Assembly (NCBI GenBank): GCA_029209985.1 | Contig: JARGNZ010000010.1 | Span: 1-64,000 of the forward strand | DNA length: 64,000 bases | Reading direction: 5' to 3' | Origin: Parvibaculaceae bacterium | GTDB taxonomy: Bacteria > Pseudomonadota > Alphaproteobacteria > Parvibaculales > Parvibaculaceae | Part shown: in pieces, positions 1 to 64,000 of the stretch | Position numbering within the stretch: position 1 is the stretch's first letter | Layout: each line of letters starts with the position of its first letter | Program-made: the position numbers and the translations under genes | The notes under the pieces: model-generated | Databases searched by the model: none | Told to the model about the DNA's origin: nothing | The model's input: the letters and a program-made list of their open reading frames with translations, nothing else

Positions 1-506
1 CACCTACAAACTCTTCTCTTGAAGAAGTTTTTGAAGTTGCAGCAAACTATGCTGGTGAAATCGGTTCTGTAGAACTTGGCGTAGACGTGTTCTACGTGAC
101 AGGCGACGCAGGTGCTACTCCAGCTCTTGATCCAGAAGAAATGGGTGTTGGTGCATCACTTGGTTTCGCTGGCTTCACGCTTGGCGGTGCTTATAAAACA
201 TCTGATGAGCTGTCTGGTGGTTACTTGACATCGACTGGTGTTGAAGAAACAGTTTGGACTGTTGGTCTGGCTTATGGCACTGGTCCTTGGACTGTTGGTG
301 TAGCTTATATCGAATCTGAGCTTGAAAATGGTACTGCTGAAGCAACAACTGATATGTTGCAAGTTGGCGGTGGCTATTCACTCGGTGCTGGCGTTGATCT
401 TGGTTTGGACATTCAGTTCATCAACAACGAAAGCTCAACAGCTGGTGTGACTACTTTCGAAGACGAAGCCACATCTGCTGGTGTTGTCTTGGCAATTTCC
501 TTCTAA
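1..506 (+). CDS. Porin, C-terminal part (cut by window edge)
   Basis: The reading frame is open from the window edge (codons in phase from base 3) to the stop, giving 167 residues of an outer-membrane porin. The sequence alternates in the manner of beta strands, is rich in Gly, Ala, Val and acidic loop residues, and ends in LAISF. A C-terminal Phe is the usual BAM recognition feature. It is closely related to the porin that follows; the first 64 bases match 1428-1491 with one difference. Codons are strongly biased to GGT, GCT, CTT and GAA, suggesting high expression. Its substrate cannot be inferred. Confidence 0.88.
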   Translation, partial: PTNSSLEEVFEVAANYAGEIGSVELGVDVFYVTGDAGATPALDPEEMGVGASLGFAGFTLGGAYKTSDELSGGYLTSTGVEETVWTVGLAYGTGPWTVGVAYIESELENGTAEATTDMLQVGGGYSLGAGVDLGLDIQFINNESSTAGVTTFEDEATSAGVVLAISF

Positions 507-549
507 TTTGAAGGGCTGCTAGCCAAATTGGTTATCAGCATTGTTTAAG

Positions 550-579
550 AAGAGCGGGCTTTCGGGCCCGCTCTTTTTT
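550..579 (+). terminator. Rho-independent terminator of first porin
   Basis: A 10-bp stem (AAGAGCGGGC/GCCCGCTCTT) with a short loop is followed by a T run. It lies 44 bases after the porin stop. A near copy follows the second porin. Confidence 0.9.
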
Positions 580-689
580 GTGCTCTATTACTTTTGCATT
601 TTTCCCTCAGATTTAACTGACCCAAGGGATTAGTATCTAAGAGTAAGTCACGGTAAAATGTATCTTTTCTGACACTCTTTAGGGTGATC

Positions 690-725
690 TGTCGCTGGTT
701 GATAAAATTGAATAGTTTAGCGACA
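690..725. promoter_or_regulatory. Inverted repeat upstream of second porin
   Basis: The arms TGTCGCT and AGCGACA are separated by 22 AT-rich bases and lie about 65 bases before the porin start. This could be an operator, but nothing ties it to a named regulator. The arms are short enough to occur by chance. Confidence 0.25.
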
Positions 726-790
726 ATCGTACATGCTAGAAACCTCACAATGATTGATGTCTTTGTTCATTTTCACTGGGGGTTCCTTCC

Positions 791-1951
791 ATGATCAATT
801 CAAAAAAACTACTTGCTTCAACCGCACTTGTATCTGCGTCTCTTGTGGGTGCGCCTGCATTTGCGTCTGATCCACTCACCGTTACCGTTTCTGGTGGTAT
901 CGTGACTGGCTTCTACTTCGTAGATTCTGATGACCTTGGTTCTACAGATGATACAAAAGTTGCTATCTCTGCACGGTCACTTGAAGTGAACGGCGAAGGT
1001 ACCTTGGACAATGGTCTTGTTGCTGGTGCTTCTTTGATCATCGAATTGGGTGATGACGAAGGCGCTTCTACAAGCCAAGGTGATGAAGCTACTTTCCAAG
1101 AAGCATTTGCTTATCTTGAAGGTGGTTTTGGTCGCGTTGAAATCGGTGGCACAGACGGTGCTGCGTTCAAAATGCACTACACTTCACCGTGGTTCGTGCC
1201 AGGTAACGGTGTAGACTCACCAAACATCTTTAATTCCAATGGGGTTAACACAGCTGGTGCGCTTACTACCCCAACATTTGGTTCGTCTCCTTCTACGTAT
1301 GCATTGGCAACAGAAGATGCGCCGAAAATCTCTTACTTCACACCGCGCTTGAGCGGCTTCCAGTTGGGTGTTTCTTACACTCCAGATGCTGGTGTGCACG
1401 ATCCCTATGCAAACGGTTGGGGCGTATCACCTACAAACTCTTCTCTTGAAGAAGTTTTTGAAGTTGCAGCAAACTATGCTGGGGAAATCGGCTCAGTTGA
1501 ACTTGGCGTAGACGTGTTCTACGTGACAGGTGAAGCTGGCACGGCTGATCCAGAAGAAATTGGTGCTGGTGCATCTCTTGGCTTCGCTGGTTTCACACTT
1601 GGTGGTGCTTACAAAGAATCTCAGGATCTTTCAGGTGGTTACCTTATCCCATTCATTCCATTTGTTGGTGGTACTGATGTTGAAGAAACTGTGTGGACCG
1701 TTGGCCTTGCTTATGGCACCGGACCATGGACAGTTGGTGTAGCTTACATTGAGTCAGAAATTGAATCTGGCGCAGTAAGTGGCAATAGCCTGACAACTGA
1801 CTTCTTGCAAGTTGGTGGTGGATATTCACTTGGCGCTGGTGTTGACCTTGGCCTAGATATTCAGTTCATCAACAACGAAATTGCTACCGCTGGTGGTTCT
1901 CTCGAAGTTGAAGACACATCTGCTGGTGTTGTCTTGGCTATTTCCTTCTAA
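791..1951 (+). CDS. Porin, alphaproteobacterial 16-strand type
   Basis: This 386-residue precursor has a signal peptide at residues 1-25 (KK, hydrophobic core, APAFA cleavage region). The mature protein consists of amphipathic beta-strand segments and ends in LAISF, the expected outer-membrane assembly signal. The length suits general porins of the Gram-negative porin family. The conserved stretch FGRVEIGGTDGAAFKM (about residues 112-127) is shared with the third paralogue. Codon choice is strongly biased, as in highly expressed genes. It is the middle of three tandem paralogues and has its own terminator. Solute selectivity is unknown. Confidence 0.93.
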   Translation: MINSKKLLASTALVSASLVGAPAFASDPLTVTVSGGIVTGFYFVDSDDLGSTDDTKVAISARSLEVNGEGTLDNGLVAGASLIIELGDDEGASTSQGDEATFQEAFAYLEGGFGRVEIGGTDGAAFKMHYTSPWFVPGNGVDSPNIFNSNGVNTAGALTTPTFGSSPSTYALATEDAPKISYFTPRLSGFQLGVSYTPDAGVHDPYANGWGVSPTNSSLEEVFEVAANYAGEIGSVELGVDVFYVTGEAGTADPEEIGAGASLGFAGFTLGGAYKESQDLSGGYLIPFIPFVGGTDVEETVWTVGLAYGTGPWTVGVAYIESEIESGAVSGNSLTTDFLQVGGGYSLGAGVDLGLDIQFINNEIATAGGSLEVEDTSAGVVLAISF

Positions 1952-1998
1952 TCGAAGGACCGGCAACCATCTGGTTGTTCACTACCAAATTATTTAAG

Positions 1999-2029
1999 AA
2001 GAGCGGGCTTTCGGGTCCGCTCTTTTTTT
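1999..2029 (+). terminator. Rho-independent terminator of second porin
   Basis: An AAGAGCGG stem with a loop and seven Ts lies 47 bases after the stop. It is almost identical to the hairpin after the first porin, so the terminator was duplicated with the gene. Confidence 0.9.
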
Positions 2030-2212
2030 GTGGATTTGCTGTATGAGCGTGCGCACATTTGAGCCGCGAAGGTGGCTAAGGGAGATGATGTTGTTTTGAG
2101 GCCACATTTTTAGTTGAAAGATCAATCTCCCTAAATCAAATGCAAAGACCCTGCAATTTGTGATACTAATCACCTTAATGTATTACGTTAATTTGATTCA
2201 TTTGGGGGAACC

Positions 2213-3349
2213 ATGTCTCATTCCAAAAAGCTACTTGCATCAACGGCACTTGTGTCTGCGTCCCTTGTGGGCGCACCTGCATTCGCGTCTGACCCACTCA
2301 CCGTCACTGTTTCCGGCAGTATCGTGACAGGCTTCTATTTTGTGGATGCTGATGAACTGTATGACACGGACGATACAAAAGTCACCCTGACGGTTCCATC
2401 ATTAGAGATTAATGGTGAAGGTACTTTGGACAATGGCTTGGTGGCTGGTGCCTCACTTATTCTTGAATTAGGGGATGACGAAGGGGTTTCTGCTGGGCAG
2501 GGCGATGAGGCGACGTTCCAAGAAGCTTTTGCCTATCTTGAAGGTGGTTTTGGACGGGTTGAAATTGGCGGTACAGACGGTGCGGCTTTCAAAATGCACT
2601 ATACTTCCCCCTGGTTTGTGCCGGGCAATGGTGTGGATTCCCCGAATATCTTGAATGCGAGTGCTCTGACGCCGGCGTCTACGCTCATTGTTGCAAACTC
2701 GCCTTCTTCTTACGCTTTGATCACGGAAGATGCGCCGAAGATTTCATATTTCACCCCCCGGCTGAGTGGTTTTCAATTGGGTGCGTCTTACACGCCTGAT
2801 GCCACGGTACGTGATCCATTTAGCAATGGATTTGGTGTGAGCCCAACCGCTGGAACTGGCATTGAAGAAGTATTTGAAGTTGCCGTGAATTATGCGGGCG
2901 AAATTGGCGCTGTTGAGCTGGGTGTTGATGTATTCTATGTCACCGGTGAAGGTCCCGCCTCTGCGCCAGACCCTAAAGAAATGGGTGTTGGTGCGTCTCT
3001 CGGCTTTGCTGGTTTCACCCTTGGCGGTGCTTACAAAGAAACCGAAGACCTTTGGACCGGACTGGCTTCTACGCCCACTGCTGAAGAAGAAGTTTGGACG
3101 GTTGGCCTTTCCTATGCGACCGGCCCATGGACGGTGGGTGTTGCCATGATCGACAGTGAGTGGACCAGTTCTAGTTCTGCTAACACACCTTGGCGCACGG
3201 AAATGATCCAAGTGGGTGGCGGCTATGCACTGGGGGCAGGGGTCGACATTGGTTTGGATATTCAATTTATCGAAAATGATTATGGCACATCTGTTGCTGA
3301 TACGGTCGAAGCAACATCGGCTGGTTTGGTTTTGGCCATTTCATTCTAA
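2213..3349 (+). CDS. Porin, third tandem paralogue
   Basis: This 378-residue porin precursor has the same signal peptide and N-terminal strands as its upstream neighbour and ends in LAISF. It differs mainly in the predicted surface loops (around residues 145-165, 200-215 and 280-330), where paralogous porins usually diverge. Its codon use is more mixed (many GCG, GGG, CCG and GAG codons) than the two upstream copies, suggesting lower expression or an older duplication. It is followed by its own hairpin and then by the sulfotransferases. Confidence 0.92.
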   Translation: MSHSKKLLASTALVSASLVGAPAFASDPLTVTVSGSIVTGFYFVDADELYDTDDTKVTLTVPSLEINGEGTLDNGLVAGASLILELGDDEGVSAGQGDEATFQEAFAYLEGGFGRVEIGGTDGAAFKMHYTSPWFVPGNGVDSPNILNASALTPASTLIVANSPSSYALITEDAPKISYFTPRLSGFQLGASYTPDATVRDPFSNGFGVSPTAGTGIEEVFEVAVNYAGEIGAVELGVDVFYVTGEGPASAPDPKEMGVGASLGFAGFTLGGAYKETEDLWTGLASTPTAEEEVWTVGLSYATGPWTVGVAMIDSEWTSSSSANTPWRTEMIQVGGGYALGAGVDIGLDIQFIENDYGTSVADTVEATSAGLVLAISF

Positions 3350-3372
3350 AATTCAATAGATATCGGGGATGG

Positions 3373-3406
3373 AAGAGGCGGCATTGTGATGCTGCCTCTT
3401 TTTTTA
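3373..3406 (+). terminator. Rho-independent terminator of third porin
   Basis: A 12-bp stem with one mismatch (AAGAGGCGGCAT/ATGCTGCCTCTT) and a TGTG loop is followed by a T run. It separates the porin from the sulfotransferase genes and argues against any sulfotransferase start upstream of it. Confidence 0.85.
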
Positions 3407-3460
3407 TTCGCAGATATGGCTATGCTGCGGACAGGTATATTTACGCGGAGACTTCAGCAT

Positions 3461-4297
3461 ATGGGCGGTATTATTTGGCTCGCATCCTATCCAAAATCTG
3501 GAAATACGTGGACACGGTCTTTCCTGCACAACTTGCTGCGCAATACCAAAGAGTCCGTTGATTTGGATGAGTTGGATCATTTCTGTTTAGGTGAGTCTGA
3601 CATACGCTGGTACGCGCGTCATTTATCTGAGGACCCTCAATCTTCCTCACCGGAAATGCTTGCGAAGGCCCGCGCCAAAGGGCAGCAGGACATGACCCAA
3701 GCCTTCCCGGATTCTGTGTTTGTTAAAACCCACAATTATTTGGGCGATTGGCAAGGCTACCCTTTACATAATATGGGGGCGACGGTGGGGGGCATTTATG
3801 TATTGCGCAACCCGTTGGATGTGGTCCTATCGGTTACGCACCACTTTGGGGTCGATATTGACGGCGCGATTGAACGCATGGCACACCCCAATGCGGGCAG
3901 CGGCCTAAGTGATAAACATATTCCAGAGGTGCATAGCAGTTGGTCCACCAATGTTGAAAGCTGGACTGGACAGCCCAACCCATCTCTCTTTGTGGTGCGA
4001 TACGAAGACTTGCTGGATAAACCAAATGTCTATTTCAAAAACATGGCAAACTTCCTTGGCCTTAATCCTCCCAAGGAACGCTTAAAGCGTGCGATCGAAA
4101 ATGCGTCTTTCAAAAAGCTGAAAGCTTTGGAAGAAGAAAAGGGCTTTAAGGAAAAATCAAAACACGCCAAATCGTTTTTCCGGGAAGGGAAAAAAGAGCA
4201 GTGGCGGGAGTTGCTTTCTGAAAGTCAAATCAAGCGGATTGTTCATGATCATCGCAAGCAGATGGAACGATTCAACTATATCCCTGAGGGGTATTGA
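3461..4297 (+). CDS. Sulfotransferase 1 (catalytically intact copy)
   Basis: This is a 278-residue cytosolic sulfotransferase of the Sulfotransfer_1 fold. The ATG at 3461 is chosen because the two downstream paralogues begin with the same residues, a GGAG lies about 11 bases before it, and the more upstream start would overlap the porin terminator. The PAPS 5'-phosphate loop is YPKSGNTW (residues 10-17, Lys12). The candidate catalytic base is His91 in KTHNY, and the 3'-phosphate motif is RNPLDVVLS (Arg116, Ser124). A late FFREGKK segment fits the family's second PAPS contact. It ends in FNYIPEGY. The next gene starts two bases after its stop. The acceptor is unknown. Confidence 0.88.
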   Translation: MGGIIWLASYPKSGNTWTRSFLHNLLRNTKESVDLDELDHFCLGESDIRWYARHLSEDPQSSSPEMLAKARAKGQQDMTQAFPDSVFVKTHNYLGDWQGYPLHNMGATVGGIYVLRNPLDVVLSVTHHFGVDIDGAIERMAHPNAGSGLSDKHIPEVHSSWSTNVESWTGQPNPSLFVVRYEDLLDKPNVYFKNMANFLGLNPPKERLKRAIENASFKKLKALEEEKGFKEKSKHAKSFFREGKKEQWRELLSESQIKRIVHDHRKQMERFNYIPEGY

Positions 4298-4299
4298 GT

Positions 4300-5097
4300 G
4301 TGGGGGGTATTATTTGGCTCTCTGAGTACCCCGGTTCGGGTATTGCATCCGTGCGAGCCTTTCTCCATCAGCTTTTGTCGGGACGGCCTGAAACAGCTTA
4401 TATGACGCTTGCGGATCAAATGTTTTTTGATGCCTCTGATCCGGCTTGGTACAAACCTTATCTGCCCCAAGCTTTAGAGAAAACACCTGTGCCTTATCTG
4501 GCGAAGCTTCGATTGAAGGTTCAAGAAGATATGGAACGCCGTCAGAAAAATCCTGTCTTCATCACAACGCGCTCATGTGTGGGTGCTATTCATGGCAGTG
4601 ACTATCACCATGGAGCCTTGTCGGCGGGGGCTATTTGCATTGTTCGAAACCCTTTGGATTTGGTCGCGAGTACGAGTGTGGCCCATTCATTGCCACCAGA
4701 AACAGTGTGGCGAAATTTGGCTAATACAGATGCGCAGCGTCCGGTAGGTCCCGATCAGTTGCCTGAATATTATGGGTCATGGAGTACGCATGTGGCGTCA
4801 TGGACGGATCGGAAAGACAAATTCTTATTGACCCTAAAATATGAGGATTTGGTTTCGCGTCCCCAAGCGGAGTATCGGCGGCTTATCAAATTCTTGAAAG
4901 TAAAGCCGGAGCGGCAACGCTTTCTTAAAGCGGTGGCACAGGGGAAACCTTCTTTAACGCAGGACACGCCCGCGTCCTCTGCTCAAGACCTGCCACTTTG
5001 GCGCGAGGTGTTGACGGATGAGCAAGTCTCTCTGGTGGTCGATAGTCACCGTGCTCAGATGAAAAGATTTAACTATATACCAAAAGGATTTGAGTGA
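4300..5097 (+). CDS. Sulfotransferase-fold paralogue 2, likely inactive
   Basis: This 265-residue paralogue is co-linear with the preceding gene through residue 124. The GTG at 4300 gives the same MGGIIWL beginning; a TTG at 4294 is a longer alternative. The PAPS loop reads YPGSGIAS, so Lys12 is Gly, and His91 is Arg (TTRSC). The 3'-phosphate motif RNPLDLVAS with Arg116 and Ser124 remains. The late FFREGKK region is missing. The FNYIPKG ending is kept. The family match and order are seen directly; loss of catalysis with possible retained nucleotide binding is inferred. It is translationally coupled to both neighbours. Confidence 0.8.
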   Translation: MGGIIWLSEYPGSGIASVRAFLHQLLSGRPETAYMTLADQMFFDASDPAWYKPYLPQALEKTPVPYLAKLRLKVQEDMERRQKNPVFITTRSCVGAIHGSDYHHGALSAGAICIVRNPLDLVASTSVAHSLPPETVWRNLANTDAQRPVGPDQLPEYYGSWSTHVASWTDRKDKFLLTLKYEDLVSRPQAEYRRLIKFLKVKPERQRFLKAVAQGKPSLTQDTPASSAQDLPLWREVLTDEQVSLVVDSHRAQMKRFNYIPKGFE

Positions 5098-5933
5098 TGA
5101 GTGGCATCGTATGGTTGGCTTCCTACCCGGAGTCTGGAAACAAACTGACGCAATCATTGCTCCACAACCTTATTTCTGGGCGGCCGGAAGGGCGCTATAT
5201 CAACAAGTTTCAAAAGTCTTTCCACTTTGAGGCCAACTCTGAATGGTATGAGGATAAGGTAGTGGGGACGCCGCAAACGGTGACACCAGAACTGTTGGCG
5301 CAGGCGCGGCCCAAAGTGCAGGAGGCGTTGGCTAACTTAAACCCCGGTTCCTCGTTTGTGAGCACCCATAATTGTTTAGGCGCTTTATACGGGCAGCCCT
5401 TGATCAATGCTGCTGTGACTGCTGCTGCAATCTATACTGTCCGCAATCCATTGGATGTGGCGGTCTCTATGTTGCCGTATTTTAATCAAGACCCTGACTT
5501 GGTGATTAAGCAACTGAATAATGCGCAAGCGATGACCAATGTGACAGACCATCATGTGCCGGAAGTTTTGTCTTCATGGTCGGCGCATGTGGCGAGCTGG
5601 GTCAATAAACCAAATAAAATTCTGCATGTTGTGCGGTATGAAGACTTTTTGACGGATTTGGCTGGGACGTTTCAGGGCATTGTGGATTTTCTCAAACTGT
5701 CTCCTGAGGAAGACCGGATGGCCCGGGCCTTGAAAAATGGCAGCATCGAGGCCTCGCTACAGCATGAGCAAACCGGTGGTTTTTCGGAGCTCCGACGGTT
5801 TGATGGAGCCTTTTTTCAACACGCGTCCCAAGGCCGTTGGCGCGAGCTTTTGAGTGATGACCAAGTTCAACAAATCATTTCTCCACATCGGGCGATGATG
5901 GAAAAGTTTAATTATATTCCTGACGGCTATTAA
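5097..5933 (+). CDS. Sulfotransferase-fold paralogue 3, altered PAPS loop
   Basis: This 278-residue paralogue has an ATG that overlaps the preceding stop by one base (TGATG). The loop reads YPESGNKL, so the PAPS-contacting Lys12 is Glu, while His91 (STHNC), Arg116 and Ser124 are kept. The late FFREGK segment has become FFQHASQG. It ends in FNYIPDGY. Replacing the loop lysine with an acid next to a phosphate ligand would be expected to weaken PAPS use, so this is either a binding protein, a partner subunit of copy 1, or an enzyme with another donor. Its stop overlaps the stop of the converging gene. Confidence 0.8.
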   Translation: MSGIVWLASYPESGNKLTQSLLHNLISGRPEGRYINKFQKSFHFEANSEWYEDKVVGTPQTVTPELLAQARPKVQEALANLNPGSSFVSTHNCLGALYGQPLINAAVTAAAIYTVRNPLDVAVSMLPYFNQDPDLVIKQLNNAQAMTNVTDHHVPEVLSSWSAHVASWVNKPNKILHVVRYEDFLTDLAGTFQGIVDFLKLSPEEDRMARALKNGSIEASLQHEQTGGFSELRRFDGAFFQHASQGRWRELLSDDQVQQIISPHRAMMEKFNYIPDGY

Positions 5934-6514
5934 GCGGCGCTAAAGCGAATGCCGCCATATCCGGTAATGCCTGTGTGGCGGCACTGTTTGAAACTTTTTT
6001 CATTCATGCCGCCAAGGGCGTAAACCGGATGCTGAGCTTGGCTGACTAAGTGCGCGAGTTTTATTGTGCCTAAGTGTGCCGCATTCGGATGGCTTTGGGT
6101 GGGGCGTACCGGAGAGGCAAAGGCGAGGTCCACCTTCATGCGGTTGGCAGCGGCACCTGCTCCTAGCCCATGAATGGCGGCGGAAATGATCCATTGGCTG
6201 GGAAACTGTGTAAGGCGTGCGTGTGCCGTGGCCAAAGACTGCAGCTGCCATTGGGGGAGGTGAAGCCCATCGGCTGTTAGGCGTCGGGCCAGTTGAGGGT
6301 CTCCGGCTACGAGCAAAACCCGCCCTGTTTTTTTTAGGATGTTGCCAAGGCGCGCGCGTTGGTGCTGGGATAAGCTGTAGTGGCGCAGGATAATGCCTGT
6401 ATCTTTTGGAAGATGGTGGAGCTTTGTCAGAAGGCGTGCTTCTTCTTCTGTGCTGCTGGGCAGAGGAAGCGTGCTTTCATCGGTGAAGTAGAAGCGGCGA
6501 GGCAAATGCAACAT
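5930..6514 (-). CDS. Thiamine phosphate synthase/TenI-like protein
   Basis: This 194-residue TIM-barrel protein is of the ThiE/TenI family. Family marks seen are ILRHY near residue 43, TADGLHLP near 82, SAAIHG near 111, the phosphate-side FASPVRPTQSHPN near 132, YALGGMN and the final GYGGI. The usual catalytic RDK and ND motifs read LRHY and GD, and no GQxD follows the HL. It is therefore closer to the TenI-like or non-canonical group than to proven ThiE. No other thiamine gene is visible. It diverges from yggS across 36 bases. ATG at 6514 is preferred over TTG at 6520. Confidence 0.75.
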   Translation of the reverse strand: MLHLPRRFYFTDESTLPLPSSTEEEARLLTKLHHLPKDTGIILRHYSLSQHQRARLGNILKKTGRVLLVAGDPQLARRLTADGLHLPQWQLQSLATAHARLTQFPSQWIISAAIHGLGAGAAANRMKVDLAFASPVRPTQSHPNAAHLGTIKLAHLVSQAQHPVYALGGMNEKSFKQCRHTGITGYGGIRFSAA

Positions 6515-6550
6515 AATCAAACTTGGCCAAATTCGAGGAACTGTTAGCTT

Positions 6551-7234
6551 ATGTCAGAGATGCTAGAGAACAAAGAAACTCTTGGGCGCTTTCAAAATGT
6601 GGTGGATCGTTTGGCATCGGCATGTGTGCAGTCGGGTCGCAAAGGCGATGCTGCGGACCTGATCGCCGTATCCAAAACTTATGATGCCGCGCATATTCGC
6701 CCGGTGTTAGAGGCAGGTCACAGAGCCTTTGGTGAAAACCGGGTGCAGGAGGCAAAGGACAAATGGCCAGCACTGAAACACGAATATGAGGGGGTTGAAT
6801 TGCATCTCATCGGGCCTCTGCAAACCAATAAGGTGAAAGACGCCTTGGGCCTTTTTGATGTTATTCAGACATTGGATCGAGAAAAACTTGCACGCGCCTT
6901 TGTGAAGGCCCGCGCACAAGGGGTCAGCCTTCCCAGTTTTTATGTGCAAGTGAACACAGGCTGCGAACCCCAAAAGGCAGGACAGTTGCCTGATGCTGTG
7001 GATGGGTTTTTGCAAATGTGTCGAGAGGAGTGCCAGCTCAATGTTGTCGGGTTGATGTGCATTCCCCCAGTTGGAGAGTCTGCCGGACCGCATTTTGATT
7101 TGTTAACTCATATTGCCGCCCGTAATGGGCTTTCCCAATTGAGCATGGGCATGTCGGGTGATTTTGAGACGGCAGCTGCCCATGGCGCAACGGCGGTGCG
7201 CGTTGGCAGTGCTATTTTTGGTCAGCGTGGTTGA
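6551..7234 (+). CDS. yggS: YggS/PLPBP family PLP homeostasis protein
   Basis: This 227-residue single-domain PLP-binding barrel is the usual length for YggS. The PLP lysine lies in LIAVSKT (about residue 37), followed by FGENRVQEA (about 60), LIGPLQTNK (about 87), VNTGCEPQKAG, and a C-terminal LSMGMSGDFETAAAHGATAVRVGSAIFG phosphate-binding end. Members bind PLP without known catalysis and buffer free PLP; loss disturbs amino-acid metabolism. Its 3' end overlaps the converging L,D-transpeptidase-type gene by 23 bases. Confidence 0.93.
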   Translation: MSEMLENKETLGRFQNVVDRLASACVQSGRKGDAADLIAVSKTYDAAHIRPVLEAGHRAFGENRVQEAKDKWPALKHEYEGVELHLIGPLQTNKVKDALGLFDVIQTLDREKLARAFVKARAQGVSLPSFYVQVNTGCEPQKAGQLPDAVDGFLQMCREECQLNVVGLMCIPPVGESAGPHFDLLTHIAARNGLSQLSMGMSGDFETAAAHGATAVRVGSAIFGQRG

Positions 7235-7793
7235 TGCTTTCCTCAATGTGCATTGTGGTTGTTGGCGAACACACTTTAAGCACGCTGAGTAGGTTTTCTA
7301 AATCTAACGCGACACACCCTTCAGTTGGGTTGATGGCGTTCGTTTCTGGATTGCGTTTAAGGACGTGAAAGAAAATCGCTGAGCCTTTTCCCGCTATAAT
7401 TGGATTGTCATTGTAACCCAGTGGCACAATGAGATCATAGAGGTGATCCTCACGCCAAAGCTTCTCCGCGCTTGCTTGATAGGGATGGCTGACGTGTTGA
7501 TTGTAAGCAATATCTTGTGCGGCATCGCACCAGCCATCTTCTCTTTTGAGTTCACGGACAGGCAGGCTGGTCTCAGGTTGGGGTATTTTGTCGGACCGAA
7601 AGAAAAGTTCTCGCAAGGCCCATGTACCTTGAGGGGTTGCGCCATCTCCTTCCGCTTTGTGTTGCGCTTCAATGATGCCCGTGCGCCCTAAAGCACATGG
7701 AAATTCTCGACCTTGAAAAGAGAGGGTGCCTTCATGTGCTCCTTGTGGTGCGGTCACATAAATTATGTTTGTGGAGGGCTTGGAAGGTGTCAT
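7212..7793 (-). CDS. L,D-transpeptidase catalytic (YkuD) domain protein
   Basis: This 193-residue protein has a YkuD-type active site. FFHV supplies the His and TEGCVAL (about residues 160-166) the catalytic Cys. The N-terminal half carries the ALGRTGI and GDGATPQGTW strands typical of the family. No signal peptide is obvious, unlike periplasmic peptidoglycan cross-linkers, so either export is non-standard or the role is different. It overlaps the 3' end of yggS tail to tail. Confidence 0.82.
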   Translation of the reverse strand: MTPSKPSTNIIYVTAPQGAHEGTLSFQGREFPCALGRTGIIEAQHKAEGDGATPQGTWALRELFFRSDKIPQPETSLPVRELKREDGWCDAAQDIAYNQHVSHPYQASAEKLWREDHLYDLIVPLGYNDNPIIAGKGSAIFFHVLKRNPETNAINPTEGCVALDLENLLSVLKVCSPTTTMHIEESINHADQK

Positions 7794-7873
7794 GTGGGCG
7801 CTTTGTGCTGATGGAGATGTCGAAGCTTACGCCATTGCCAATGGATTGCAATTATGCCCTTTGAGCGATTGAA

Positions 7874-8869
7874 TTATTGCACGGATCGAGATGTAGCTTG
7901 GCGTAAAGCTTGGTTTTTGCTTTGATCATACTTATCGAGGCCTGATTGCATTTTACTCAAGAGATCATTGATTGGTGTGGAAGCTTGGGCGTCGGCATAT
8001 TTACTCTGGGCTATGGTGCTGGTTTGAATGATTTCAGCAGCACCGCGTGTTTTTGTGCCTGTGCTATTGGCGACATCTTTTGTGGCAACTTGTTGGGCAA
8101 TAGACTGTGTTGTCTTGGAGGTTTCTTCAAAAGAAGCCAGCAGAGCATTGAAGGCGGTGGGACTGAGATTGGGGCGATTACTCCACGCGGCTTTTGGGTC
8201 TTTAATCCGCTCTTGCATATCAGGCAGTTCTGGTTGAGCAGTGTTGGTCTTAGACGCCGTGGTGGAGGGGGCTTGGTGCGCCGTGTAGGAGGCTAATTGA
8301 ATGCCGCCTGTATTCTCCGGCATCTGTGTCTTGGCACTTTTATTATGCTCGTCTTGGGCCTTCTTCGTTGGAAGGTTGGCAAGTTGTGTGTCTACTTGAT
8401 TTGGTGCAGGCGTTTTATCTGTGTCCCCGGCGTCCTCATCACTGAAAAATGCGAGGACGTGCTGTCCAACGTCTAGGCCGCTGATTTCTTCGACGATGGC
8501 ATCCACTACGGAACTGGCCAGTCCGGTTACACCGCCAAAAATGCCTCCGCCGACAATCTTTGCAGGGGCGCTCATTGTATCTCCGGTGATGTCTTGATAG
8601 AGCGTGGAGACGACAGGGATATGCTGCAATGGATTGACCATATCGAGCAGGTCTTCAAACCCGAAGTCATCCGGCTGAGATTTTGCGGTAGCGTCTGTGC
8701 TGGTTGTTTGTGGTGTGGATTTTATTTGGGCTTGTGCTTGGATTTGTTGAGTCCGTTCCGCATAATTTTCTGCGCGAATGGCATTGAGCGCCTTTGAGGC
8801 GGCATTGCGGTTGTTCACCCTTAAAAAGAGGGGCTGAGATTGTTCGGAAGATACTTGTGTGTACGTCAT
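7874..8869 (-). CDS. Unrecognised Gln/Thr/Ala-rich protein
   Basis: This 331-residue product was not recognised. The ATG at 8869 (MTYTQVSS) is chosen because a longer frame would run into the divergent sulfotransferase start and has an atypical composition. It is low in complexity (Gln, Thr, Ser, Ala, Lys) with one ordered-looking centre (about residues 70-135). That centre has a Gly-rich hydrophobic stretch, KIVGGGIFGGVTGLASSVVD, and an acidic segment after it. No signal peptide or enzyme motif is seen. The organisation would suit a secreted, surface or scaffold protein, but no function is claimed. Confidence 0.65.
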   Translation of the reverse strand: MTYTQVSSEQSQPLFLRVNNRNAASKALNAIRAENYAERTQQIQAQAQIKSTPQTTSTDATAKSQPDDFGFEDLLDMVNPLQHIPVVSTLYQDITGDTMSAPAKIVGGGIFGGVTGLASSVVDAIVEEISGLDVGQHVLAFFSDEDAGDTDKTPAPNQVDTQLANLPTKKAQDEHNKSAKTQMPENTGGIQLASYTAHQAPSTTASKTNTAQPELPDMQERIKDPKAAWSNRPNLSPTAFNALLASFEETSKTTQSIAQQVATKDVANSTGTKTRGAAEIIQTSTIAQSKYADAQASTPINDLLSKMQSGLDKYDQSKNQALRQATSRSVQ

Positions 8870-9137
8870 GATCTCTAGCGCCTTGCTATGCCGGTGTTGG
8901 TTTCGTTTTCTACAACGCAAAAGCAATGCCACTTTGTGACGCCATTTTTGGCAGAAATAGGGGGGCTGTCGAGGCTGATAAATGAAGTAGGCAAAAAGTG
9001 CCGGGGCAGAAGGGGGCAAAGGGGTAATCTTTTCCAATCCCGTGGGTGAGGGCTTTTGTTTCTTTGGCAATGTGTTGAGTGATATGGCAGACTGGCCCTC
9101 CATTTTCCGCCGTATTGGGCCTATTAGATTAAGATTT

Positions 9138-10865
9138 ATGACTGACAAGACCTCCGACCTTGACCCCAAAGTTATGCTGCAAGCCGCGCAAAAAGCTTTT
9201 GGCCAAAATGATTTAGCAACGGCCATACGCTTCATGGCCATGTTCCAAAATGCTGAGCCAGATAACCCAGATGGAATATACCTGAATGGGCTTATTGCTG
9301 AACGACAGGGGCGGTTGATCGCGGCGCATGATTACATGGAGCAGGCGCTGGAAATTGATCCGCTTCAGCCTCGTTTCCAACTTTCCTTTGCTAATGTTTT
9401 GCGCCTTCAAGGCGCGCGCGAGGAAGCCTTGGAGCTGGTGAACAAGGTGGTCGCAGCGCATCCTAAATATGCGGCGGCTTATAGTCAGCGGGGGGCGCTT
9501 TTTGTTGAGCTTGGCGATGAGGTGCGCGCTGAAGCTGATTTTCAGCAAGCTATGGTTTTAGCCCCTGAAGACATGATGGCTTATCGTTATATTCGTCTGC
9601 TTAAAGTGCAGCAGGGAAAATACGATCATGTGGTTAAAGTTTGTGAATTTGCCCTCAAGCAGTTTCCGGACGCTCTCGTGTTTGTTCAGGGTCTTGCAGA
9701 TGCTTATGAGCGATTGTCTCTTCTGGATGATGCGTTGGAGTGGACGGAAAAAGCTTTAGAGTTGGCGCCAAAGAGCATTTATCTCATCGTGCTTTGGGCG
9801 CGTATTAAGCGGCGGATGGGCGACTATAAAAGCGGTCAGGATCGTTTAACACGCCTTTCGCTTAAAAATGCTCGCCCTCAGGAAGCCCGTTTGGTTCATG
9901 CTGAACTAGGGCAGACTTTTGATCGGTTAGATGATGCAGATGGCGCGTTTAATCATTTTTCTGCGCAAAATGCGATCACTGAAAAAATTGCACAAAAACG
10001 CTCTATTGATAAAGCTCACTATCTTGCTCAGGTTCGAGATTTGAGTGCTGCGTGTACGGAAGACCTTATTGCCAAGTGGCGCACCTTACCTGCGCCGACA
10101 GCCTTGCCTTTACGGCCAGTTTTTTTGGTGGGCTTCCCGCGATCCGGCACGACATTATTGGATCAGGTGTTGGACAGCCACCCAAATGTGCAAGTTATTG
10201 AAGAACGACCTGTGTTGTTGCCGGTGCGCGATGCGATTGCCCAAATGGAGGGCGGCTATCCTGCTGGGTTGGCTTCGATAGATGAGGCGCAACGGAACGA
10301 GTTGCGCGCGCTGTATTGGCAAGGGTTGGTTGAGGCCGGAGCTGAAGAGGGAAAGCTTGTCGTCAACAAATTGCCTTTGAATTTAATTCATGGGGCCTTG
10401 ATCCACCGAATTTTTCCAGATGCGCAATTCATTTTTGCTTTGCGTCATCCTTGTGATGTTGTGCTTTCTTGTTTCATGCAAGACTTTGAACTGAACGCGT
10501 CCATGGCAAACTTTTTGACATTGCCGGATGCGGCGGGGCTTTATGAAGAAGTGATGTCTCTCTGGCAAAAGTACCGTGGCGCATTTGCATTGAACGTGAC
10601 GGAAATTCGGTATGAAGCCTTGGTGTCTGATTTGGAAGGAGCTGTGCGCCCGGTGTTGGATGCGCTTGGTTTATCTTGGGATGCGAAGATGCTCGATCAT
10701 GTTTCCCACGCCAAATCTCGAGGTTCTCTGCGGACCCCGTCTTATGCTCAAGTCACCCAGCCACTTTATGGGCGGGCAACAGATCGATGGATGAGATATG
10801 AGACTTATATCAACCGTGTAAAACCCCGTTTACAGCCCTATATTGACTTATACGGGTACAAATGA
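9138..10865 (+). CDS. TPR-sulfotransferase fusion
   Basis: This 575-residue protein has several TPR units (about residues 8-270; DPLQPRFQLSFA, HPKYAAAYSQRG and APEDMMAYRYIRL are repeat boundaries) followed by a sulfotransferase domain. The PAPS loop is GFPRSGTTLLD near residue 333; Arg in place of Lys is normal in the Sulfotransfer_3 group. The 3'-phosphate motif is ALRHPCDVVLS (about residue 437). The ATG at 9138 starts the first TPR; more upstream codons give no family-like sequence. It probably sulfates a protein or polysaccharide bound through the TPRs; the acceptor is unknown. It is separate from the sulfotransferase triplet. Confidence 0.87.
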   Translation: MTDKTSDLDPKVMLQAAQKAFGQNDLATAIRFMAMFQNAEPDNPDGIYLNGLIAERQGRLIAAHDYMEQALEIDPLQPRFQLSFANVLRLQGAREEALELVNKVVAAHPKYAAAYSQRGALFVELGDEVRAEADFQQAMVLAPEDMMAYRYIRLLKVQQGKYDHVVKVCEFALKQFPDALVFVQGLADAYERLSLLDDALEWTEKALELAPKSIYLIVLWARIKRRMGDYKSGQDRLTRLSLKNARPQEARLVHAELGQTFDRLDDADGAFNHFSAQNAITEKIAQKRSIDKAHYLAQVRDLSAACTEDLIAKWRTLPAPTALPLRPVFLVGFPRSGTTLLDQVLDSHPNVQVIEERPVLLPVRDAIAQMEGGYPAGLASIDEAQRNELRALYWQGLVEAGAEEGKLVVNKLPLNLIHGALIHRIFPDAQFIFALRHPCDVVLSCFMQDFELNASMANFLTLPDAAGLYEEVMSLWQKYRGAFALNVTEIRYEALVSDLEGAVRPVLDALGLSWDAKMLDHVSHAKSRGSLRTPSYAQVTQPLYGRATDRWMRYETYINRVKPRLQPYIDLYGYK

Positions 10866-10901
10866 GGCGATCACGCATTCCTGACAGGTTTTGACGTGGT
10901 C

Positions 10902-10915
10902 TCACATGAATGTGA
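10902..10915. promoter_or_regulatory. Palindrome upstream of response regulator
   Basis: A perfect TCACAT-GA-ATGTGA palindrome lies about 134 bases before the response-regulator start. This is a possible operator; its arms are in the opposite order to a CRP site. It may be chance. Confidence 0.25.
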
Positions 10916-11048
10916 TAGTTCCGCGAGCGACTTGAAACAGTCCTCAAAGACAGCGTAGATGATGCTCTGAGTTCGTCTACGTAACATAGAGTGAAGTTGG
11001 AGAAGTGGGGGAACCTCTGGCTTCTCTTGACGCGGAAATGGGAATGCA

Positions 11049-11735
11049 ATGAGCACTGTTAAAAAAATTCTTCTGATCGACGATGATGACGCCTTACGAG
11101 AGTCGCTTGTTGAACAACTCGATCTGCATGAGGAGTTTGTATGCGAGCAAGCCGAAACGGCGGCTGATGGCGTGGAGAAGGTGCGTACCAACCATTTCGA
11201 CCTTGTTTTATTAGATGTTGCTTTGCCCGATATGGATGGCCGGGAAGTTTGCCGCCTGATGCGTAAAGGCGGGCTGAAAGCACCGATCATTATGTTGACT
11301 GGGGCAGATAGTGACAGCGACACCATTTTGGGCTTAGAAGCCGGTGCAAATGATTATGTGGTGAAGCCCTTTCGCTTTGGGGTTTTGCTGGCCCGTATTC
11401 GGGCGCACTTACGCCAGCACGAGCAGAGCGAAGACGCTGTGTTCAAAATTGGGCCATATACATTTAAGCCTGCTGCGAAACTTCTGATTGACCGAGAAGA
11501 AAAACGAATTCGGTTAACTGAAAAAGAAACCGCAATTTTGAAGTTTCTTTTCCGGGCAGGGCAAAAGGTGGTGAGCCGTGATGTGCTTCTGCATGAAGTG
11601 TGGGGCTATAACGCGGGGGTGACGACGCATACGCTCGAAACTCATATTTACCGCCTGCGCCAAAAAATTGAACGCGACCCTTCAAGTGCTGAGCTGTTGA
11701 TCACGGAAGCTGGTGGCTACAAGCTCGTCCCATAA
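11049..11735 (+). CDS. OmpR/PhoB-type response regulator (orphan)
   Basis: This 228-residue protein has a receiver domain (residues 5-120) with the acidic DDDD cluster at 11-14, phosphoacceptor Asp56 in LLDVALPD, the switch Thr in MLTGAD, and Lys in VVKPF. A winged-helix DNA-binding domain follows at about 135-226 (RLTEKE, SRDVLLHEVWGYN, THTLETHIYRLRQKIE, GGYKLVP). No histidine kinase is adjacent, so its signal and targets cannot be read from context. Confidence 0.94.
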   Translation: MSTVKKILLIDDDDALRESLVEQLDLHEEFVCEQAETAADGVEKVRTNHFDLVLLDVALPDMDGREVCRLMRKGGLKAPIIMLTGADSDSDTILGLEAGANDYVVKPFRFGVLLARIRAHLRQHEQSEDAVFKIGPYTFKPAAKLLIDREEKRIRLTEKETAILKFLFRAGQKVVSRDVLLHEVWGYNAGVTTHTLETHIYRLRQKIERDPSSAELLITEAGGYKLVP

Positions 11736-11756
11736 GCATTCTAATGCCGTTTGGGA

Positions 11757-11927
11757 TTAGTCAGCAGTTTCTTTGGGAAAGGTCAGTGTCACCAGAATGA
11801 TTAACATCGTTGGCGCCGCAATGACACCAATGAGCGTTAAGGCACTTAGTCCAAACGTCACCGAGATGATGATGATTGCGAGCGCAAGGTTTACGAAGAA
11901 AAGAACCGGAGTGTTGAGTGTGTCCAT
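11757..11927 (-). CDS. Small two-helix membrane protein
   Basis: This 56-residue protein is encoded on the minus strand. It has two hydrophobic segments (about residues 7-24, VLFFVNLALAIIIISVTF, and 27-49, SALTLIGVIAAPTMLIILV) joined by a very short turn, and a charged FPKETAD tail. A well-placed AGGTAGGA lies five bases before the ATG, which supports real translation. It converges on the response regulator with 21 bases between stops. Its function is unknown; a small inner-membrane protein is the only safe call. Confidence 0.6.
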   Translation of the reverse strand: MDTLNTPVLFFVNLALAIIIISVTFGLSALTLIGVIAAPTMLIILVTLTFPKETAD

Positions 11928-12030
11928 GACATCCTACCTGTGACCAAAGGTTGGTGTCTTCTACGCTCTTTGCCGGTGGGTAGGCAGTCGCTTTTGTGAC
12001 GCGCGACGGAATGTCGCCGAAGCCTTGGGT

Positions 12031-12507
12031 TTACTTTGTTTGGTCTGTAGGCACATCGGCGGTGAGTGCATACGCATTGATAAATTCTTTTGGCATGCGT
12101 GTGGCTTTGCCACTGTCAATATTAATGCACACAAAATCGCTTGAACCGCGTAACAAAGTTTTCCCCGTGTGTGCATTGACCATTTGGAAACGACGGCGCA
12201 AACGAAGGCGTTTATCGTTTTGTGTAATCCATGTAGCAATCCAAATTGTTTCGTCCAGAAAGGACGGGGCGACGTAGTCCATATCGTGATGGCGGACGAC
12301 CATGCCTTTCCCAAACTTTTTGTACGCTTCGAAGTCTAGGCCTAACTCTATTGAGTGGCGCCATGCTGCATGGGCCATCCATGTAAGATATACTACATTG
12401 TTCGTATGCTGAAATTCATCGATGTGTTGGGGTTTGACGCTCACTTCAACAATGAAGGGGTTTGGATAATCCCAATCGATAGCGGTTTTGTCTAAGACCT
12501 CTGACAT
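12031..12507 (-). CDS. Acyl-CoA thioesterase, 4HBT/YbgC-like hotdog
   Basis: This 158-residue hotdog-fold protein has the YbgC/FadM-type active region. QHIDEFQHTNNVVYLTWM (about residues 27-44) contains the Asp-His-containing helix entry, followed by VVRHHDMDYVAP and the central strand with KRLRLRRRF. Members hydrolyse short- or medium-chain acyl-CoA or acyl-ACP in the cytosol. The specific substrate is not predictable. The gene stands alone on the minus strand, divergent from the cNMP-binding protein. Confidence 0.88.
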   Translation of the reverse strand: MSEVLDKTAIDWDYPNPFIVEVSVKPQHIDEFQHTNNVVYLTWMAHAAWRHSIELGLDFEAYKKFGKGMVVRHHDMDYVAPSFLDETIWIATWITQNDKRLRLRRRFQMVNAHTGKTLLRGSSDFVCINIDSGKATRMPKEFINAYALTADVPTDQTK

Positions 12508-12692
12508 TTCACCCTCATTCTCAAATCATTCATGGCGCTAATTCATTCTATGGTTTACGCGGCTGGCCCTCAGGGGGCAAGGGGGAGGATGTTTAAGCGC
12601 ATTGCTTCTTGTGTCTCATGGACTTAATCTGCTTTCGGTACTTAGAACCGAAGATTTCGGATCCAATTTTGATTGACGTAGGGGAGGCCTGC

Positions 12693-13166
12693 ATGAGTTT
12701 GCGCGAGGATGTTGACTTGCTATTGCGCGTCCCTCTTTTTGAAACGGTTGATCCTATTCGACTTGAAGTTTTAGCGTTTTCGGCTGAACGGATAAGCTTT
12801 AGTGCTGGTGATACATTGGTTGAAGCCGGTGTGGTGCAATCAGCAGCTTTGCTTCTGATGAGCGGCAGTGCTGTTATGATGGCTGAGGGCATTAATGGGT
12901 CGCCTGAAATTGGTCGGTTGGATAGTGGCGATGTGATCGGCGAGACGGCGTTAATGACACCGGGACCTGCCAAAATTACCGTGCGGGCGGCAAGCGCGGG
13001 GGTCTATATGAAAATTTCACATGATCTTTTTGAGCGCCTTTTGTCGGAGTTTCCCGAAATTGGCGATGGCATGGTGCGGGGTGCACGTGCGCGTCTGTCT
13101 GGGTTGGCAGACGATCTGGGAAAACTGGCAACACGCTTTTCTGCACGACCGCCACAATCAGATTGA
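12693..13166 (+). CDS. Cyclic-nucleotide-binding-domain protein
   Basis: This 157-residue protein is essentially a single cNMP-binding beta-barrel. It runs from VPLFETVDPIRLEVLA and FSAGDTLVEAG to the GDVIGETALMTPGPAKITVRAAS phosphate-binding cassette (about residues 84-108; the conserved Glu and Ala are present and Pro-Gly-Pro replaces the common RRT stretch). No DNA-binding or kinase domain follows, so it probably acts as a sensor in trans. The ATG at 12693 has GGGGAGG six bases upstream; earlier starts lack one. It precedes a PaaI-type thioesterase by 68 bases. Confidence 0.85.
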   Translation: MSLREDVDLLLRVPLFETVDPIRLEVLAFSAERISFSAGDTLVEAGVVQSAALLLMSGSAVMMAEGINGSPEIGRLDSGDVIGETALMTPGPAKITVRAASAGVYMKISHDLFERLLSEFPEIGDGMVRGARARLSGLADDLGKLATRFSARPPQSD

Positions 13167-13234
13167 CGGCAGGGTCGGGCGTTATGATCGATAGACATAT
13201 GCTTAACGATGCAACGTAAAATAAGGGAATAAAC

Positions 13235-13714
13235 GTGAGTGATACGACGGCAAAAATAACAACAAAAGAAGAAGCGATTGCAGCTGGATGGCCACCAAAC
13301 TTAGTGGCGACCTTTAAGCGTAAGGCGCCTGCCAGTGCTTATTTGGGGTTGGAGATTCTCGATGCCAATAAAGAGGAACGTTGGGTCAAGGTCGCGTTTA
13401 ATGCAGGGCCAGACCTTTGCAACATGTGGGGCGGCATTCAAGGGGGCATGGTTGCTGCCATGTTGGATGATGTTATGGCGTTTGCTGTCGGTTTGGATTT
13501 GGAGTGGGGGCAAATTAGTCCGACACTGGAATTGAAAGTCAGCATGCTTAATCCGGCAAAGCCGGGGCGGTTGATTGCGGAAGGCCGTGTGATTAAGCGG
13601 GGGCGCTCTGTTGGATTTATTGAAGGGGAGCTTTTTGATGAAGAAGGCACCTTGCTTGCGACTGCCAGCTCTACAGCAACCTTTGTGACCTTGAAGAAAA
13701 AGAAAGCAGACTAG
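13235..13714 (+). CDS. PaaI-family thioesterase
   Basis: This 159-residue hotdog protein has a PaaI/DUF4442-like core: NMWGGIQGGMVAAMLDDVMAFAVG (about residues 66-89), in which Gly-Gly and the Asp of the long helix are the family's active-site elements. Strand LELKVSMLNPAKPGRLIAEGRVIKRGRSVGF follows. It probably hydrolyses an acyl- or aryl-CoA. It may be in one transcript with the cNMP-binding protein upstream and converges on the TetR gene with 13 bases between stops. Confidence 0.87.
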   Translation: MSDTTAKITTKEEAIAAGWPPNLVATFKRKAPASAYLGLEILDANKEERWVKVAFNAGPDLCNMWGGIQGGMVAAMLDDVMAFAVGLDLEWGQISPTLELKVSMLNPAKPGRLIAEGRVIKRGRSVGFIEGELFDEEGTLLATASSTATFVTLKKKKAD

Positions 13715-13727
13715 GGGACTGCGTCTC

Positions 13728-14366
13728 TTATGAGCTGCTGGTTGGGTTCATGATTTGGTCAAAGTAGGTGCGCGCTTCTTCTGATAGGGCGTGTTCGAAT
13801 AATGCAAAATGGTGCTGCATGCCCACTTTTATTGCATTTTCGTCCAAGGCAATGGTGCCATGGGTTTCTCTTAAAAAGGCCGGCCAGTAGCGCACCACCA
13901 TCCAGAGGTTGTCGGCCAATAAGGCAAGGTTTCTTGGGTCCATATGCAGGTGGTTTTGTTCGACCATTTCAGTAAAGAAGGCTTCTACTTGCGCTGTCGT
14001 TCGGTTGTAGACGGACATAACTCTGTGTTCGTTTTCGGGGTCATCCTCGGTGCGATAGTCAGGGGCATCCCGGTACAAATATTGGTAAGTGATCATTTCT
14101 TCGACCATGCGTCGATTGAAAACGATGAAGGATTCGAGCACATTGTCGACCTTTTCAATCTCTTCAAATCGCTCCTGAATAAGTTCAAAGAGGGCGTCTT
14201 GATGGACTGCAACGAGATCGGTTTTGGTGCGAAAGTGATACCATAAGTTGCCCTCGGAGATACCTAAGGCTTCTGCCAACCGGGCTGTTGTGACGTTTCC
14301 AAATCCCAATTCATTAAAGAGGGTCAGGCTTGTGTCAATGATGCGTTGTTTTGTGCCGGTTGCCAT
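13728..14366 (-). CDS. TetR/AcrR-family regulator
   Basis: This 212-residue protein has an N-terminal TetR HTH (residues 1-50: TKQRIIDTSLTLFNELGFGNVTTARLAEALGISEGNLWYHFRTK) and an all-helical ligand domain. ATG at 14366 is chosen; TTG at 14390 is possible. The LWYHF form and the C-terminal half resemble TetR members with a TetR_C_13-like domain found near fatty-acid or thioesterase genes. It is a plausible local regulator of the converging thioesterase, but this is only context. Confidence 0.9.
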   Translation of the reverse strand: MATGTKQRIIDTSLTLFNELGFGNVTTARLAEALGISEGNLWYHFRTKTDLVAVHQDALFELIQERFEEIEKVDNVLESFIVFNRRMVEEMITYQYLYRDAPDYRTEDDPENEHRVMSVYNRTTAQVEAFFTEMVEQNHLHMDPRNLALLADNLWMVVRYWPAFLRETHGTIALDENAIKVGMQHHFALFEHALSEEARTYFDQIMNPTSSS

Positions 14367-14551
14367 AGTTTCTAATCGCCTGTTGCTCAAGGGGTGCGGC
14401 AGGCTCCCTATTTATTTGAAGTATGTGTTTCTTTGAACACCTATCAGATTGATAGACCATTGAACCAGCGGTCTTGGCACATCCTAGGCAATAGGCTTGT
14501 GGATGTCGATGTGGAAACAAATTTAGTGTTCAAGGCATCTTAGAACGGATA

Positions 14552-14577
14552 ACGCCGGCAACCTTTGTTGCCGGCGT
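14552..14577. terminator. Strong hairpin downstream of marR-type gene
   Basis: A perfect 11-bp stem (ACGCCGGCAAC/GTTGCCGGCGT) with a four-base CTTT loop lies 22 bases past the MarR stop. The T tract on the minus strand is weak (TATC), so this is a terminator or transcript-end stabiliser. Confidence 0.6.
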
Positions 14578-14599
14578 ATGCCACTTATCCAATTGATGC

Positions 14600-15073
14600 T
14601 TATTTATTGTAACCAATTCTGTCGCGATCGGTATCTAGGAGGTGCCTTAGCTCCTCCAAGGCCGGGAGGGCGTCGATTAATTTTGCGACATCCATTTTCT
14701 TGCCAAGCGTTTTGAGCAGTGGCCGGATGGCTTTGAGAGATTCTTTTTGGGCTTGGAGGCCTTTGGGTGTCAACTTAACGAGCTTTGCACGACCATCGCT
14801 TGGGTCGGGTCGGATTGTAACAAATCTTTGGGTTTCCAGTTTACCTAACGTGTTGGTCATGGCCCCTTTGGTTACTTGGAAAACCTTTGCTAATTGGGCT
14901 GGGCTTTCTTCTGCCTTTTTATGGGCGAAGTGGTTTAGAACCCCAAACTGCGATGGAGAGAGCCCTTGAGGAAGGGCCCGTCCGAGGGCTGTTTGTACGA
15001 GTTGATCAATGATGCCTATTTCGTTGAAGAACCCTAAAAGGCTTGTGTACGGATCGCTCTTCTTACCGGTCAC
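14600..15073 (-). CDS. MarR-family transcriptional regulator
   Basis: This 157-residue winged-helix regulator contains LSPSQFGVLNHFAHK, SPAQLAKVFQVTKGAMTNTLGKLETQRFV (recognition helix, about residues 57-85) and the wing RPDPSDGRAKLVKLTPKG. It is the normal length for MarR proteins. Its target may be its own promoter region to the right, where an 8-bp inverted repeat lies. No efflux or degradation gene is next to it, so the ligand is unknown. Confidence 0.9.
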   Translation of the reverse strand: MTGKKSDPYTSLLGFFNEIGIIDQLVQTALGRALPQGLSPSQFGVLNHFAHKKAEESPAQLAKVFQVTKGAMTNTLGKLETQRFVTIRPDPSDGRAKLVKLTPKGLQAQKESLKAIRPLLKTLGKKMDVAKLIDALPALEELRHLLDTDRDRIGYNK

Positions 15074-15383
15074 GTTGTCTTTTCCTAACTGTCATATCTA
15101 AAGATCGTATCTATTTTCAATCGATCATTTGGAAACGGCAAAAGGCTAGGTGCTTGTGACATGCCTAGCCTCCGTATCTGTACTACCCCCGCCCGTTCCA
15201 AATAATTAGTCGTGCCTACTATAAAGGAAATTCTCTCCTTGTATTCTTGAAGTGTCTGTCTTCTTTGATGGATTTCTAAACCTTTCGTGTTCTCGCCAGA
15301 ATACGTATGGCTACTCCATAGGTATTGAGTGTTTTACCTTTTGGGTGACATGAGGTTTGGTTACAGAACTTGAGTGAGTGGCG
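15074..15383. other. Intergenic region with one hairpin
   Basis: No gene was found in these 310 bases on either strand. It holds an 8-bp inverted repeat at 15143-15171 (AGGCTAGG/CCTAGCCT). Otherwise it looks like the promoter region of the MarR gene and the 3' flank of exonuclease III. Confidence 0.5.
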
Positions 15384-16196
15384 CTAGGAAACATCTACAT
15401 CAAAAATGACCGGTGCATGGTCTGACGGACGTTCCCAACTTCGTGCATCACTGTAGACTGTCATAGACGTTGTCTTGCCTTCCAATGCAGGGGTGGTGAG
15501 AACGTGGTCAAGGCGACGACCTTTGTTTGAAACGCGCCAGTCTTTAGATCGATAGCTCCACCACGTATAAAGTTTTTCTGTAGACGGAACAAAATCCCGC
15601 ATCACGTCTATCCAGCTATGGGAAGACATGAACTTCTCAAACAGATCTACCTCAATGGGTGTGTGAGAAACTACTTTGAGCAGCTTTTTATGGGACCATA
15701 CATCTTCTTCGAGTGGTGCAATATTGAGGTCGCCAACGACAATCAGCTTGTTGTCCTTTTTGTTTTTATGGCCTTTATACCAGCTGATCATTTCATCTAG
15801 AAACTGAAGCTTGTGTGCGAATTTTTCGTTGATCTCTGGATTGGGTTCATCGCCGCCTGCGGGCACGTAGAAGTTATGAATGCGGACGCCATCTGTCCCG
15901 GCAATGGTGGCTGCGATATGGCGGGTGTCGTCTTTCTCACAAAAGACACGCATTTTCACGTCTTCTAGGGGAATGCGGCTAATGATGGCGACGCCGTGGT
16001 ATCCCTTTTGCCCATGTTTTGCGATGTGTTCGTAGCCGATCTTTTGTAGAGCTTTTTCGGGGAAAGCATCGTTCGGGCATTTGGTTTCTTGTAGGCACAG
16101 AACGTCGATATTTTGCTCTTGGAGGAGCTTTTGTACGAGTTCGATGCGCAGGCGCACAGAATTGATATTCCAAGTCGCAAATTTGATGCTGGCCAC
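15384..16196 (-). CDS. xthA: Exodeoxyribonuclease III
   Basis: This 270-residue member of the ExoIII/APE family has motifs in order: TWNINSVRLR (residues 8-17), LCLQETKCPN (metal Glu, about residue 38), YHGVAIIS, VVGDLNIAPLEEDVW (Asp-Asn pair, about 150), WWSYRSKDWRVSNKGRRLDHVL and SDHAPVIFDV (catalytic Asp-His, about residue 262). It cleaves abasic sites and trims 3' ends in base excision repair. The length matches the family. It is followed upstream on the minus strand by a conserved unknown gene. Confidence 0.95.
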   Translation of the reverse strand: MASIKFATWNINSVRLRIELVQKLLQEQNIDVLCLQETKCPNDAFPEKALQKIGYEHIAKHGQKGYHGVAIISRIPLEDVKMRVFCEKDDTRHIAATIAGTDGVRIHNFYVPAGGDEPNPEINEKFAHKLQFLDEMISWYKGHKNKKDNKLIVVGDLNIAPLEEDVWSHKKLLKVVSHTPIEVDLFEKFMSSHSWIDVMRDFVPSTEKLYTWWSYRSKDWRVSNKGRRLDHVLTTPALEGKTTSMTVYSDARSWERPSDHAPVIFDVDVS

Positions 16197-16217
16197 GTGC
16201 TTGTCCTTAGATGGATA

Positions 16218-16865
16218 TTAGAAAATATTGAATGTGGCCCCGGCAAGGGAAACCGGCCATCGACCATTCTCAAAAAGTTTGAAGCGTTGGATGAAGGGAT
16301 GGTCTTCTTCCACATCACATGCAACGGCTAATGCTGCACTGTTGATCGCTTGCATTGCTGAACCAAAGGCTGCGTGTAGCAAGGCTTCGTCTTCAATGCC
16401 CCATATTGCAGCAGCAGTGGAGAGGGCATCGCGGACAAAGCTCTCTGTTTCAGAGGCTAAATAGGAGAGACCAATTTGAATGGCTTCTTCGCTCATTTGC
16501 TCTAAGGCTCGAATGGTTACGTCTGCCCGTAATCCTTCTTCTGCTTCCCAGGCGCTTGTATCCCAGTCGAAGTTCTCGGCGGCATAGGAGGCGTCTTCCC
16601 AATTTTCGATGAGGGCGGGATGGGCTTCTGGGAACCCAAGGCCGTCGGCATAGGTACGGCACATTTCCCGCAGGTCATCGTCTAGAGGGGCACCCAATTC
16701 AGAGAACCACGGGACCTCAACGGCGAGGCGTGAAAAGTCGCGCAGTCTTGCCAGTGCGGGCATTTCCTGGGTTAGTTCCTCCAGCTCACTGTCGTCTAGG
16801 TCTGGGACGCTTGGGGCGGGGGGGGACTGCGGGTCTGGGCTTTTAAGAGGGTCAAATTTTTGCAT
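16218..16865 (-). CDS. Conserved unknown protein next to xthA
   Basis: This is a 215-residue acidic protein. Residues 1-30 are Pro/Asp-rich and probably disordered. The rest is helical with two conserved-looking blocks, RTYADGLGFPEAHP (about residue 70) and a C-terminal HPFIQRFKLFENGRWPVSLAGATFNIF ending. No enzyme motif, signal peptide or membrane segment is seen. It lies 21 bases upstream of xthA on the same strand, so the two are probably co-transcribed. I do not recognise a named family. Confidence 0.72.
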   Translation of the reverse strand: MQKFDPLKSPDPQSPPAPSVPDLDDSELEELTQEMPALARLRDFSRLAVEVPWFSELGAPLDDDLREMCRTYADGLGFPEAHPALIENWEDASYAAENFDWDTSAWEAEEGLRADVTIRALEQMSEEAIQIGLSYLASETESFVRDALSTAAAIWGIEDEALLHAAFGSAMQAINSAALAVACDVEEDHPFIQRFKLFENGRWPVSLAGATFNIF

Positions 16866-16912
16866 GGGTCGTTATACAATGAGTTGAGCGTGAGGCAAAG
16901 CTACCAAAATAG

Positions 16913-16946
16913 AACACGCCCTCTTCAGAGTGTGGGAGGGCGTGTT
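16913..16946. terminator. Terminator hairpin, bidirectional
   Basis: An 11-bp stem (AACACGCCCTC/GAGGGCGTGTT) with a 12-base loop lies 30 bases past the aminotransferase stop on the minus strand. The flanking T tracts are poor. Confidence 0.6.
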
Positions 16947-16975
16947 GTTGCTAATTGATGGGTTTCAAAAGGGTT

Positions 16976-18349
16976 CTATTGAACGCCTAAATCTTGGGCT
17001 GTGAGATCGATGCAGCGTCGGGCAAGGGCAAACAGCTCGTCAATTTCTGGTTTTGTGATAATGAGCGGGGGGCTTAGAACCATGGTTGAGCCGATCGCGC
17101 GCATAATAAGGCCATTGGCGAAACAGTGATCCCGACAAATGCCTCCTGCATCGTCAAACCGCGTGCGTGTTTCTTTGTCTTTTACAATTTCAATGGCGCC
17201 CAGTAGGCCCATGCCGCGCGTTTCCCCAACAATTGGGTGATCTTGCAGCTCGGTGAGCTTTTTTTGGAAATAGTCGCCGATTTCCCCGCCTGCTTTGCCG
17301 ACAAGGTTTTCACGTTCCATCACCTCAATATTGGCAAGCCCGACTGCGCACGCAACTGGATGGCCGGAGTATGTGAAACCATGTGACCATTCTTCGTTGG
17401 CATTGAAGAGAACATCGCCCATACGTTCGCCCACACACACGGCCGACAGGGGTTGATATCCGCTGGTCATGCCTTTGGCCATCGACATGCTGTCTGGGGT
17501 GATGCCGAGGCTTTGGGAACCAAACCACGAGCCTGTTCGCCCAAAGCCACAAATCACTTCGTCTGCATGCAAGAGAACATCGTATTTTTTGCAAATGCGT
17601 TGAATTTCTGGCCAGTAGGATTCAGGTGGGATGATGAGGCCGCCAGCCCCTTGAATGGGTTCTGCAATGAAGGCCGCGACATGATCTGCCCCGATTTCGA
17701 GAATACGATCTTCAAGGGAGCGCGCAATGCGCAGGCCAAACTCTTGTTGGTCTTCGTTGCCGCCCAATTCGTACCAATAGGGGTAGTCGATGTGCTGGAT
17801 ATTTGGAATGGGCAAATCGGCTTGTGGGTGCATGCTTGGAATGCCCGAAAGGGAGGCGGCCCCAACGGTCACGCCGTGGTAGGCTTGGGTGCGAGCCAGT
17901 ATAACTTTCTTTTCTGGTTTGCCTTGCAGGTTCCAAAAGAAACGCACCATCTTAATCCAGCTGTCATTGGCTTCTGATCCTGAGTTGGCAAAGAAAAAAC
18001 GGTTCATGCCTTCTGGGGTGAGGGTGGCCAATTTTGCAGAAAGTTCGGCGGTGTAGGGATTGGTTGTTTGGAAGAAACTATTGTAATAGGGCAGCTCTTG
18101 TAATGCCTTATAACCTGCCTCTGCGAGTTCTTTGCGGCCATAGCCAACATTAACGCACCATAGGCCCGCCATGCCATCTAGCAGGCGTTTGCCTTCGCTA
18201 TCCCAGAGGTAAATACCTTCGGCTTTGGTGATGACGCGCGCGCCTTTGGCTGCAAGGTCGTGATGTTCGGAATAGGGATGCAAGTGATGGGCTGCATCCA
18301 TTTCTTGCCAGCGTTTGGTTTGGTTTGAAATTTGAGCTGAGTGCGACAT
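16976..18349 (-). CDS. Class III omega-aminotransferase (putrescine/beta-alanine type)
   Basis: This 457-residue PLP enzyme of the class III aminotransferases starts at the ATG at 18349, which has GGAG upstream. The NSGSEAND motif at about residues 122-129, AYHGVT at 156-161, Asp263 in HADEVICGFGRTG, and the PLP lysine Lys292 in SMAKGMTSGY are present. These proteins transfer the amino group of putrescine, other diamines or beta-alanine to pyruvate or 2-oxoglutarate. The neighbouring PuuA-like and PuuD-like genes make a polyamine substrate likely. A terminator separates it from the upstream glutamine-synthetase gene, so it has its own promoter region. Confidence 0.88.
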   Translation of the reverse strand: MSHSAQISNQTKRWQEMDAAHHLHPYSEHHDLAAKGARVITKAEGIYLWDSEGKRLLDGMAGLWCVNVGYGRKELAEAGYKALQELPYYNSFFQTTNPYTAELSAKLATLTPEGMNRFFFANSGSEANDSWIKMVRFFWNLQGKPEKKVILARTQAYHGVTVGAASLSGIPSMHPQADLPIPNIQHIDYPYWYELGGNEDQQEFGLRIARSLEDRILEIGADHVAAFIAEPIQGAGGLIIPPESYWPEIQRICKKYDVLLHADEVICGFGRTGSWFGSQSLGITPDSMSMAKGMTSGYQPLSAVCVGERMGDVLFNANEEWSHGFTYSGHPVACAVGLANIEVMERENLVGKAGGEIGDYFQKKLTELQDHPIVGETRGMGLLGAIEIVKDKETRTRFDDAGGICRDHCFANGLIMRAIGSTMVLSPPLIITKPEIDELFALARRCIDLTAQDLGVQ

Positions 18350-18399
18350 GTATATTCTCCGTAGACGGATTTTTATCAATAATAGGTGTGATTATTGGC

Positions 18400-18428
18400 G
18401 TCATTAGTCAGACGCATACAGTCATTAG
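18400..18428. promoter_or_regulatory. Direct repeats GTCATTAG, 21 bp apart
   Basis: The octamer GTCATTAG occurs at 18400-18407 and 18421-18428, two helical turns apart, 50-80 bases before the aminotransferase start. An imperfect AATAAT/ATTATT dyad lies at 18380-18395. This is a possible regulator site in the promoter region. Confidence 0.3.
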
Positions 18429-18574
18429 GGATTGTAGCCTATGCGTGCACAGAGAACCAAAAGCTCTCCTTTGGTCGCCCGGCAAATGTGGGCTTGTAGC
18501 TCTCCATAAAAACGAGGTTGAGAGACAGCCAGCTGGTTTGTCATCCGATTTTTCATATCCATAGCCTAGCTCAA

Positions 18575-18607
18575 AAAAAGAGGAACGCCAATGGGGTCCC
18601 TCTTTTT
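18575..18607 (-). terminator. Terminator after PuuA-like gene
   Basis: On the minus strand a 12-bp stem with one mismatch (AAAAAGAGGGAC/GTTCCTCTTTTT) ends in a run of Ts, 25 bases beyond the stop of the PuuA-like gene. Confidence 0.8.
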
Positions 18608-18632
18608 CCACTTCTGTCATTTACTAAAATGA

Positions 18633-20024
18633 CTAGACGTTTAGCAAGAGATGTTCGCGTTCCCATGCGGAGATGACTTGTTGATATGCATCATGTTCCA
18701 CATGTTTGACTTCAAGAAATACTTTGATGAAATCTTCACCCAGAATTTCTTGTAACTCTGTATTGGCTTGTAGCTGGGTTAAGGCATCCAATAAGTGTCG
18801 GGGTAATGGTAGTGAGCTGGAATCATACGCCACACTTTGTTTGGCGGGGGCAGGTTCTAATTTATTGATCATGCCGATGTAACCGCAAGCCAATGTCACG
18901 GCGATTGCCAAATATGGGTTGGCATCTGCGCCGGGTACTCTGTTCTCAACACGTCGCCCTGAGGGGTCAGAGAGGGGAACACGTAATCCAACGGTGCGGT
19001 TTTCGACAGCCCAATGCGTGTTGATGGGGGCCGCGTTCCATTTCACGATACGACGATAGGAGTTTACGTTAGGCGCGATCAGGGCCATTGCAGATGCAAG
19101 ATGTTGTTGTAGGCCCCCAATGTGATGGCGGAACAAATCATTGTCATTGCCGTCTGCATCGCAAAAAATATTTTTGCCCGTTTCGTCAACAATAGACTGG
19201 TGAATATGCATGGCCGAGCCGGGTTCGTGCTCATAGGGTTTGGCCATGAAGGTGGCGTAGATGCCGTGACGCATGGCGGCTTGGCGGACTGTGCGTTTGA
19301 ATAGAAAGGCTTGGTCCGCAAGTGCTAGGGGATCGCCGTGATTGAAATTGATTTCAACTTGAGCCGCCCCTGCTTCATGGATCAAGGTATCGATGTCGAT
19401 GTCTTGAGCTTCACAGAAGTCGTACATGTCTTCAAAGACGGGATCAAATTCATTGACCGCATCGATGCCGTAAGATTGGCGTCCGCGTTCTTTGCGTCCG
19501 CTGGTGCCAACAGGTGGTTCTAAGGGCTCATCTGGATTGATGTTTTTTGCGGCAAGAAAAAATTCTAACTCCGGCGCAACAATTGGCTTCCATCCTTTGT
19601 CAGCGTAAAGCTTGAGAATTTTTTTCAGGACAGTACGCGGGGCAATGCCGACGGGTTTTCCGTCCCGGTAAACAGAGTCGCAAATCACTTGGGCCGTGGG
19701 ATCTTCGTACCAGGGCACCATCCGCAAGGCGGCAAAGTCTGGACGCAGAATAACATCTGGTTCTGTCTCTGAAAGGATTTCGCTGTCGTCGATGTAATCC
19801 CCGGTTACCGTTTGCCCAAAAACACTTTCGGGCAAGCGTAAGGTGTCGTCGGCAACCCCTGCCAAAAACTTTTTGGTGGGAATGATCTTGCCGCGTGCAA
19901 TCCCAGAAATATCCGGCACCATGCATTCAATTTCGGTGATGCGACGTTCTTTGAACCAGCGCTCTAATTCTTCAGGCCGATTTAGATCTCTAGTGTCTGG
20001 GTCGGGTTTTGAAGCCGAAGACAT
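18633..20024 (-). CDS. Glutamine-synthetase-family, gamma-glutamylpolyamine synthetase type
   Basis: This is a 463-residue GS-fold ligase. APELEFFLA (about residue 148; metal Glu), HEAGAAQVEINF (about 212), AMHIHQS (about 271; nucleotide/metal His), VKWNAAPINTHWAVENRTVGLR and VENRVPGADANPYLAIAVTLA are seen. The N-terminal ECMVPDISGIARGKIIP and the length match the PuuA/GlnT-like group rather than housekeeping GlnA: the adenylylation-site region is absent and the C-terminus is HVEHDAYQQVISAWEREHLL. With the PuuD-like neighbour 45 bases upstream on the same strand, gamma-glutamylation of a polyamine is the likely reaction. Confidence 0.88.
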   Translation of the reverse strand: MSSASKPDPDTRDLNRPEELERWFKERRITEIECMVPDISGIARGKIIPTKKFLAGVADDTLRLPESVFGQTVTGDYIDDSEILSETEPDVILRPDFAALRMVPWYEDPTAQVICDSVYRDGKPVGIAPRTVLKKILKLYADKGWKPIVAPELEFFLAAKNINPDEPLEPPVGTSGRKERGRQSYGIDAVNEFDPVFEDMYDFCEAQDIDIDTLIHEAGAAQVEINFNHGDPLALADQAFLFKRTVRQAAMRHGIYATFMAKPYEHEPGSAMHIHQSIVDETGKNIFCDADGNDNDLFRHHIGGLQQHLASAMALIAPNVNSYRRIVKWNAAPINTHWAVENRTVGLRVPLSDPSGRRVENRVPGADANPYLAIAVTLACGYIGMINKLEPAPAKQSVAYDSSSLPLPRHLLDALTQLQANTELQEILGEDFIKVFLEVKHVEHDAYQQVISAWEREHLLLNV

Positions 20025-20069
20025 GGGGCACCTATTTTCTGCGTTGAGTGGCGTTAAGAGTGTTGATCT

Positions 20070-20885
20070 TTAAGCCGGGTGAGCGGCGGCGCGTACTGCA
20101 TCGCCAAATGCTTTGAATAGTTTTTGTGACGTTGGGTTATCCCAGAACTGCCATTCTGGGTGCCATTGCACAGCGTAAGCAAAATTTGTGGCCGCTTCTA
20201 CATGTAATGCTTCAACCGTTCCATCTAAGGCGCGGGCGTCTACGCTGAGACCTTGGCCAACCCGGTCTACGCCTTGTCCGTGCAGGGAGTTTACTTCAAT
20301 TTCCGTTTGGCCCGTAAGGTTGGCGAGGATACCGCCTGCTTTGAGGGTGATTGAGTGGGCGGGTCCGTATTGTACCTCTAGGGGGGTTGTTTTGTCCTCC
20401 CGATGATCAAAGCGGGGTGCATAGCCCGCTTCAGAGGGGACTTCGTGAATGTGTTGATGCAGGCTGCCGCCAAATGCGACGTTCATTTCTTGAAAGCCCC
20501 GGCATACGGCAAAAAGAGGGACGCTGCGGGCGACAGCTTCGCGGATGAGAGGGAGGGCGAGATCATCGCGCTGCTCGTCTAAGAGGACCCCGTCGCGGGC
20601 GTCTGGACCGTTGTAGTGTTTGGGGTGCACATTTGACCATGATCCGGTGAGAAAAATACCATCAGATTGTTCAAAAATGGCATCGAGTTCAATTGGATTG
20701 GGTAAGGAGGGCACAAGCCACGGTAAACATTGCGCCCCTTCATCAACCGCCCGAATGTATTTTTCGCCGACGGCATGAAAAGGGTGCGGCCCCATCATTT
20801 TAATATCACAGGGAATGGCAACGATTGGACGCCGCGGGGGGCGCGGAGAAGTTTTTGACGGGCGGGTCGGTGTGTTTGTGCTCAT
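20070..20885 (-). CDS. Gamma-glutamyl-GABA hydrolase-type class I amidotransferase
   Basis: This 271-residue glutamine-amidotransferase-like hydrolase of the peptidase C26/PuuD group has IVAIPCD at 21-27, GIFLTGSWSNVHP at 76-88, nucleophile Cys128 in FAVCRGFQEMN, and WHPEWQF supplying the catalytic His-Glu near residue 242. PuuD-type enzymes release GABA from gamma-glutamyl-GABA. It is the first gene of a minus-strand pair with the PuuA-like ligase. The oxidase and dehydrogenase steps (PuuB, PuuC) are not in this window. Confidence 0.88.
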   Translation of the reverse strand: MSTNTPTRPSKTSPRPPRRPIVAIPCDIKMMGPHPFHAVGEKYIRAVDEGAQCLPWLVPSLPNPIELDAIFEQSDGIFLTGSWSNVHPKHYNGPDARDGVLLDEQRDDLALPLIREAVARSVPLFAVCRGFQEMNVAFGGSLHQHIHEVPSEAGYAPRFDHREDKTTPLEVQYGPAHSITLKAGGILANLTGQTEIEVNSLHGQGVDRVGQGLSVDARALDGTVEALHVEAATNFAYAVQWHPEWQFWDNPTSQKLFKAFGDAVRAAAHPA

Positions 20886-20924
20886 ATCTTAACCGCTACC
20901 ATGAATACCGGGGGGGCGGTCAAG

Positions 20925-20951
20925 AAAAAGGCGGCTTTGTGACAAGCCGCC
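20925..20951 (-). terminator. Terminator after lolA
   Basis: An 8-bp stem (GGCGGCTT/AAGCCGCC) is followed on the minus strand by TTTTTCTT, about 30 bases beyond the LolA-like stop. Confidence 0.8.
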
Positions 20952-20980
20952 GTTAAAAATCTTAATCACTTTTGGACGCA

Positions 20981-21664
20981 TTATCTTCTTTTTTGTGGTC
21001 CTGAATCATCGCGTAGGACGAAGAGTGCATTCTCAGCTTTGACGCCTTCTTTTGTGTTTTGTAAGACGACGATTGTTTGCAAGCCTTGGGCATCGTTCAC
21101 AATCCATTGGCGCAATTGCAGGGTGGGTTCATCAAAAATAAGGGTGATGTCGCCGGGCGCTTCGCCGGATGAATCTGCCAGTGTGATTTTTAAGGTGCCG
21201 GGAAGTTCTTCAACATTGCGAACTTCGGCATCCTTGCGCAAATTGACATTGTCGGTCAGCAAAAGATTCAGGGGCGTTGCATAGAGGGGATATCGCTGGG
21301 GGGTGGCCTCAGCGTCTTCTTTAATGATGACCCATGTGCCATCTGCAACCACCAAAAGCTCTTGGGGGGCTGAATATTCGAACCGGATACGGCCGGGGCG
21401 GCGCAGATAAAACTGTCCGTCCGTTATGGTGCCGTCGGGGCCTTTTTGCCAGAACGCGCCTTGCAGATGTTTTAGAGAGTTGAGATAGCCAGAAACGCGG
21501 TCCACTGCTGCGATTTGAGCAGAAGTCAGGGCTGTGGGTGCTGCTTGTGCGGACGCGGCAAAGGGGGCGGCTATAAAGACGACCACTAATAGGGCGATCG
21601 CAAAAACGGCGGCGGCCACGAGGGAGCGTTGGCGACTGCTATGGGAGGTTGAGTATTTGGTCAT
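20981..21664 (-). CDS. lolA: LolA-family outer-membrane lipoprotein carrier
   Basis: This 227-residue precursor starts at the ATG at 21664 (MTKYSTS) and has a long signal sequence with hydrophobic core FAIALLVVVFIAAPFAA and ASAQA cleavage region (about residue 38). The mature protein shows LolA features: YLNSLKHLQGAFWQKGPDG, FYLRRPGRIRFEYSAPQELLVVADGTWV, and later beta strands. It would carry lipoproteins across the periplasm from LolCDE to the outer membrane. It lies downstream of ftsK on the same strand, a common alphaproteobacterial arrangement. Confidence 0.88.
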   Translation of the reverse strand: MTKYSTSHSSRQRSLVAAAVFAIALLVVVFIAAPFAASAQAAPTALTSAQIAAVDRVSGYLNSLKHLQGAFWQKGPDGTITDGQFYLRRPGRIRFEYSAPQELLVVADGTWVIIKEDAEATPQRYPLYATPLNLLLTDNVNLRKDAEVRNVEELPGTLKITLADSSGEAPGDITLIFDEPTLQLRQWIVNDAQGLQTIVVLQNTKEGVKAENALFVLRDDSGPQKRR

Positions 21665-21845
21665 AACGAGCACGATGGGGCTCCAATATGGCTTAAAAAA
21701 GGACGCGAATTGGTCATTGAAAGGCATTTACAGCAGAAAAATGTCCATTGGACTTAACACTGCTGGTTTTCGTAAGGCACGCTAACAGGGAAGCGTTTCT
21801 TCTGCCATAGGGTAGCGGGTGATTTATGAACCAAAGCTGTGGGCG

Positions 21846-24449
21846 TTAGTATTTTACGCCCTCGCCGGGGTCTCCGATGAGAACTTCACGCTTCCCTGCA
21901 TGATTAGGGGCGGAGACAACGCCTTCTTCTTCCATTTGCTCAATGATACGGGCGGCCCTGTTGTAGCCGATTTGTAATTTACGTTGGATGTAGGACGTGG
22001 AGGCTCGTTTGTCTCGTCCGACAATGGCGACCGCTTCGTCATAAAGATCATCGGTAGGGGCGCTGCTTTCGCCGTGTCCGACCGCTTCTTCGTCATCTCC
22101 GCCTTCGGTGACATCTTGGATGTACTGAGGCATTCCTTGTTTTTTGAGGAATTTGACGACCTTTTCGACTTCATTGTCCGAGACAAATGCGCCGTGTACT
22201 CGCGAAATGCGGCCGCCGCCGGCCATGTAGAGCATGTCCCCTTGGCCCAGCAATTGTTCGGCTCCTTGTTCGCCCAAGATCGTTCGGCTGTCGATTTTTG
22301 ACGTGACTTGGAAGGAAATTCGGGTTGGGAAGTTGGCTTTAATTGTGCCGGTGATGACATCCACGGAGGGGCGTTGGGTTGCTGTGATCATGTGAATGCC
22401 GGCTGCTCGCGCCATTTGGGCGAGGCGTTGTATCGTCGCTTCAATTTCTTTGCCGGCTACCAGCATCAAGTCGGCCATCTCATCGATGATCACAACGATG
22501 AACGGTAATGGCTCTAGGTCCATCTCTTCTTCTTCGTAGATGGCCTCACCAGTTTCTTTGTCAAAACCTGTTTGAACGGTGCGGATGATTATTTCTTCAT
22601 TCTTAATGGCCTCTTCTACCCGCTCGTTGAAGCCCGCGATATTCCGCACGCTCAATTTAGACATTTTGCGGTAGCGATCTTCCATTTCCTTGACCACCCA
22701 CTTTAGGGCGACAACGGCTTTTTTGGGATCGGTGACGACGGGGGCAAGTAGGTGGGGAATGCCTTCATAAACCGATAGTTCCAACATTTTTGGATCGATC
22801 ATGATGAGTTTGCATTTTTCGGGTGGCAGTCGATAAAGCAGAGAGAGGATCATGGTGTTGATCCCCACAGATTTACCGGACCCGGTTGTCCCGGCAATGA
22901 GCAGGTGGGGCATGCGGGCAAGGTCTGAAATAACGGCCTCGCCGCCTATGTTTTTGCCTAATGCAAGACTGAGGCTGGTGTTGGTGCTTTCGTATTCGGA
23001 TGAGGAAATGAGTTCGCGGAAGAAAACCATTTCTCGATTGGAGTTAGGTAATTCAATCCCAATGACATTACGGCCCGGCACAACAGCAATCCGCGCTGAA
23101 ATAGCTGACATGGATCTCGCAATATCGTCTGCAAGGGCAATCACGCGAGAAGACTTAATGCCGGGTGCGGGGGCCAATTCGTAAAGTGTGACAACGGGAC
23201 CGGGGCGCACGTTGATGATTTCGCCGCGAATGCCAAAGTCATCGAGAACCTTTTCTAACAGGCGGGCGTTTTGTTCTAAGGCTTCGTCGCTGAGTATTTC
23301 CCCTGTTTCACGTTTTTTGGGTAGGCTCAGAAGGCCAAGAGGGGGCAGTTCATACTCTTCATCTTTGCCAAATTTGAGTGAGGGCTGGCGTTCTTTTTGA
23401 GCGCGTTTGGAGGGCTTTGTTTTTGCATTTGAACGCGACACACGCACTCGGTTGCGGGGGCGTTCTGTTTCTTCGGCATCAGCGCTTTCGGCAGCTTCTT
23501 TCGCCGCTTGGCGGCGGCGGGCTGCCCGAGACTGGCGGGGGGTGAGTTCTTCTTCTTGATCTTGGCTTTGGGTCCGACGGCCGAACGATCTTTTTGCTTC
23601 GCCCTCATCTTCTATGCTGCCTCTCTCTTGGGAGGCATCCGCGTCTTCGGGCCATTCTTCTTCATAGCTTTCTTCAAATTCGTCGTCTGTTGGACGGCGG
23701 CGCACGCGGTCCACAAGGCCTGCGCAGAAGCCAGTGACAACATCTGAAACTCTATAATAGAAAACGCGCAAGGCGCTGGGCTCTACATCTGGGCGTGCTT
23801 GGCGCGCGGCTAATTTTGCTTCCCGCTTTTCATCGCGCCAATCCATGAACCGATCATAAGTGTCGGTTAAATCTTGGCTGTGGAGGTCGCTTGCAAAAAC
23901 CATGAGATAGAGCGTGGCGATGCCAGTTAAAAGCAACGCAATAAACCAAGCGCCTTGAGAGCCAAGTAAACTGCCGAGGGGGTCAACTGTGATATAGGCC
24001 AAGGCGTCGCCGGTGACCCCTCCAAGGCCGGTTCGCAAGGGCCAGCTTTCAGGTGTGCCAAAGCCGGTGCTAAAAAGCGCGCCTGTTATGGATGCACTCA
24101 CCCAACTGACTATGCGTAGAATAGGGCGGTCTATTGGGTTGTGTTGCATCAGGCGGGCGCCCCATACCGCAAGGGGTGGGGTGAGGGCGAGGGCACCAAG
24201 GCCGATGGTTTGGAAAAAAAGGTCAGCTGTTATCGAGCCAGCGTAGCCCATCCAATTGGTTGGTGCATTTGAGGTGGCATTGTTAATGCTCGGGTCGGTG
24301 GCAGCCCACGTGGCAAGGGAAAGTCCCATAAAGATGGCAGTTAAAATGAGGGCTAAGCCGATCATTTCTTGGCTGCGGTGCCGTAGAAAAACACGCACAC
24401 CCATAGGCAGGTAAGTCATCGGATTTGGAATGGAATTATGCCAAGCCAT
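21846..24449 (-). CDS. ftsK: FtsK DNA translocase
   Basis: This 867-residue septal DNA pump starts at the ATG at 24449, with an AGAGGA upstream. Four N-terminal membrane segments (about residues 20-170) are followed by a charged, low-complexity linker (about 210-360) rich in Glu, Arg and Lys. The motor has Walker A GTTGSGKS near residue 525, Walker [11 protein letters not shown], and the [13 protein letters not shown] segment. The C-terminal gamma winged helix ([29 protein letters not shown]) reads KOPS. It coordinates chromosome dimer resolution with division. The linker is short compared with Escherichia coli. Confidence 0.95.
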
Positions 24450-24512
24450 TGGACATGTCCTCTTTCTCAACATCATTCATTGCCCCGGATGGGCGGCCGA
24501 TGTACGCGTACA

Positions 24513-25760
24513 TTAAGAACCTAGAATATCTGCAATTTGTGTGAGCGCTGTGCGGGTGGTGGCGATGTCTTGCACCAAAGCAACTCGAATATATTCTTTA
24601 CTCGGATTATGTCCATTTTCATCGTCGCGTGCCAAATAAGCGCCGGGCAAAACTTTGAGGGCACCTTGCTCCCAAAGCTTTTGGGTGGCGGCAAGGCCGT
24701 CGCCTACGTTGAGCCATAAAAAGAAGCCGCCGGCAGGGCGATAAAAATTGAATTGATTTCCCAAAATGCTTTCAGCCAGATCAATCTTTTGCTGATAGAG
24801 CTTTCTGTTTTCCGCTGCATGCGCGTCATCATTCCATGCGGCTGTGGCAACGGCCAAAAGGGGAAGGGGTGTTTGGGGGGCGGCAATGTTTCGGAAGGCG
24901 CGGACTTTGGTCATCAAAGCTTTGTCTCCAGCAATAAAACCAGAGCGTAGGCCCGGCAGGCTAGAGCGTTTCGACAGGGAATGAAAAACCACCACATTTG
25001 AAAATGGATCACCATTGGGCGGTGTTGGCAAACTCAGGCAGGCTTGTAGGGCGCTGGCGGGGGGTGTTTTGTCGTAGATGTCTGCGTAGCATTCATCGAC
25101 GGCCAAGACAAAGTGATGTTGTCGCGCCAGTGTGATTAATATTTGAAGGTCCTCAAGGCTCATCACGGCCCCTTGCGGGTTTGCAGGGGAGCAGGCGTAG
25201 ACCATTGAGGTTTGATTGAGGGTGTCTTCGGGTAGGCCCGCAAAGTCGGGCAGGTGATTGCTGGCGTCTGTTGCGGAGACGTAGACAGGTTTTGCACCAG
25301 CGGCTAAAGCGCCTGCCGCATAACATTGGTAAAAGGGATTTGGCATGAGGACGAGCGGTTGCTTGCCGTTCTTTTCAGGAGGGCTGGCCACGAGAGGCAG
25401 GTTGAAAAGGGCCTCGCGGGTGCCGTTGACGGGCATAATATGATGGTCCGCATCTAGTGCTTCGATGGGAAGATCAAAGCGACGAATGAGCCAGCTTTTA
25501 ACAGCATCTCTAAATCCGACTGTGCCCATGATAGGCGGGTAGCGTCCAAAGTCATCAATGTGCTGGGCAAGAATAGGGGCCACAAAATCTGGGACCGGGT
25601 GCTTTGGTTCACCCAGAGAGAGTAAAACCGGATCACCGCTTGGGGTGAGCGGAGCCAGTAAGGCATTGAGCCGTGCAAAGGGGCCCGCTGGCATGTCGGC
25701 AAAACGGTCGGTGATTGGGTGTCGCTTGCTTGAAGCGTCAGTGGATATTGTATTGTTCAT
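24513..25760 (-). CDS. Class I/II aminotransferase
   Basis: This 415-residue PLP fold-type I aminotransferase starts at the ATG at 25760, preceded by GGGAGGG. It shows LLSLGEPKHPVPDFV near the N-terminus, RYPPIMGT, NGTREALF, ACSPANPQG (Asn-Pro substrate contact), AVDECYADIY, and the PLP lysine motif FHSLSKRSSLPGLRSGF (about residue 250), ending with the Arg-containing YIRVALVQD. It resembles N-succinyldiaminopimelate aminotransferase (DapC-like) annotations found next to ftsK in Alphaproteobacteria, but the specificity is not proven from sequence. It lies upstream of ftsK with 63 bases between. Confidence 0.83.
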   Translation of the reverse strand: MNNTISTDASSKRHPITDRFADMPAGPFARLNALLAPLTPSGDPVLLSLGEPKHPVPDFVAPILAQHIDDFGRYPPIMGTVGFRDAVKSWLIRRFDLPIEALDADHHIMPVNGTREALFNLPLVASPPEKNGKQPLVLMPNPFYQCYAAGALAAGAKPVYVSATDASNHLPDFAGLPEDTLNQTSMVYACSPANPQGAVMSLEDLQILITLARQHHFVLAVDECYADIYDKTPPASALQACLSLPTPPNGDPFSNVVVFHSLSKRSSLPGLRSGFIAGDKALMTKVRAFRNIAAPQTPLPLLAVATAAWNDDAHAAENRKLYQQKIDLAESILGNQFNFYRPAGGFFLWLNVGDGLAATQKLWEQGALKVLPGAYLARDDENGHNPSKEYIRVALVQDIATTRTALTQIADILGS

Positions 25761-25960
25761 GGGTCCCTCCCACACGGATACCGAAAGGTGTGGCAAAATG
25801 CCAAGCGTTTGAGTAACCCCAAGCTTGGACGGTGTGGTTCGCCGATATTTTAACCATATGCAGGGTGGAGCGTCCAGATGCATACACTATAATTATCTTT
25901 GTGTTTTAGGGGGTTATATGTGTTTTCGAATGCGGATGGTTAATCAATTATTAACGAAAT

Positions 25961-25988
25961 AGGGCCCGCTCTGTTGGAGCGGGCCCTT
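25961..25988. terminator. Hairpin between amtB2 and aminotransferase
   Basis: An 11-12-bp GC-rich stem (AGGGCCCGCTC/GAGCGGGCCCT) with a TGTTG loop lies 31 bases past the amtB2 stop. It could end the amtB2 transcript. Confidence 0.75.
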
Positions 25989-26018
25989 TCACAGTTGGCG
26001 CCGAAACGGGGGTACTTT

Positions 26019-27272
26019 TTAAGACATCATTTCGTTTTCTGGATTTGCGCCAATTTTGTGAATTGCAAGGTCTGCGCCCATGGCTTCTTCTTCTTTAGAA
26101 AGTCGAATGCCCATGGTGACTTTCAAGATACCGTAAACAATCAAACCTGCACCGAAGGCAAAGCCAACACCAATCGCAGAGCCAATCAATTGGCTCATGA
26201 AGCTGACGCCGCCAAGGCCACCCAATGCTTCAAGGCCGAAGACGCCTGCTGCGAGGCCGCCCCAGAGGCCGCAAAGGCCGTGCAGGGGCCATACGCCGAG
26301 CACGTCATCGATTTTCCACTTGTTCTGCATGGCGTTGAACATCATGACAAAGACAATGCCAGCGATCCCCCCCACAAATAGGGAGCCGAGCGGGTGCATG
26401 ACATTGGAGCCTGCACAAACGGCCACGAGACCAGCAAGGGCGCCGTTGTGGATGAAGCCGGGGTCATTACGGCCCATGATTAGGGCGGTGATGATGCCGC
26501 CGACCATTGCCATGAGAGAGTTTAAGGCAACCAAGCCGGATACGTCTGCAATGGAAACTGCTGTCATGACATTAAAGCCAAACCAGCCGATGCATAGCAA
26601 CCAAGAGCCGAGAGCCAGCCAAGGGATGGATGACGGTGGGAAGCCCACAACAGTGCCGTCTGCTTTGTAGCGGCCTTCGCGGGCGCCCAGCAGTAGAACA
26701 GCGGCAAGGGCAATCCAGCCACCGACCGCGTGCACCACGATGGAGCCTGCAAAGTCGTTCATTGGTGCGCCAAAGCTGGCTTCAAGCCAGTCTTGCAGAC
26801 CAAAGTTGCCGCCCCAAATCAGGCCTTCATAGAAAGGATATACCACGCCCACCAGTGCGGCGGTGGCGATGGTTTGTGGCCAAAACTTTGTGCGCTCGGC
26901 AATCCCGCCGGAAATGATGGCGGGGATGGCGGCTGCAAAAGTGGTGAGGAAGAAGAATTTGACGAGATCGAGACCTTGAGGGCCAAAGGAATAGCCATCG
27001 GCTGCGGCGTCGCCTTGAAGCACTGCGGCAGAGACAAAGAAGTCCACGCCATATGCGACTGAATAGCCAATAAAAAAGTACGCGACAGTTGAAACAGCAA
27101 AATCGACGAGGATTTTAACGAGTGCGTTGACCTGATTTTTGTGGCGCACTGTGCCCACTTCAAGGAACGCAAAGCCAGCGTGCATTGCAAATACGAGAAT
27201 TGCGCCAATCAGCACGAAAAAGACATCGTTGCCGACAGCTGCAACGGCTGTCGCAGGTTGGATGGTTTCCAT
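26019..27272 (-). CDS. Ammonium transporter (Amt family), second copy
   Basis: This 417-residue Amt protein has 11 predicted membrane segments and no cleavable signal peptide; it starts MNN-free at METIQPATAVAA and enters the first helix directly. The pore Asp and first twin His are in DFAGSIVVHAVGGW (about residues 170-185), and the second His in WPLHGLCGLWGG (about 330). The phenylalanine-gate region FGFNVMTAV is also present. It moves ammonium across the inner membrane. It is downstream of the glnK-amtB pair but separated by 446 bases with a promoter-like element and three hairpins, so it is likely a separate unit. Confidence 0.93.
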   Translation of the reverse strand: METIQPATAVAAVGNDVFFVLIGAILVFAMHAGFAFLEVGTVRHKNQVNALVKILVDFAVSTVAYFFIGYSVAYGVDFFVSAAVLQGDAAADGYSFGPQGLDLVKFFFLTTFAAAIPAIISGGIAERTKFWPQTIATAALVGVVYPFYEGLIWGGNFGLQDWLEASFGAPMNDFAGSIVVHAVGGWIALAAVLLLGAREGRYKADGTVVGFPPSSIPWLALGSWLLCIGWFGFNVMTAVSIADVSGLVALNSLMAMVGGIITALIMGRNDPGFIHNGALAGLVAVCAGSNVMHPLGSLFVGGIAGIVFVMMFNAMQNKWKIDDVLGVWPLHGLCGLWGGLAAGVFGLEALGGLGGVSFMSQLIGSAIGVGFAFGAGLIVYGILKVTMGIRLSKEEEAMGADLAIHKIGANPENEMMS

Positions 27273-27397
27273 AGGTTGCCTCCGAATGCCACCAAGAGGA
27301 TGAAATGAAGCACGCCCCCGCGTTTCAAATCACTGGGCATCCGTGCCCATGGACTTTTGTAATCAGCGCCATTGCTGATCTTTTAGTCCCTAAGCCT

Positions 27398-27414
27398 AAA
27401 CAAATGGCGTGCCA
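27398..27414 (-). promoter_or_regulatory. Sigma-54-type promoter for amtB2
   Basis: The minus strand reads TGGCACG-CCAT-TTGTTT, close to the RpoN consensus TGGCACG-N4-TTGCW with correct spacing between the GG and TG elements. One -12 base differs (T for C). It points at amtB2, about 125 bases upstream of its ATG. Nitrogen control by NtrC would be expected; no NtrC site was recognised. Confidence 0.6.
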
Positions 27415-27552
27415 TGTCGATTGAAGGAGCAAGTGACGGAATTTTCTGAGTTTTTTCAGTGGGTTAATGATTTTTTGAGATGTGATCGAATGATAGGCAG
27501 TTTTATTGCCGCCCACTTATTGGGCAAAAAACTGTGCAGACCGCATAGAAAA

Positions 27553-27582
27553 AGGGCAGATCGGATGTCTCCAATCTGCCCT
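27553..27582 (-). terminator. Hairpin 3 after amtB1
   Basis: A 9-bp perfect stem (AGGGCAGAT/ATCTGCCCT) with a 12-base loop. On the minus strand it is followed by TTTTCTATG, so this is the most terminator-like of the three. Confidence 0.65.
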
Positions 27583-27593
27583 TCTATAATGTA

Positions 27594-27625
27594 GGAGCCC
27601 AGTACGGGGGGCCGTCCTGGGCTCC
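27594..27625 (-). terminator. Hairpin 2 after amtB1
   Basis: A 9-bp perfect stem (GGAGCCCAG/CTGGGCTCC) with a 14-base loop and no T tract on either side. Confidence 0.5.
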
Positions 27626-27684
27626 AGTAGGGCAACGCTTCTCAAAGTGGTGGCAGGAAGCATTGTCCTTATTGGGTCGTCTCA

Positions 27685-27710
27685 TCTGCGGGCACCGTAG
27701 CGCCCGCAGA
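27685..27710 (-). terminator. Hairpin 1 after amtB1
   Basis: A 9-bp perfect stem (TCTGCGGGC/GCCCGCAGA) with an 8-base loop, only nine bases past the amtB1 stop. Confidence 0.55.
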
Positions 27711-27718
27711 AGGTTTGA

Positions 27719-29062
27719 TTAGAACTTCTGGGAACCGTTCCCAAACTCTGGGTAGGCTTCAAGACCAATCTCGGCTTTGTCGAGACCCATGATCTCTTCT
27801 TCTTCTGTGGCCCGGATGCCGATGGTGAAGCGTAGAGCTAACCAAAGAGCAAGGGTTGTGACCACAACGAAGGCACCGATTGAGGCAACGCCGGTTGCTT
27901 GCATACCGAAGCTTGTGTCGCCATTGGTCAATGGTACAGCCATTGTGCCCCAGATACCGCAGAACAAGTGAACTGGGATCGCGCCAACTACGTCATCGAT
28001 TTTGAATTTATCGAGCATTGGTACGGCTAGGACAACGATCACCCCACCGATACCACCGATCAAGGCAGCCATGCCAAGGGATGGTGTTAGTGGCTCAGCA
28101 GTGATGGATACGAGACCCGCCAGTGCGCCGTTCAAGGCCATTGTCACATCCACTTTTGAGTAAAGCAGTTGAGTGAGAACCATTGCCGCAACAACGCCGG
28201 CTGCAGCAGCCATGTTGGTGTTGATGAAGATATTGGATACGTCGATGGCGTTGCTTGCAGAACCAAGTGCGAGCTGTGATGCGCCATTAAAGCCGAACCA
28301 ACCGAGCCATAGGATGAATGTACCCAAGGTTGCCAAAGGAATAGAAGACCCAGGCATCACGGTGATTTGACCGTTTTCGCCGTATTTGCCATACCGAGCG
28401 CCCAATACAATGGCACCGGTCAAAGCAGCCCAGCCGCCTACAGAGTGAACGATGGTTGAACCAGCGAAGTCGGAGAAACCGCCTTCTGACAACCAACCGC
28501 CGCCCCACTGCCAAGCGCCTTGGATTGGGTAGATAACGCCGGTTAGGACAACCACGAAGATGAGGAAAGGCCAAAGCTTGATACGTTCAGCCAATGCGCC
28601 TGAAACGATTGAAGCTGTTGCAGCCACGAAGACCATTTGGAAGAACCAGTCGGAAGATGCAGCGTAGCCGCTACCGTCACCGAAGGCACCGCCCAATGCA
28701 CCAGCGTCATCTGGAGACCAGAGCGATAGTGAACCAATGTAGCCGCCATCAACGCCTGCATACATTAAGTTGTAGCCGACAAGGTAGTACATGATGCCCG
28801 CAATAGAGTAGAGGGCGATGTTTTTAGTACATTGCATCGCAACGTTTTTAGAACGCACGAGGCCCGCTTCAAGCATAGCAAAGCCTGCAGCCATAAACAT
28901 GACCAAGAAGCCGCCAATTAAGAAGAGGAGGGTGTTAAAGACAAAAGATGTTTCATCGTCGCCCAGTGCAAACGGTTCGTCCGCAGCAATGGCCGGGGCG
29001 GCCATAAGAGCGATAGCAGCAACGCTGGCGCCCGTGACCTTAAGTAAATTTGATGCTCTCAT
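27719..29062 (-). CDS. amtB: Ammonium transporter AmtB with signal peptide
   Basis: This 447-residue Amt protein starts at the ATG at 29062 (MRASN), which has AAGGAG eight bases upstream. A cleavable signal peptide ends at about residue 27 (MAAPAIAAD), as in classical AmtB, followed by 11 membrane helices. DFAGSTIVHSVGGW contains the pore Asp and first twin His; IPVHLFCGIWG has the second His; GFNGASQLAL lies near the gate. It is 12 bases after glnK on the same strand, so GlnK very probably blocks this channel under nitrogen sufficiency. Confidence 0.95.
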   Translation of the reverse strand: MRASNLLKVTGASVAAIALMAAPAIAADEPFALGDDETSFVFNTLLFLIGGFLVMFMAAGFAMLEAGLVRSKNVAMQCTKNIALYSIAGIMYYLVGYNLMYAGVDGGYIGSLSLWSPDDAGALGGAFGDGSGYAASSDWFFQMVFVAATASIVSGALAERIKLWPFLIFVVVLTGVIYPIQGAWQWGGGWLSEGGFSDFAGSTIVHSVGGWAALTGAIVLGARYGKYGENGQITVMPGSSIPLATLGTFILWLGWFGFNGASQLALGSASNAIDVSNIFINTNMAAAAGVVAAMVLTQLLYSKVDVTMALNGALAGLVSITAEPLTPSLGMAALIGGIGGVIVVLAVPMLDKFKIDDVVGAIPVHLFCGIWGTMAVPLTNGDTSFGMQATGVASIGAFVVVTTLALWLALRFTIGIRATEEEEIMGLDKAEIGLEAYPEFGNGSQKF

Positions 29063-29074
29063 TCGTAGCACTCC

Positions 29075-29858
<784 letters not shown>

Positions 29859-32087
29859 ATGTCGAAAAGACAAGTGCCCGTTTGGGCTATTGCAGTAAAC
29901 GCGATTGCTGGCTTGACGATTACTGCGGTCATTGCTGCACAATTTTTGGGTGGACACGAAACGTGTGGTGATTGCCAAACAGCAATCACGCCATCGGAAG
30001 AGGCCGTATCTGAAGAAACGTTGCCTGTAGAAGAGGATGTCTCAGACAAAGCTGTTGCGGCTGTGACAAAGGCGCGGTTGTTGGCTGCGGATGGGGAGCC
30101 GGGGAGCTGGATGAGCCATGGGCGCACCTATTCCGAGCAGCGTTATTCTCCTTTGAACGATATTACAGCGGATAATGCGCAGAATTTGAAGCTGGCATGG
30201 TCGTATGATACAGGCACGACGCGCGGCCTTGAGGCGACGCCTTTGATGGTTGACGGGGTTCTTTATACAACGGGTAATTGGGGCGTTGTGATTGCGTTGG
30301 ACGCCAAGACCGGCGAGGAGCTTTGGTCATTTGATCCAGAGGTGCCGGGTGAGTGGGGCCGCTATGGATGTTGCGACATTGTCAATCGCGGCGTGGCTGT
30401 TTGGGAAGGCCGGGTTTATTCGGCCAGCTTTGATGGTCGCCTCTTTGCTTTGGATGCCAAAACGGGCGAACCGATTTGGGAAGTTAATACCATTCCGGGG
30501 CCTCCCTATACGATTACAGGTGCTCCCCGCATTGTGAATGGCAAAGTGATCATTGGGAACGGGGGCGCTGAGCTGGGCGTGCGCGGTTACATTACGGCTT
30601 ATGACGCTAAGAGTGGTGAGCAGGCGTGGCGGTTTTATACGGTTCCGGGCAATCCTGAGGATGGGATGGAGTCGGTTGAGCTTGAGGAGGCATTGAGCAC
30701 TTGGAAGGGTGGTCGCTGGTGGGAAATTGGCGGGGGTGGCACCGCATGGGATTCCATGGCGTATGATCCAGAGCTGAACACGCTTTACATTGGCGTTGGT
30801 AATGGTTCTCCTTGGTCTCGGGAAATTCGTTCACCGGGCGGTGGGGATAACCTTTACCTTTCAACCATTCTTGCGTTGGACCCGGATACGGGCCGCAAGA
30901 AGTGGCACTACCAAACCACGCCGGGCGATAATTGGGATTACACGGCGACACAACATATCATTTTGGCTGAGCTAGAAATTGAGGGTGCACCGCGTAAGGT
31001 TTTGATGCAGGCCCCTAAAAACGGTTTCTTCTATGTGCTTGACCGGGAAACGGGCGAGTTGCTTTCTGCTGACCCTTATGTAGCGGTGACATGGGCCAGC
31101 CATGTTGATTTGGAAAGTGGACGGCCGGTAGAAAATCCCGCTCAATATTATAAAGATGGGACGCGGTTTATTTTGCCGTCGGCCAATGGGGGGCATAATT
31201 GGCACCCAATGGCTTTCAACCAAGACACAGGCCTTGTGTACATTCCAACGCAAGAAATTGCGGGCATTTATGCGCTCACCCCCGAATGGACCCTGAAAAA
31301 AGAATTTACGGTCCGTGAAAACTGGTGGAACCCTGGCTTGGATTGGACAGCCTATATTGACGCTATTAAAGCGTTGGGCGAAGTGCCGCTTAATCATGGG
31401 TATCTGAAAGCTTGGGACCCGGTGAAAAAAGAAGTGCGTTGGGCGGTGGAATATGAAGGGCCGCTTAATGGCGGTATTTTGACAACCGCGGGTAATTTGG
31501 TTTTCCAAGGGACAGCGGATGGTCGTTTCGTTGCTTATGATGCAGAAACGGGCGCATTGGTTTGGGAAGCAAATGTGCAGACCGGCATTGTGGCTGCACC
31601 CATGACATATGAAATTGACGGTGTGCAATATATTGCTGTGATGGCCGGTTGGGGCGGTGTTGGCTTGCCTTCTGGAGACGCCCGTCAAACGGCTGCTGCT
31701 AAGTATGGCAATGAAGGGCGCCTTCTCGTCTTTTCATTAGAGGGAACTGAAACCTTGCCAGAATTGGCATTGCGGGATCTTTCTATTCCTGACCATGAGG
31801 ACGTTCAGGCTACGGAGGAACAAATCCGAAATGGTGAAATTGAATACATGGCGGTTTGTTCCCTATGTCACGGTGCCTTGGCGGTTTCTTCTGGCGTGTT
31901 GCCTGACTTACGCCGGATGAGCCCTGCGGTGAAAGAGCATTTCCAAGATATTGTGCGCGGTGGCATGTTGGAAGATAATGGCATGGCAAGCTTTGGGGAC
32001 TTGCTGAGTGAGCAAGATGTGCAGGATATATATTCCTACATTATCAAGCGCGCGCGCCAAGATAGAGCCTTGATGCAAACGCAATAA
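29859..32087 (+). CDS. PQQ-dependent dehydrogenase with C-terminal haem c domain
   Basis: This 742-residue quinohaemoprotein dehydrogenase starts at the ATG at 29859, which has GGGAGGG six bases upstream. An N-terminal uncleaved-looking helix (about residues 7-30) would anchor it to the membrane facing the periplasm. An eight-bladed beta-propeller with repeated W motifs follows (LDAKTGEELWSF, LDAKTGEPIWEV, YDAETGALVWEA). The vicinal disulfide is Cys171-Cys172 and the active-site loop GDNWDYTATQ. The last 90 residues carry one haem c site, Cys667-x-x-Cys670-His671. It oxidises an alcohol or sugar-like substrate with electrons going to the respiratory chain. No PQQ synthesis gene is nearby. Confidence 0.9.
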   Translation: MSKRQVPVWAIAVNAIAGLTITAVIAAQFLGGHETCGDCQTAITPSEEAVSEETLPVEEDVSDKAVAAVTKARLLAADGEPGSWMSHGRTYSEQRYSPLNDITADNAQNLKLAWSYDTGTTRGLEATPLMVDGVLYTTGNWGVVIALDAKTGEELWSFDPEVPGEWGRYGCCDIVNRGVAVWEGRVYSASFDGRLFALDAKTGEPIWEVNTIPGPPYTITGAPRIVNGKVIIGNGGAELGVRGYITAYDAKSGEQAWRFYTVPGNPEDGMESVELEEALSTWKGGRWWEIGGGGTAWDSMAYDPELNTLYIGVGNGSPWSREIRSPGGGDNLYLSTILALDPDTGRKKWHYQTTPGDNWDYTATQHIILAELEIEGAPRKVLMQAPKNGFFYVLDRETGELLSADPYVAVTWASHVDLESGRPVENPAQYYKDGTRFILPSANGGHNWHPMAFNQDTGLVYIPTQEIAGIYALTPEWTLKKEFTVRENWWNPGLDWTAYIDAIKALGEVPLNHGYLKAWDPVKKEVRWAVEYEGPLNGGILTTAGNLVFQGTADGRFVAYDAETGALVWEANVQTGIVAAPMTYEIDGVQYIAVMAGWGGVGLPSGDARQTAAAKYGNEGRLLVFSLEGTETLPELALRDLSIPDHEDVQATEEQIRNGEIEYMAVCSLCHGALAVSSGVLPDLRRMSPAVKEHFQDIVRGGMLEDNGMASFGDLLSEQDVQDIYSYIIKRARQDRALMQTQ

Positions 32088-32108
32088 CAAATGCTCTTGG
32101 TGAATAAA

Positions 32109-32136
32109 AGCCCCGGATTAATCCGGGGCTTTTTTA
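32109..32136 (+). terminator. Terminator of PQQ dehydrogenase
   Basis: A perfect AGCCCCGGAT/ATCCGGGGCT stem with a very short loop is followed by TTTTTT. It overlaps the stop of the convergent P450 gene by three bases. Confidence 0.93.
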
Positions 32137-33375
32137 TGCGCCTTGCAATTTTAACGGTAATGTTTGCAATGTTCTAAATACAGGCAAGCCGCTATAGGTG
32201 GTGGTGTCATCCTGCAATGACATGTTGGGAAAACGCTCTAACAGTGCTTGTAATGCAATGCGTCCTTCAAGACGGGCTAGTTGAGCGCCTAAGCAGAAGT
32301 GTTCTCCGTCGCCAAAGCTCACATGTTTTGTGTTCTTGCGTTCGATGTCAAAATGATCTGGATGGGGAAAGGTGTCGGGGTCGTGATTGGCGGCAAGTAA
32401 AGAGATGCAGATTGTTTTTCCTGCCTCCAGTTTTTCGCCTCCTTCTAGGGTCATGTCGTGCGGGCAATGTCGTTGGGTCTCTGTGGCGGGACTGATGCAG
32501 CGTAGCATTTCCTCTATTGCGTTGGGCATTAGCTCAGGGTTGTTTTTGAGCTTTTGGAGTTGCTCTGTGTTGCTCAAGAGAAGGTATATGCCAGAAGAAA
32601 TCAGAGATGCGACGGTGAGCGTCCCTGCGGTGAGCAGGAACTTTGTCATAATAATGAGTTCGTCCACGGACAGGCGTGCACCGTCTTCTTCGGCATTGAC
32701 CAGAATGGTGAGTAAGTCACCTTTGGGAACGGATCGGCGTTCTTGTGCTAATTCGCCGATATAGTGTTGAAGCTTTTCTGCGGCATGGTCCATTTGCTTG
32801 GTTTGGGCTGGTGTGCGCAATGGGTCCAGACTCAATGCAATGTCTTTTCCCCATTGGCAGAACTCTACGTGTTCGGAGGGGGGGATGCCTAGAATGAGGG
32901 CAATAACACGAAAGGGGAGTTGTTCGGCGAACTGGACGACAAGGTCGATGTCGGTTTCTTGTGCAAAACCATCTATAATTTCATGGGTAATGGTTGTGAT
33001 GCGCTTTTCCCAAGCGTTGACGTTTCGTAGAGAAAAAGCTTGGGCAACAATGGAACGCAAGCGCCGATGATTGGGATTGTCTTGGAAAAGAATGGCGGGT
33101 TCATAGTCATTTGATCCATCTGCTGGCATGCCGGTGAGCAGTCGCGTGTAGCTTTCCGGCGCTGAGGTTCTAGGGTCGACACGCATGCCTTTGGCCTTGA
33201 GAACAGTTTTGAGATCCTTCATTTTGGTAAGAAAATATCGATTGAGGGAGCTGTCGTAAAAAGTAGGGGCTTCTGTTCTGAGGCGGTCTAGTCGAGGGTG
33301 GGGAGTAGCGCGAAATTCTTCATCAAGTGCAGTTAATTTAAACCCAGTTGGCAGGGGGGTGTCGTGATCGTTCAT
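32134..33375 (-). CDS. Cytochrome P450 with unusual I-helix
   Basis: This 413-residue soluble bacterial P450 has the ExxR pair as Glu289 and Arg292 (EEMLR), and haem loop FGDGEHFCLG with Cys361 as axial ligand. The I-helix reads LLTAGTLTVAS (Ala250-Gly251-Thr252-Leu253-Thr254): the usual acidic residue of AGx(D/E)T is Leu, while the Thr is kept. Class I bacterial enzymes take electrons from ferredoxin partners, none of which is adjacent. The substrate is unknown. It is monocistronic and convergent with the PQQ dehydrogenase. Confidence 0.92.
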   Translation of the reverse strand: MNDHDTPLPTGFKLTALDEEFRATPHPRLDRLRTEAPTFYDSSLNRYFLTKMKDLKTVLKAKGMRVDPRTSAPESYTRLLTGMPADGSNDYEPAILFQDNPNHRRLRSIVAQAFSLRNVNAWEKRITTITHEIIDGFAQETDIDLVVQFAEQLPFRVIALILGIPPSEHVEFCQWGKDIALSLDPLRTPAQTKQMDHAAEKLQHYIGELAQERRSVPKGDLLTILVNAEEDGARLSVDELIIMTKFLLTAGTLTVASLISSGIYLLLSNTEQLQKLKNNPELMPNAIEEMLRCISPATETQRHCPHDMTLEGGEKLEAGKTICISLLAANHDPDTFPHPDHFDIERKNTKHVSFGDGEHFCLGAQLARLEGRIALQALLERFPNMSLQDDTTTYSGLPVFRTLQTLPLKLQGA

Positions 33376-33552
33376 TGTAGTATCCCTGATATATGTGGAG
33401 GAGTTGGAAAACGTTTTCTGTTGATGCCTTTTCGGGTATGCCTATCGCGCAGAGATGTTTCGACTTATAGGTGCGTCAAGTTGCGCAGGCTTTCTACTGT
33501 CTTTGGTCAAGAGGAGACTGGACTTTAGGAGATGGGCAGAGGATTTTAAAGT

Positions 33553-34821
33553 ATGACAAATCAAAATACGACAACCAAGCCCAATCAAGTTTCACGCGAT
33601 GTTGTCATCGTGGGAGGCGGCCTTGCTGGATTGCCGTTGGCTTTGGCCCTGTCAGCCCACGGCGTCAGTGTGAGTGTGATTGATGTTTTAGATCCTTTAA
33701 GTGCTACGGACGCTGCTTTTGATGGGCGTATTTCATCTATCGCCTTGGCGTCTTCTCGTATGTTGCAGCACTTAGATGTGTGGGCGGATTTGGCCGCACA
33801 TGCTCAGCCCATCGCTGATATTGTTGTGACGGACGGCAAAGTGCGCGAAGGGGCCTCGCCATTTTTTCTCCATTTTGATCATGAAGAAATTGGCGATGAA
33901 CCGCTTGGCTATATGATTGAAAACCGTTACCTACGGATTGCGCTCTTGAAAGCGGTGTCACGTGCGATTGAAAAGGGCGAGCCGCTCGAATTGTTGGCAC
34001 CTGCAAAAGTATCCTCTCTCAATCTCGATAGCACACAGCCCGTTGTCTCCTTGGTGGATGGCAGGGAGCTGGTGGCAGACTTATGTGTTGCCGCTGATGG
34101 GCGTGGGTCGATGGTGCGTGATTGGGCGGGGTTTAAAACCATTGGGTGGGACTATGACCAACTTGGTATTGTCACTACAGTTGAGCACGCTCTTCCTCAT
34201 GAGGGGGTGGCGCAGGAATTGTTTTTACCGTCCGGCCCTTTTGCCATTCTGCCGATGGTGGGCAATCGTTCTTCATTGGTGTGGACTGAAAAGAGCGAGC
34301 TAGGCCGGGCCATTATGGGGCTGGATGATGTGCGTTTTGCACAAGAGTGTGAAGCGCGCTTCGGCTCTTATTTAGGGAAGGTGACGCCTGTTGGTCCTCG
34401 GTGGTCTTATCCGCTGTCTCTTCAGCTGGCTCAAGATTATGTCAAGCCGGGGGTGGCGCTGATTGGGGACGCGGCGCACGGTATTCACCCGCTGGCCGGG
34501 CAGGGCCTCAATTTGGGTTTGCGTGATGTTGCGGCGTTGGCGCAGGTTGTTGTCGAGGCCAAAAGGCTTGGGCTTGGCATGGGCCAGATGAATGTTTTGG
34601 AACGATACCAAACATGGCGGCGGTTCGATAATGTGTCGTTGGCGTTGGTGTGTGATGGCCTCAATCGATTGTTCTCGAATGATATTGGGCCTTTGCGCTT
34701 TGTGCGCGACCTCGGCCTTGGCTTGGTCAATAAAGTGGCGCCGGCCCGTAAATTATTTATGCGTCATGCCGGTGGCACTGTTGGGGAGTTGCCCAAGTTA
34801 ATGCAAGGGCGAGAGATTTGA
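33553..34821 (+). CDS. UbiH/COQ6-family FAD hydroxylase
   Basis: This 422-residue group A flavin monooxygenase of the ubiquinone-hydroxylase family has the dinucleotide-binding VIVGGGLAGLPLAL at 18-31, DGRISSIAL at about 58, the ENRYLRIAL segment, ADGRGSMVR at about 180, and the second FAD motif LIGDAAHGIHPLAGQGLNLGLRDVAAL at about 300-326. Members hydroxylate ubiquinone precursors at C5, C6 or C1. Which position this one serves cannot be told from sequence. It stands before a convergent DUF971 gene. Confidence 0.92.
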   Translation: MTNQNTTTKPNQVSRDVVIVGGGLAGLPLALALSAHGVSVSVIDVLDPLSATDAAFDGRISSIALASSRMLQHLDVWADLAAHAQPIADIVVTDGKVREGASPFFLHFDHEEIGDEPLGYMIENRYLRIALLKAVSRAIEKGEPLELLAPAKVSSLNLDSTQPVVSLVDGRELVADLCVAADGRGSMVRDWAGFKTIGWDYDQLGIVTTVEHALPHEGVAQELFLPSGPFAILPMVGNRSSLVWTEKSELGRAIMGLDDVRFAQECEARFGSYLGKVTPVGPRWSYPLSLQLAQDYVKPGVALIGDAAHGIHPLAGQGLNLGLRDVAALAQVVVEAKRLGLGMGQMNVLERYQTWRRFDNVSLALVCDGLNRLFSNDIGPLRFVRDLGLGLVNKVAPARKLFMRHAGGTVGELPKLMQGREI

Positions 34822-34844
34822 GGACTACCCCGGTCTGCCCCTGT

Positions 34845-35222
34845 TTAGTCGCGGCTGAGGCCCCGGTGGGCTAGGGCTTTGAGGTAGGTATCCCATTTTT
34901 CCGCATGGGTGAGACCGAGTTCACGTAAATAGGTCCAGGTGAACAGGCCGGTGTCGTGGCCATCGTCAAATAGAAGGCGCACGGCGTAATTTCCCACAGG
35001 CTCCAGATTTGAAATGCCTACCGTGCGTTTTGAGGGGACAATCTTTTTTTGATCTCCCCCGTGCCCTTGTACTTCGGCAGAGGGAGATTCCACCCGCAGA
35101 TACTCAGCTGTCAGCACAAAATGCTCCCCATTATCAAATGTCAGGGAGAGGGTTTTTGCCGCTTGGTCCAGATGAAGGTCGGTTGGCCAAGGGGCTGATG
35201 TGTCTGACGTTGTGTCGATCAT
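34845..35222 (-). CDS. DUF971 protein (gamma-butyrobetaine-hydroxylase-like N domain)
   Basis: This 125-residue single-domain protein of the DUF971 family shows WPTDLHLDQAAKTLSLTFDNGEHFVLTAEYLRVESPSAEVQGHG, EPVGNYAVRLLFDDGHDTGLFTWTYLRELG and the closing W. Such domains are linked to iron-sulfur biology in other genomes, but the role here is not established. Its start codon abuts the stop of the Trm112-like gene, so the two are one transcript. Confidence 0.88.
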   Translation of the reverse strand: MIDTTSDTSAPWPTDLHLDQAAKTLSLTFDNGEHFVLTAEYLRVESPSAEVQGHGGDQKKIVPSKRTVGISNLEPVGNYAVRLLFDDGHDTGLFTWTYLRELGLTHAEKWDTYLKALAHRGLSRD

Positions 35223-35456
35223 TTAGCCAGCGTCCAGATTACGTGCTTCTTCGGGGAGCATGATGGGAATGCCATCGCGGATGGGATACGCAAGGCGGGC
35301 TTTTTCAGAGACCAACTCTTGGGCGTCCTTATCGTAAGACAGGGTTGTTTTGCTCACAGGACACACCAGAATTTCCAGTAGTTTTGGATCTACTTCAATG
35401 TGTGCCGGGTTTTCTTTGGTGGCTTCGGTGTCATGTTGGGAAGTGGTCATGGGCAT
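35223..35456 (-). CDS. Trm112/YcaR-family small zinc-ribbon protein
   Basis: This 77-residue protein contains [19 protein letters not shown] and [19 protein letters not shown], the conserved blocks of the Trm112 (YcaR) family. Only one cysteine of the classic zinc ribbon is left (CPVS), as often in bacterial members. In eukaryotes and archaea Trm112 activates methyltransferases; the bacterial role is unclear. ATG at 35456 is chosen; 35450 is also possible. It overlaps nothing and leads into DUF971. Confidence 0.85.
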
Positions 35457-35499
35457 GTCATTTCTTTTGACGTAGATGAAAGGGATTATTCGACTGGTG

Positions 35500-36180
35500 T
35501 TATTGCATTTTGGGGTTGGCTTCAGTGTCACCCTGAGCCAGCGCTATTTCTGTTAAGGCAACCAGCATTTGGTTTCTATCTTCCAAAGACTTGGCTTCTA
35601 GGAGCGCTTGTTTTTCAGGCGATCCAAAGGGAGAGATCACGGATAGGGAATTGACGATACTTTCATCGTCTGCATTGTTGATTGCATCCCAATCCGCGTG
35701 CAAGTCGTGTGTCTCTAGGTATTGCTTTAAGACGCTCATCAACCGCTTGCGGGAGGTGTCTTCTATACCTTCTCCGGGTGTGAGATCGTCTTTGAACTCT
35801 TCAAAATCGACTTTGCCTTGCCGGAATTTTGTTGTGGTCTCAAGTTCTTGAATGACCCGAAAGCGTGCGACACCGGTGAGTGTAATCAGCACCCGGTCGC
35901 CACTTAATTCGTTGAAAGATGTAATGCGCCCAACGCAGCCCACTTTATAAAGAAGCGGTTTTGCGGTGGGGTCATCTTGCAAAGAAGCCGCTTCTACGCC
36001 GTCAGGTTGAATCATGCCAATCAATCGGTTTTCGCGCAAACTCGCGTCCAGCATATCAAGATAGCGCGGCTCAAAAATATTGAGAGGAATTTGTGCGCGC
36101 GGTAACAGCAGCACACTGCTCAATGGAAAGAGCGGGAGTGTGGCGGGCAAGTCCTGTGTTGATGTGTAACGGCGGATCAT
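35500..36180 (-). CDS. LON substrate-binding-domain protein
   Basis: This 226-residue protein corresponds to the N-terminal LON domain without ATPase or protease. [30 protein letters not shown] (about residues 15-44), [18 protein letters not shown] and [15 protein letters not shown] are seen, followed by a helical end. Free-standing LON-domain proteins are common beside trxA-like genes in Alphaproteobacteria. Its client is unknown. It lies 23 bases after the thioredoxin-TPR gene on the same strand. Confidence 0.9.
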
Positions 36181-36203
36181 GGCATGGGTTCCGTGATAGG
36201 CGC

Positions 36204-37118
36204 TTATGAAAAGAGAATAGAAGAGAGGCGACGGCGGCCCTCTTGGCTGACATCTTCCATTGGCCCATAGGCATTGAAAAACTCAACTAATTGTTTGCGA
36301 GCGGCTTCATCGTTCCATTTGCGGTCAATCTCGATGCTTTGCAGAAGGGCATCTATTGCTTCTGCCCGTGCGCCTGCGCTGTTGAAGGCAAGGGCCAGTT
36401 CAAAGCGGGCTTCATGGTCTTTGGGATCGGCTGCAATACGGGCTTCTAGTGCTGTTGTGTCTAGGGATACAGTGCCCGACTTTTCGGCAATTTGCAGGGC
36501 TGCGTGAGCGGCTAGAACTTCTGGTACATTTTGTGCGGCAGGTGGAACTAATCCCAAAGCTTCTTTGGCGCGCTCTAACTCTCCGGCGGTGACATAGCAT
36601 TGTGCAAGACCGGCGAGGGCAAGAACATTGGTTGGTTCGTGCTCAATAACCTGTGCGTAAATTTGCGCGGCTGTGGACGTGTCGCCTGCGTCCATTGCTT
36701 GCGCGGCGGCCTCAAGGGCTTGGTCGATGGGGCTTGGTCCAACGGGTCCTGCCACTTTTTCGATGAATTGTTTGATTTGGCTTTCCGGCACCGCCCCAGA
36801 AAAAGCATCGACTGGCTGACCATCTTTGAAAGCAAAGACGGCTGGGATGGATTGCACGCGTAATTGCTGCGCGATTTCGGGATAAGCCTCGATGTCCATT
36901 TTGACCATACGTACCGCACCATTGGCGGCAAGAACGTGTTTCTCCAGCAATGGCCCGAGGGTTTTGCACGGCTCACACCACGGGGCCCATAAATCAAGGA
37001 TGACTGGCACGTGCATGGACACATCAACAACATCGGCCATAAAGGTTTCTGTTGTGGTGTCTTTGATCAGCTCTCCAGCAGCCGGTGTTGCGGTGAGGTT
37101 GAGATCGCTGGTGGTCAT
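36204..37118 (-). CDS. cnoX: CnoX-type thioredoxin-TPR chaperedoxin
   Basis: This 304-residue protein has an N-terminal thioredoxin fold with WAPWCEPCK (Cys48 and Cys51) and cis-Pro in VQSIPAVFAF. A C-terminal helical repeat region of TPR type (about residues 130-300; ALAGLAQCYVTAGELERAKEAL, EARFELALAFNSAGARAEAIDAL) follows. The architecture is that of CnoX/YbbN, a holdase that hands oxidised clients to GroEL. The CEPC active site retains both cysteines, so redox activity is possible, but the usual Gly is Glu. Confidence 0.88.
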   Translation of the reverse strand: MTTSDLNLTATPAAGELIKDTTTETFMADVVDVSMHVPVILDLWAPWCEPCKTLGPLLEKHVLAANGAVRMVKMDIEAYPEIAQQLRVQSIPAVFAFKDGQPVDAFSGAVPESQIKQFIEKVAGPVGPSPIDQALEAAAQAMDAGDTSTAAQIYAQVIEHEPTNVLALAGLAQCYVTAGELERAKEALGLVPPAAQNVPEVLAAHAALQIAEKSGTVSLDTTALEARIAADPKDHEARFELALAFNSAGARAEAIDALLQSIEIDRKWNDEAARKQLVEFFNAYGPMEDVSQEGRRRLSSILFS

Positions 37119-37364
37119 GTTCAGTCCTGTTCTTCCAAAATGGTCACATCGATATGCCGTTTAGCGCTTTCGCCTGCTCTATCGCGCCTTGAGGCTCGCT
37201 CTGCCCTGCTTAATATATGGGCTGTTGTCCGTGCATATTTAAGTGGCAAGTGTCTCTGATCGGGAGACATTCATACTGTTTTCTGAGCTCTTTGGCAAAG
37301 CGGGACTTTCTTTGGTTAATAGAAGCTCTGGAGTGTGCGGAGCGATTGGTGATCGGGTGGGGCG

Positions 37365-37916
37365 TTATTCTGGTTGGGTGACGGTTTCTAGGTCCACAAT
37401 TTGTGGGGTGTGGCCGCACCACTCGATGAATTTTAGAAAATCAGCTTTGGTGATAAGGGTGGAGGCCTCATTGGTGAGGGGGTGATAGGTCAGCTTTTCA
37501 TAGGCCATCATGGAGGCGTCGAGCACGAGGTTTACCCGTTGTGCGTTCCGATCATTAATCAATGCAAAGGGGGTTACTGATCCCGGGCGTACGCCAAGGA
37601 TTTCATACAGCAAGTCTTCATTGGCAAAGGACAGGCGCGCGGCCTTTATGTGTTTGGATAGTTGGTTAAGCCTGATTGTCGTTTCTTCGCGGGCGACAAT
37701 AAGCCAAAGCGCTCCCTTTTTGTCTTTTAGGAACAAGTTTTTGCAATGGGCCGTCTCATCATTTTCAAGGGTCGCCCGCCATGCTTGCGCATCTTCCACC
37801 CGGTGCAGGGCGGGGTGGTCATGGGTGGTGTGGGAAATTCCCAGTTCAGAAAGTGCGTGCAATAAGCTTTCTTTTGTATGGGGGGTCGGGGTGGTTTGGG
37901 GGGTGGACTCAGGCAT
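37365..37916 (-). CDS. ProX/YbaK-type aminoacyl-tRNA editing deacylase
   Basis: This 183-residue stand-alone editing domain of the YbaK/ProX superfamily has HPALHRVEDAQAW, AHCKNLFLKDKKGALWLIV (conserved Lys for tRNA binding), NEDLLYEILGVRPGSVTPFALIND and a late LVLDASMM. Members hydrolyse mischarged tRNAs such as Ala-tRNA(Pro). The exact substrate is inferred from the ProXp-ala-like motifs rather than proven. Its region upstream reaches towards the tRNA-Gly gene without another gene. Confidence 0.86.
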   Translation of the reverse strand: MPESTPQTTPTPHTKESLLHALSELGISHTTHDHPALHRVEDAQAWRATLENDETAHCKNLFLKDKKGALWLIVAREETTIRLNQLSKHIKAARLSFANEDLLYEILGVRPGSVTPFALINDRNAQRVNLVLDASMMAYEKLTYHPLTNEASTLITKADFLKFIEWCGHTPQIVDLETVTQPE

Positions 37917-38184
37917 GATTCTCCAAAAGGATTTTGAATTTCGCGGCGAGGGCGAGAGGTTTTAGGGTTAAAATCAGGTGTAAAGCAGGGGATAAAGTCA
38001 GGCAAGGGCATGGTTTTTTGCGAATGGGGAGTGTTTGGCATTTATCTTCACAACAATGATAAAACCTGCTTGCATTCGGCTCAGGTTTACGTCATATAAC
38101 GGCCCTCACCAACGACACACTGTGTGTTCGGTGTGGCCCTACCGTTTCTGTTTACGGAAATGGTTCTAAAAGCGCCAATATTGA

Positions 38185-38259
38185 GCGGGCGTAGCTCAGG
38201 GGTAGAGCACAACCTTGCCAAGGTTGGGGTCGTGAGTTCGAATCTCATCGCCCGCTCCA
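38185..38259 (+). tRNA. tRNA-Gly (GCC)
   Basis: The 75-base cloverleaf has acceptor GCGGGCG/CGCCCGC, a D-arm starting TAGCTC, anticodon stem CAACC/GGTTG with loop TTGCCAA (GCC at 38217-38219), a T-arm with TTCGAAT, and an encoded CCA. The acceptor stem pairs perfectly. Confidence 0.97.
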
Positions 38260-38457
38260 AATTTTCCAAGATATTTAAATAGACGTTCACCCGTGTTATT
38301 CTGTGCCGTGCGATGGCGTTTGGGTGTTGTCAGCAGACGTGTTGTGCGCTTTCAAGCATGTTCTTGGCCAGTCAATAGATACCCATGGCACATCCTTATA
38401 GTAGATATCTGACGTGGCTTGATGGGCCAGCGTTATGTTCTTGGTCGCAAGTTCACA

Positions 38458-38643
38458 TTAAGCCGTTTGATTTTTTTCAGGCGCGTAATCTTTGATGAGG
38501 CTTGGTGATATCATTCGTTTGAGGACAATATCGGGGCGAACAAAGTGATGGTAAAGAGCGGCTCCGGCATGGACAGCAATCAGTACCCGGATTACATAGG
38601 CTCCGCCTTGTTTGTGAATGAAGTCCATCGGCGCCTCAAAGGC
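38458..38643 (-). pseudogene. Cytochrome b561 C-terminal remnant
   Basis: The minus strand encodes about 61 residues that look like the C-terminus of a cytochrome b561. The frame has APMDFIHKQGGAYVIRVLIA, HAGAALYHHFVRPD and VLKRMISPS; the HxGAALYHHF pair is a haem-ligating motif of that family. It is closed upstream by an in-frame TAA (38644-38646), and no convincing N-terminal half was found in any frame up to katG. This is a decayed or truncated gene, unless the ATG at 38628 is used for a 56-residue piece. Confidence 0.65.
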
Positions 38644-38790
38644 TTACCAGCTTATGCCCATCCAGCTTTCAACAAGGGAGCTGAATATCCATGTTCTTCC
38701 CCTATGTGGCAGAGTGTTGGTGGTGGCATTCAGAAGCGGAAACTTGAAACGTGCTGGCCGGCAGCATAGCATCAATATAGATGCAAATGA

Positions 38791-41187
<2,397 letters not shown>

Positions 41188-41234
41188 CTGAGGGGTTATT
41201 GACCTTTAATAGTCACTGAGTTTTTTGCTTACTT

Positions 41235-41270
41235 ATCGGGCGCCTGAACTATTTGTTGGGCGCCCGATTT
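41235..41270 (+). terminator. Terminator after katG
   Basis: A 10-bp perfect ATCGGGCGCC/GGCGCCCGAT stem with a 14-base loop lies 48 bases past the stop. The T tract is short. Confidence 0.7.
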
Positions 41271-41433
41271 GCGTTCCGCCTTTGATGGGTAAGAAAACTT
41301 CGGTCTTACTTCTGAGATGATCGCGGCCTCGCAAAATTGCACGGCATGAAATGGAACGTGCTTCTGAGCGAGACTGTGCACTGGCGCAAGAGCCAGAGGT
41401 AAGCTATCTTCAAGCCCCGTCTTTCCCGTCGTA

Positions 41434-42654
41434 ATGGACACCACGTCTCCAATATTATGCGAGCCATGCATGTATTCTATTCTTGCGCTTATTTGTTTTG
41501 CCGTTTTTGTCAGTCTTGCTTTATTTCCTCTGGCGAAACGCACAGGCGCACCGCTTCTCCTTGTTATACTCGCGGTTGGGATGTTGATCGGGGAGGACGG
41601 GATCGGCGGTTATTTGTTTAATGACTTTCAGCTTGCCTTTGATGTGGGCAGCGTGGCGCTGGCGGTCATTCTTTTTGCAGGGGGCTTGGAGACAGATAAG
41701 GGTGTTTTCCGATCTTCAGGTGCGCCCGCACTTATTCTGGCGTTTCCCGGGGTGTTGATCTCGGCGGCTATTGTGGCTGGTGCGGCTTATTTTTTCTTAG
41801 ACATGCCCTTAATGCTGGCCTTGTTGCTGGGGGCGGTCGTTGCCCCAACGGATGCGGCAGCGACGTTTATGTTCATTCAACAAAGTGAGTTAAAAATTCC
41901 GAGCAGGGTAAAAAACACCTTGCTCTTGGAATCTGGATTTAACGATCCCGCAGCCATTAGCCTCACCATCATTCTAACCGTGATTATTGGCGCCACGCTT
42001 CAGGTCGCTGCAGACGATTGGCTGAATTACATTTGGTTGGTGGCGGCACAAATCGGCTTTGGTGTTATTGGGGGGCTTGTGGGCGGCTGGTTGCTTGCGG
42101 AGGTGATGAACCGTCTCACTATGTCCATAGGCATCTACCCTGTGTTGGCGGTTATTGGGGGCGTCTTGGTCTTTGCGGTTACATACTTGCTGGGCGGATC
42201 GGGATTTTTGGCCATTTACATTGCAGGTATGACTTTGCGCAATCGGCTTCATATTCCTTTGGAGAGAATTACAAACTTTAGCGAAGGCATGCAGTGGCTG
42301 AGCCAAATGATATTGTTCCTTATTTTGGGTCTTCTTGTGACTCCGAGTGCTTTGCCCGGCGCTATTTTTCCCGCTTTGATATGCGCTGCGGTTTTAACCT
42401 TTGCCGCTCGGCCCATCGCTGTTTTTGCAAGTGTTGGCTGGTTTCAGTTTAAGTTTAAGGAGCTTGTCTTCCTGAGTTGGGTTGGTTTGAGGGGAGCTGT
42501 GCCAATCTTGTTGGCCATTTACCCTGTTGTGGCGCCTGGGCCGGTCGATATTTTATTTTTCGAGACTGTTTTCATTATTGTTGTGGTGTCTCTCACCCTT
42601 CAAGGCTTCACCGCCGGTGCGCTTGGGAAGGCGCTTAAATTGGACAGGGAGTAG
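41434..42654 (+). CDS. CPA1 cation/proton antiporter (NhaP2-like, no RCK end)
   Basis: This 406-residue antiporter has about 12 membrane helices. VILAVGMLIGEDG (about residues 39-51), AVVAPTDAAATFM (functional Asp in helix 5 region, about 135-147), LLESGFNDPAAI and SWVGLRGAVPI are landmarks of the NhaP/CvrA group. Family members of this type are often longer, with a cytosolic TrkA-C regulatory end; this one stops after the membrane part. ATG at 41434 is used, 41470 is an alternative, and neither has a strong ribosome site. Confidence 0.88.
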   Translation: MDTTSPILCEPCMYSILALICFAVFVSLALFPLAKRTGAPLLLVILAVGMLIGEDGIGGYLFNDFQLAFDVGSVALAVILFAGGLETDKGVFRSSGAPALILAFPGVLISAAIVAGAAYFFLDMPLMLALLLGAVVAPTDAAATFMFIQQSELKIPSRVKNTLLLESGFNDPAAISLTIILTVIIGATLQVAADDWLNYIWLVAAQIGFGVIGGLVGGWLLAEVMNRLTMSIGIYPVLAVIGGVLVFAVTYLLGGSGFLAIYIAGMTLRNRLHIPLERITNFSEGMQWLSQMILFLILGLLVTPSALPGAIFPALICAAVLTFAARPIAVFASVGWFQFKFKELVFLSWVGLRGAVPILLAIYPVVAPGPVDILFFETVFIIVVVSLTLQGFTAGALGKALKLDRE

Positions 42655-42761
42655 CTTTGGTCTTTCGCCGGCGTATTTTTATGGCGTAAAAGACTTTTAG
42701 CTTAGCATCGTGCTGTTCATATTTGTGGGGTAGGCTTTAGAGCGAATCACTAAACCCTTTG

Positions 42762-44540
42762 ATGCAGCGTGGGCCCATGGGCGAAGAGCAACATGCCATT
42801 CCCTACTTACGTGAGCTAGTGGTCTTTTTGGCGGCCACGGGCCTGATTGTACCTGCGTTGCGCCGGGCGCGACTGAATATGGTGCTGGGATATCTGATCA
42901 TTGGCGGTGTTATTGGACCATTTGGGTTGGGTTTGCTCGCCGAGGATGTGACTTGGCTCCAATATGTGGTGATTTCAGATGTGCACGGGGTGCAGCAGAT
43001 TGCAGAGCTGGGCATCATCTTTTTGCTTTTTACCATTGGATTAGAGCTTTCCTTTGAACGGCTTTGGTCGCTGCGCCGGATGGTGTTTGGGCTAGGCTCG
43101 CTGCAAGTCATTGTGTCTGGTTGTGCTATTGGGTTTATTGCCTATCAATTTGGTAATTCGGTTCAAGCCTCCATCGTTCTCGGGGCCTGTTTGGCGCTCT
43201 CCTCTACGGCGATTGTGATGCGATTGCTGGGGGATAGTGGGCAGGTGGCCAGTCCGGCGGGCCGGACAGCGTTTTCGGTCCTTTTGTTTCAAGACCTTGC
43301 AGTTGTGCCCATCCTCTTTTTGGTTGGCGTCTTTGGGGTTGAAGCCGAAGACGGCATTGGCGCTGGCTTACTCATTGCGCTGTCTCAGGCTGTTGCCGCT
43401 GTTGCGTTTATTCTCTTTCTGGGGCGCGTTTTGCTTCAACCACTTTTCCGCTTGGTTGGAGAAACAGGATCCCCCGAGCTTTTCATGGCGGTGACATTGT
43501 TGACCGTGATCGGCATGGCCGCTGTCACCGGCGGGGCGGGCCTGTCTATGCCACTGGGCGCGTTCTTAGCGGGTCTCTTGTTGGGCGAAACTGAATTTAA
43601 GCACCAAATTGAGGTTGATATTGAACCGGTCAAGGGGCTGCTGCTCGGGCTGTTCTTCATGTCTGTTGGCATGGCGATTGATTACCGACTGCTGGCGGAT
43701 GACTTTGGATGGATCTTTGCCTCGGCTGTTGGGTTGATCTTGATTAAGGCTTTCGTTTTAGTGGGCCTTGCTTTGGTGATGGGGGTGACACGGTCGGCGG
43801 CGATTGAGGTTGCGTTGCTCTTGGCGCAGGGCGGTGAATTTGCCTTTGTCGTGGTGAGCATTGCGGGTGGCCACAGTATTTTACCACCGGATGTTGCCCA
43901 GTTCATTTTGATCGTCACCACGCTCACAATGATGATGACCCCCTTTATTGCTTGGGCTGCACGGTGGCTTGGTCGGCGTGTGGAAGGTCAAGATGCGGCC
44001 AAGTCCCACGCGGCCAGCTTGGATGAAATTGCTGAGATTGATGGACACGTGATTGTCGCCGGGTATGGCCGGGTGGGACGTATGTTGACGTCTTTGCTCG
44101 AGCGAAAACAAATTCCCTATTTGGCGTTGGATCAAAATATGTCGGCGATTGCTGCGTGCCGTGCCAAGGGGCTGCCGGTTTATTACGGAGATGCGAGCCA
44201 TCCTTCGATGTTGGTTCGCGCCGGGGCAGAGCGGGCAACGGCCCTTATTCTGACAATGGATGACCCTGTGGCCGCAGAAACTGTGACGGCACATGCACGG
44301 GCCAATTGGGCTGATTTACCCATCTATGCACGGGCGCGAGATGTAAACCATGCACGCCGGCTTACCCAATTGGGTGCTGACCGTGCGGTGCCTGAAAATT
44401 TAGAAGCAAGTTTGCAGTTGGCTGATGAAGTCCTGACCCACTTGGGTATCCCAACGGATGCTGTGAGACGATTGCTTTCTGAAAAACGCGATATTGAATT
44501 GGTTGAGCGCTTGTCTGAGGAACGTCCTGCAAGCTTGTAG
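42762..44540 (+). CDS. CPA2 K+/H+ antiporter with RCK (TrkA-N) domain, KefB/C-like
   Basis: This 592-residue protein has a CPA2 membrane domain of 12-13 helices (about residues 10-400; VLGYLIIGGVIGPFG, LGIIFLLFTIGLELSF, GLLLGLFFMSVGMAIDY) followed by an RCK nucleotide-binding domain, HVIVAGYGRVGRMLTSLLE (GxGxxG, about residue 430). The C-terminus has DDPVAAETVTAHARANWADLPIYARARD. It resembles KefB/KefC-type potassium efflux systems, but no KefF/G partner gene is adjacent. The start could be 42777. It probably acts with the CPA1 gene upstream in ion and pH balance. Confidence 0.9.
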   Translation: MQRGPMGEEQHAIPYLRELVVFLAATGLIVPALRRARLNMVLGYLIIGGVIGPFGLGLLAEDVTWLQYVVISDVHGVQQIAELGIIFLLFTIGLELSFERLWSLRRMVFGLGSLQVIVSGCAIGFIAYQFGNSVQASIVLGACLALSSTAIVMRLLGDSGQVASPAGRTAFSVLLFQDLAVVPILFLVGVFGVEAEDGIGAGLLIALSQAVAAVAFILFLGRVLLQPLFRLVGETGSPELFMAVTLLTVIGMAAVTGGAGLSMPLGAFLAGLLLGETEFKHQIEVDIEPVKGLLLGLFFMSVGMAIDYRLLADDFGWIFASAVGLILIKAFVLVGLALVMGVTRSAAIEVALLLAQGGEFAFVVVSIAGGHSILPPDVAQFILIVTTLTMMMTPFIAWAARWLGRRVEGQDAAKSHAASLDEIAEIDGHVIVAGYGRVGRMLTSLLERKQIPYLALDQNMSAIAACRAKGLPVYYGDASHPSMLVRAGAERATALILTMDDPVAAETVTAHARANWADLPIYARARDVNHARRLTQLGADRAVPENLEASLQLADEVLTHLGIPTDAVRRLLSEKRDIELVERLSEERPASL

Positions 44541-44568
44541 CTTGTACGTTTGCGCAGGCTGAGGTTGA

Positions 44569-44582
44569 TTGCCCTAGGGCAA
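44569..44582. repeat. 14-bp palindrome upstream of UMF1 carrier
   Basis: TTGCCCTAGGGCAA is a perfect palindrome about 135 bases before the carrier start and 29 after the antiporter stop. It may be a binding site or a small hairpin; no regulator is suggested. Confidence 0.3.
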
Positions 44583-44715
44583 CTGCTTTGGGCTTCCCTA
44601 TTCCCTATACACTTTGATGGTTCGCAGTGAGCATTTATTGCGCCCGCTTTTGCTTGGCAGGGTTGCGCTTGTGTTCTGCCCTCTTTGCTGCACACTGGTC
44701 AAAAAGGGAGTTTGT

Positions 44716-46110
44716 ATGGGTGAGGGAACTGTTGCGCCACGGGCTGAGGCGCTAGGGCATTTTAGTTGGGCCTTTTATGAGTGGGCGCGTAATCCAATTT
44801 GGATTGTGGTCGCTATTTATATTTTTGGTCCCTATTTTTCTTCCCAAGTGGTGGGCGATCCGGTGCAGGGCCAAGCGCTTTGGGGTACCATTAATGCCAC
44901 TGCGGGCATTGTGATTGCAGTGCTTGCCCCATTCTTGGGGGCCATGGCTGATAAGGTGGGCCGTCGCAAGCCGTGGATTATATCCATGACTCTCTTTATG
45001 GCTGGTGCGGGGTTTGTGCTTTGGTATGCACTGCCCAATGATGGGGGCATTGGTATTTTAGGTGCGGGCCTTGCGATGATTGTCATTTCGGTTGGGTTTG
45101 AATTTTCCGCCGTCTTTCATAATTCGATGTTGCCAACGATTGCGCGTGACAACAAATTGGCCTCCTTGTCTGGTCTTGGCTTGGCATTGGGTAATATGGC
45201 ATCGCTGCTTGTTTTAATCTTTATGCTGGTGACGATCATGCTGGCTGGCAGTGGATTGTTTTCTTTCCTACCAGATGTGCCGTGGTTTGGATTGGATACC
45301 AGCCAACATGAGCACAGTCGTATTTCTGGCCCTCTTACAGCTCTATGGCTGCTGGTTTTTACTGTCCCGCTTGTGCTTTATACGCCTGATACACCGCGTA
45401 GTTCTGTGCGTTACAGTGATGCATTTGTTGGCGGTGCGCGTGATGTGTGGCGCACGGTGCGTTCTTTACGTCACTACAAAAACATCGGCACGTATTTGCT
45501 GGCGCGGATGCTTTACAATGATGGTAAGACGGCAGTGATTGCATTTGGTGGCGTTTATGCGGCAGGCATTTTTGGATGGGGAGCGCTTGAGCTGACTATG
45601 CTGGGGATTGTGCTTTCTACTTTTGCTGTGGCCGGTGGTTTTGTCGGTGGGTGGTTGGATAATGCTTTCGGGTCGAAGCGTGCCATTCAAATTTCCATTT
45701 TGGGCACGTCACTTGGGACCGTTTTGGCGGTGTCGATGACGCCCCACAGTATCCTCTTTATGGAGTATGCGGCCAGCGAGCCGGTATGGGATGGATTGAT
45801 GTTTCAAACCTTGCCCGAGCTTTGTTACATCGGGGTGGTGATCCTTATCGCTATTTTTATTACGGCTGCTTATGCCAACAGCCGCACCATGTTGGCACGT
45901 ATTGCACCGGAAGAACGCATGAGCCAATTTTTTGGACTCTATGCATTATCCGGCACCGCCACTGCGTTTTTTGGGCACGGTCTCGTTGCCTTCCTCACCA
46001 GCTATTATGATAGTCAGCGGATTGGTTTTGCTGGCGTGTTGGTGCTTTTGCTGGGTGGCTTTTTCTTGATGTCGTGGGTCACGGAGGAGCGGTCCGTGGT
46101 GGCTGATTGA
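44716..46110 (+). CDS. UMF1-family (Atg22-like) MFS transporter
   Basis: This 464-residue membrane protein starts at the ATG at 44716, preceded by AAAGGGAG. FSWAFYEWARNPIWIVVAIYIFGPYF is the conserved N-terminal region of UMF1 carriers, then LAPFLGAMADKVGRRKPWI (MFS loop 2-3) and GFEFSAVFHNSMLPTIA. Twelve helices are expected. Substrates of UMF1 proteins are unknown; eukaryotic Atg22 exports amino acids from the vacuole. It ends 34 bases before a convergent Nudix gene. Confidence 0.88.
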   Translation: MGEGTVAPRAEALGHFSWAFYEWARNPIWIVVAIYIFGPYFSSQVVGDPVQGQALWGTINATAGIVIAVLAPFLGAMADKVGRRKPWIISMTLFMAGAGFVLWYALPNDGGIGILGAGLAMIVISVGFEFSAVFHNSMLPTIARDNKLASLSGLGLALGNMASLLVLIFMLVTIMLAGSGLFSFLPDVPWFGLDTSQHEHSRISGPLTALWLLVFTVPLVLYTPDTPRSSVRYSDAFVGGARDVWRTVRSLRHYKNIGTYLLARMLYNDGKTAVIAFGGVYAAGIFGWGALELTMLGIVLSTFAVAGGFVGGWLDNAFGSKRAIQISILGTSLGTVLAVSMTPHSILFMEYAASEPVWDGLMFQTLPELCYIGVVILIAIFITAAYANSRTMLARIAPEERMSQFFGLYALSGTATAFFGHGLVAFLTSYYDSQRIGFAGVLVLLLGGFFLMSWVTEERSVVAD

Positions 46111-46144
46111 GGAGGGGCCGCTGAAGGTCTTCCGAGGCTTATGC

Positions 46145-46579
46145 CTATTCTGACTTGTTCAGCACCCACTCAATTTCTTTTTTCAAATTGGGCGCAAGGG
46201 GAAGACTGTTCAGGGTGTTGCCTGTCTGCCATTCAAAACGGGTATGTTCCGGGGATAGTTTTACGTCGCCTTGGGCGTCTGTAATAAGAAAGGAGAGGCC
46301 CTGCATTAAGCCTGCATCTGCCGTCTGATAGTCCCATACAGTCAATGGTTTGGCACGGGTAAAGGTGAGGCTGGTTTCTTCGCGCACCTCGCGGGCAAGG
46401 CCTTTGGACGCCCCTTCGCCTAAAAGCAGACGGCCACCGGGAATATCCCAATGGCCGCCGTATTCAGTGTCTGTTGCTTGTCGTTTGAGGAGCAGCACGT
46501 GCCCCTCCCGAACAATGTGTGCCTTCACAACAATGCCGTGCGTGAGGGCGTTGGATGTCGATGTTGTCATTTGAGACAT
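46145..46579 (-). CDS. Nudix hydrolase
   Basis: This 144-residue protein has one Nudix box, GxxxxxExxxxxxxREVREETSL (about residues 48-70; Glu residues for metal are present), after WDIPGGRLLLGEG. ATG at 46579 is used; GTG at 46583 and ATG at 46570 are alternatives. Nudix enzymes remove diphosphate-linked substrates such as NTPs, NADH or ADP-sugars; the target is not predictable. It lies 24 bases from purH on the same strand. Confidence 0.9.
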   Translation of the reverse strand: MSQMTTSTSNALTHGIVVKAHIVREGHVLLLKRQATDTEYGGHWDIPGGRLLLGEGASKGLAREVREETSLTFTRAKPLTVWDYQTADAGLMQGLSFLITDAQGDVKLSPEHTRFEWQTGNTLNSLPLAPNLKKEIEWVLNKSE

Positions 46580-46603
46580 GGGCACCTGACGTTTGTAAAA
46601 GCC

Positions 46604-48193
46604 TTAGTGACGGAAGTGGCGCATGCCTGTCATGACCATGGCCAAGCCTTTTTCGTCGGCTGCTGCGATGACTTCTTCATCCCGCATCGAGCCACCCGGC
46701 TGGATCACGGCGGTTGCCCCGGCTTGTGCGGCGGAGAGCAGACCATCAGCAAAGGGGAAGAATGCGTCGGAGGCAACAACTGACCCTTGGGTAAGCGGTG
46801 TTGCATCACCTGCCGCTTTGGCGGCGTCTTCGGCTTTACGCGCTGCGATGCGAGCCGAGTCCACGCGGCTCATTTGGCCTGCACCAATGCCCACGGTTGC
46901 ATTGTCTTTCACATAGATGATGGCATTAGATTTCACATGCTTACAAACACGGAAGGCAAATTTAAGGTCGACCATTTCTTGCGCTGTTGGCTTGCGCTTG
47001 GTGACGACTTTAAGGTCTAAGTCATCCACGACACCGTTGTCGTAGTTTTGTGCCAAGAGACCGCCAGACACTGTTTTCACAGATAGGCGTGGCGCGCGTG
47101 GGTCAGACAAGCCGCCGGTCAATAGGAGACGGAGGTTTTTCTTGGCCCCAATAATACGGCGTGCGTCTTCGTCTGCGTCTGGAGCAATGATTACTTCTGT
47201 AAAGATGCCCACGATCTCTTCGGCTGTTGCGCCATCCAACATGCCGTTGAGAGCAATGATGCCCCCGAAGGCTGACACTGGATCACATTTGAGAGCTTTG
47301 CGATATGCTGCTGCCAATGTTTCGCCTGTCGCTACACCGCACGGGTTGGCGTGTTTGATGATGGCCACAGCGGGCGCGAGTGCTGGATCAAATTCAGAGA
47401 CCAACTCAAAGGCTGCATCTGTGTCATTGATGTTGTTGTAAGAAAGCTCTTTGCCTTGCAGCTGTTCTGCGGTGGCCACACCGGGGCGGTTTTCACCGGT
47501 TACATAGAAGGCTGCTTGTTGGTGTGGGTTTTCGCCGTAGCGCAATGTTTGTTTGAGCGTGCCTCCCACAGAACGATAGGCGGGGGCTGGTTCGTCAATT
47601 TGTGCTGCATACCAGTTTGAAATGGCGGCATCATAAGAGGCTGTGCGTGCGTATGCTTTTTGCGCAAGCTTCTTACGGGTCGTGATGGTGGTGCCTCCTT
47701 GAGCGGTGAGGTCTTTTAAGATCAGCGCATAGTCTGCTACGTCGACAATGACGGAGACAAAGCCGTGGTTCTTGGCGGCGGCGCGGATCATGGCGGGGCC
47801 GCCAATGTCGATGTTTTCAATGCAGGTGTCGTAGTCACCGCCTTTAGCCACAGTTTCTTCGAAAGGATAAAGGTTGACGGCCAGCAGATCGATGCCGCCA
47901 ATCCCGTGGCATTCCATGGCATTAAGGTGGTCGTCATTGTCGCGCAGAGCGAGTAAGCCACCATGTACCATTGGGTGCAGCGTTTTTACCCGCCCATCCA
48001 TCATTTCTGGAAAATCGGTGATGTCTGACACATCTTTGACGGGGATGCCCGCTTCTTTGATGGCCTTGGCAGTGCCGCCGGTAGAGATCAGTTCTACATT
48101 CGCGTCGTTCAAGGCGGTTGCGAATTCGATCAATCCTGTTTTGTCGGAAACGGAGATCAAAGCACGGCGAATAGGTTGAATGTCGTCAGCCAT
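46604..48193 (-). CDS. purH: Bifunctional AICAR transformylase/IMP cyclohydrolase
   Basis: This 529-residue protein starts at the ATG at 48193 (AGGA upstream). The N-terminal IMP cyclohydrolase domain has [24 protein letters not shown] and [14 protein letters not shown], and the C-terminal AICAR transformylase has [25 protein letters not shown] (Lys-His catalytic pair, about residue 255) and the final [11 protein letters not shown]. It does the last two steps of IMP synthesis. The longer frame upstream to 48262 is not family sequence. Confidence 0.97.
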
Positions 48194-48422
48194 TGGGGTC
48201 CTGCTATTTATATGTTCATTTCTAGGGTGCTGTCGGGGCCAAAAGGGGCGCGCTAGAAGCACTTAGGCTTTGTGCGTCTCAATCACTTTGGGCCGGGACT
48301 GTTCTTAAGCGGGGCGATAGCACGGAATGGGGGCGCTCGCCAAGCAGGCAGATGCGCTTACCGGGATTTTGCTCTGTTTTTGGTTTATAAGGGTGGGAAA
48401 GGGCCCTGACCTGTTTATAAAT

Positions 48423-50327
48423 TTATTCTTTATTATCAGTGACTTCGTCTGACTTCTCGGTGATGTCCTCTTGTGGCTCTAGTAGGTCCATATCGGGTAA
48501 TTCGGACAAATCTGCTTGAGTTTGCTGGGTTTTCGCGCTGTTTCGGCTCGAAAGGCGGTGCCAAGCCCATTTAATGCTCGCTTCTTCGTGCAAGAGTGTC
48601 GAAGAAACCACAATTTGTTCCGAGCGGCGGGTGTTTTCGCCGGTGCCGAGATAGACACTTTCTTCCAAGGTGATGCCTGAATGGCCGCCTTCCACTTTGG
48701 AGCGGAATTGCCAGCCGTCGCCATTGGGCAGCATGATCAGCACATTGGAGCCGTCATGGGCCAGTGATGCTTTGGCATCGGGATGGAGATGGAACCGGAT
48801 GGTGAAGCCGAGGCTGTCTTCTTCTTTGTGCCAGTAGCGTTTATGCCATGGGCGCACGTCCTCGCGGGAGATGCGGTGCATGGTGTCTTCGCCGCGCAGA
48901 TCTTCGCCAGAGGTAGCCAAAAAGAGCCTGCGGCGGTGGAGCACGCCGAAATTATTTTCATACCCATTGTGTGAGGCTTCAAGCCAAATACCATCGTCGG
49001 TTTCATTGCGACGGCTATTGACGTGGCTTGGGCCTTCAATCAAGCGAGGTCCAAGTAAGATACGCGAGAGCGTACCTTGGGTGAACCGGGCAGAAGATGT
49101 GTCTGCCAGAACGCCGGTCGAATGTGCGGCAGTTGCCCGGCTGGCGACGCGCCATTCTTCCCCGAAAATACGGGCATCCCCGCAATTGGTGACGAGGCGG
49201 CAGCGGCCGACACTCATTTCAAATGAGAGAGTTCCGGCGTGCGCGCTGTGGGAGAAACGTCCCGGTGGGGGCGGTCCTGTGTCAGCGACCACAAAGGTGG
49301 GACCTGCGGCCAAGCGTTGATAGCCAGAGTGAGGTGCAAAGCCGAAGGGCTTTCCTTTGGCGTCATCGTAAGACAGGGCGGCGTCGATGGTGCCGTCGGG
49401 TCCCTCTGTTGATCCATTGAAAAGGGCGAGCTTGCCATCTCCATGCCGGAAGAAGCGGAGCATGGGCATCATCCGGTCTACCGCATTGAGAATGGGACCG
49501 GGGACTTCAAGCTGGCGATCCACCAATGCATCACGCAGGGAAATAAGGTCGAGCAGTATGGAGAGCTGTGCTGTGGGATTGCGGCTTATGTGGCCACCGT
49601 CCGGGAGGATCTGATGTTCTAATTCAAGGCAGACAAGTTTGAGGCCTTTGCGCAGTCGTGCTTGGCCTTCTGAAAAGCATAGGCCAGAGAAAGCCAATCC
49701 GATGGCAGCGGTGAAGCGTTTTTCACCGGCAGGGGCTAAATTAACTGTGCGTGCAAGGTGACGGGCTTGGCGGGCCATATTGCGCAAGAGTGTCGAGCGA
49801 TAGATCAGGTCTTCGCTGGCAAGGATCAGAGAGCCGTTTGCGACCCATGAAATCAACCGACGTCCAATGACGTGCGGACGCCACCCAATTGTGTGCCATT
49901 GGCCATGACGGTCCATCCAATCCCGCACGAGTGCATTGGCATGGGAGCGGGCAGATTCTCCACCTGCGGCTGAAAAGTGACGTAACCATGAAAAGCCATG
50001 CAGCTCTTCGGTCCAGCTTTCAGAGGGGGCGTGCGCTAAAAAGGGCGATAGCCCATCTGTGCGGACCTGACCCCCGGTGAAATCATATTTTCCTTGAAAA
50101 AGTGCATCGGCTTTATCAACCCGGCCGGGACGCAATTCTTTGGGGAAGTGGATGATGTGATCTGGCATCGGCCCAAAAAGGGTTTGATGATAGAGCCAAG
50201 TGCCGCAGAATGCGTTGAGGGTGCCATTGAGGCCCCGGCGTAATGTTGCCAACGCCAAATCCCCCGCCCGGTTTCCCGGGGGAGTTATATGGCGCTCAGG
50301 GCGCGACGTGCCGGACGCATCAGCCAC
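48423..50327 (-). CDS. Heparinase II/III-family protein
   Basis: This 634-residue protein has an N-terminal alpha/alpha toroid (about 60-320; HGFSWLRHFSA, RPHVIGRRLISW, LEHQILPDGGHISRNPTAQ) and a C-terminal beta-sandwich (about 370-590; GTLSFEMSVGRCRLVTNCGD, HNGYENNFGVLHRRRLFL). No signal peptide is seen. Homologues next to purH, rpe and rsmB are widespread in Alphaproteobacteria, so it is unlikely to be a recent acquisition; polysaccharide cleavage has not been shown for that set. The last 60 residues are Gln/Ser/acid-rich and probably disordered. Confidence 0.88.
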   Translation of the reverse strand: MADASGTSRPERHITPPGNRAGDLALATLRRGLNGTLNAFCGTWLYHQTLFGPMPDHIIHFPKELRPGRVDKADALFQGKYDFTGGQVRTDGLSPFLAHAPSESWTEELHGFSWLRHFSAAGGESARSHANALVRDWMDRHGQWHTIGWRPHVIGRRLISWVANGSLILASEDLIYRSTLLRNMARQARHLARTVNLAPAGEKRFTAAIGLAFSGLCFSEGQARLRKGLKLVCLELEHQILPDGGHISRNPTAQLSILLDLISLRDALVDRQLEVPGPILNAVDRMMPMLRFFRHGDGKLALFNGSTEGPDGTIDAALSYDDAKGKPFGFAPHSGYQRLAAGPTFVVADTGPPPPGRFSHSAHAGTLSFEMSVGRCRLVTNCGDARIFGEEWRVASRATAAHSTGVLADTSSARFTQGTLSRILLGPRLIEGPSHVNSRRNETDDGIWLEASHNGYENNFGVLHRRRLFLATSGEDLRGEDTMHRISREDVRPWHKRYWHKEEDSLGFTIRFHLHPDAKASLAHDGSNVLIMLPNGDGWQFRSKVEGGHSGITLEESVYLGTGENTRRSEQIVVSSTLLHEEASIKWAWHRLSSRNSAKTQQTQADLSELPDMDLLEPQEDITEKSDEVTDNKE

Positions 50328-50455
50328 TCAAATCCCCGTTCCAATTATTCGTTGACCGTCGACATACTCAGTTGACGTATCTTAACGACACTTCATCACT
50401 ACGCCAGCCTTTCGGCGCGCAGCCACTTGCTTATTCTTTTAGCCTGCACGGATGT

Positions 50456-51121
50456 TTAACCAAGACCACGCAGTGCATTCATATTTTTGCCGTAGGCTTG
50501 CGGTCCGCCTTTGAAGGTGGCCGTGCCTGCTACCAAAACATCAGCACCTGCGGCAATGCATTGTGGCGCGGTTTCAAAGTTCACGCCACCGTCTACTTCT
50601 AGGTCAATTGCTTTGCCGGTTGCGTCAATGCGTTTGCGTAGGGCTTCGATCTTTGGCAGGCTGGAGGGAATGAAAGATTGTCCGCCAAAACCGGGGTTCA
50701 CGCTCATGACCAAGATGAGGTCGAGGTCCTCGATGACCGGGTCTACAATTTCAACAGGTGTTGCGGGGTTGAGCACAAGCCCGGCTTTGCAGCCAGCCGC
50801 TTTGATCATTTGAATGGTGCGGTGGACGTGCGGCCCGGCTTCTGGGTGGAAGGAGATGATATCGGCACCTGCTTGTGCAAAGGCATCGATATAGAGATCA
50901 ACGGGAGAAATCATCAAGTGCACGTCAAAAGGCTGGGTTGTGTAGGGACGCAGCGATTTCACGACATCGGGGCCAATGGTGATGTTGGGCACAAAATGGC
51001 CGTCCATGACGTCGACATGAATGTAATCAGCACCTGCATCAGAGATGGCTTTTACTTCTTCTCCCAAGCGGGAAAAGTCAGAAGCCAAAATGGAAGGTGA
51101 TATTTTAATGTGGTCAGTCAT
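50456..51121 (-). CDS. rpe: Ribulose-phosphate 3-epimerase
   Basis: This 221-residue TIM-barrel epimerase has SPSILASDFSRLG at 8-20, HVDVMDGHFVPNIT (catalytic Asp, about residue 35), DVHLMIS, FHPEAGPH, MSVNPGFGGQSF and LEVDGGVN (second catalytic Asp, about residue 177). It interconverts ribulose and xylulose 5-phosphate in the pentose phosphate pathway. It is 87 bases after rsmB on the same strand. Confidence 0.97.
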   Translation of the reverse strand: MTDHIKISPSILASDFSRLGEEVKAISDAGADYIHVDVMDGHFVPNITIGPDVVKSLRPYTTQPFDVHLMISPVDLYIDAFAQAGADIISFHPEAGPHVHRTIQMIKAAGCKAGLVLNPATPVEIVDPVIEDLDLILVMSVNPGFGGQSFIPSSLPKIEALRKRIDATGKAIDLEVDGGVNFETAPQCIAAGADVLVAGTATFKGGPQAYGKNMNALRGLG

Positions 51122-51207
51122 GATGGACGGTCATTCCTAATGTGAAACCATGCTTAACAGCTTGATTCTAACGGTGCAAGATAGGCTAAATGATTGAGTA
51201 GAAGGGT

Positions 51208-52665
51208 TCAATCGCTCCCCTGAGAGGATGGCGTGTCCTCTGATGGGTTGGGGAGCGGTTTGCGCTTGAGGCGGGCGATGAAAAAGCCATCCATGCCCCC
51301 TTGGTCAGCCAAATAGGCTGGCAGAACCCGTAGGTCCCCTTTATCTGTAATCAGACTTTCCATATTACCGACTTCGGCGGCTGTAATCGGTTCTCTGATA
51401 ATGTCTTTGCGGATGCTCATCAGGCGGTCGATCTGGGCTTCACCTTCTTCTGGTTGTAGGGAGCAAACGCAATAGATCAGTGTGCCATCCGGGGTGATCC
51501 AATTAATCGCACGGGTGAGCAAGCGGCGCTGTAAGTTGGCAATCCGGGTGACGTCCTCTTGGGACTTGAGGTGGATCATGTCGGGGTGGCGGCGGCCTGT
51601 GCCGGTTGCGGTGCATGGGGCATCAAGCAGGACAGCATCGAATGGTTCATTCGGGGTCCATGCCGTTGCATCGGCGGTTACCCGTTTGGTATGGTGTGAT
51701 AATTTTAGTCGAGCAAGGTTTTGCTTGAGCCGACTTAAGCGCGGGGCGGATCGATCCAGTGCGGTTACCGTTGCACCCATGGCGGCGAGTTGGGCGGTTT
51801 TACCGCCGGGGGCGGCGCATAAGTCGAGGACCTTTTTGCCCTCTAATGTGCCGAGCAATTTGGCGGGTAAGCTGGCGGCGATGTCTTGTACCCACCATTT
51901 CCCCTCTGCGTATCCTTCCAGTTCTTCCACATGGGAGGTTTCAAGACGTATTGTGCCTGTTGGCAGCAAGGTGCCCCCGAGCTTTTGGGCCCAAGCTTCA
52001 GGATCTTGTTTCACCGAGAGATCGAGGGGTGGCTCGCCGAGTTGCACTTGCGCGATTGTGCGGGCGGTTTCTTCGCCATAGGCAGCTTTCCAGCTTTCCC
52101 ATAGCCATTTTGGCAAGTTCTTTTCGGCTGGAAAGGTTTCGCGCTCGTTTCGCTCACGTACCAATCGGCGCAGAATGGCGTTCACCAACGGCTTAAAGGG
52201 CCGTGCATTCCGATTGGACTGCGCCAGATCGACGGCGGCGCTGACTGCGGCGTGATCGGGTGTGCGCAGATAGTCTAGCTCTGTCAGCCCAAGGCGCATG
52301 ATGTGGCGGGCATGGTCTGCTTGTGAGGGCAGGGGCTTCTCGATGCAACGATCGATGGCGTGATCCAGTTCTCCCAAATGACGCAAGCACGCTGCTGTCA
52401 GCGCGCGCACGAAAGCCCGGTCGCGTGTGTCCATGGTTTTCAGCTGGCCGCTGAGAATTTCTTCTGCCCATACATCATCCAAAGAGCGCTTCTTCTCTAA
52501 GATGGCGATCATCATAAAGAGCGCGGCACGGCGGGCAGGACTGCCAGCTTTAGCGCGTGCATTTGCGTTTGTGCGCTTTGCGTCGTTTTTAATGGGCCGG
52601 CTTTTGGCCTCGGGAGATGCGTCTGACGCCGCATTCGAATTTTGATCTGATGTGTTTTTGGGCAT
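51208..52665 (-). CDS. rsmB: 16S rRNA m5C967 methyltransferase RsmB
   Basis: This 485-residue protein has an N-terminal low-complexity tail (1-40), a NusB-like RNA-binding domain (about 45-170), and a RsmB SAM-methyltransferase domain. Motif I is VLDLCAAPGGKT, and the two cysteines are LLDAPCTATG (proton/leaving Cys) and IYCVCSLQPEEGE (catalytic Cys). It methylates C967 of 16S rRNA. The N-terminal extension is Asn/Ala/Lys-rich and variable in the family. Confidence 0.95.
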   Translation of the reverse strand: MPKNTSDQNSNAASDASPEAKSRPIKNDAKRTNANARAKAGSPARRAALFMMIAILEKKRSLDDVWAEEILSGQLKTMDTRDRAFVRALTAACLRHLGELDHAIDRCIEKPLPSQADHARHIMRLGLTELDYLRTPDHAAVSAAVDLAQSNRNARPFKPLVNAILRRLVRERNERETFPAEKNLPKWLWESWKAAYGEETARTIAQVQLGEPPLDLSVKQDPEAWAQKLGGTLLPTGTIRLETSHVEELEGYAEGKWWVQDIAASLPAKLLGTLEGKKVLDLCAAPGGKTAQLAAMGATVTALDRSAPRLSRLKQNLARLKLSHHTKRVTADATAWTPNEPFDAVLLDAPCTATGTGRRHPDMIHLKSQEDVTRIANLQRRLLTRAINWITPDGTLIYCVCSLQPEEGEAQIDRLMSIRKDIIREPITAAEVGNMESLITDKGDLRVLPAYLADQGGMDGFFIARLKRKPLPNPSEDTPSSQGSD

Positions 52666-52760
52666 GGGAGCGGGTTAGATCATGAATTTGAGTTGAGGCC
52701 AAGGGGGATGATGTGGGGAAGGTGATGGGTGCGGGTGTGAGGCTGGCTGCGCGGTCTCTA

Positions 52761-53663
52761 TCAGCGCCCGCTTGTGTCCCACGGGCCTTTCCCTGGGGTG
52801 TTATGGGATGTCCGGGACAGGCTGAGTAACCTTGCGATCCTGTTTTTTGTCGCCGGGTGGGTGGAAAAAAGACTGTCGCGGGTATGGGTGTGGCTATGGA
52901 GAGGATTGAGAATGAACATATGGGCGGTGGCGGGGTTGCTTTCTGCCGCGTCTAAATCTTGATTGCCTGAGGATCTTTCCATTGTTTTGAGTGCGGAGGC
53001 GAGCCATTCCGGCTTTCCACAGATTTCGGCGCCGCGCGCATCGGCCTCATATTCGCGAGACCGACTGATGGCCATTTGCACCAACATGGCTGCTAAGGGG
53101 GCGATGACGATGGTGAGCAACACGCCAACGATGCCTAAGGGGTTGTTGCGATTATCTGAATTGCCAAAGAGCATGGAAAAGCTTGCGAAATTTGCCAACA
53201 TTGAAATGGCCCCGGCAAAGGTGGCTGTCACGGTCATGGTCAATGTGTCTCGGTTGGCAATGTGCGCCAGCTCGTGGGCGATGACCCCGGCTGTTTCTTC
53301 GCGGTTTAAGCATTTGAGCAAACCTGTGGTGATGGCCACCGCGCCATGTTCGGGATTGCGGCCCGTTGCAAAGGCGTTGGGTTGATCCGTTTCCATAATG
53401 TAGGTGCGGGGCATGGGGAGGTTTGCATTGTTGGCAAGCAAGCGCACCAGCCTCACAAAGTCAGGGGCTGTGGTTTCGTCTACCTCACGAGCGCCATACA
53501 TGCGCAGAACCATTTTATCGCTGTTCCAATATGCAAAAGCGTTGGCTCCGAGGGCAAAGATAAAGGCGATCACCATGCCAGCCTCTCCGCCAAGAAGAAA
53601 ACCGGCTCCCATGAAGAGAGCGGTTAAAGCGGCCAGCAAAAGAGAGGTTTTGAAATAGTTCAT
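52761..53663 (-). CDS. htpX: HtpX membrane zinc metalloprotease
   Basis: This 300-residue M48 protease has two N-terminal membrane helices (about 8-22 and 28-46), the zinc site His130-Glu131-x-x-His134 in [12 protein letters not shown], two further membrane segments (about 143-200), and the third ligand region [13 protein letters not shown] (Glu, about 215). It degrades damaged membrane proteins. The C-terminal [11 protein letters not shown] is typical. It is divergent from the SdhAF4-like gene by 83 bases. Confidence 0.95.
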
Positions 53664-53746
53664 GGAACCAAAGGTCCTTTAGAATTGTGGCATCAAAAAG
53701 AAGCCTGTTTGTAAATGGTGCCCCTTTGTCATATAAGATCGACCTT

Positions 53747-54013
53747 ATGAGCAATTCAAGCGATAGACCAAAAGTAAACCCACAGGCCAGCCCCTCGACT
53801 CCTGAAGGGGTGGTGTATGGGGAAGTGGACGTGCAGCCGGTTAAGAAATTGCCTGCGGCAGCTGAACGCGCCTTGGCGGAGGCTGATGCACGCCGGGCGC
53901 TTGAAGAGGCGGCCCCGCAAGAGCCAATGGCCAAAGAGCTGCACGGGCAAAAAGGTCCAGAACCGACACGGTATGGTGATTGGGAAAAGAAGGGCCTGAC
54001 GTCTGATTTTTAG
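53747..54013 (+). CDS. SdhAF4-like protein (DUF1674)
   Basis: This 88-residue protein ends in the DUF1674 signature EPTRYGDWEKKGLTSDF (about 71-87), found in succinate dehydrogenase assembly factor 4 and its bacterial relatives. Residues 1-60 are disordered and rich in Ala, Pro and Glu. In eukaryotes SDHAF4 binds flavinylated SDHA. It is divergent from htpX and is not beside the sdh genes in this window. ATG at 53747 is chosen; an upstream frame has no family sequence. Confidence 0.85.
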   Translation: MSNSSDRPKVNPQASPSTPEGVVYGEVDVQPVKKLPAAAERALAEADARRALEEAAPQEPMAKELHGQKGPEPTRYGDWEKKGLTSDF

Positions 54014-54210
54014 ATCTACCCCTTAAGGCTATGCCGCTTGTGCGGTGCGCTGATTTTGTGCCTGAAAATTGTGCGGTTTGCTCATTAATCTGTCTATTAG
54101 TCTGTTTGCGGAATGATGGTTCACTTTATTAGTATGACAGTCACATCAAATCTTTGACGAAATGGTGGGTTGCTGCTGACAGGCTCCGTGAATGTGGCTA
54201 GAGTTTAATT

Positions 54211-54831
54211 ATGATGAACACGCCCCCACGGAAAAATTCTTCTGGTTCACGCTCCCCCCATGTGGATGTAGAGTCCGGGTGGGACACGGCGGTGCGTTTC
54301 ATTGGAAACGGATTTGGCTTACGGGGTAAAAACCGTCCTCACTTAAATCGGAAACAGAATGCGCCGTCGGGCCGCGTGCATGCGCTGGCTGTGGAGGCGA
54401 GTTCGAAAGAGATCGCTCTATATCTTTTGCGTATTTACCGCGTGCGCCAGGCGGTTGAAGAGACACTCGCCGGTCTGATCCATTTGATCGATGATCTCAA
54501 GGCGGTCGATACCCCAGAGGCTCGACAAGCCATCAGCGGGTTGCGTAGAGGCTCGATTAGTGATGCTATTTCCTATTATCGTCTGTATGCTGAAAATAAA
54601 GCGACAAGTGATGCCCGCTCGTGCCGCCTCGCATCAGAATATTTTGCCAATGAGGCGGTGTTGATATTTTTGCGCAGTTTGCCTGCAGCCTTACAAGCTG
54701 GGGAGTTGGCAACGCAGACTGATCCGTCATACCAGCGTGCTTGGGAGGTCTATGGCACCTTGCAGATGTGTTGTGGGCAATTTACGGCAGCAGAAAATAG
54801 TTTCTCACGAGCACATGCATTGGCCTCATGA
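54211..54831 (+). CDS. Unrecognised helical protein
   Basis: This 206-residue protein was not recognised. A basic, polar N-terminus (1-50) is followed by helices. HALAVEASSKEIALYLLRIYRVRQAVEETLAGLIHLIDDL (about 58-97) could be a coiled helix pair, and the last 45 residues resemble a single TPR (AWEVYGTLQMCCGQFTAAENSF). No signal peptide or enzyme motif. It sits alone between an SdhAF4-like gene and a convergent small gene. The start ATG at 54211 has no strong ribosome site. Confidence 0.6.
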   Translation: MMNTPPRKNSSGSRSPHVDVESGWDTAVRFIGNGFGLRGKNRPHLNRKQNAPSGRVHALAVEASSKEIALYLLRIYRVRQAVEETLAGLIHLIDDLKAVDTPEARQAISGLRRGSISDAISYYRLYAENKATSDARSCRLASEYFANEAVLIFLRSLPAALQAGELATQTDPSYQRAWEVYGTLQMCCGQFTAAENSFSRAHALAS

Positions 54832-54854
54832 TTTTTTGTGTGTCCCCATTCAAC

Positions 54855-55310
54855 TTAATGGGCGCGCCGATAGATGGAGATGTTGGTGGGTTGTTCGCCG
54901 CTTGGTAGCTTGACGGCTTGAATGAGCCGCAAAGCGCCGCCTGTATCATCAAGCTGGCGTGATACTGTCATGCGCTCATGCTCTTTATAAAAGGCAGCGG
55001 AGTTTAATTCGCGGCGAGAAACAGCGGTAACGGATAGGGCGTCTGCCAAATCCCCGCCGTTAAAAGGCACCGGCTTGCCATCGGGTATGCCAGAAAATTC
55101 AGCGGATTGAGCTTCGCCCTCGCTGTCTACCCATTGGGTGCGAAACAGAAGGCTGGCTATCCCGCCTGCTGTTCCGGCTTGTTCCACAATATGGTAGCTG
55201 CCGGCTTGGGGCGCATCGCCCTGCTCAAATTCGCAGGACGATGTATCCAAAATCCAGCTGCCAAGAAAACCAGCGTACAAGGGAGTTTCGTCTTTTTTGG
55301 CGTCGGTCAT
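54855..55310 (-). CDS. Small unknown protein coupled to acs
   Basis: This 151-residue protein begins with GFLGSWILDTSSCEFEQGDAPQAGSYHI (about 14-41) and ends in NISIYRRAH, a layout reminiscent of small lipocalin-like or DUF1579-like barrels, but I do not assign a family. Its start overlaps the acs stop by one base (TAATG), so translation is likely coupled. A role with acetyl-CoA synthetase is inferred only from this overlap. Confidence 0.7.
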   Translation of the reverse strand: MTDAKKDETPLYAGFLGSWILDTSSCEFEQGDAPQAGSYHIVEQAGTAGGIASLLFRTQWVDSEGEAQSAEFSGIPDGKPVPFNGGDLADALSVTAVSRRELNSAAFYKEHERMTVSRQLDDTGGALRLIQAVKLPSGEQPTNISIYRRAH

Positions 55311-57256
55311 TAGCTGGCTCTGTTTTGGCGGTTTTCAATGAGGTCATCTACCACGGCAGGCTCGGCCAATGTGGACGTGTCGCCAAGGTTTGAGAAATCA
55401 TCTTCGGCGATTTTGCGCAAAATACGGCGCATGATTTTACCCGATCGCGTTTTGGGCAATCCGGGCGCCCATTGAATGAGATCAGGGCTGGCGATGGGAC
55501 CGATTTCTTTGCGCACCCATGTGACCAGTTCTTTTTTCAACGCATCGCTAGGGGCTTCATTGGCATTCAACGTGACATAGGCATAAATGCCTTGTCCTTT
55601 AATGTCATGCGGGTAGCCGACAACTGCGGCCTCTGCGACTTTAGGAAAGGCGACGAGGGCGCTTTCAACTTCGGCTGTGCCCATGCGGTGGCCTGATACG
55701 TTGAGAACATCATCTACCCGACCCGTGATCCAATAGTATCCGTCTTCATCACGGCGACACCCGTCTCCTGAAAAGTAGGTGCCGGGGAATTGGCTGAAGT
55801 AAGTTTCGTAGAACCGTTTGTGGTCTCCATACACGGTGCGCATTTGGCCGGGCCAACTTTGCGCGATGCACAGGTTACCTTCTGTCGGGCCTGTCAGTTC
55901 GCCGCCTTCATTGTCGACAATGAGGGGGGAAACACCAAAGAAAGGTCGTGTGGCAGAGCCGGGCTTGGTATCGGTTGCGCCGGGAAGCGGGGAAATCATG
56001 ATGCCGCCTGTTTCGGTTTGCCACCAGGTATCCACGATGGGGCAGCGCTTCTCGCCGACAACTTCGTGATACCACAACCACGCTTCTGGATTGATCGGTT
56101 CGCCAACGGACCCCAATAAGCGGAGTGAACTTCTGTCGCTGGATGTCACTGGTCCATCCCCTTCACGCATCAATGCACGAATGGCGGTGGGCGCGGTGTA
56201 GAAAATATTCACTTTATGTTTTTCACACACTTGCCAGAAGCGCGAGGCATCTGGGTAAGTCGGCACACCTTCAAACATTAAGGTTGTGGCTCCATTGGCA
56301 AGCGGACCGTAGAGGATATAGGAATGTCCTGTGACCCAGCCCACATCGGCGGTGCACCAATAGACTTCGCCGTCGTGATAATCAAAAACATATTGATGGG
56401 TCATGGCCGCGTAGACCATATAGCCGCCGGTTGTGTGCAGCACCCCTTTGGGTTGGCCGGTTGAGCCGGATGTGTAGAGAATGAATAGGGGGTCTTCCGC
56501 GTTCATTTCTTCTGGCGGGCACTCGGCAGAAACAGTGGCGCTTACTTCATGGTACCAAACATCGCGTTTGGCTTGCATGGCAACATTGCCGCCTGTGTGT
56601 TGCACCACGATCAAAGAGGTTACGTCCGGGCATTTTTCTAGGGCGGCATCTGTGTTTGCTTTGAGCGGTATTTTTCTTCCGCCGCGCACCCCTTCGTCTG
56701 CCGTAATGATGCATGTGCTTTGGCAATCCAAAATACGTCCGGCCAAGGCGTCTGGAGAGAACCCGCCAAAGACAACAGAATGCACCGCACCAATACGCGC
56801 GCAGGCAAGCATGGCGTAGGCGGCTTCAACAATCATCGGCATGTAGATTGTCACCCGGTCGCCTTTTTTAACCCCTTGGGCTTTGAGCACATTCGCAAAG
56901 GTGCTGACCTGTGTGTGCAGTTCTTGATAGGTGACGTGTTTGTGATCTGTCGGTTCGTCGCCTTCCCAAATAATCGCTGTTTGGGAAGCCCGTTCTGGTA
57001 GGTGTCGATCAATACAATTTACTGAAGCGTTGAGGGTGCCATCTGCGAACCACTTAATATGTAAGTCTTCTTTGGCGAAAGAGACATCACTGATCTGTGT
57101 GTAAGGGGTCATCCAGTCGAGGCGTTTGCCTTCTTCTGCCCAGAACGCATCTGGATCCTTGATGCTCTGCTCGTACATTTCTTGGTATTTTTTATTATCC
57201 GCAAAGGCGCGGTCCGCCCAGTCTGTTGGGACGGGGAAAATGCTTGAGTTTGTCAT
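55310..57256 (-). CDS. acs: Acetyl-CoA synthetase
   Basis: This 648-residue AMP-forming ligase has the P-loop [13 protein letters not shown] (about residue 268), [11 protein letters not shown] (about 417), [26 protein letters not shown] (hinge Asp-Arg region, about 505) and the C-terminal [16 protein letters not shown] with the acetylation-target Lys (about 616). The length is typical. It makes acetyl-CoA from acetate, ATP and CoA. It shares a 234-base divergent region with the GGDEF-EAL gene. Confidence 0.97.
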
Positions 57257-57490
57257 TGGGTTTTCCAGTCTTTGGCATACCGAGTGATATACGTGTTTTA
57301 TCTATTTTGACGACATTATGCGCAGGCATCATGGTTGGGGCAAGCCTTAGAGGCCAACAAAATGGCGCAAATCAGCGCGAATCTGCTGCTCGCCTGGTTG
57401 GATACTCTTCTTTCATTATTCTGATTACATACTATCAGAGAATTATGCGCAGAGACTGTGTTGGTGTGAGTTTAAGTAAGTGAGTAAACA

Positions 57491-59662
57491 ATGGGTCAGA
57501 AATATACATCTGGAGACGGGTGTGAGACGGAGATAGGTGGTTCACGTGAGGACAAACTTTCTTTGTCAGGGCATTTTCCCATTTTCAAAACATCTATTTT
57601 GCCTCAACCTAACGTCAATGGCGATTTTGGATCTTGGTATTGGAACCCGCGCCTAGCTGAGGGGTATTTGTCCCCGGCCTTCCGAAAAACGTGTGGCATT
57701 GACCCAAATGGGCTGGATGATTTTTTTGAACAGTTTTCACGTATCTTACATGCGGATGATCGCGATGAAGTGATGGCGTTGATGCACAATCACCATGCAA
57801 ATGGTGTTGGGTATTGTACTGAAAAGCGTATTAGTGTTGACGCGGAACATTCCAGCTATCGGTGGGTTCGGTTGCGCGGGTTTTCGGATGTTGATGCGAA
57901 TGGGGTTATTCGTCTTGTGGGCGGGGCGATTGAGGATATCACCCATGAGCATGCTGTTTCGCAGTACATAGATGAAAGTGACAATCGCTTTGCGACCATG
58001 GTCGAGACCGCACTTTTCCCCTTGGTGATTACGCGCATGTCGGATAGATCAGTCGTGTATTTCAACAGTAAGGCAAAAGAAATATTTGGTGTCCAAAACC
58101 TTGTAGACGGTGCTTTCTCTGTCTCAGATTTTTTTGTTGACCCTTCCGATTTAGATGACATTCGGGCCGATTTGATTGCATCTGGAGAGGTGACGGGGCG
58201 CGAGTGCATGCTCAAGTCCTATACCGGGACACCCTTATGGATGCTGCTCTCATGTAATATGATTGATATTGATGGGGAACGGTGTTCTTCCGTTATTTTG
58301 CATGATGTGACAGCGCAAAAAACGCTTGAGTTAAGGTTGCGCGAGCAGGCACGTATGGATGTGTTGACCGACCTGAATAATCGCAAAGCTTTTTACGAAA
58401 ATCTAGATGTTGCTATTGACCGATCGGCGCGGGGAAACGAAGGGTTTGCGCTTCTCTTGTTGGATTTGGATAAATTCAAACAAGTTAACGACACTTTGGG
58501 CCACGGGGCGGGGGATGTGTTGCTCATCGAAACTGCTCGGCGTTTAGAGAAGTGTTTGCGGCGCGGTGATGTGGTGGCGCGCTTAGGGGGAGATGAGTTC
58601 GCTATTATTGCGGGTCAGCTTAAAGATCAGGCACGGCTTGCTGCGCTGGCTGAAAAAATTGTGGCAACGCTGTCTGAGCCTATATTTCTAGGTGAGGTCG
58701 AGGTATCTATTGGATGCAGCATTGGCATTTCGGTGCACTTGACGGGCACTGCTGATGGGTCTGAATTGATGCGTCATGCAGATATTGCGCTTTATAAAGC
58801 TAAGGACGATGTCACGACATCCTATCGACTGTTCGATGAGGAGTTGAGCGTGCAAGTGCGGGAACGTGCTTTGATAGAGCGTGAGCTGCACACGGCGGTG
58901 AGTCATGAAAAATTTCATGTTGTGTTTCAGCCACGTGTGGATGCGCATTCGCGCGAGGTCATTGCTGGCGAGGCTTTGGTGCGGTGGAATAATCCACGGG
59001 CGGGTCTTGTCTCACCGGATAAATTTATTCCTATTGCAGAAGAAAATGGACTCATTGTTGATATTGGGCGACAAGTTTTGCGTGCGACTGCCGCACAAAT
59101 TGCGCAATGGTCCGCAGAGGGGCTTAACCCCGTACCTATTTCTGTGAACATGTCGGCGGTGCATTTTTTACGTGCAGATGTTGTTGAGGACGTGCAAAAA
59201 GTTTTGGAAGAGTTTTCAATCTCTTCTCATTTTCTACAAATTGAAGTGACCGAAAGTACGCTGATACACGATCAAGAGCGGGTTTTGCGTCAGATTGATT
59301 TACTGGTGGAAATGGGCTGTGAGGTGATGCTAGACGATTTTGGGACGGGCTATTCTTCCTTGTCTTTTCTTCACCGGTTTGCGGTGAGCACGCTCAAAAT
59401 CGACCGTTCTTTTGTTGAGGGGTTGATGGTTCAAGATCAAGCCCCGCTTGCCAAACAGATTGTTGATCTTGGGTTGGCGCTTCATTTGCGTATCATTGCA
59501 GAGGGTGTGGAGTTGGAAGGGCAGGCCGATATTTTGGCGGCGTTGGGTTGCCACGAGCTGCAAGGTTTCCTCTTCCACAAGCCAAGTGATGCAGAAACAT
59601 TTGGGGCACTCCTCAGTGAGAAGCGCCCCGGGTATCAGAATGAAATGATCGGTAGAGGTTAG
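57491..59662 (+). CDS. PAS-PAS-GGDEF-EAL cyclic-di-GMP protein
   Basis: This is a 723-residue soluble protein with no membrane segment. Two PAS domains lie at about 30-155 and 165-280. The GGDEF domain has GGDEF at 366-370, with an I-site RRGD at 357-360, five residues before it as in feedback-inhibited cyclases. The EAL domain has EAL at 494-496 and DDFGTGYSSLSFL at about 617. Both active sites look intact, so it could be a bifunctional or switching cyclase/phosphodiesterase under PAS-sensed control. Confidence 0.95.
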   Translation: MGQKYTSGDGCETEIGGSREDKLSLSGHFPIFKTSILPQPNVNGDFGSWYWNPRLAEGYLSPAFRKTCGIDPNGLDDFFEQFSRILHADDRDEVMALMHNHHANGVGYCTEKRISVDAEHSSYRWVRLRGFSDVDANGVIRLVGGAIEDITHEHAVSQYIDESDNRFATMVETALFPLVITRMSDRSVVYFNSKAKEIFGVQNLVDGAFSVSDFFVDPSDLDDIRADLIASGEVTGRECMLKSYTGTPLWMLLSCNMIDIDGERCSSVILHDVTAQKTLELRLREQARMDVLTDLNNRKAFYENLDVAIDRSARGNEGFALLLLDLDKFKQVNDTLGHGAGDVLLIETARRLEKCLRRGDVVARLGGDEFAIIAGQLKDQARLAALAEKIVATLSEPIFLGEVEVSIGCSIGISVHLTGTADGSELMRHADIALYKAKDDVTTSYRLFDEELSVQVRERALIERELHTAVSHEKFHVVFQPRVDAHSREVIAGEALVRWNNPRAGLVSPDKFIPIAEENGLIVDIGRQVLRATAAQIAQWSAEGLNPVPISVNMSAVHFLRADVVEDVQKVLEEFSISSHFLQIEVTESTLIHDQERVLRQIDLLVEMGCEVMLDDFGTGYSSLSFLHRFAVSTLKIDRSFVEGLMVQDQAPLAKQIVDLGLALHLRIIAEGVELEGQADILAALGCHELQGFLFHKPSDAETFGALLSEKRPGYQNEMIGRG

Positions 59663-59664
59663 TA

Positions 59665-60921
59665 TCAGCCTTTAGGTTTCTGCTTGTTGAGGATTTTCTC
59701 AATCACAGCACCTTCAATTCCGGCTTCTGATAACACTTCTTGGGTGTGCTCTCCCAATTTGGGTGGATGACGATGAATTGTGCTTGGGCTTCCTGAGAAT
59801 TTGACAGGGGGTTTGATGTTCCAATACGTGCCCTCGGTGGGATGCTCAAACAGTTGGAAAAAATCCACCGCTTGCATATGCGGGTCTTGTTTCAGATCTT
59901 GCAGGCGATTTACAGGCATCGCAGGGATGTCGCGTTCGCGTAACAGGGTCAACCATTCATCGCTGGACTTTTGTTGCGCAACCTCTTCCACCATTTCATA
60001 GAGCAAGTTGATGTTGCTGGTGCGGGCCTCATAGGTGGTAAACCGGTCGTCGATTTCGAGCAGTCGGCCGCGTCCACCCAGTTCGAAAAAGTCGTTCCAC
60101 TGGTTATCTGAGTACGGCATGATGCCGATGTAGCCGTCTTTGGTTTTATATGGTTTGCGGTTGGGGGCGGTCACACGAGTATAACCAAAATTGCCCGTCG
60201 CAGGTTCATATACTTCACCGTAAAGATGTTCGGCCAACACGATAGACGACATTGTTTCTAGCATGGGGACTTCGACGAACTGACCTTCGCCAGAGCGCTC
60301 TTTGTGAAAGAGGGCGGCCAAGGTGGATTGGGCCATCATTTGGCCTGTGCCTTTGTCGGCCACAAGCGTTGGCACAAAGCGGGGTGTTTCTTTGCCATCG
60401 GAAAGAGATTGAATATCGGCGTATCCACTGGTGGCTTGAATGAGATCGTCATAGGCGGGGTAGCCTGCGTAGGGGCCGTCAGAGCCGTAGCCTGCGGCGT
60501 GCACATACACGATGTCAGATTTGAGCGCCTTCACATCCTCATAGGCTAGGCCGAGGCGTTCCAAGCCTTGCATCCGCACATTGGTGGTGAAAACGTCTGC
60601 AGTTTTGAGCAGATCTTTCAAAACAGCCAAATCATCTTCTTGTTTTAGGTCAAGGGTGATGGAGCGTTTGTTGCGGTTGATGGTCATGAAGATGGGGCCC
60701 ATCCCGGAGCCTTTGCCTGATGGGGACTTGCCCGCCCACCGCATAATATCGCCGCCGACGCCGTGCTTGTTGGGGGCCGTTTCCACTTTCACCACATCCG
60801 CCCCCATGTCGCCGAGCATACATGTGGCATAGGCGCCTAAAACGACGGTGGTCATGTCAATAATGCGAACACCAGCAAGGGGTCCTGAGGCGGTTGCAGC
60901 TAACTCATGGGTCTTTGTCAT
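59665..60921 (-). CDS. CaiB/BaiF-type (class III) CoA-transferase
   Basis: This 418-residue class III CoA-transferase has GVRIIDMTTVVLGAYATCMLGDMGADVVKVE (about 16-46), NRNKRSITLDLKQ, YAGYPAYDDLIQATSGY (likely catalytic Asp, about 176) and a C-terminal LGEHTQEVLSEAGI. Members transfer CoA between carboxylic acids, for example formyl- or carnitine-CoA. The substrate is unknown. A perfect ACTGGT-N5-ACCAGT dyad precedes its start. Confidence 0.92.
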   Translation of the reverse strand: MTKTHELAATASGPLAGVRIIDMTTVVLGAYATCMLGDMGADVVKVETAPNKHGVGGDIMRWAGKSPSGKGSGMGPIFMTINRNKRSITLDLKQEDDLAVLKDLLKTADVFTTNVRMQGLERLGLAYEDVKALKSDIVYVHAAGYGSDGPYAGYPAYDDLIQATSGYADIQSLSDGKETPRFVPTLVADKGTGQMMAQSTLAALFHKERSGEGQFVEVPMLETMSSIVLAEHLYGEVYEPATGNFGYTRVTAPNRKPYKTKDGYIGIMPYSDNQWNDFFELGGRGRLLEIDDRFTTYEARTSNINLLYEMVEEVAQQKSSDEWLTLLRERDIPAMPVNRLQDLKQDPHMQAVDFFQLFEHPTEGTYWNIKPPVKFSGSPSTIHRHPPKLGEHTQEVLSEAGIEGAVIEKILNKQKPKG

Positions 60922-60949
60922 GGTGGGCTATGGCTTTCTTTTTAGGTCT

Positions 60950-60966
60950 ACTGGTTTTGTACCAGT
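60950..60966 (-). promoter_or_regulatory. Operator-like inverted repeat of CoA-transferase gene
   Basis: A perfect dyad ACTGGT-TTTGT-ACCAGT lies 29 bases before the ATG, the position of a repressor site. TGGT/ACCA dyads occur for GntR-family regulators, but no regulator gene is adjacent. Confidence 0.4.
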
Positions 60967-61143
60967 GAGCAGTCTCAAATTTTGACTGCATCATTGCCGA
61001 TTTGGGGGGGGAGCGTAAAGAGTGTTAAGTTTGCGTAGGGGCGAGCTTGCGATTGGGCCTGCCTAGTGGGGCAGGTGAGGTCAAATCTGGGGCGGGCGTT
61101 GCGCCGGTCTTGTAGATGGGCTTAGGAAGGTTATGTTGACAGA

Positions 61144-61899
61144 ATGATTTTACATTTATCGAGCTGGCCGGAAGTGGATGAATATCTCACCAACCATTCA
61201 GCTATTCTTATTCCCATTGGATCAACCGAGCAGCACGGCCCTACGGGGCTGATTGGAACGGATGCCCTGTGCCCGGAAGTGATTGCCCGGCGTGTGAGTG
61301 CCACTACAGGCTTGATGGTAGGGCCAACGTTTAATGTTGGCATTGCACCCCATCATATGGAGTTTGCGGGGACGATGAGTTTGCGGCCCTCTACGATGAA
61401 GGCGGTTATATATGACTGGGTGTCTTCTTTGGCGCATCATGGGTTTGACCGGATCTATTTTCTGAATGGTCATGGGGGGAATGTTTCGACTATTCGTGAA
61501 AGTTTTGAGGAATTGCATCAGGACCCGGTTTTGTCGCAGCCAAATGATCACCGACGGCCAGTGGTGTGTAAGCTTGCTAATTGGTGGGGCTTTGCGCCTG
61601 TTTTGGATTTTTGTCGTTCTACTTATGGTGGGGCGCATGGTGCTCATGCGACGCCGTCTGAAGTTGCCATTACTTATGCGGCCTATCCTGAACATCAAAA
61701 GCACGTGCCTCTTGACCCTCAGATAGCCCCTATGTCGCGCTACGGTGATGCGCAAGACTACCGGGAAAAATTTCCAGATGGGCGCATGGGGTCTGACCCT
61801 TCCTTAGCAACGGTAGAAGATGGGGCGCACTTAATTGAGCTTTCCGCTCAGCATGTCAGCGAAGATTTCAAAACTTTTGCAGAAAGTCCGTGTGATTAA
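61144..61899 (+). CDS. Creatininase-family amidohydrolase
   Basis: This 251-residue metalloprotein contains the family's ligand motifs: PIGSTEQHGPTGLIGTDAL (Glu, His and Asp, about 23-41), APHHMEFAGTMSL, FLNGHGGN (His, about 116) and GGAHGAHATPSEVA (about 160-173). The family includes creatininases and enzymes opening cyclic amides such as those of mycofactocin and riboflavin-related pathways, so the reaction is not assignable. It is convergent with the Rieske gene by four bases of overlap. Confidence 0.88.
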   Translation: MILHLSSWPEVDEYLTNHSAILIPIGSTEQHGPTGLIGTDALCPEVIARRVSATTGLMVGPTFNVGIAPHHMEFAGTMSLRPSTMKAVIYDWVSSLAHHGFDRIYFLNGHGGNVSTIRESFEELHQDPVLSQPNDHRRPVVCKLANWWGFAPVLDFCRSTYGGAHGAHATPSEVAITYAAYPEHQKHVPLDPQIAPMSRYGDAQDYREKFPDGRMGSDPSLATVEDGAHLIELSAQHVSEDFKTFAESPCD

Positions 61900-62300
61900 T
61901 TCTCTGCAATGAAGAGAGCGCCGGCGATGTTGTTGAGGGGGATCGACAGGAGTTTTTTTCCAGCGCAGGGGCCTCCAGTGCAGAGGCCATCTTCAATTTG
62001 AAAGCTTGCGGCGTGGGCGGCACATAAGATTTTTTCTTCATTCAGCGTTAGAAATTTCGTCGTGATGCGATTTAGGGGCAAAAAGGCATGCGGGCATTCG
62101 TTGACGTATGCAAAGGCGCTGTCGCCCTTTCGGACAATAAAAAAATTAAAGGCATGAGCGCCCGTGCCACGGGTGAAGCCGCGTGCGCCGGGGTTGTCTA
62201 TGTCGTCCACATTGCAGATGAAGGTGCCGGTCGCGGGTACGTTTTTGCGGTCATTTAGGGGGCGTAAGTTGGATGTTCTTTTGGGTGTAGGAAGGGACAT
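61896..62300 (-). CDS. Small Rieske [2Fe-2S] protein
   Basis: This 134-residue protein has a Rieske cluster site: Cys69-Pro-His71 and Cys93-Ala-Ala-His96, separated by the usual length. The rest, with FAYVNECPHAFLPLN and ILCAAHAASF, fits a ferredoxin-like electron-transfer protein rather than an oxygenase subunit. A short basic N-terminus precedes the domain. It lies four bases after the EVE-domain gene. Its redox partner is unknown. Confidence 0.88.
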   Translation of the reverse strand: MSLPTPKRTSNLRPLNDRKNVPATGTFICNVDDIDNPGARGFTRGTGAHAFNFFIVRKGDSAFAYVNECPHAFLPLNRITTKFLTLNEEKILCAAHAASFQIEDGLCTGGPCAGKKLLSIPLNNIAGALFIAEN

Positions 62301-62304
62301 TGAT

Positions 62305-62748
62305 CTATTTGCTTGGTTTTGAGAGGGGAGGCTTTTTTATCCCTCCCATTTGACAAATATGTGTCCATTCTTCTGGGCGCACAGGTGCTACCGATAGCCG
62401 AGATTGTTTGAGTAATGCCATGTCGGTGAGGGCCGGGTCGGCTTTAATTTGTTCAAGGGTGACAGGTGTCGGCAGGCTGTCGCGTGCCATGATGTCCACC
62501 ATTCCGAAGCGGCCCTTTGCATCGCTGTCGTCGGGATAGTGTTCTTTGATGACTTCTACGATGCCGACGATCTGTTTTTCTTTTACCGAGTGATAAAAGA
62601 AACCTAGATCGCCGTTGCGCATTGCTTTCATATTATTATTGGCTTGGTAGTTCCGTACACCGTCCCAGTGTTCCCCCTTAAGGCCTCGGGCACATTGATC
62701 GTCCCAGCTCCAACTGTTGGGTTCGGATTTGAAAAGCCAATATGCCAT
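62305..62748 (-). CDS. EVE-domain protein
   Basis: This 147-residue protein is of the EVE family (thymocyte nuclear protein 1-like). MAYWLFKSEPNSWSWDDQ, the WDGVRNYQANNNM segment (aromatic-cage region) and GDLGFFYHSVKEKQIVGIVEVIKE are family marks. EVE domains are structurally like YTH and PUA readers and may bind modified nucleobases. The gene lies between the YciI and Rieske genes on the same strand. Confidence 0.93.
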   Translation of the reverse strand: MAYWLFKSEPNSWSWDDQCARGLKGEHWDGVRNYQANNNMKAMRNGDLGFFYHSVKEKQIVGIVEVIKEHYPDDSDAKGRFGMVDIMARDSLPTPVTLEQIKADPALTDMALLKQSRLSVAPVRPEEWTHICQMGGIKKPPLSKPSK

Positions 62749-62797
62749 GAAACTCTCCTCATATGTATGGACGGCCTAAGCGGTGTGCGGTGTAAAC

Positions 62798-63073
62798 TTA
62801 TTTAAGTAGCCATTTCCACGCGCGAATGTCCACGCTCTCAAAAAGGCCAGCCAGTGTGTAGGGGTCTTCTTTGACAAGAGCTTCAACGGTCGTTCTGTCT
62901 TCAACATCTACGACCAACATGGATCCTAGCATCTGTTCCCCATCATCGCTGGTAAAGGGGCCGCCCAGTTGTACGCATCCAGCGTTGCCCCAATATTCGA
63001 GGTGCGCGGTTCGGTTGGCAAGGCGTACATCGAGGGAGTTTTCTTTATCGGTGCCGTAAATGCAAAAGAGCAT
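62798..63073 (-). CDS. YciI-family protein
   Basis: This 91-residue ferredoxin-like-fold protein shows MLFCIYGTDKENSLDVRLANRTAHLEYW (conserved His), LGGPFTSDDGEQMLGSMLVVD and KEDPYTLAGLFESVDIRAWKW. YciI proteins have a catalytic Asp-His pair in some members and otherwise unclear roles. It lies 21 bases after gpsA in the common alphaproteobacterial order gpsA-yciI-EVE. Confidence 0.92.
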   Translation of the reverse strand: MLFCIYGTDKENSLDVRLANRTAHLEYWGNAGCVQLGGPFTSDDGEQMLGSMLVVDVEDRTTVEALVKEDPYTLAGLFESVDIRAWKWLLK

Positions 63074-63094
63074 GGTGCTTCCTGACTGTTCGTT

Positions 63095-64000
63095 TTAAAG
63101 GCTAAGTGTTTCGTGTTCGGCCGTGAAAGGGCGGGCCAATAAATTTGTTATTGCAGTGTCGATGTCTTGCGCGCCGGTGACAATATCTGAGACCGCTTGC
63201 GCAATGGGCATGTCGACCCCTTTTTGTTTTGCAAGTTCCACCAAAATGGGTGCGGTGTGCACACCTTCAGAAACAGAGGTCCGGGTCGTCATGATGTCGT
63301 CTAGGGTTTTGCCTTGGCCCAGTTCTAAGCCTAAAGACATGTTGCGGCTTGTAGGGCTTGAGCAGGTGAGGACGAGATCGCCCAGCCCTGAAAGGCCGCC
63401 GATGGTTTGGGCCTTTGCGCCCATGGCCTCTCCAAAGCGCACCATTTCTGCAAAGCCTCGGGTGGTCAGTGCGGCGCGGGCACTTTCACCCAGATTTTTC
63501 CCTTCAACAATGCCGCAAGCAATGGCCAAAACATTTTTAATCGCGCCACCCATTTGCGCGCCAATCAGGTCGTCGCTGAAGTAGGGACGAAATGTCGGCA
63601 GGCCGATGGCATTGGTGAGATAGGCCGCGAGTGTTTCGGTGCGCGCGGCCAATGTGACAGCGGTGGGCAGACCAATGGCCACATCTTTCGCAAATGACGG
63701 CCCGGAGAGAATGGCCGGTTCTGCTTGGGGCAAGACTTCGTTGACAACGTCCGACAATAGTTTGCCCGTGCCTTTTTCAATGCCTTTGGAGCACAGCACG
63801 ATGGGCGTGCCTGTTTTTAAGGTGGCTGTTAAGGGCGCAAGGCTGGCCCGCATATGTTGCGTAGGAATGACCGCTAAAATGATGTCGGCGGCTGCGGCTT
63901 GTTGAATGTCGGTGGTTGCTACGATGTGGGCGGGCAAGGGGATGCCTGGCAGGAAGGGAGTGTTGACATGCTGGGTGTTGATGCTGTCAACGACACTGTC
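63095..64000 (-). CDS. gpsA: NAD(P)H-dependent glycerol-3-phosphate dehydrogenase (cut by window edge)
   Basis: This is the C-terminal 301 residues of GpsA; the frame runs to the edge without a start. The last part of the Rossmann domain is seen (HVNTPFLPGIPLP, then AAADIILAVIPTQHMR), followed by VLCSKGIEKGTG, SGPSFAKDVAIG, IGAQMGGAIKNVLAIACG (catalytic Lys) and EGVHTA. It makes sn-glycerol 3-phosphate for phospholipids. The N-terminal GxGxxG lies outside. Confidence 0.96.
   Translation of the reverse strand, partial: DSVVDSINTQHVNTPFLPGIPLPAHIVATTDIQQAAAADIILAVIPTQHMRASLAPLTATLKTGTPIVLCSKGIEKGTGKLLSDVVNEVLPQAEPAILSGPSFAKDVAIGLPTAVTLAARTETLAAYLTNAIGLPTFRPYFSDDLIGAQMGGAIKNVLAIACGIVEGKNLGESARAALTTRGFAEMVRFGEAMGAKAQTIGGLSGLGDLVLTCSSPTSRNMSLGLELGQGKTLDDIMTTRTSVSEGVHTAPILVELAKQKGVDMPIAQAVSDIVTGAQDIDTAITNLLARPFTAEHETLSL

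Follow-up and report, generated by a model that had tools for sequence, protein, structure and literature searches.

A sulfotransferase gene with two tandem paralogues that look incapable of using PAPS in a Parvibaculaceae bacterium

In several eukaryotic enzyme families, dead paralogues control a live partner. In trypanosomes, deoxyhypusine synthase (PMC3663545) and the AdoMetDC prozyme system (PMC5201418) each comprise a catalytically dead paralogue that activates the active partner, and both complexes have been proven biochemically. SULT4A1, a human orphan member of the cytosolic sulfotransferases (SULTs), showed no activity in classical assays and retains the catalytic Lys-Lys-His (PMC8803991). 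In bacteria, the gene for the tyrosine sulfotransferase RaxST adjoins that of its substrate, RaxX (PMC6637879). No example of a bacterial sulfotransferase with a dead paralogue controlling the live partner was found in the literature searched. Here we describe three tandem genes, ST1, ST2 and ST3, in a window of 64,000 nucleotides from a Parvibaculaceae bacterium. Judged by their residues they comprise one intact copy and two degraded copies, a combination with hardly any parallel among about 200 genes of the same kind.

All three genes lie on the plus strand within positions 3461-5933. ST1 extends from an ATG at 3461 to a TGA ending at 4297 (278 aa), ST2 from a GTG at 4300 (or a TTG at 4294) to a TGA ending at 5097 (265 aa), and ST3 from an ATG at 5097 to a TAA ending at 5933 (278 aa). 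Only two bases separate ST1 from ST2, and the stop codon of ST2 overlaps the start codon of ST3 by one base (TGATG). Shine-Dalgarno-like runs on the same strand, read from the sequence, precede each start codon at normal spacing: GGAG (3447-3450) for ST1, GAGGGG (4286-4291, within the 3' end of ST1) for ST2, and AAGGA (5084-5088, within the 3' end of ST2) for ST3. A single transcript probably serves all three genes.

Upstream, at least three very similar porin genes stand in tandem (87-3349): porin A (87-506), which is cut by the contig start, porin B (791-1951, a Porin_4 match) and porin C (2213-3349, plus strand; Porin_4, PF13609, E 8e-43), whose position as upstream neighbour of the sulfotransferase gene or genes is conserved by synteny. 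Since the contig starts inside the first porin, further copies may lie beyond its end. A hairpin resembling an intrinsic terminator (3371-3402, plus strand; 14 pairs followed by a T run) lies between porin C and ST1, which suggests that the ST transcript is largely separate from that of the porins. A single operon of porins and sulfotransferase genes was rejected because of this strong terminator. Downstream of ST3 follow genes for a TMP-TENI protein (minus strand), a YggS-like protein, a YkuD protein (minus strand), a TPR/Sulfotransfer_3 protein and a response regulator. The TPR protein (9042-10865) bears a C-terminal Sulfotransfer_3 domain, which adds another type of sulfotransferase to this gene block; it is conserved in the family, most loci showing about 37-46% identity.

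To judge the three copies, we aligned 189 distinct full-length relatives, drawn both from whole genomes and from named records. Positions conserved at 97% or more were classed as near-invariant, which gave 38 sites, and two aberrant members were excluded from the baseline, leaving 187 intact sequences. Residue equivalences come from alignment to mouse SULT1D1 and TEG12 and from the established SULT structure. On this basis we assign K12, T16 and W17 to the 5'-phosphosulfate loop and to one side of the adenine sandwich (through stacking by W17), F217 to the opposite adenine-stacking side, K89 and H91 to the catalytic pair (K89 as the catalytic Lys of the KTH motif), and R241 and G243 to the late 3'-phosphate motif.

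ST1 gives a full-domain profile match to Sulfotransfer_1 (PF00685, E 7.4e-27, residues 5-271) and retains 38/38 near-invariant sites. It holds the YPKSGxTW 5'-phosphosulfate loop, the catalytic Lys and His, the R...S 3'-phosphate site and the RxG motif, and its closest relatives in the PDB are TEG12/StaL and the cytosolic SULTs. Orthologues occur in 34 of the 39 other genomes of its family, with 54-67% identity for the best match per genome. An APS kinase is encoded in the same genome, so that PAPS should be available to ST1. By its sequence, ST1 is an intact PAPS-dependent sulfotransferase. The other copies are more distant, with 42% (ST3) and 33% (ST2) identity to ST1; ST3 still matches PF00685 with E 2.7e-19, and ST2 does so only over residues 111-214 (E 8e-10).

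A sequence-only reading of this DNA had aligned the three copies without gaps over residues 1-124, and we find that the gapless alignment extends past residue 210. The residues reported there for ST1, ST2 and ST3 were reproduced, namely K/G/E at position 12, H/R/H at position 91, and R116 and S124 in all copies. Likewise, FFREGKK occurs in ST1 only; ST2 lacks 14 residues in this region, and ST3 reads FFQHASQG. That the 3'-phosphate site is kept in all copies holds true for R116 and S124 but not for the late R241 and G243, which are gone from both ST2 and ST3, so that neither combines R116/S124 with R241xG243. Additional losses in ST2/ST3 affect T16 (A/K), W17 (S/L), K89 (T/S) and F217 (deleted/I). 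Thus, the loop residues K12/T16/W17 have become G/A/S in ST2 and E/K/L in ST3, and the KTH motif reads TTR in ST2 and STH in ST3, where the His stays and the Lys is gone; neither copy has an intact loop or a complete K89/H91 pair. Altogether ST2 lacks 18/38 near-invariant sites. These include the seven also lost by ST3 (K12, T16, W17, K89, F217, R241 and G243) plus N15 and H91, the point changes being K12G, N15I, T16A, W17S, K89T and H91R, and most of the lid is deleted. ST3 lacks 8/38 sites, seven of which are PAPS or catalytic sites, and its changes are K12E, T16K, W17L, R19Q, K89S, F217I, R241Q and G243A. From these residues, both copies look incapable of PAPS binding or use, and we consider it very likely that catalysis has been lost in both.

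It is hardly conceivable that errors of sequencing or assembly account for the unusual residues: the assembly is a draft whose contig starts inside a porin repeat, but the frames are long and open, their codon-position pattern is coding-like, and the sites were altered by substitutions and not by frame errors. One could also imagine that ST2 and ST3 are enzymes with a changed chemistry or donor, in which a remodelled pocket takes another ligand and H91 of ST3 may act as a base. ST3 indeed keeps H91, R116, S124 and Y181 and has an ordered predicted fold, and neofunctionalised SULT-fold proteins do exist, such as retinol dehydratase (1fmj), which is among the matches, although it was crystallised with PAP. 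Yet ST2 and ST3 have lost the adenine-sandwich residues on either side as well as the phosphate loop and the late phosphate motif, most of the lid is missing from ST2, and a new conserved motif cannot be revealed by single sequences. A changed chemistry is therefore improbable.

At the sites lost in ST2 and ST3 the 187 intact relatives are essentially invariant, so the losses are more than chance. A further 19 phylum-level relatives keep T16, W17, K89 and H91, as well as K12 (one with K12R). The sequence-only reading had given relatives with Lys12/His91 in all copies, together with neutral dN/dS in these, as a ground for refuting its interpretation. The first half of this holds in the family of the source genome, tandem second copies included: K12, T16, W17, K89 and H91 are kept in 48/48 full-length copies from 34 genomes. 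Tandem copies in the family are thus almost always catalytic by their residues, and ST2 and ST3 are the exception against about 200 sequences. When named genomes were scanned with the family alignment, 80 loci were recovered, with K12/K89/H91 intact in all except one relative (L203), which carries K89N alone; a scan of the same kind with ST2 alone gave no match. Only one other full-length relative is comparably degraded, a copy in genome G233 (L132:10361-11194) with K12R, T16I, K89S and H91R. It belongs to another alphaproteobacterial family, and both an intact copy and genes for PAPS synthesis lie close by. As an orthologue of ST2 or ST3 it was rejected, because it groups elsewhere in the tree and is absent from the related locus L211; it is independent of them. 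In about a dozen loci, including L132:4001-7640, L201, L205, L211, L143 and L152, cysD and a fused cysN-cysC directly follow the sulfotransferase gene on the same strand, which ties the family to PAPS use.

The ordered triplet, for which a search of other alphaproteobacterial genomes had been proposed, was absent from the family and class genomes searched; second copies in other genomes of the family keep Lys12/His91. The search for counterparts of ST2 or ST3 covered 40 family genomes, which also make up the order-level sample, along with 385 genomes of the class and 398 of the phylum; none was found, and both copies are known from one genome only. In G010, the only other assembly of the same genus (70% complete), the contig starts at the equivalent of window position 7925, so the triplet and the neighbouring gene fall in a gap. 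As far as can be seen, the triplet is a lineage-specific oddity and not a conserved module. The surrounding order (porin, sulfotransferase, TMP-TENI, YggS, YkuD, TPR-sulfotransferase, response regulator) is family-wide and is partly found in other Alphaproteobacteria. Tandem sulfotransferase copies are common, ranging from pairs up to 8-11 pieces, and their catalytic residues are kept. The arrays at L120 (genome G373) and L215 contain 8 copies and up to 11 pieces, mostly full-length and catalytic-looking.

In 71/107 non-redundant loci (window 791-4297, L034-L067 and L120-L238), a Porin_4 gene on the same strand precedes the sulfotransferase gene or genes by no more than 1.5 kb. Where at least 4 kb of flank was available, 56/57 loci that contain YggS had a porin nearby, vs 8/31 that do not; the adjacency partly reflects shared ancestry of the gene block. 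The copy numbers of porins and sulfotransferases showed no correlation (Spearman 0.02). As to the acceptor of ST1, the nearby porins offer no more than a lead, and a terminator separates porin C from ST1.

The earlier argument that the shared ending FNYIPxG and the kept R116/S124 indicate selection is not supported, as these are generic family features and the ending is the family-wide RFxYIP. Other traces of constraint are found elsewhere in the sequences. ST3 keeps 23/24 near-invariant non-PAPS sites vs 7/14 PAPS/catalytic sites (Fisher p 0.0017). Losses in ST2 amount to 9/14 PAPS/catalytic vs 9/24 other near-invariant sites (p 0.18), and this share of non-PAPS losses fits relaxed constraint. 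Most other conserved positions are kept in both copies, far better in ST3. The more conserved the positions, the more often the family consensus is matched; for ST3 the figures go from 14/89 to 16/19 and 30/38. Third codon positions are saturated (0.65-0.67 differing), and ST1 and ST3 differ by 0.47/0.37/0.65 at codon positions 1/2/3, as expected of coding sequence. When ST1 was mutated neutrally to the observed identity, the frame stayed open in 0/300 runs and about 9-10 stops arose; the reading frames and start signals of ST2 and ST3 are intact. AlphaFold2 gave mean pLDDT values of 89.3 (ST3) and 88.2 (ST2), with lid residues 220-229 of ST2 below 50, and Foldseek matched both models to SULT structures, although AlphaFold2, when given a family alignment, is prone to yield the fold of that family regardless of point substitutions. 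Both proteins are thus predicted to retain the SULT fold save for the PAPS lid, the low-confidence part of the models that would close over PAPS. The residue pattern shows past constraint outside the PAPS site, and much the same trace would be left by a recently inactivated enzyme. Loss of catalytic residues combined with constraint on the remaining fold is clear for ST3 and weaker for ST2.

ST2 and ST3 might instead be non-functional leftovers of array expansion, long active, recently inactivated and now drifting in frame before decay. Such an origin would agree with their presence in one genome, without counterparts in the 34 genomes of the family in which the gene occurs, with their fast end branches, with the loss of structural sites and most of the lid from ST2, and with the frequency of tandem duplication and fragments in the family (e.g. 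the truncated second copy in G016). It fits less well with frames and start signals that have stayed intact despite heavy divergence, with the clustering of the ST3 losses in the PAPS site, and with the survival of two separate copies. On balance we regard decay as possible but doubtful. The branches of ST2 (1.8) and ST3 (1.2) are 3-5 times longer than that of ST1 (0.36), a difference equally compatible with relaxed constraint and with a new function.

The same long branches complicate the reconstruction of the history. Rare residues are common to ST2 and ST3 at 12 positions, to ST1 and ST3 at 2, and to ST1 and ST2 at 0, and the ST2+ST3 clade has a support of 95/94. This clade may have been helped by long-branch attraction, and a tree joining ST1 with ST3 was not rejected (AU p 0.15), ST2 and ST3 both being long rows. 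Monophyly of ST1-3, which bears on whether ST2 and ST3 arose inside the genus, was not demonstrated, though the AU test did not reject it (p 0.42). These data make it probable that ST2 and ST3 are sisters, with good but not conclusive support. In the likeliest history, an ST1-type gene was duplicated once in the lineage of the source genome and the diverged copy was then duplicated again. The first duplicate would have lost its PAPS site before giving rise to ST2 and ST3, or the two would have lost it separately; at the seven shared sites the replacement residues differ between ST2 and ST3, so these two courses are indistinguishable.

Taken together, we favour, with moderate confidence, a model in which ST1 is the active enzyme and ST2 and ST3 are folded, translated, non-catalytic pseudo-sulfotransferases that act by binding; that these two proteins have a present function is held with the same moderate confidence. 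ST1 would be the working enzyme, supplied with PAPS through the APS kinase of the genome, and ST2 and ST3 would bind to it and alter its stability, activity or specificity. Alternatively, they could hold the acceptor substrate. A direct partnership with ST1, which is suggested by analogy, is a tentative proposal. Still more speculative, and in our view unlikely, is a sulfotransferase complex of ST1 with ST2 and ST3 as dedicated non-catalytic subunits, acting on an envelope component that is connected with the adjoining porins; if this were true, it would be a bacterial sulfotransferase run by dead paralogues. Should ST2 and ST3 prove functional, the locus would offer an easy three-gene system for the regulation of a sulfotransferase, or its supply with acceptor, by inactive copies.

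How does the triplet relate to the known systems? The best sequence and fold matches are the glycopeptide sulfotransferases TEG12, Teg14 and StaL (PDB 3mgb, 3nib and 4eec) and the cytosolic SULTs (PF00685). ST1 shares with them the fold and the motif order YPKSGNTW, KTH, RNPLD...S, YED and FFREGK, whereas in ST2 and ST3 the donor-site residues by which the activity is defined are missing. SULT4A1 (PDB 1zd1) has the SULT fold and appears among the fold matches of ST2; however, ST2 and ST3 have lost K12 and K89 and so do not have Lys-Lys-His. SULT4A1 is also strongly conserved in vertebrates, in contrast to two proteins known from a single genome. RaxST-RaxX resembles the locus in that a small cluster unites a bacterial sulfotransferase gene with that of a possible exported partner, but here the neighbours are Porin_4 porins, at most putative substrates, and the stretch examined yielded neither RaxX nor genes for type I secretion. 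The trypanosome deoxyhypusine synthase and the AdoMetDC prozyme, which pair an active enzyme with an inactive paralogue of the same family, serve as the model for the partner hypothesis; the present case differs from them in having two dead copies in one bacterial array.
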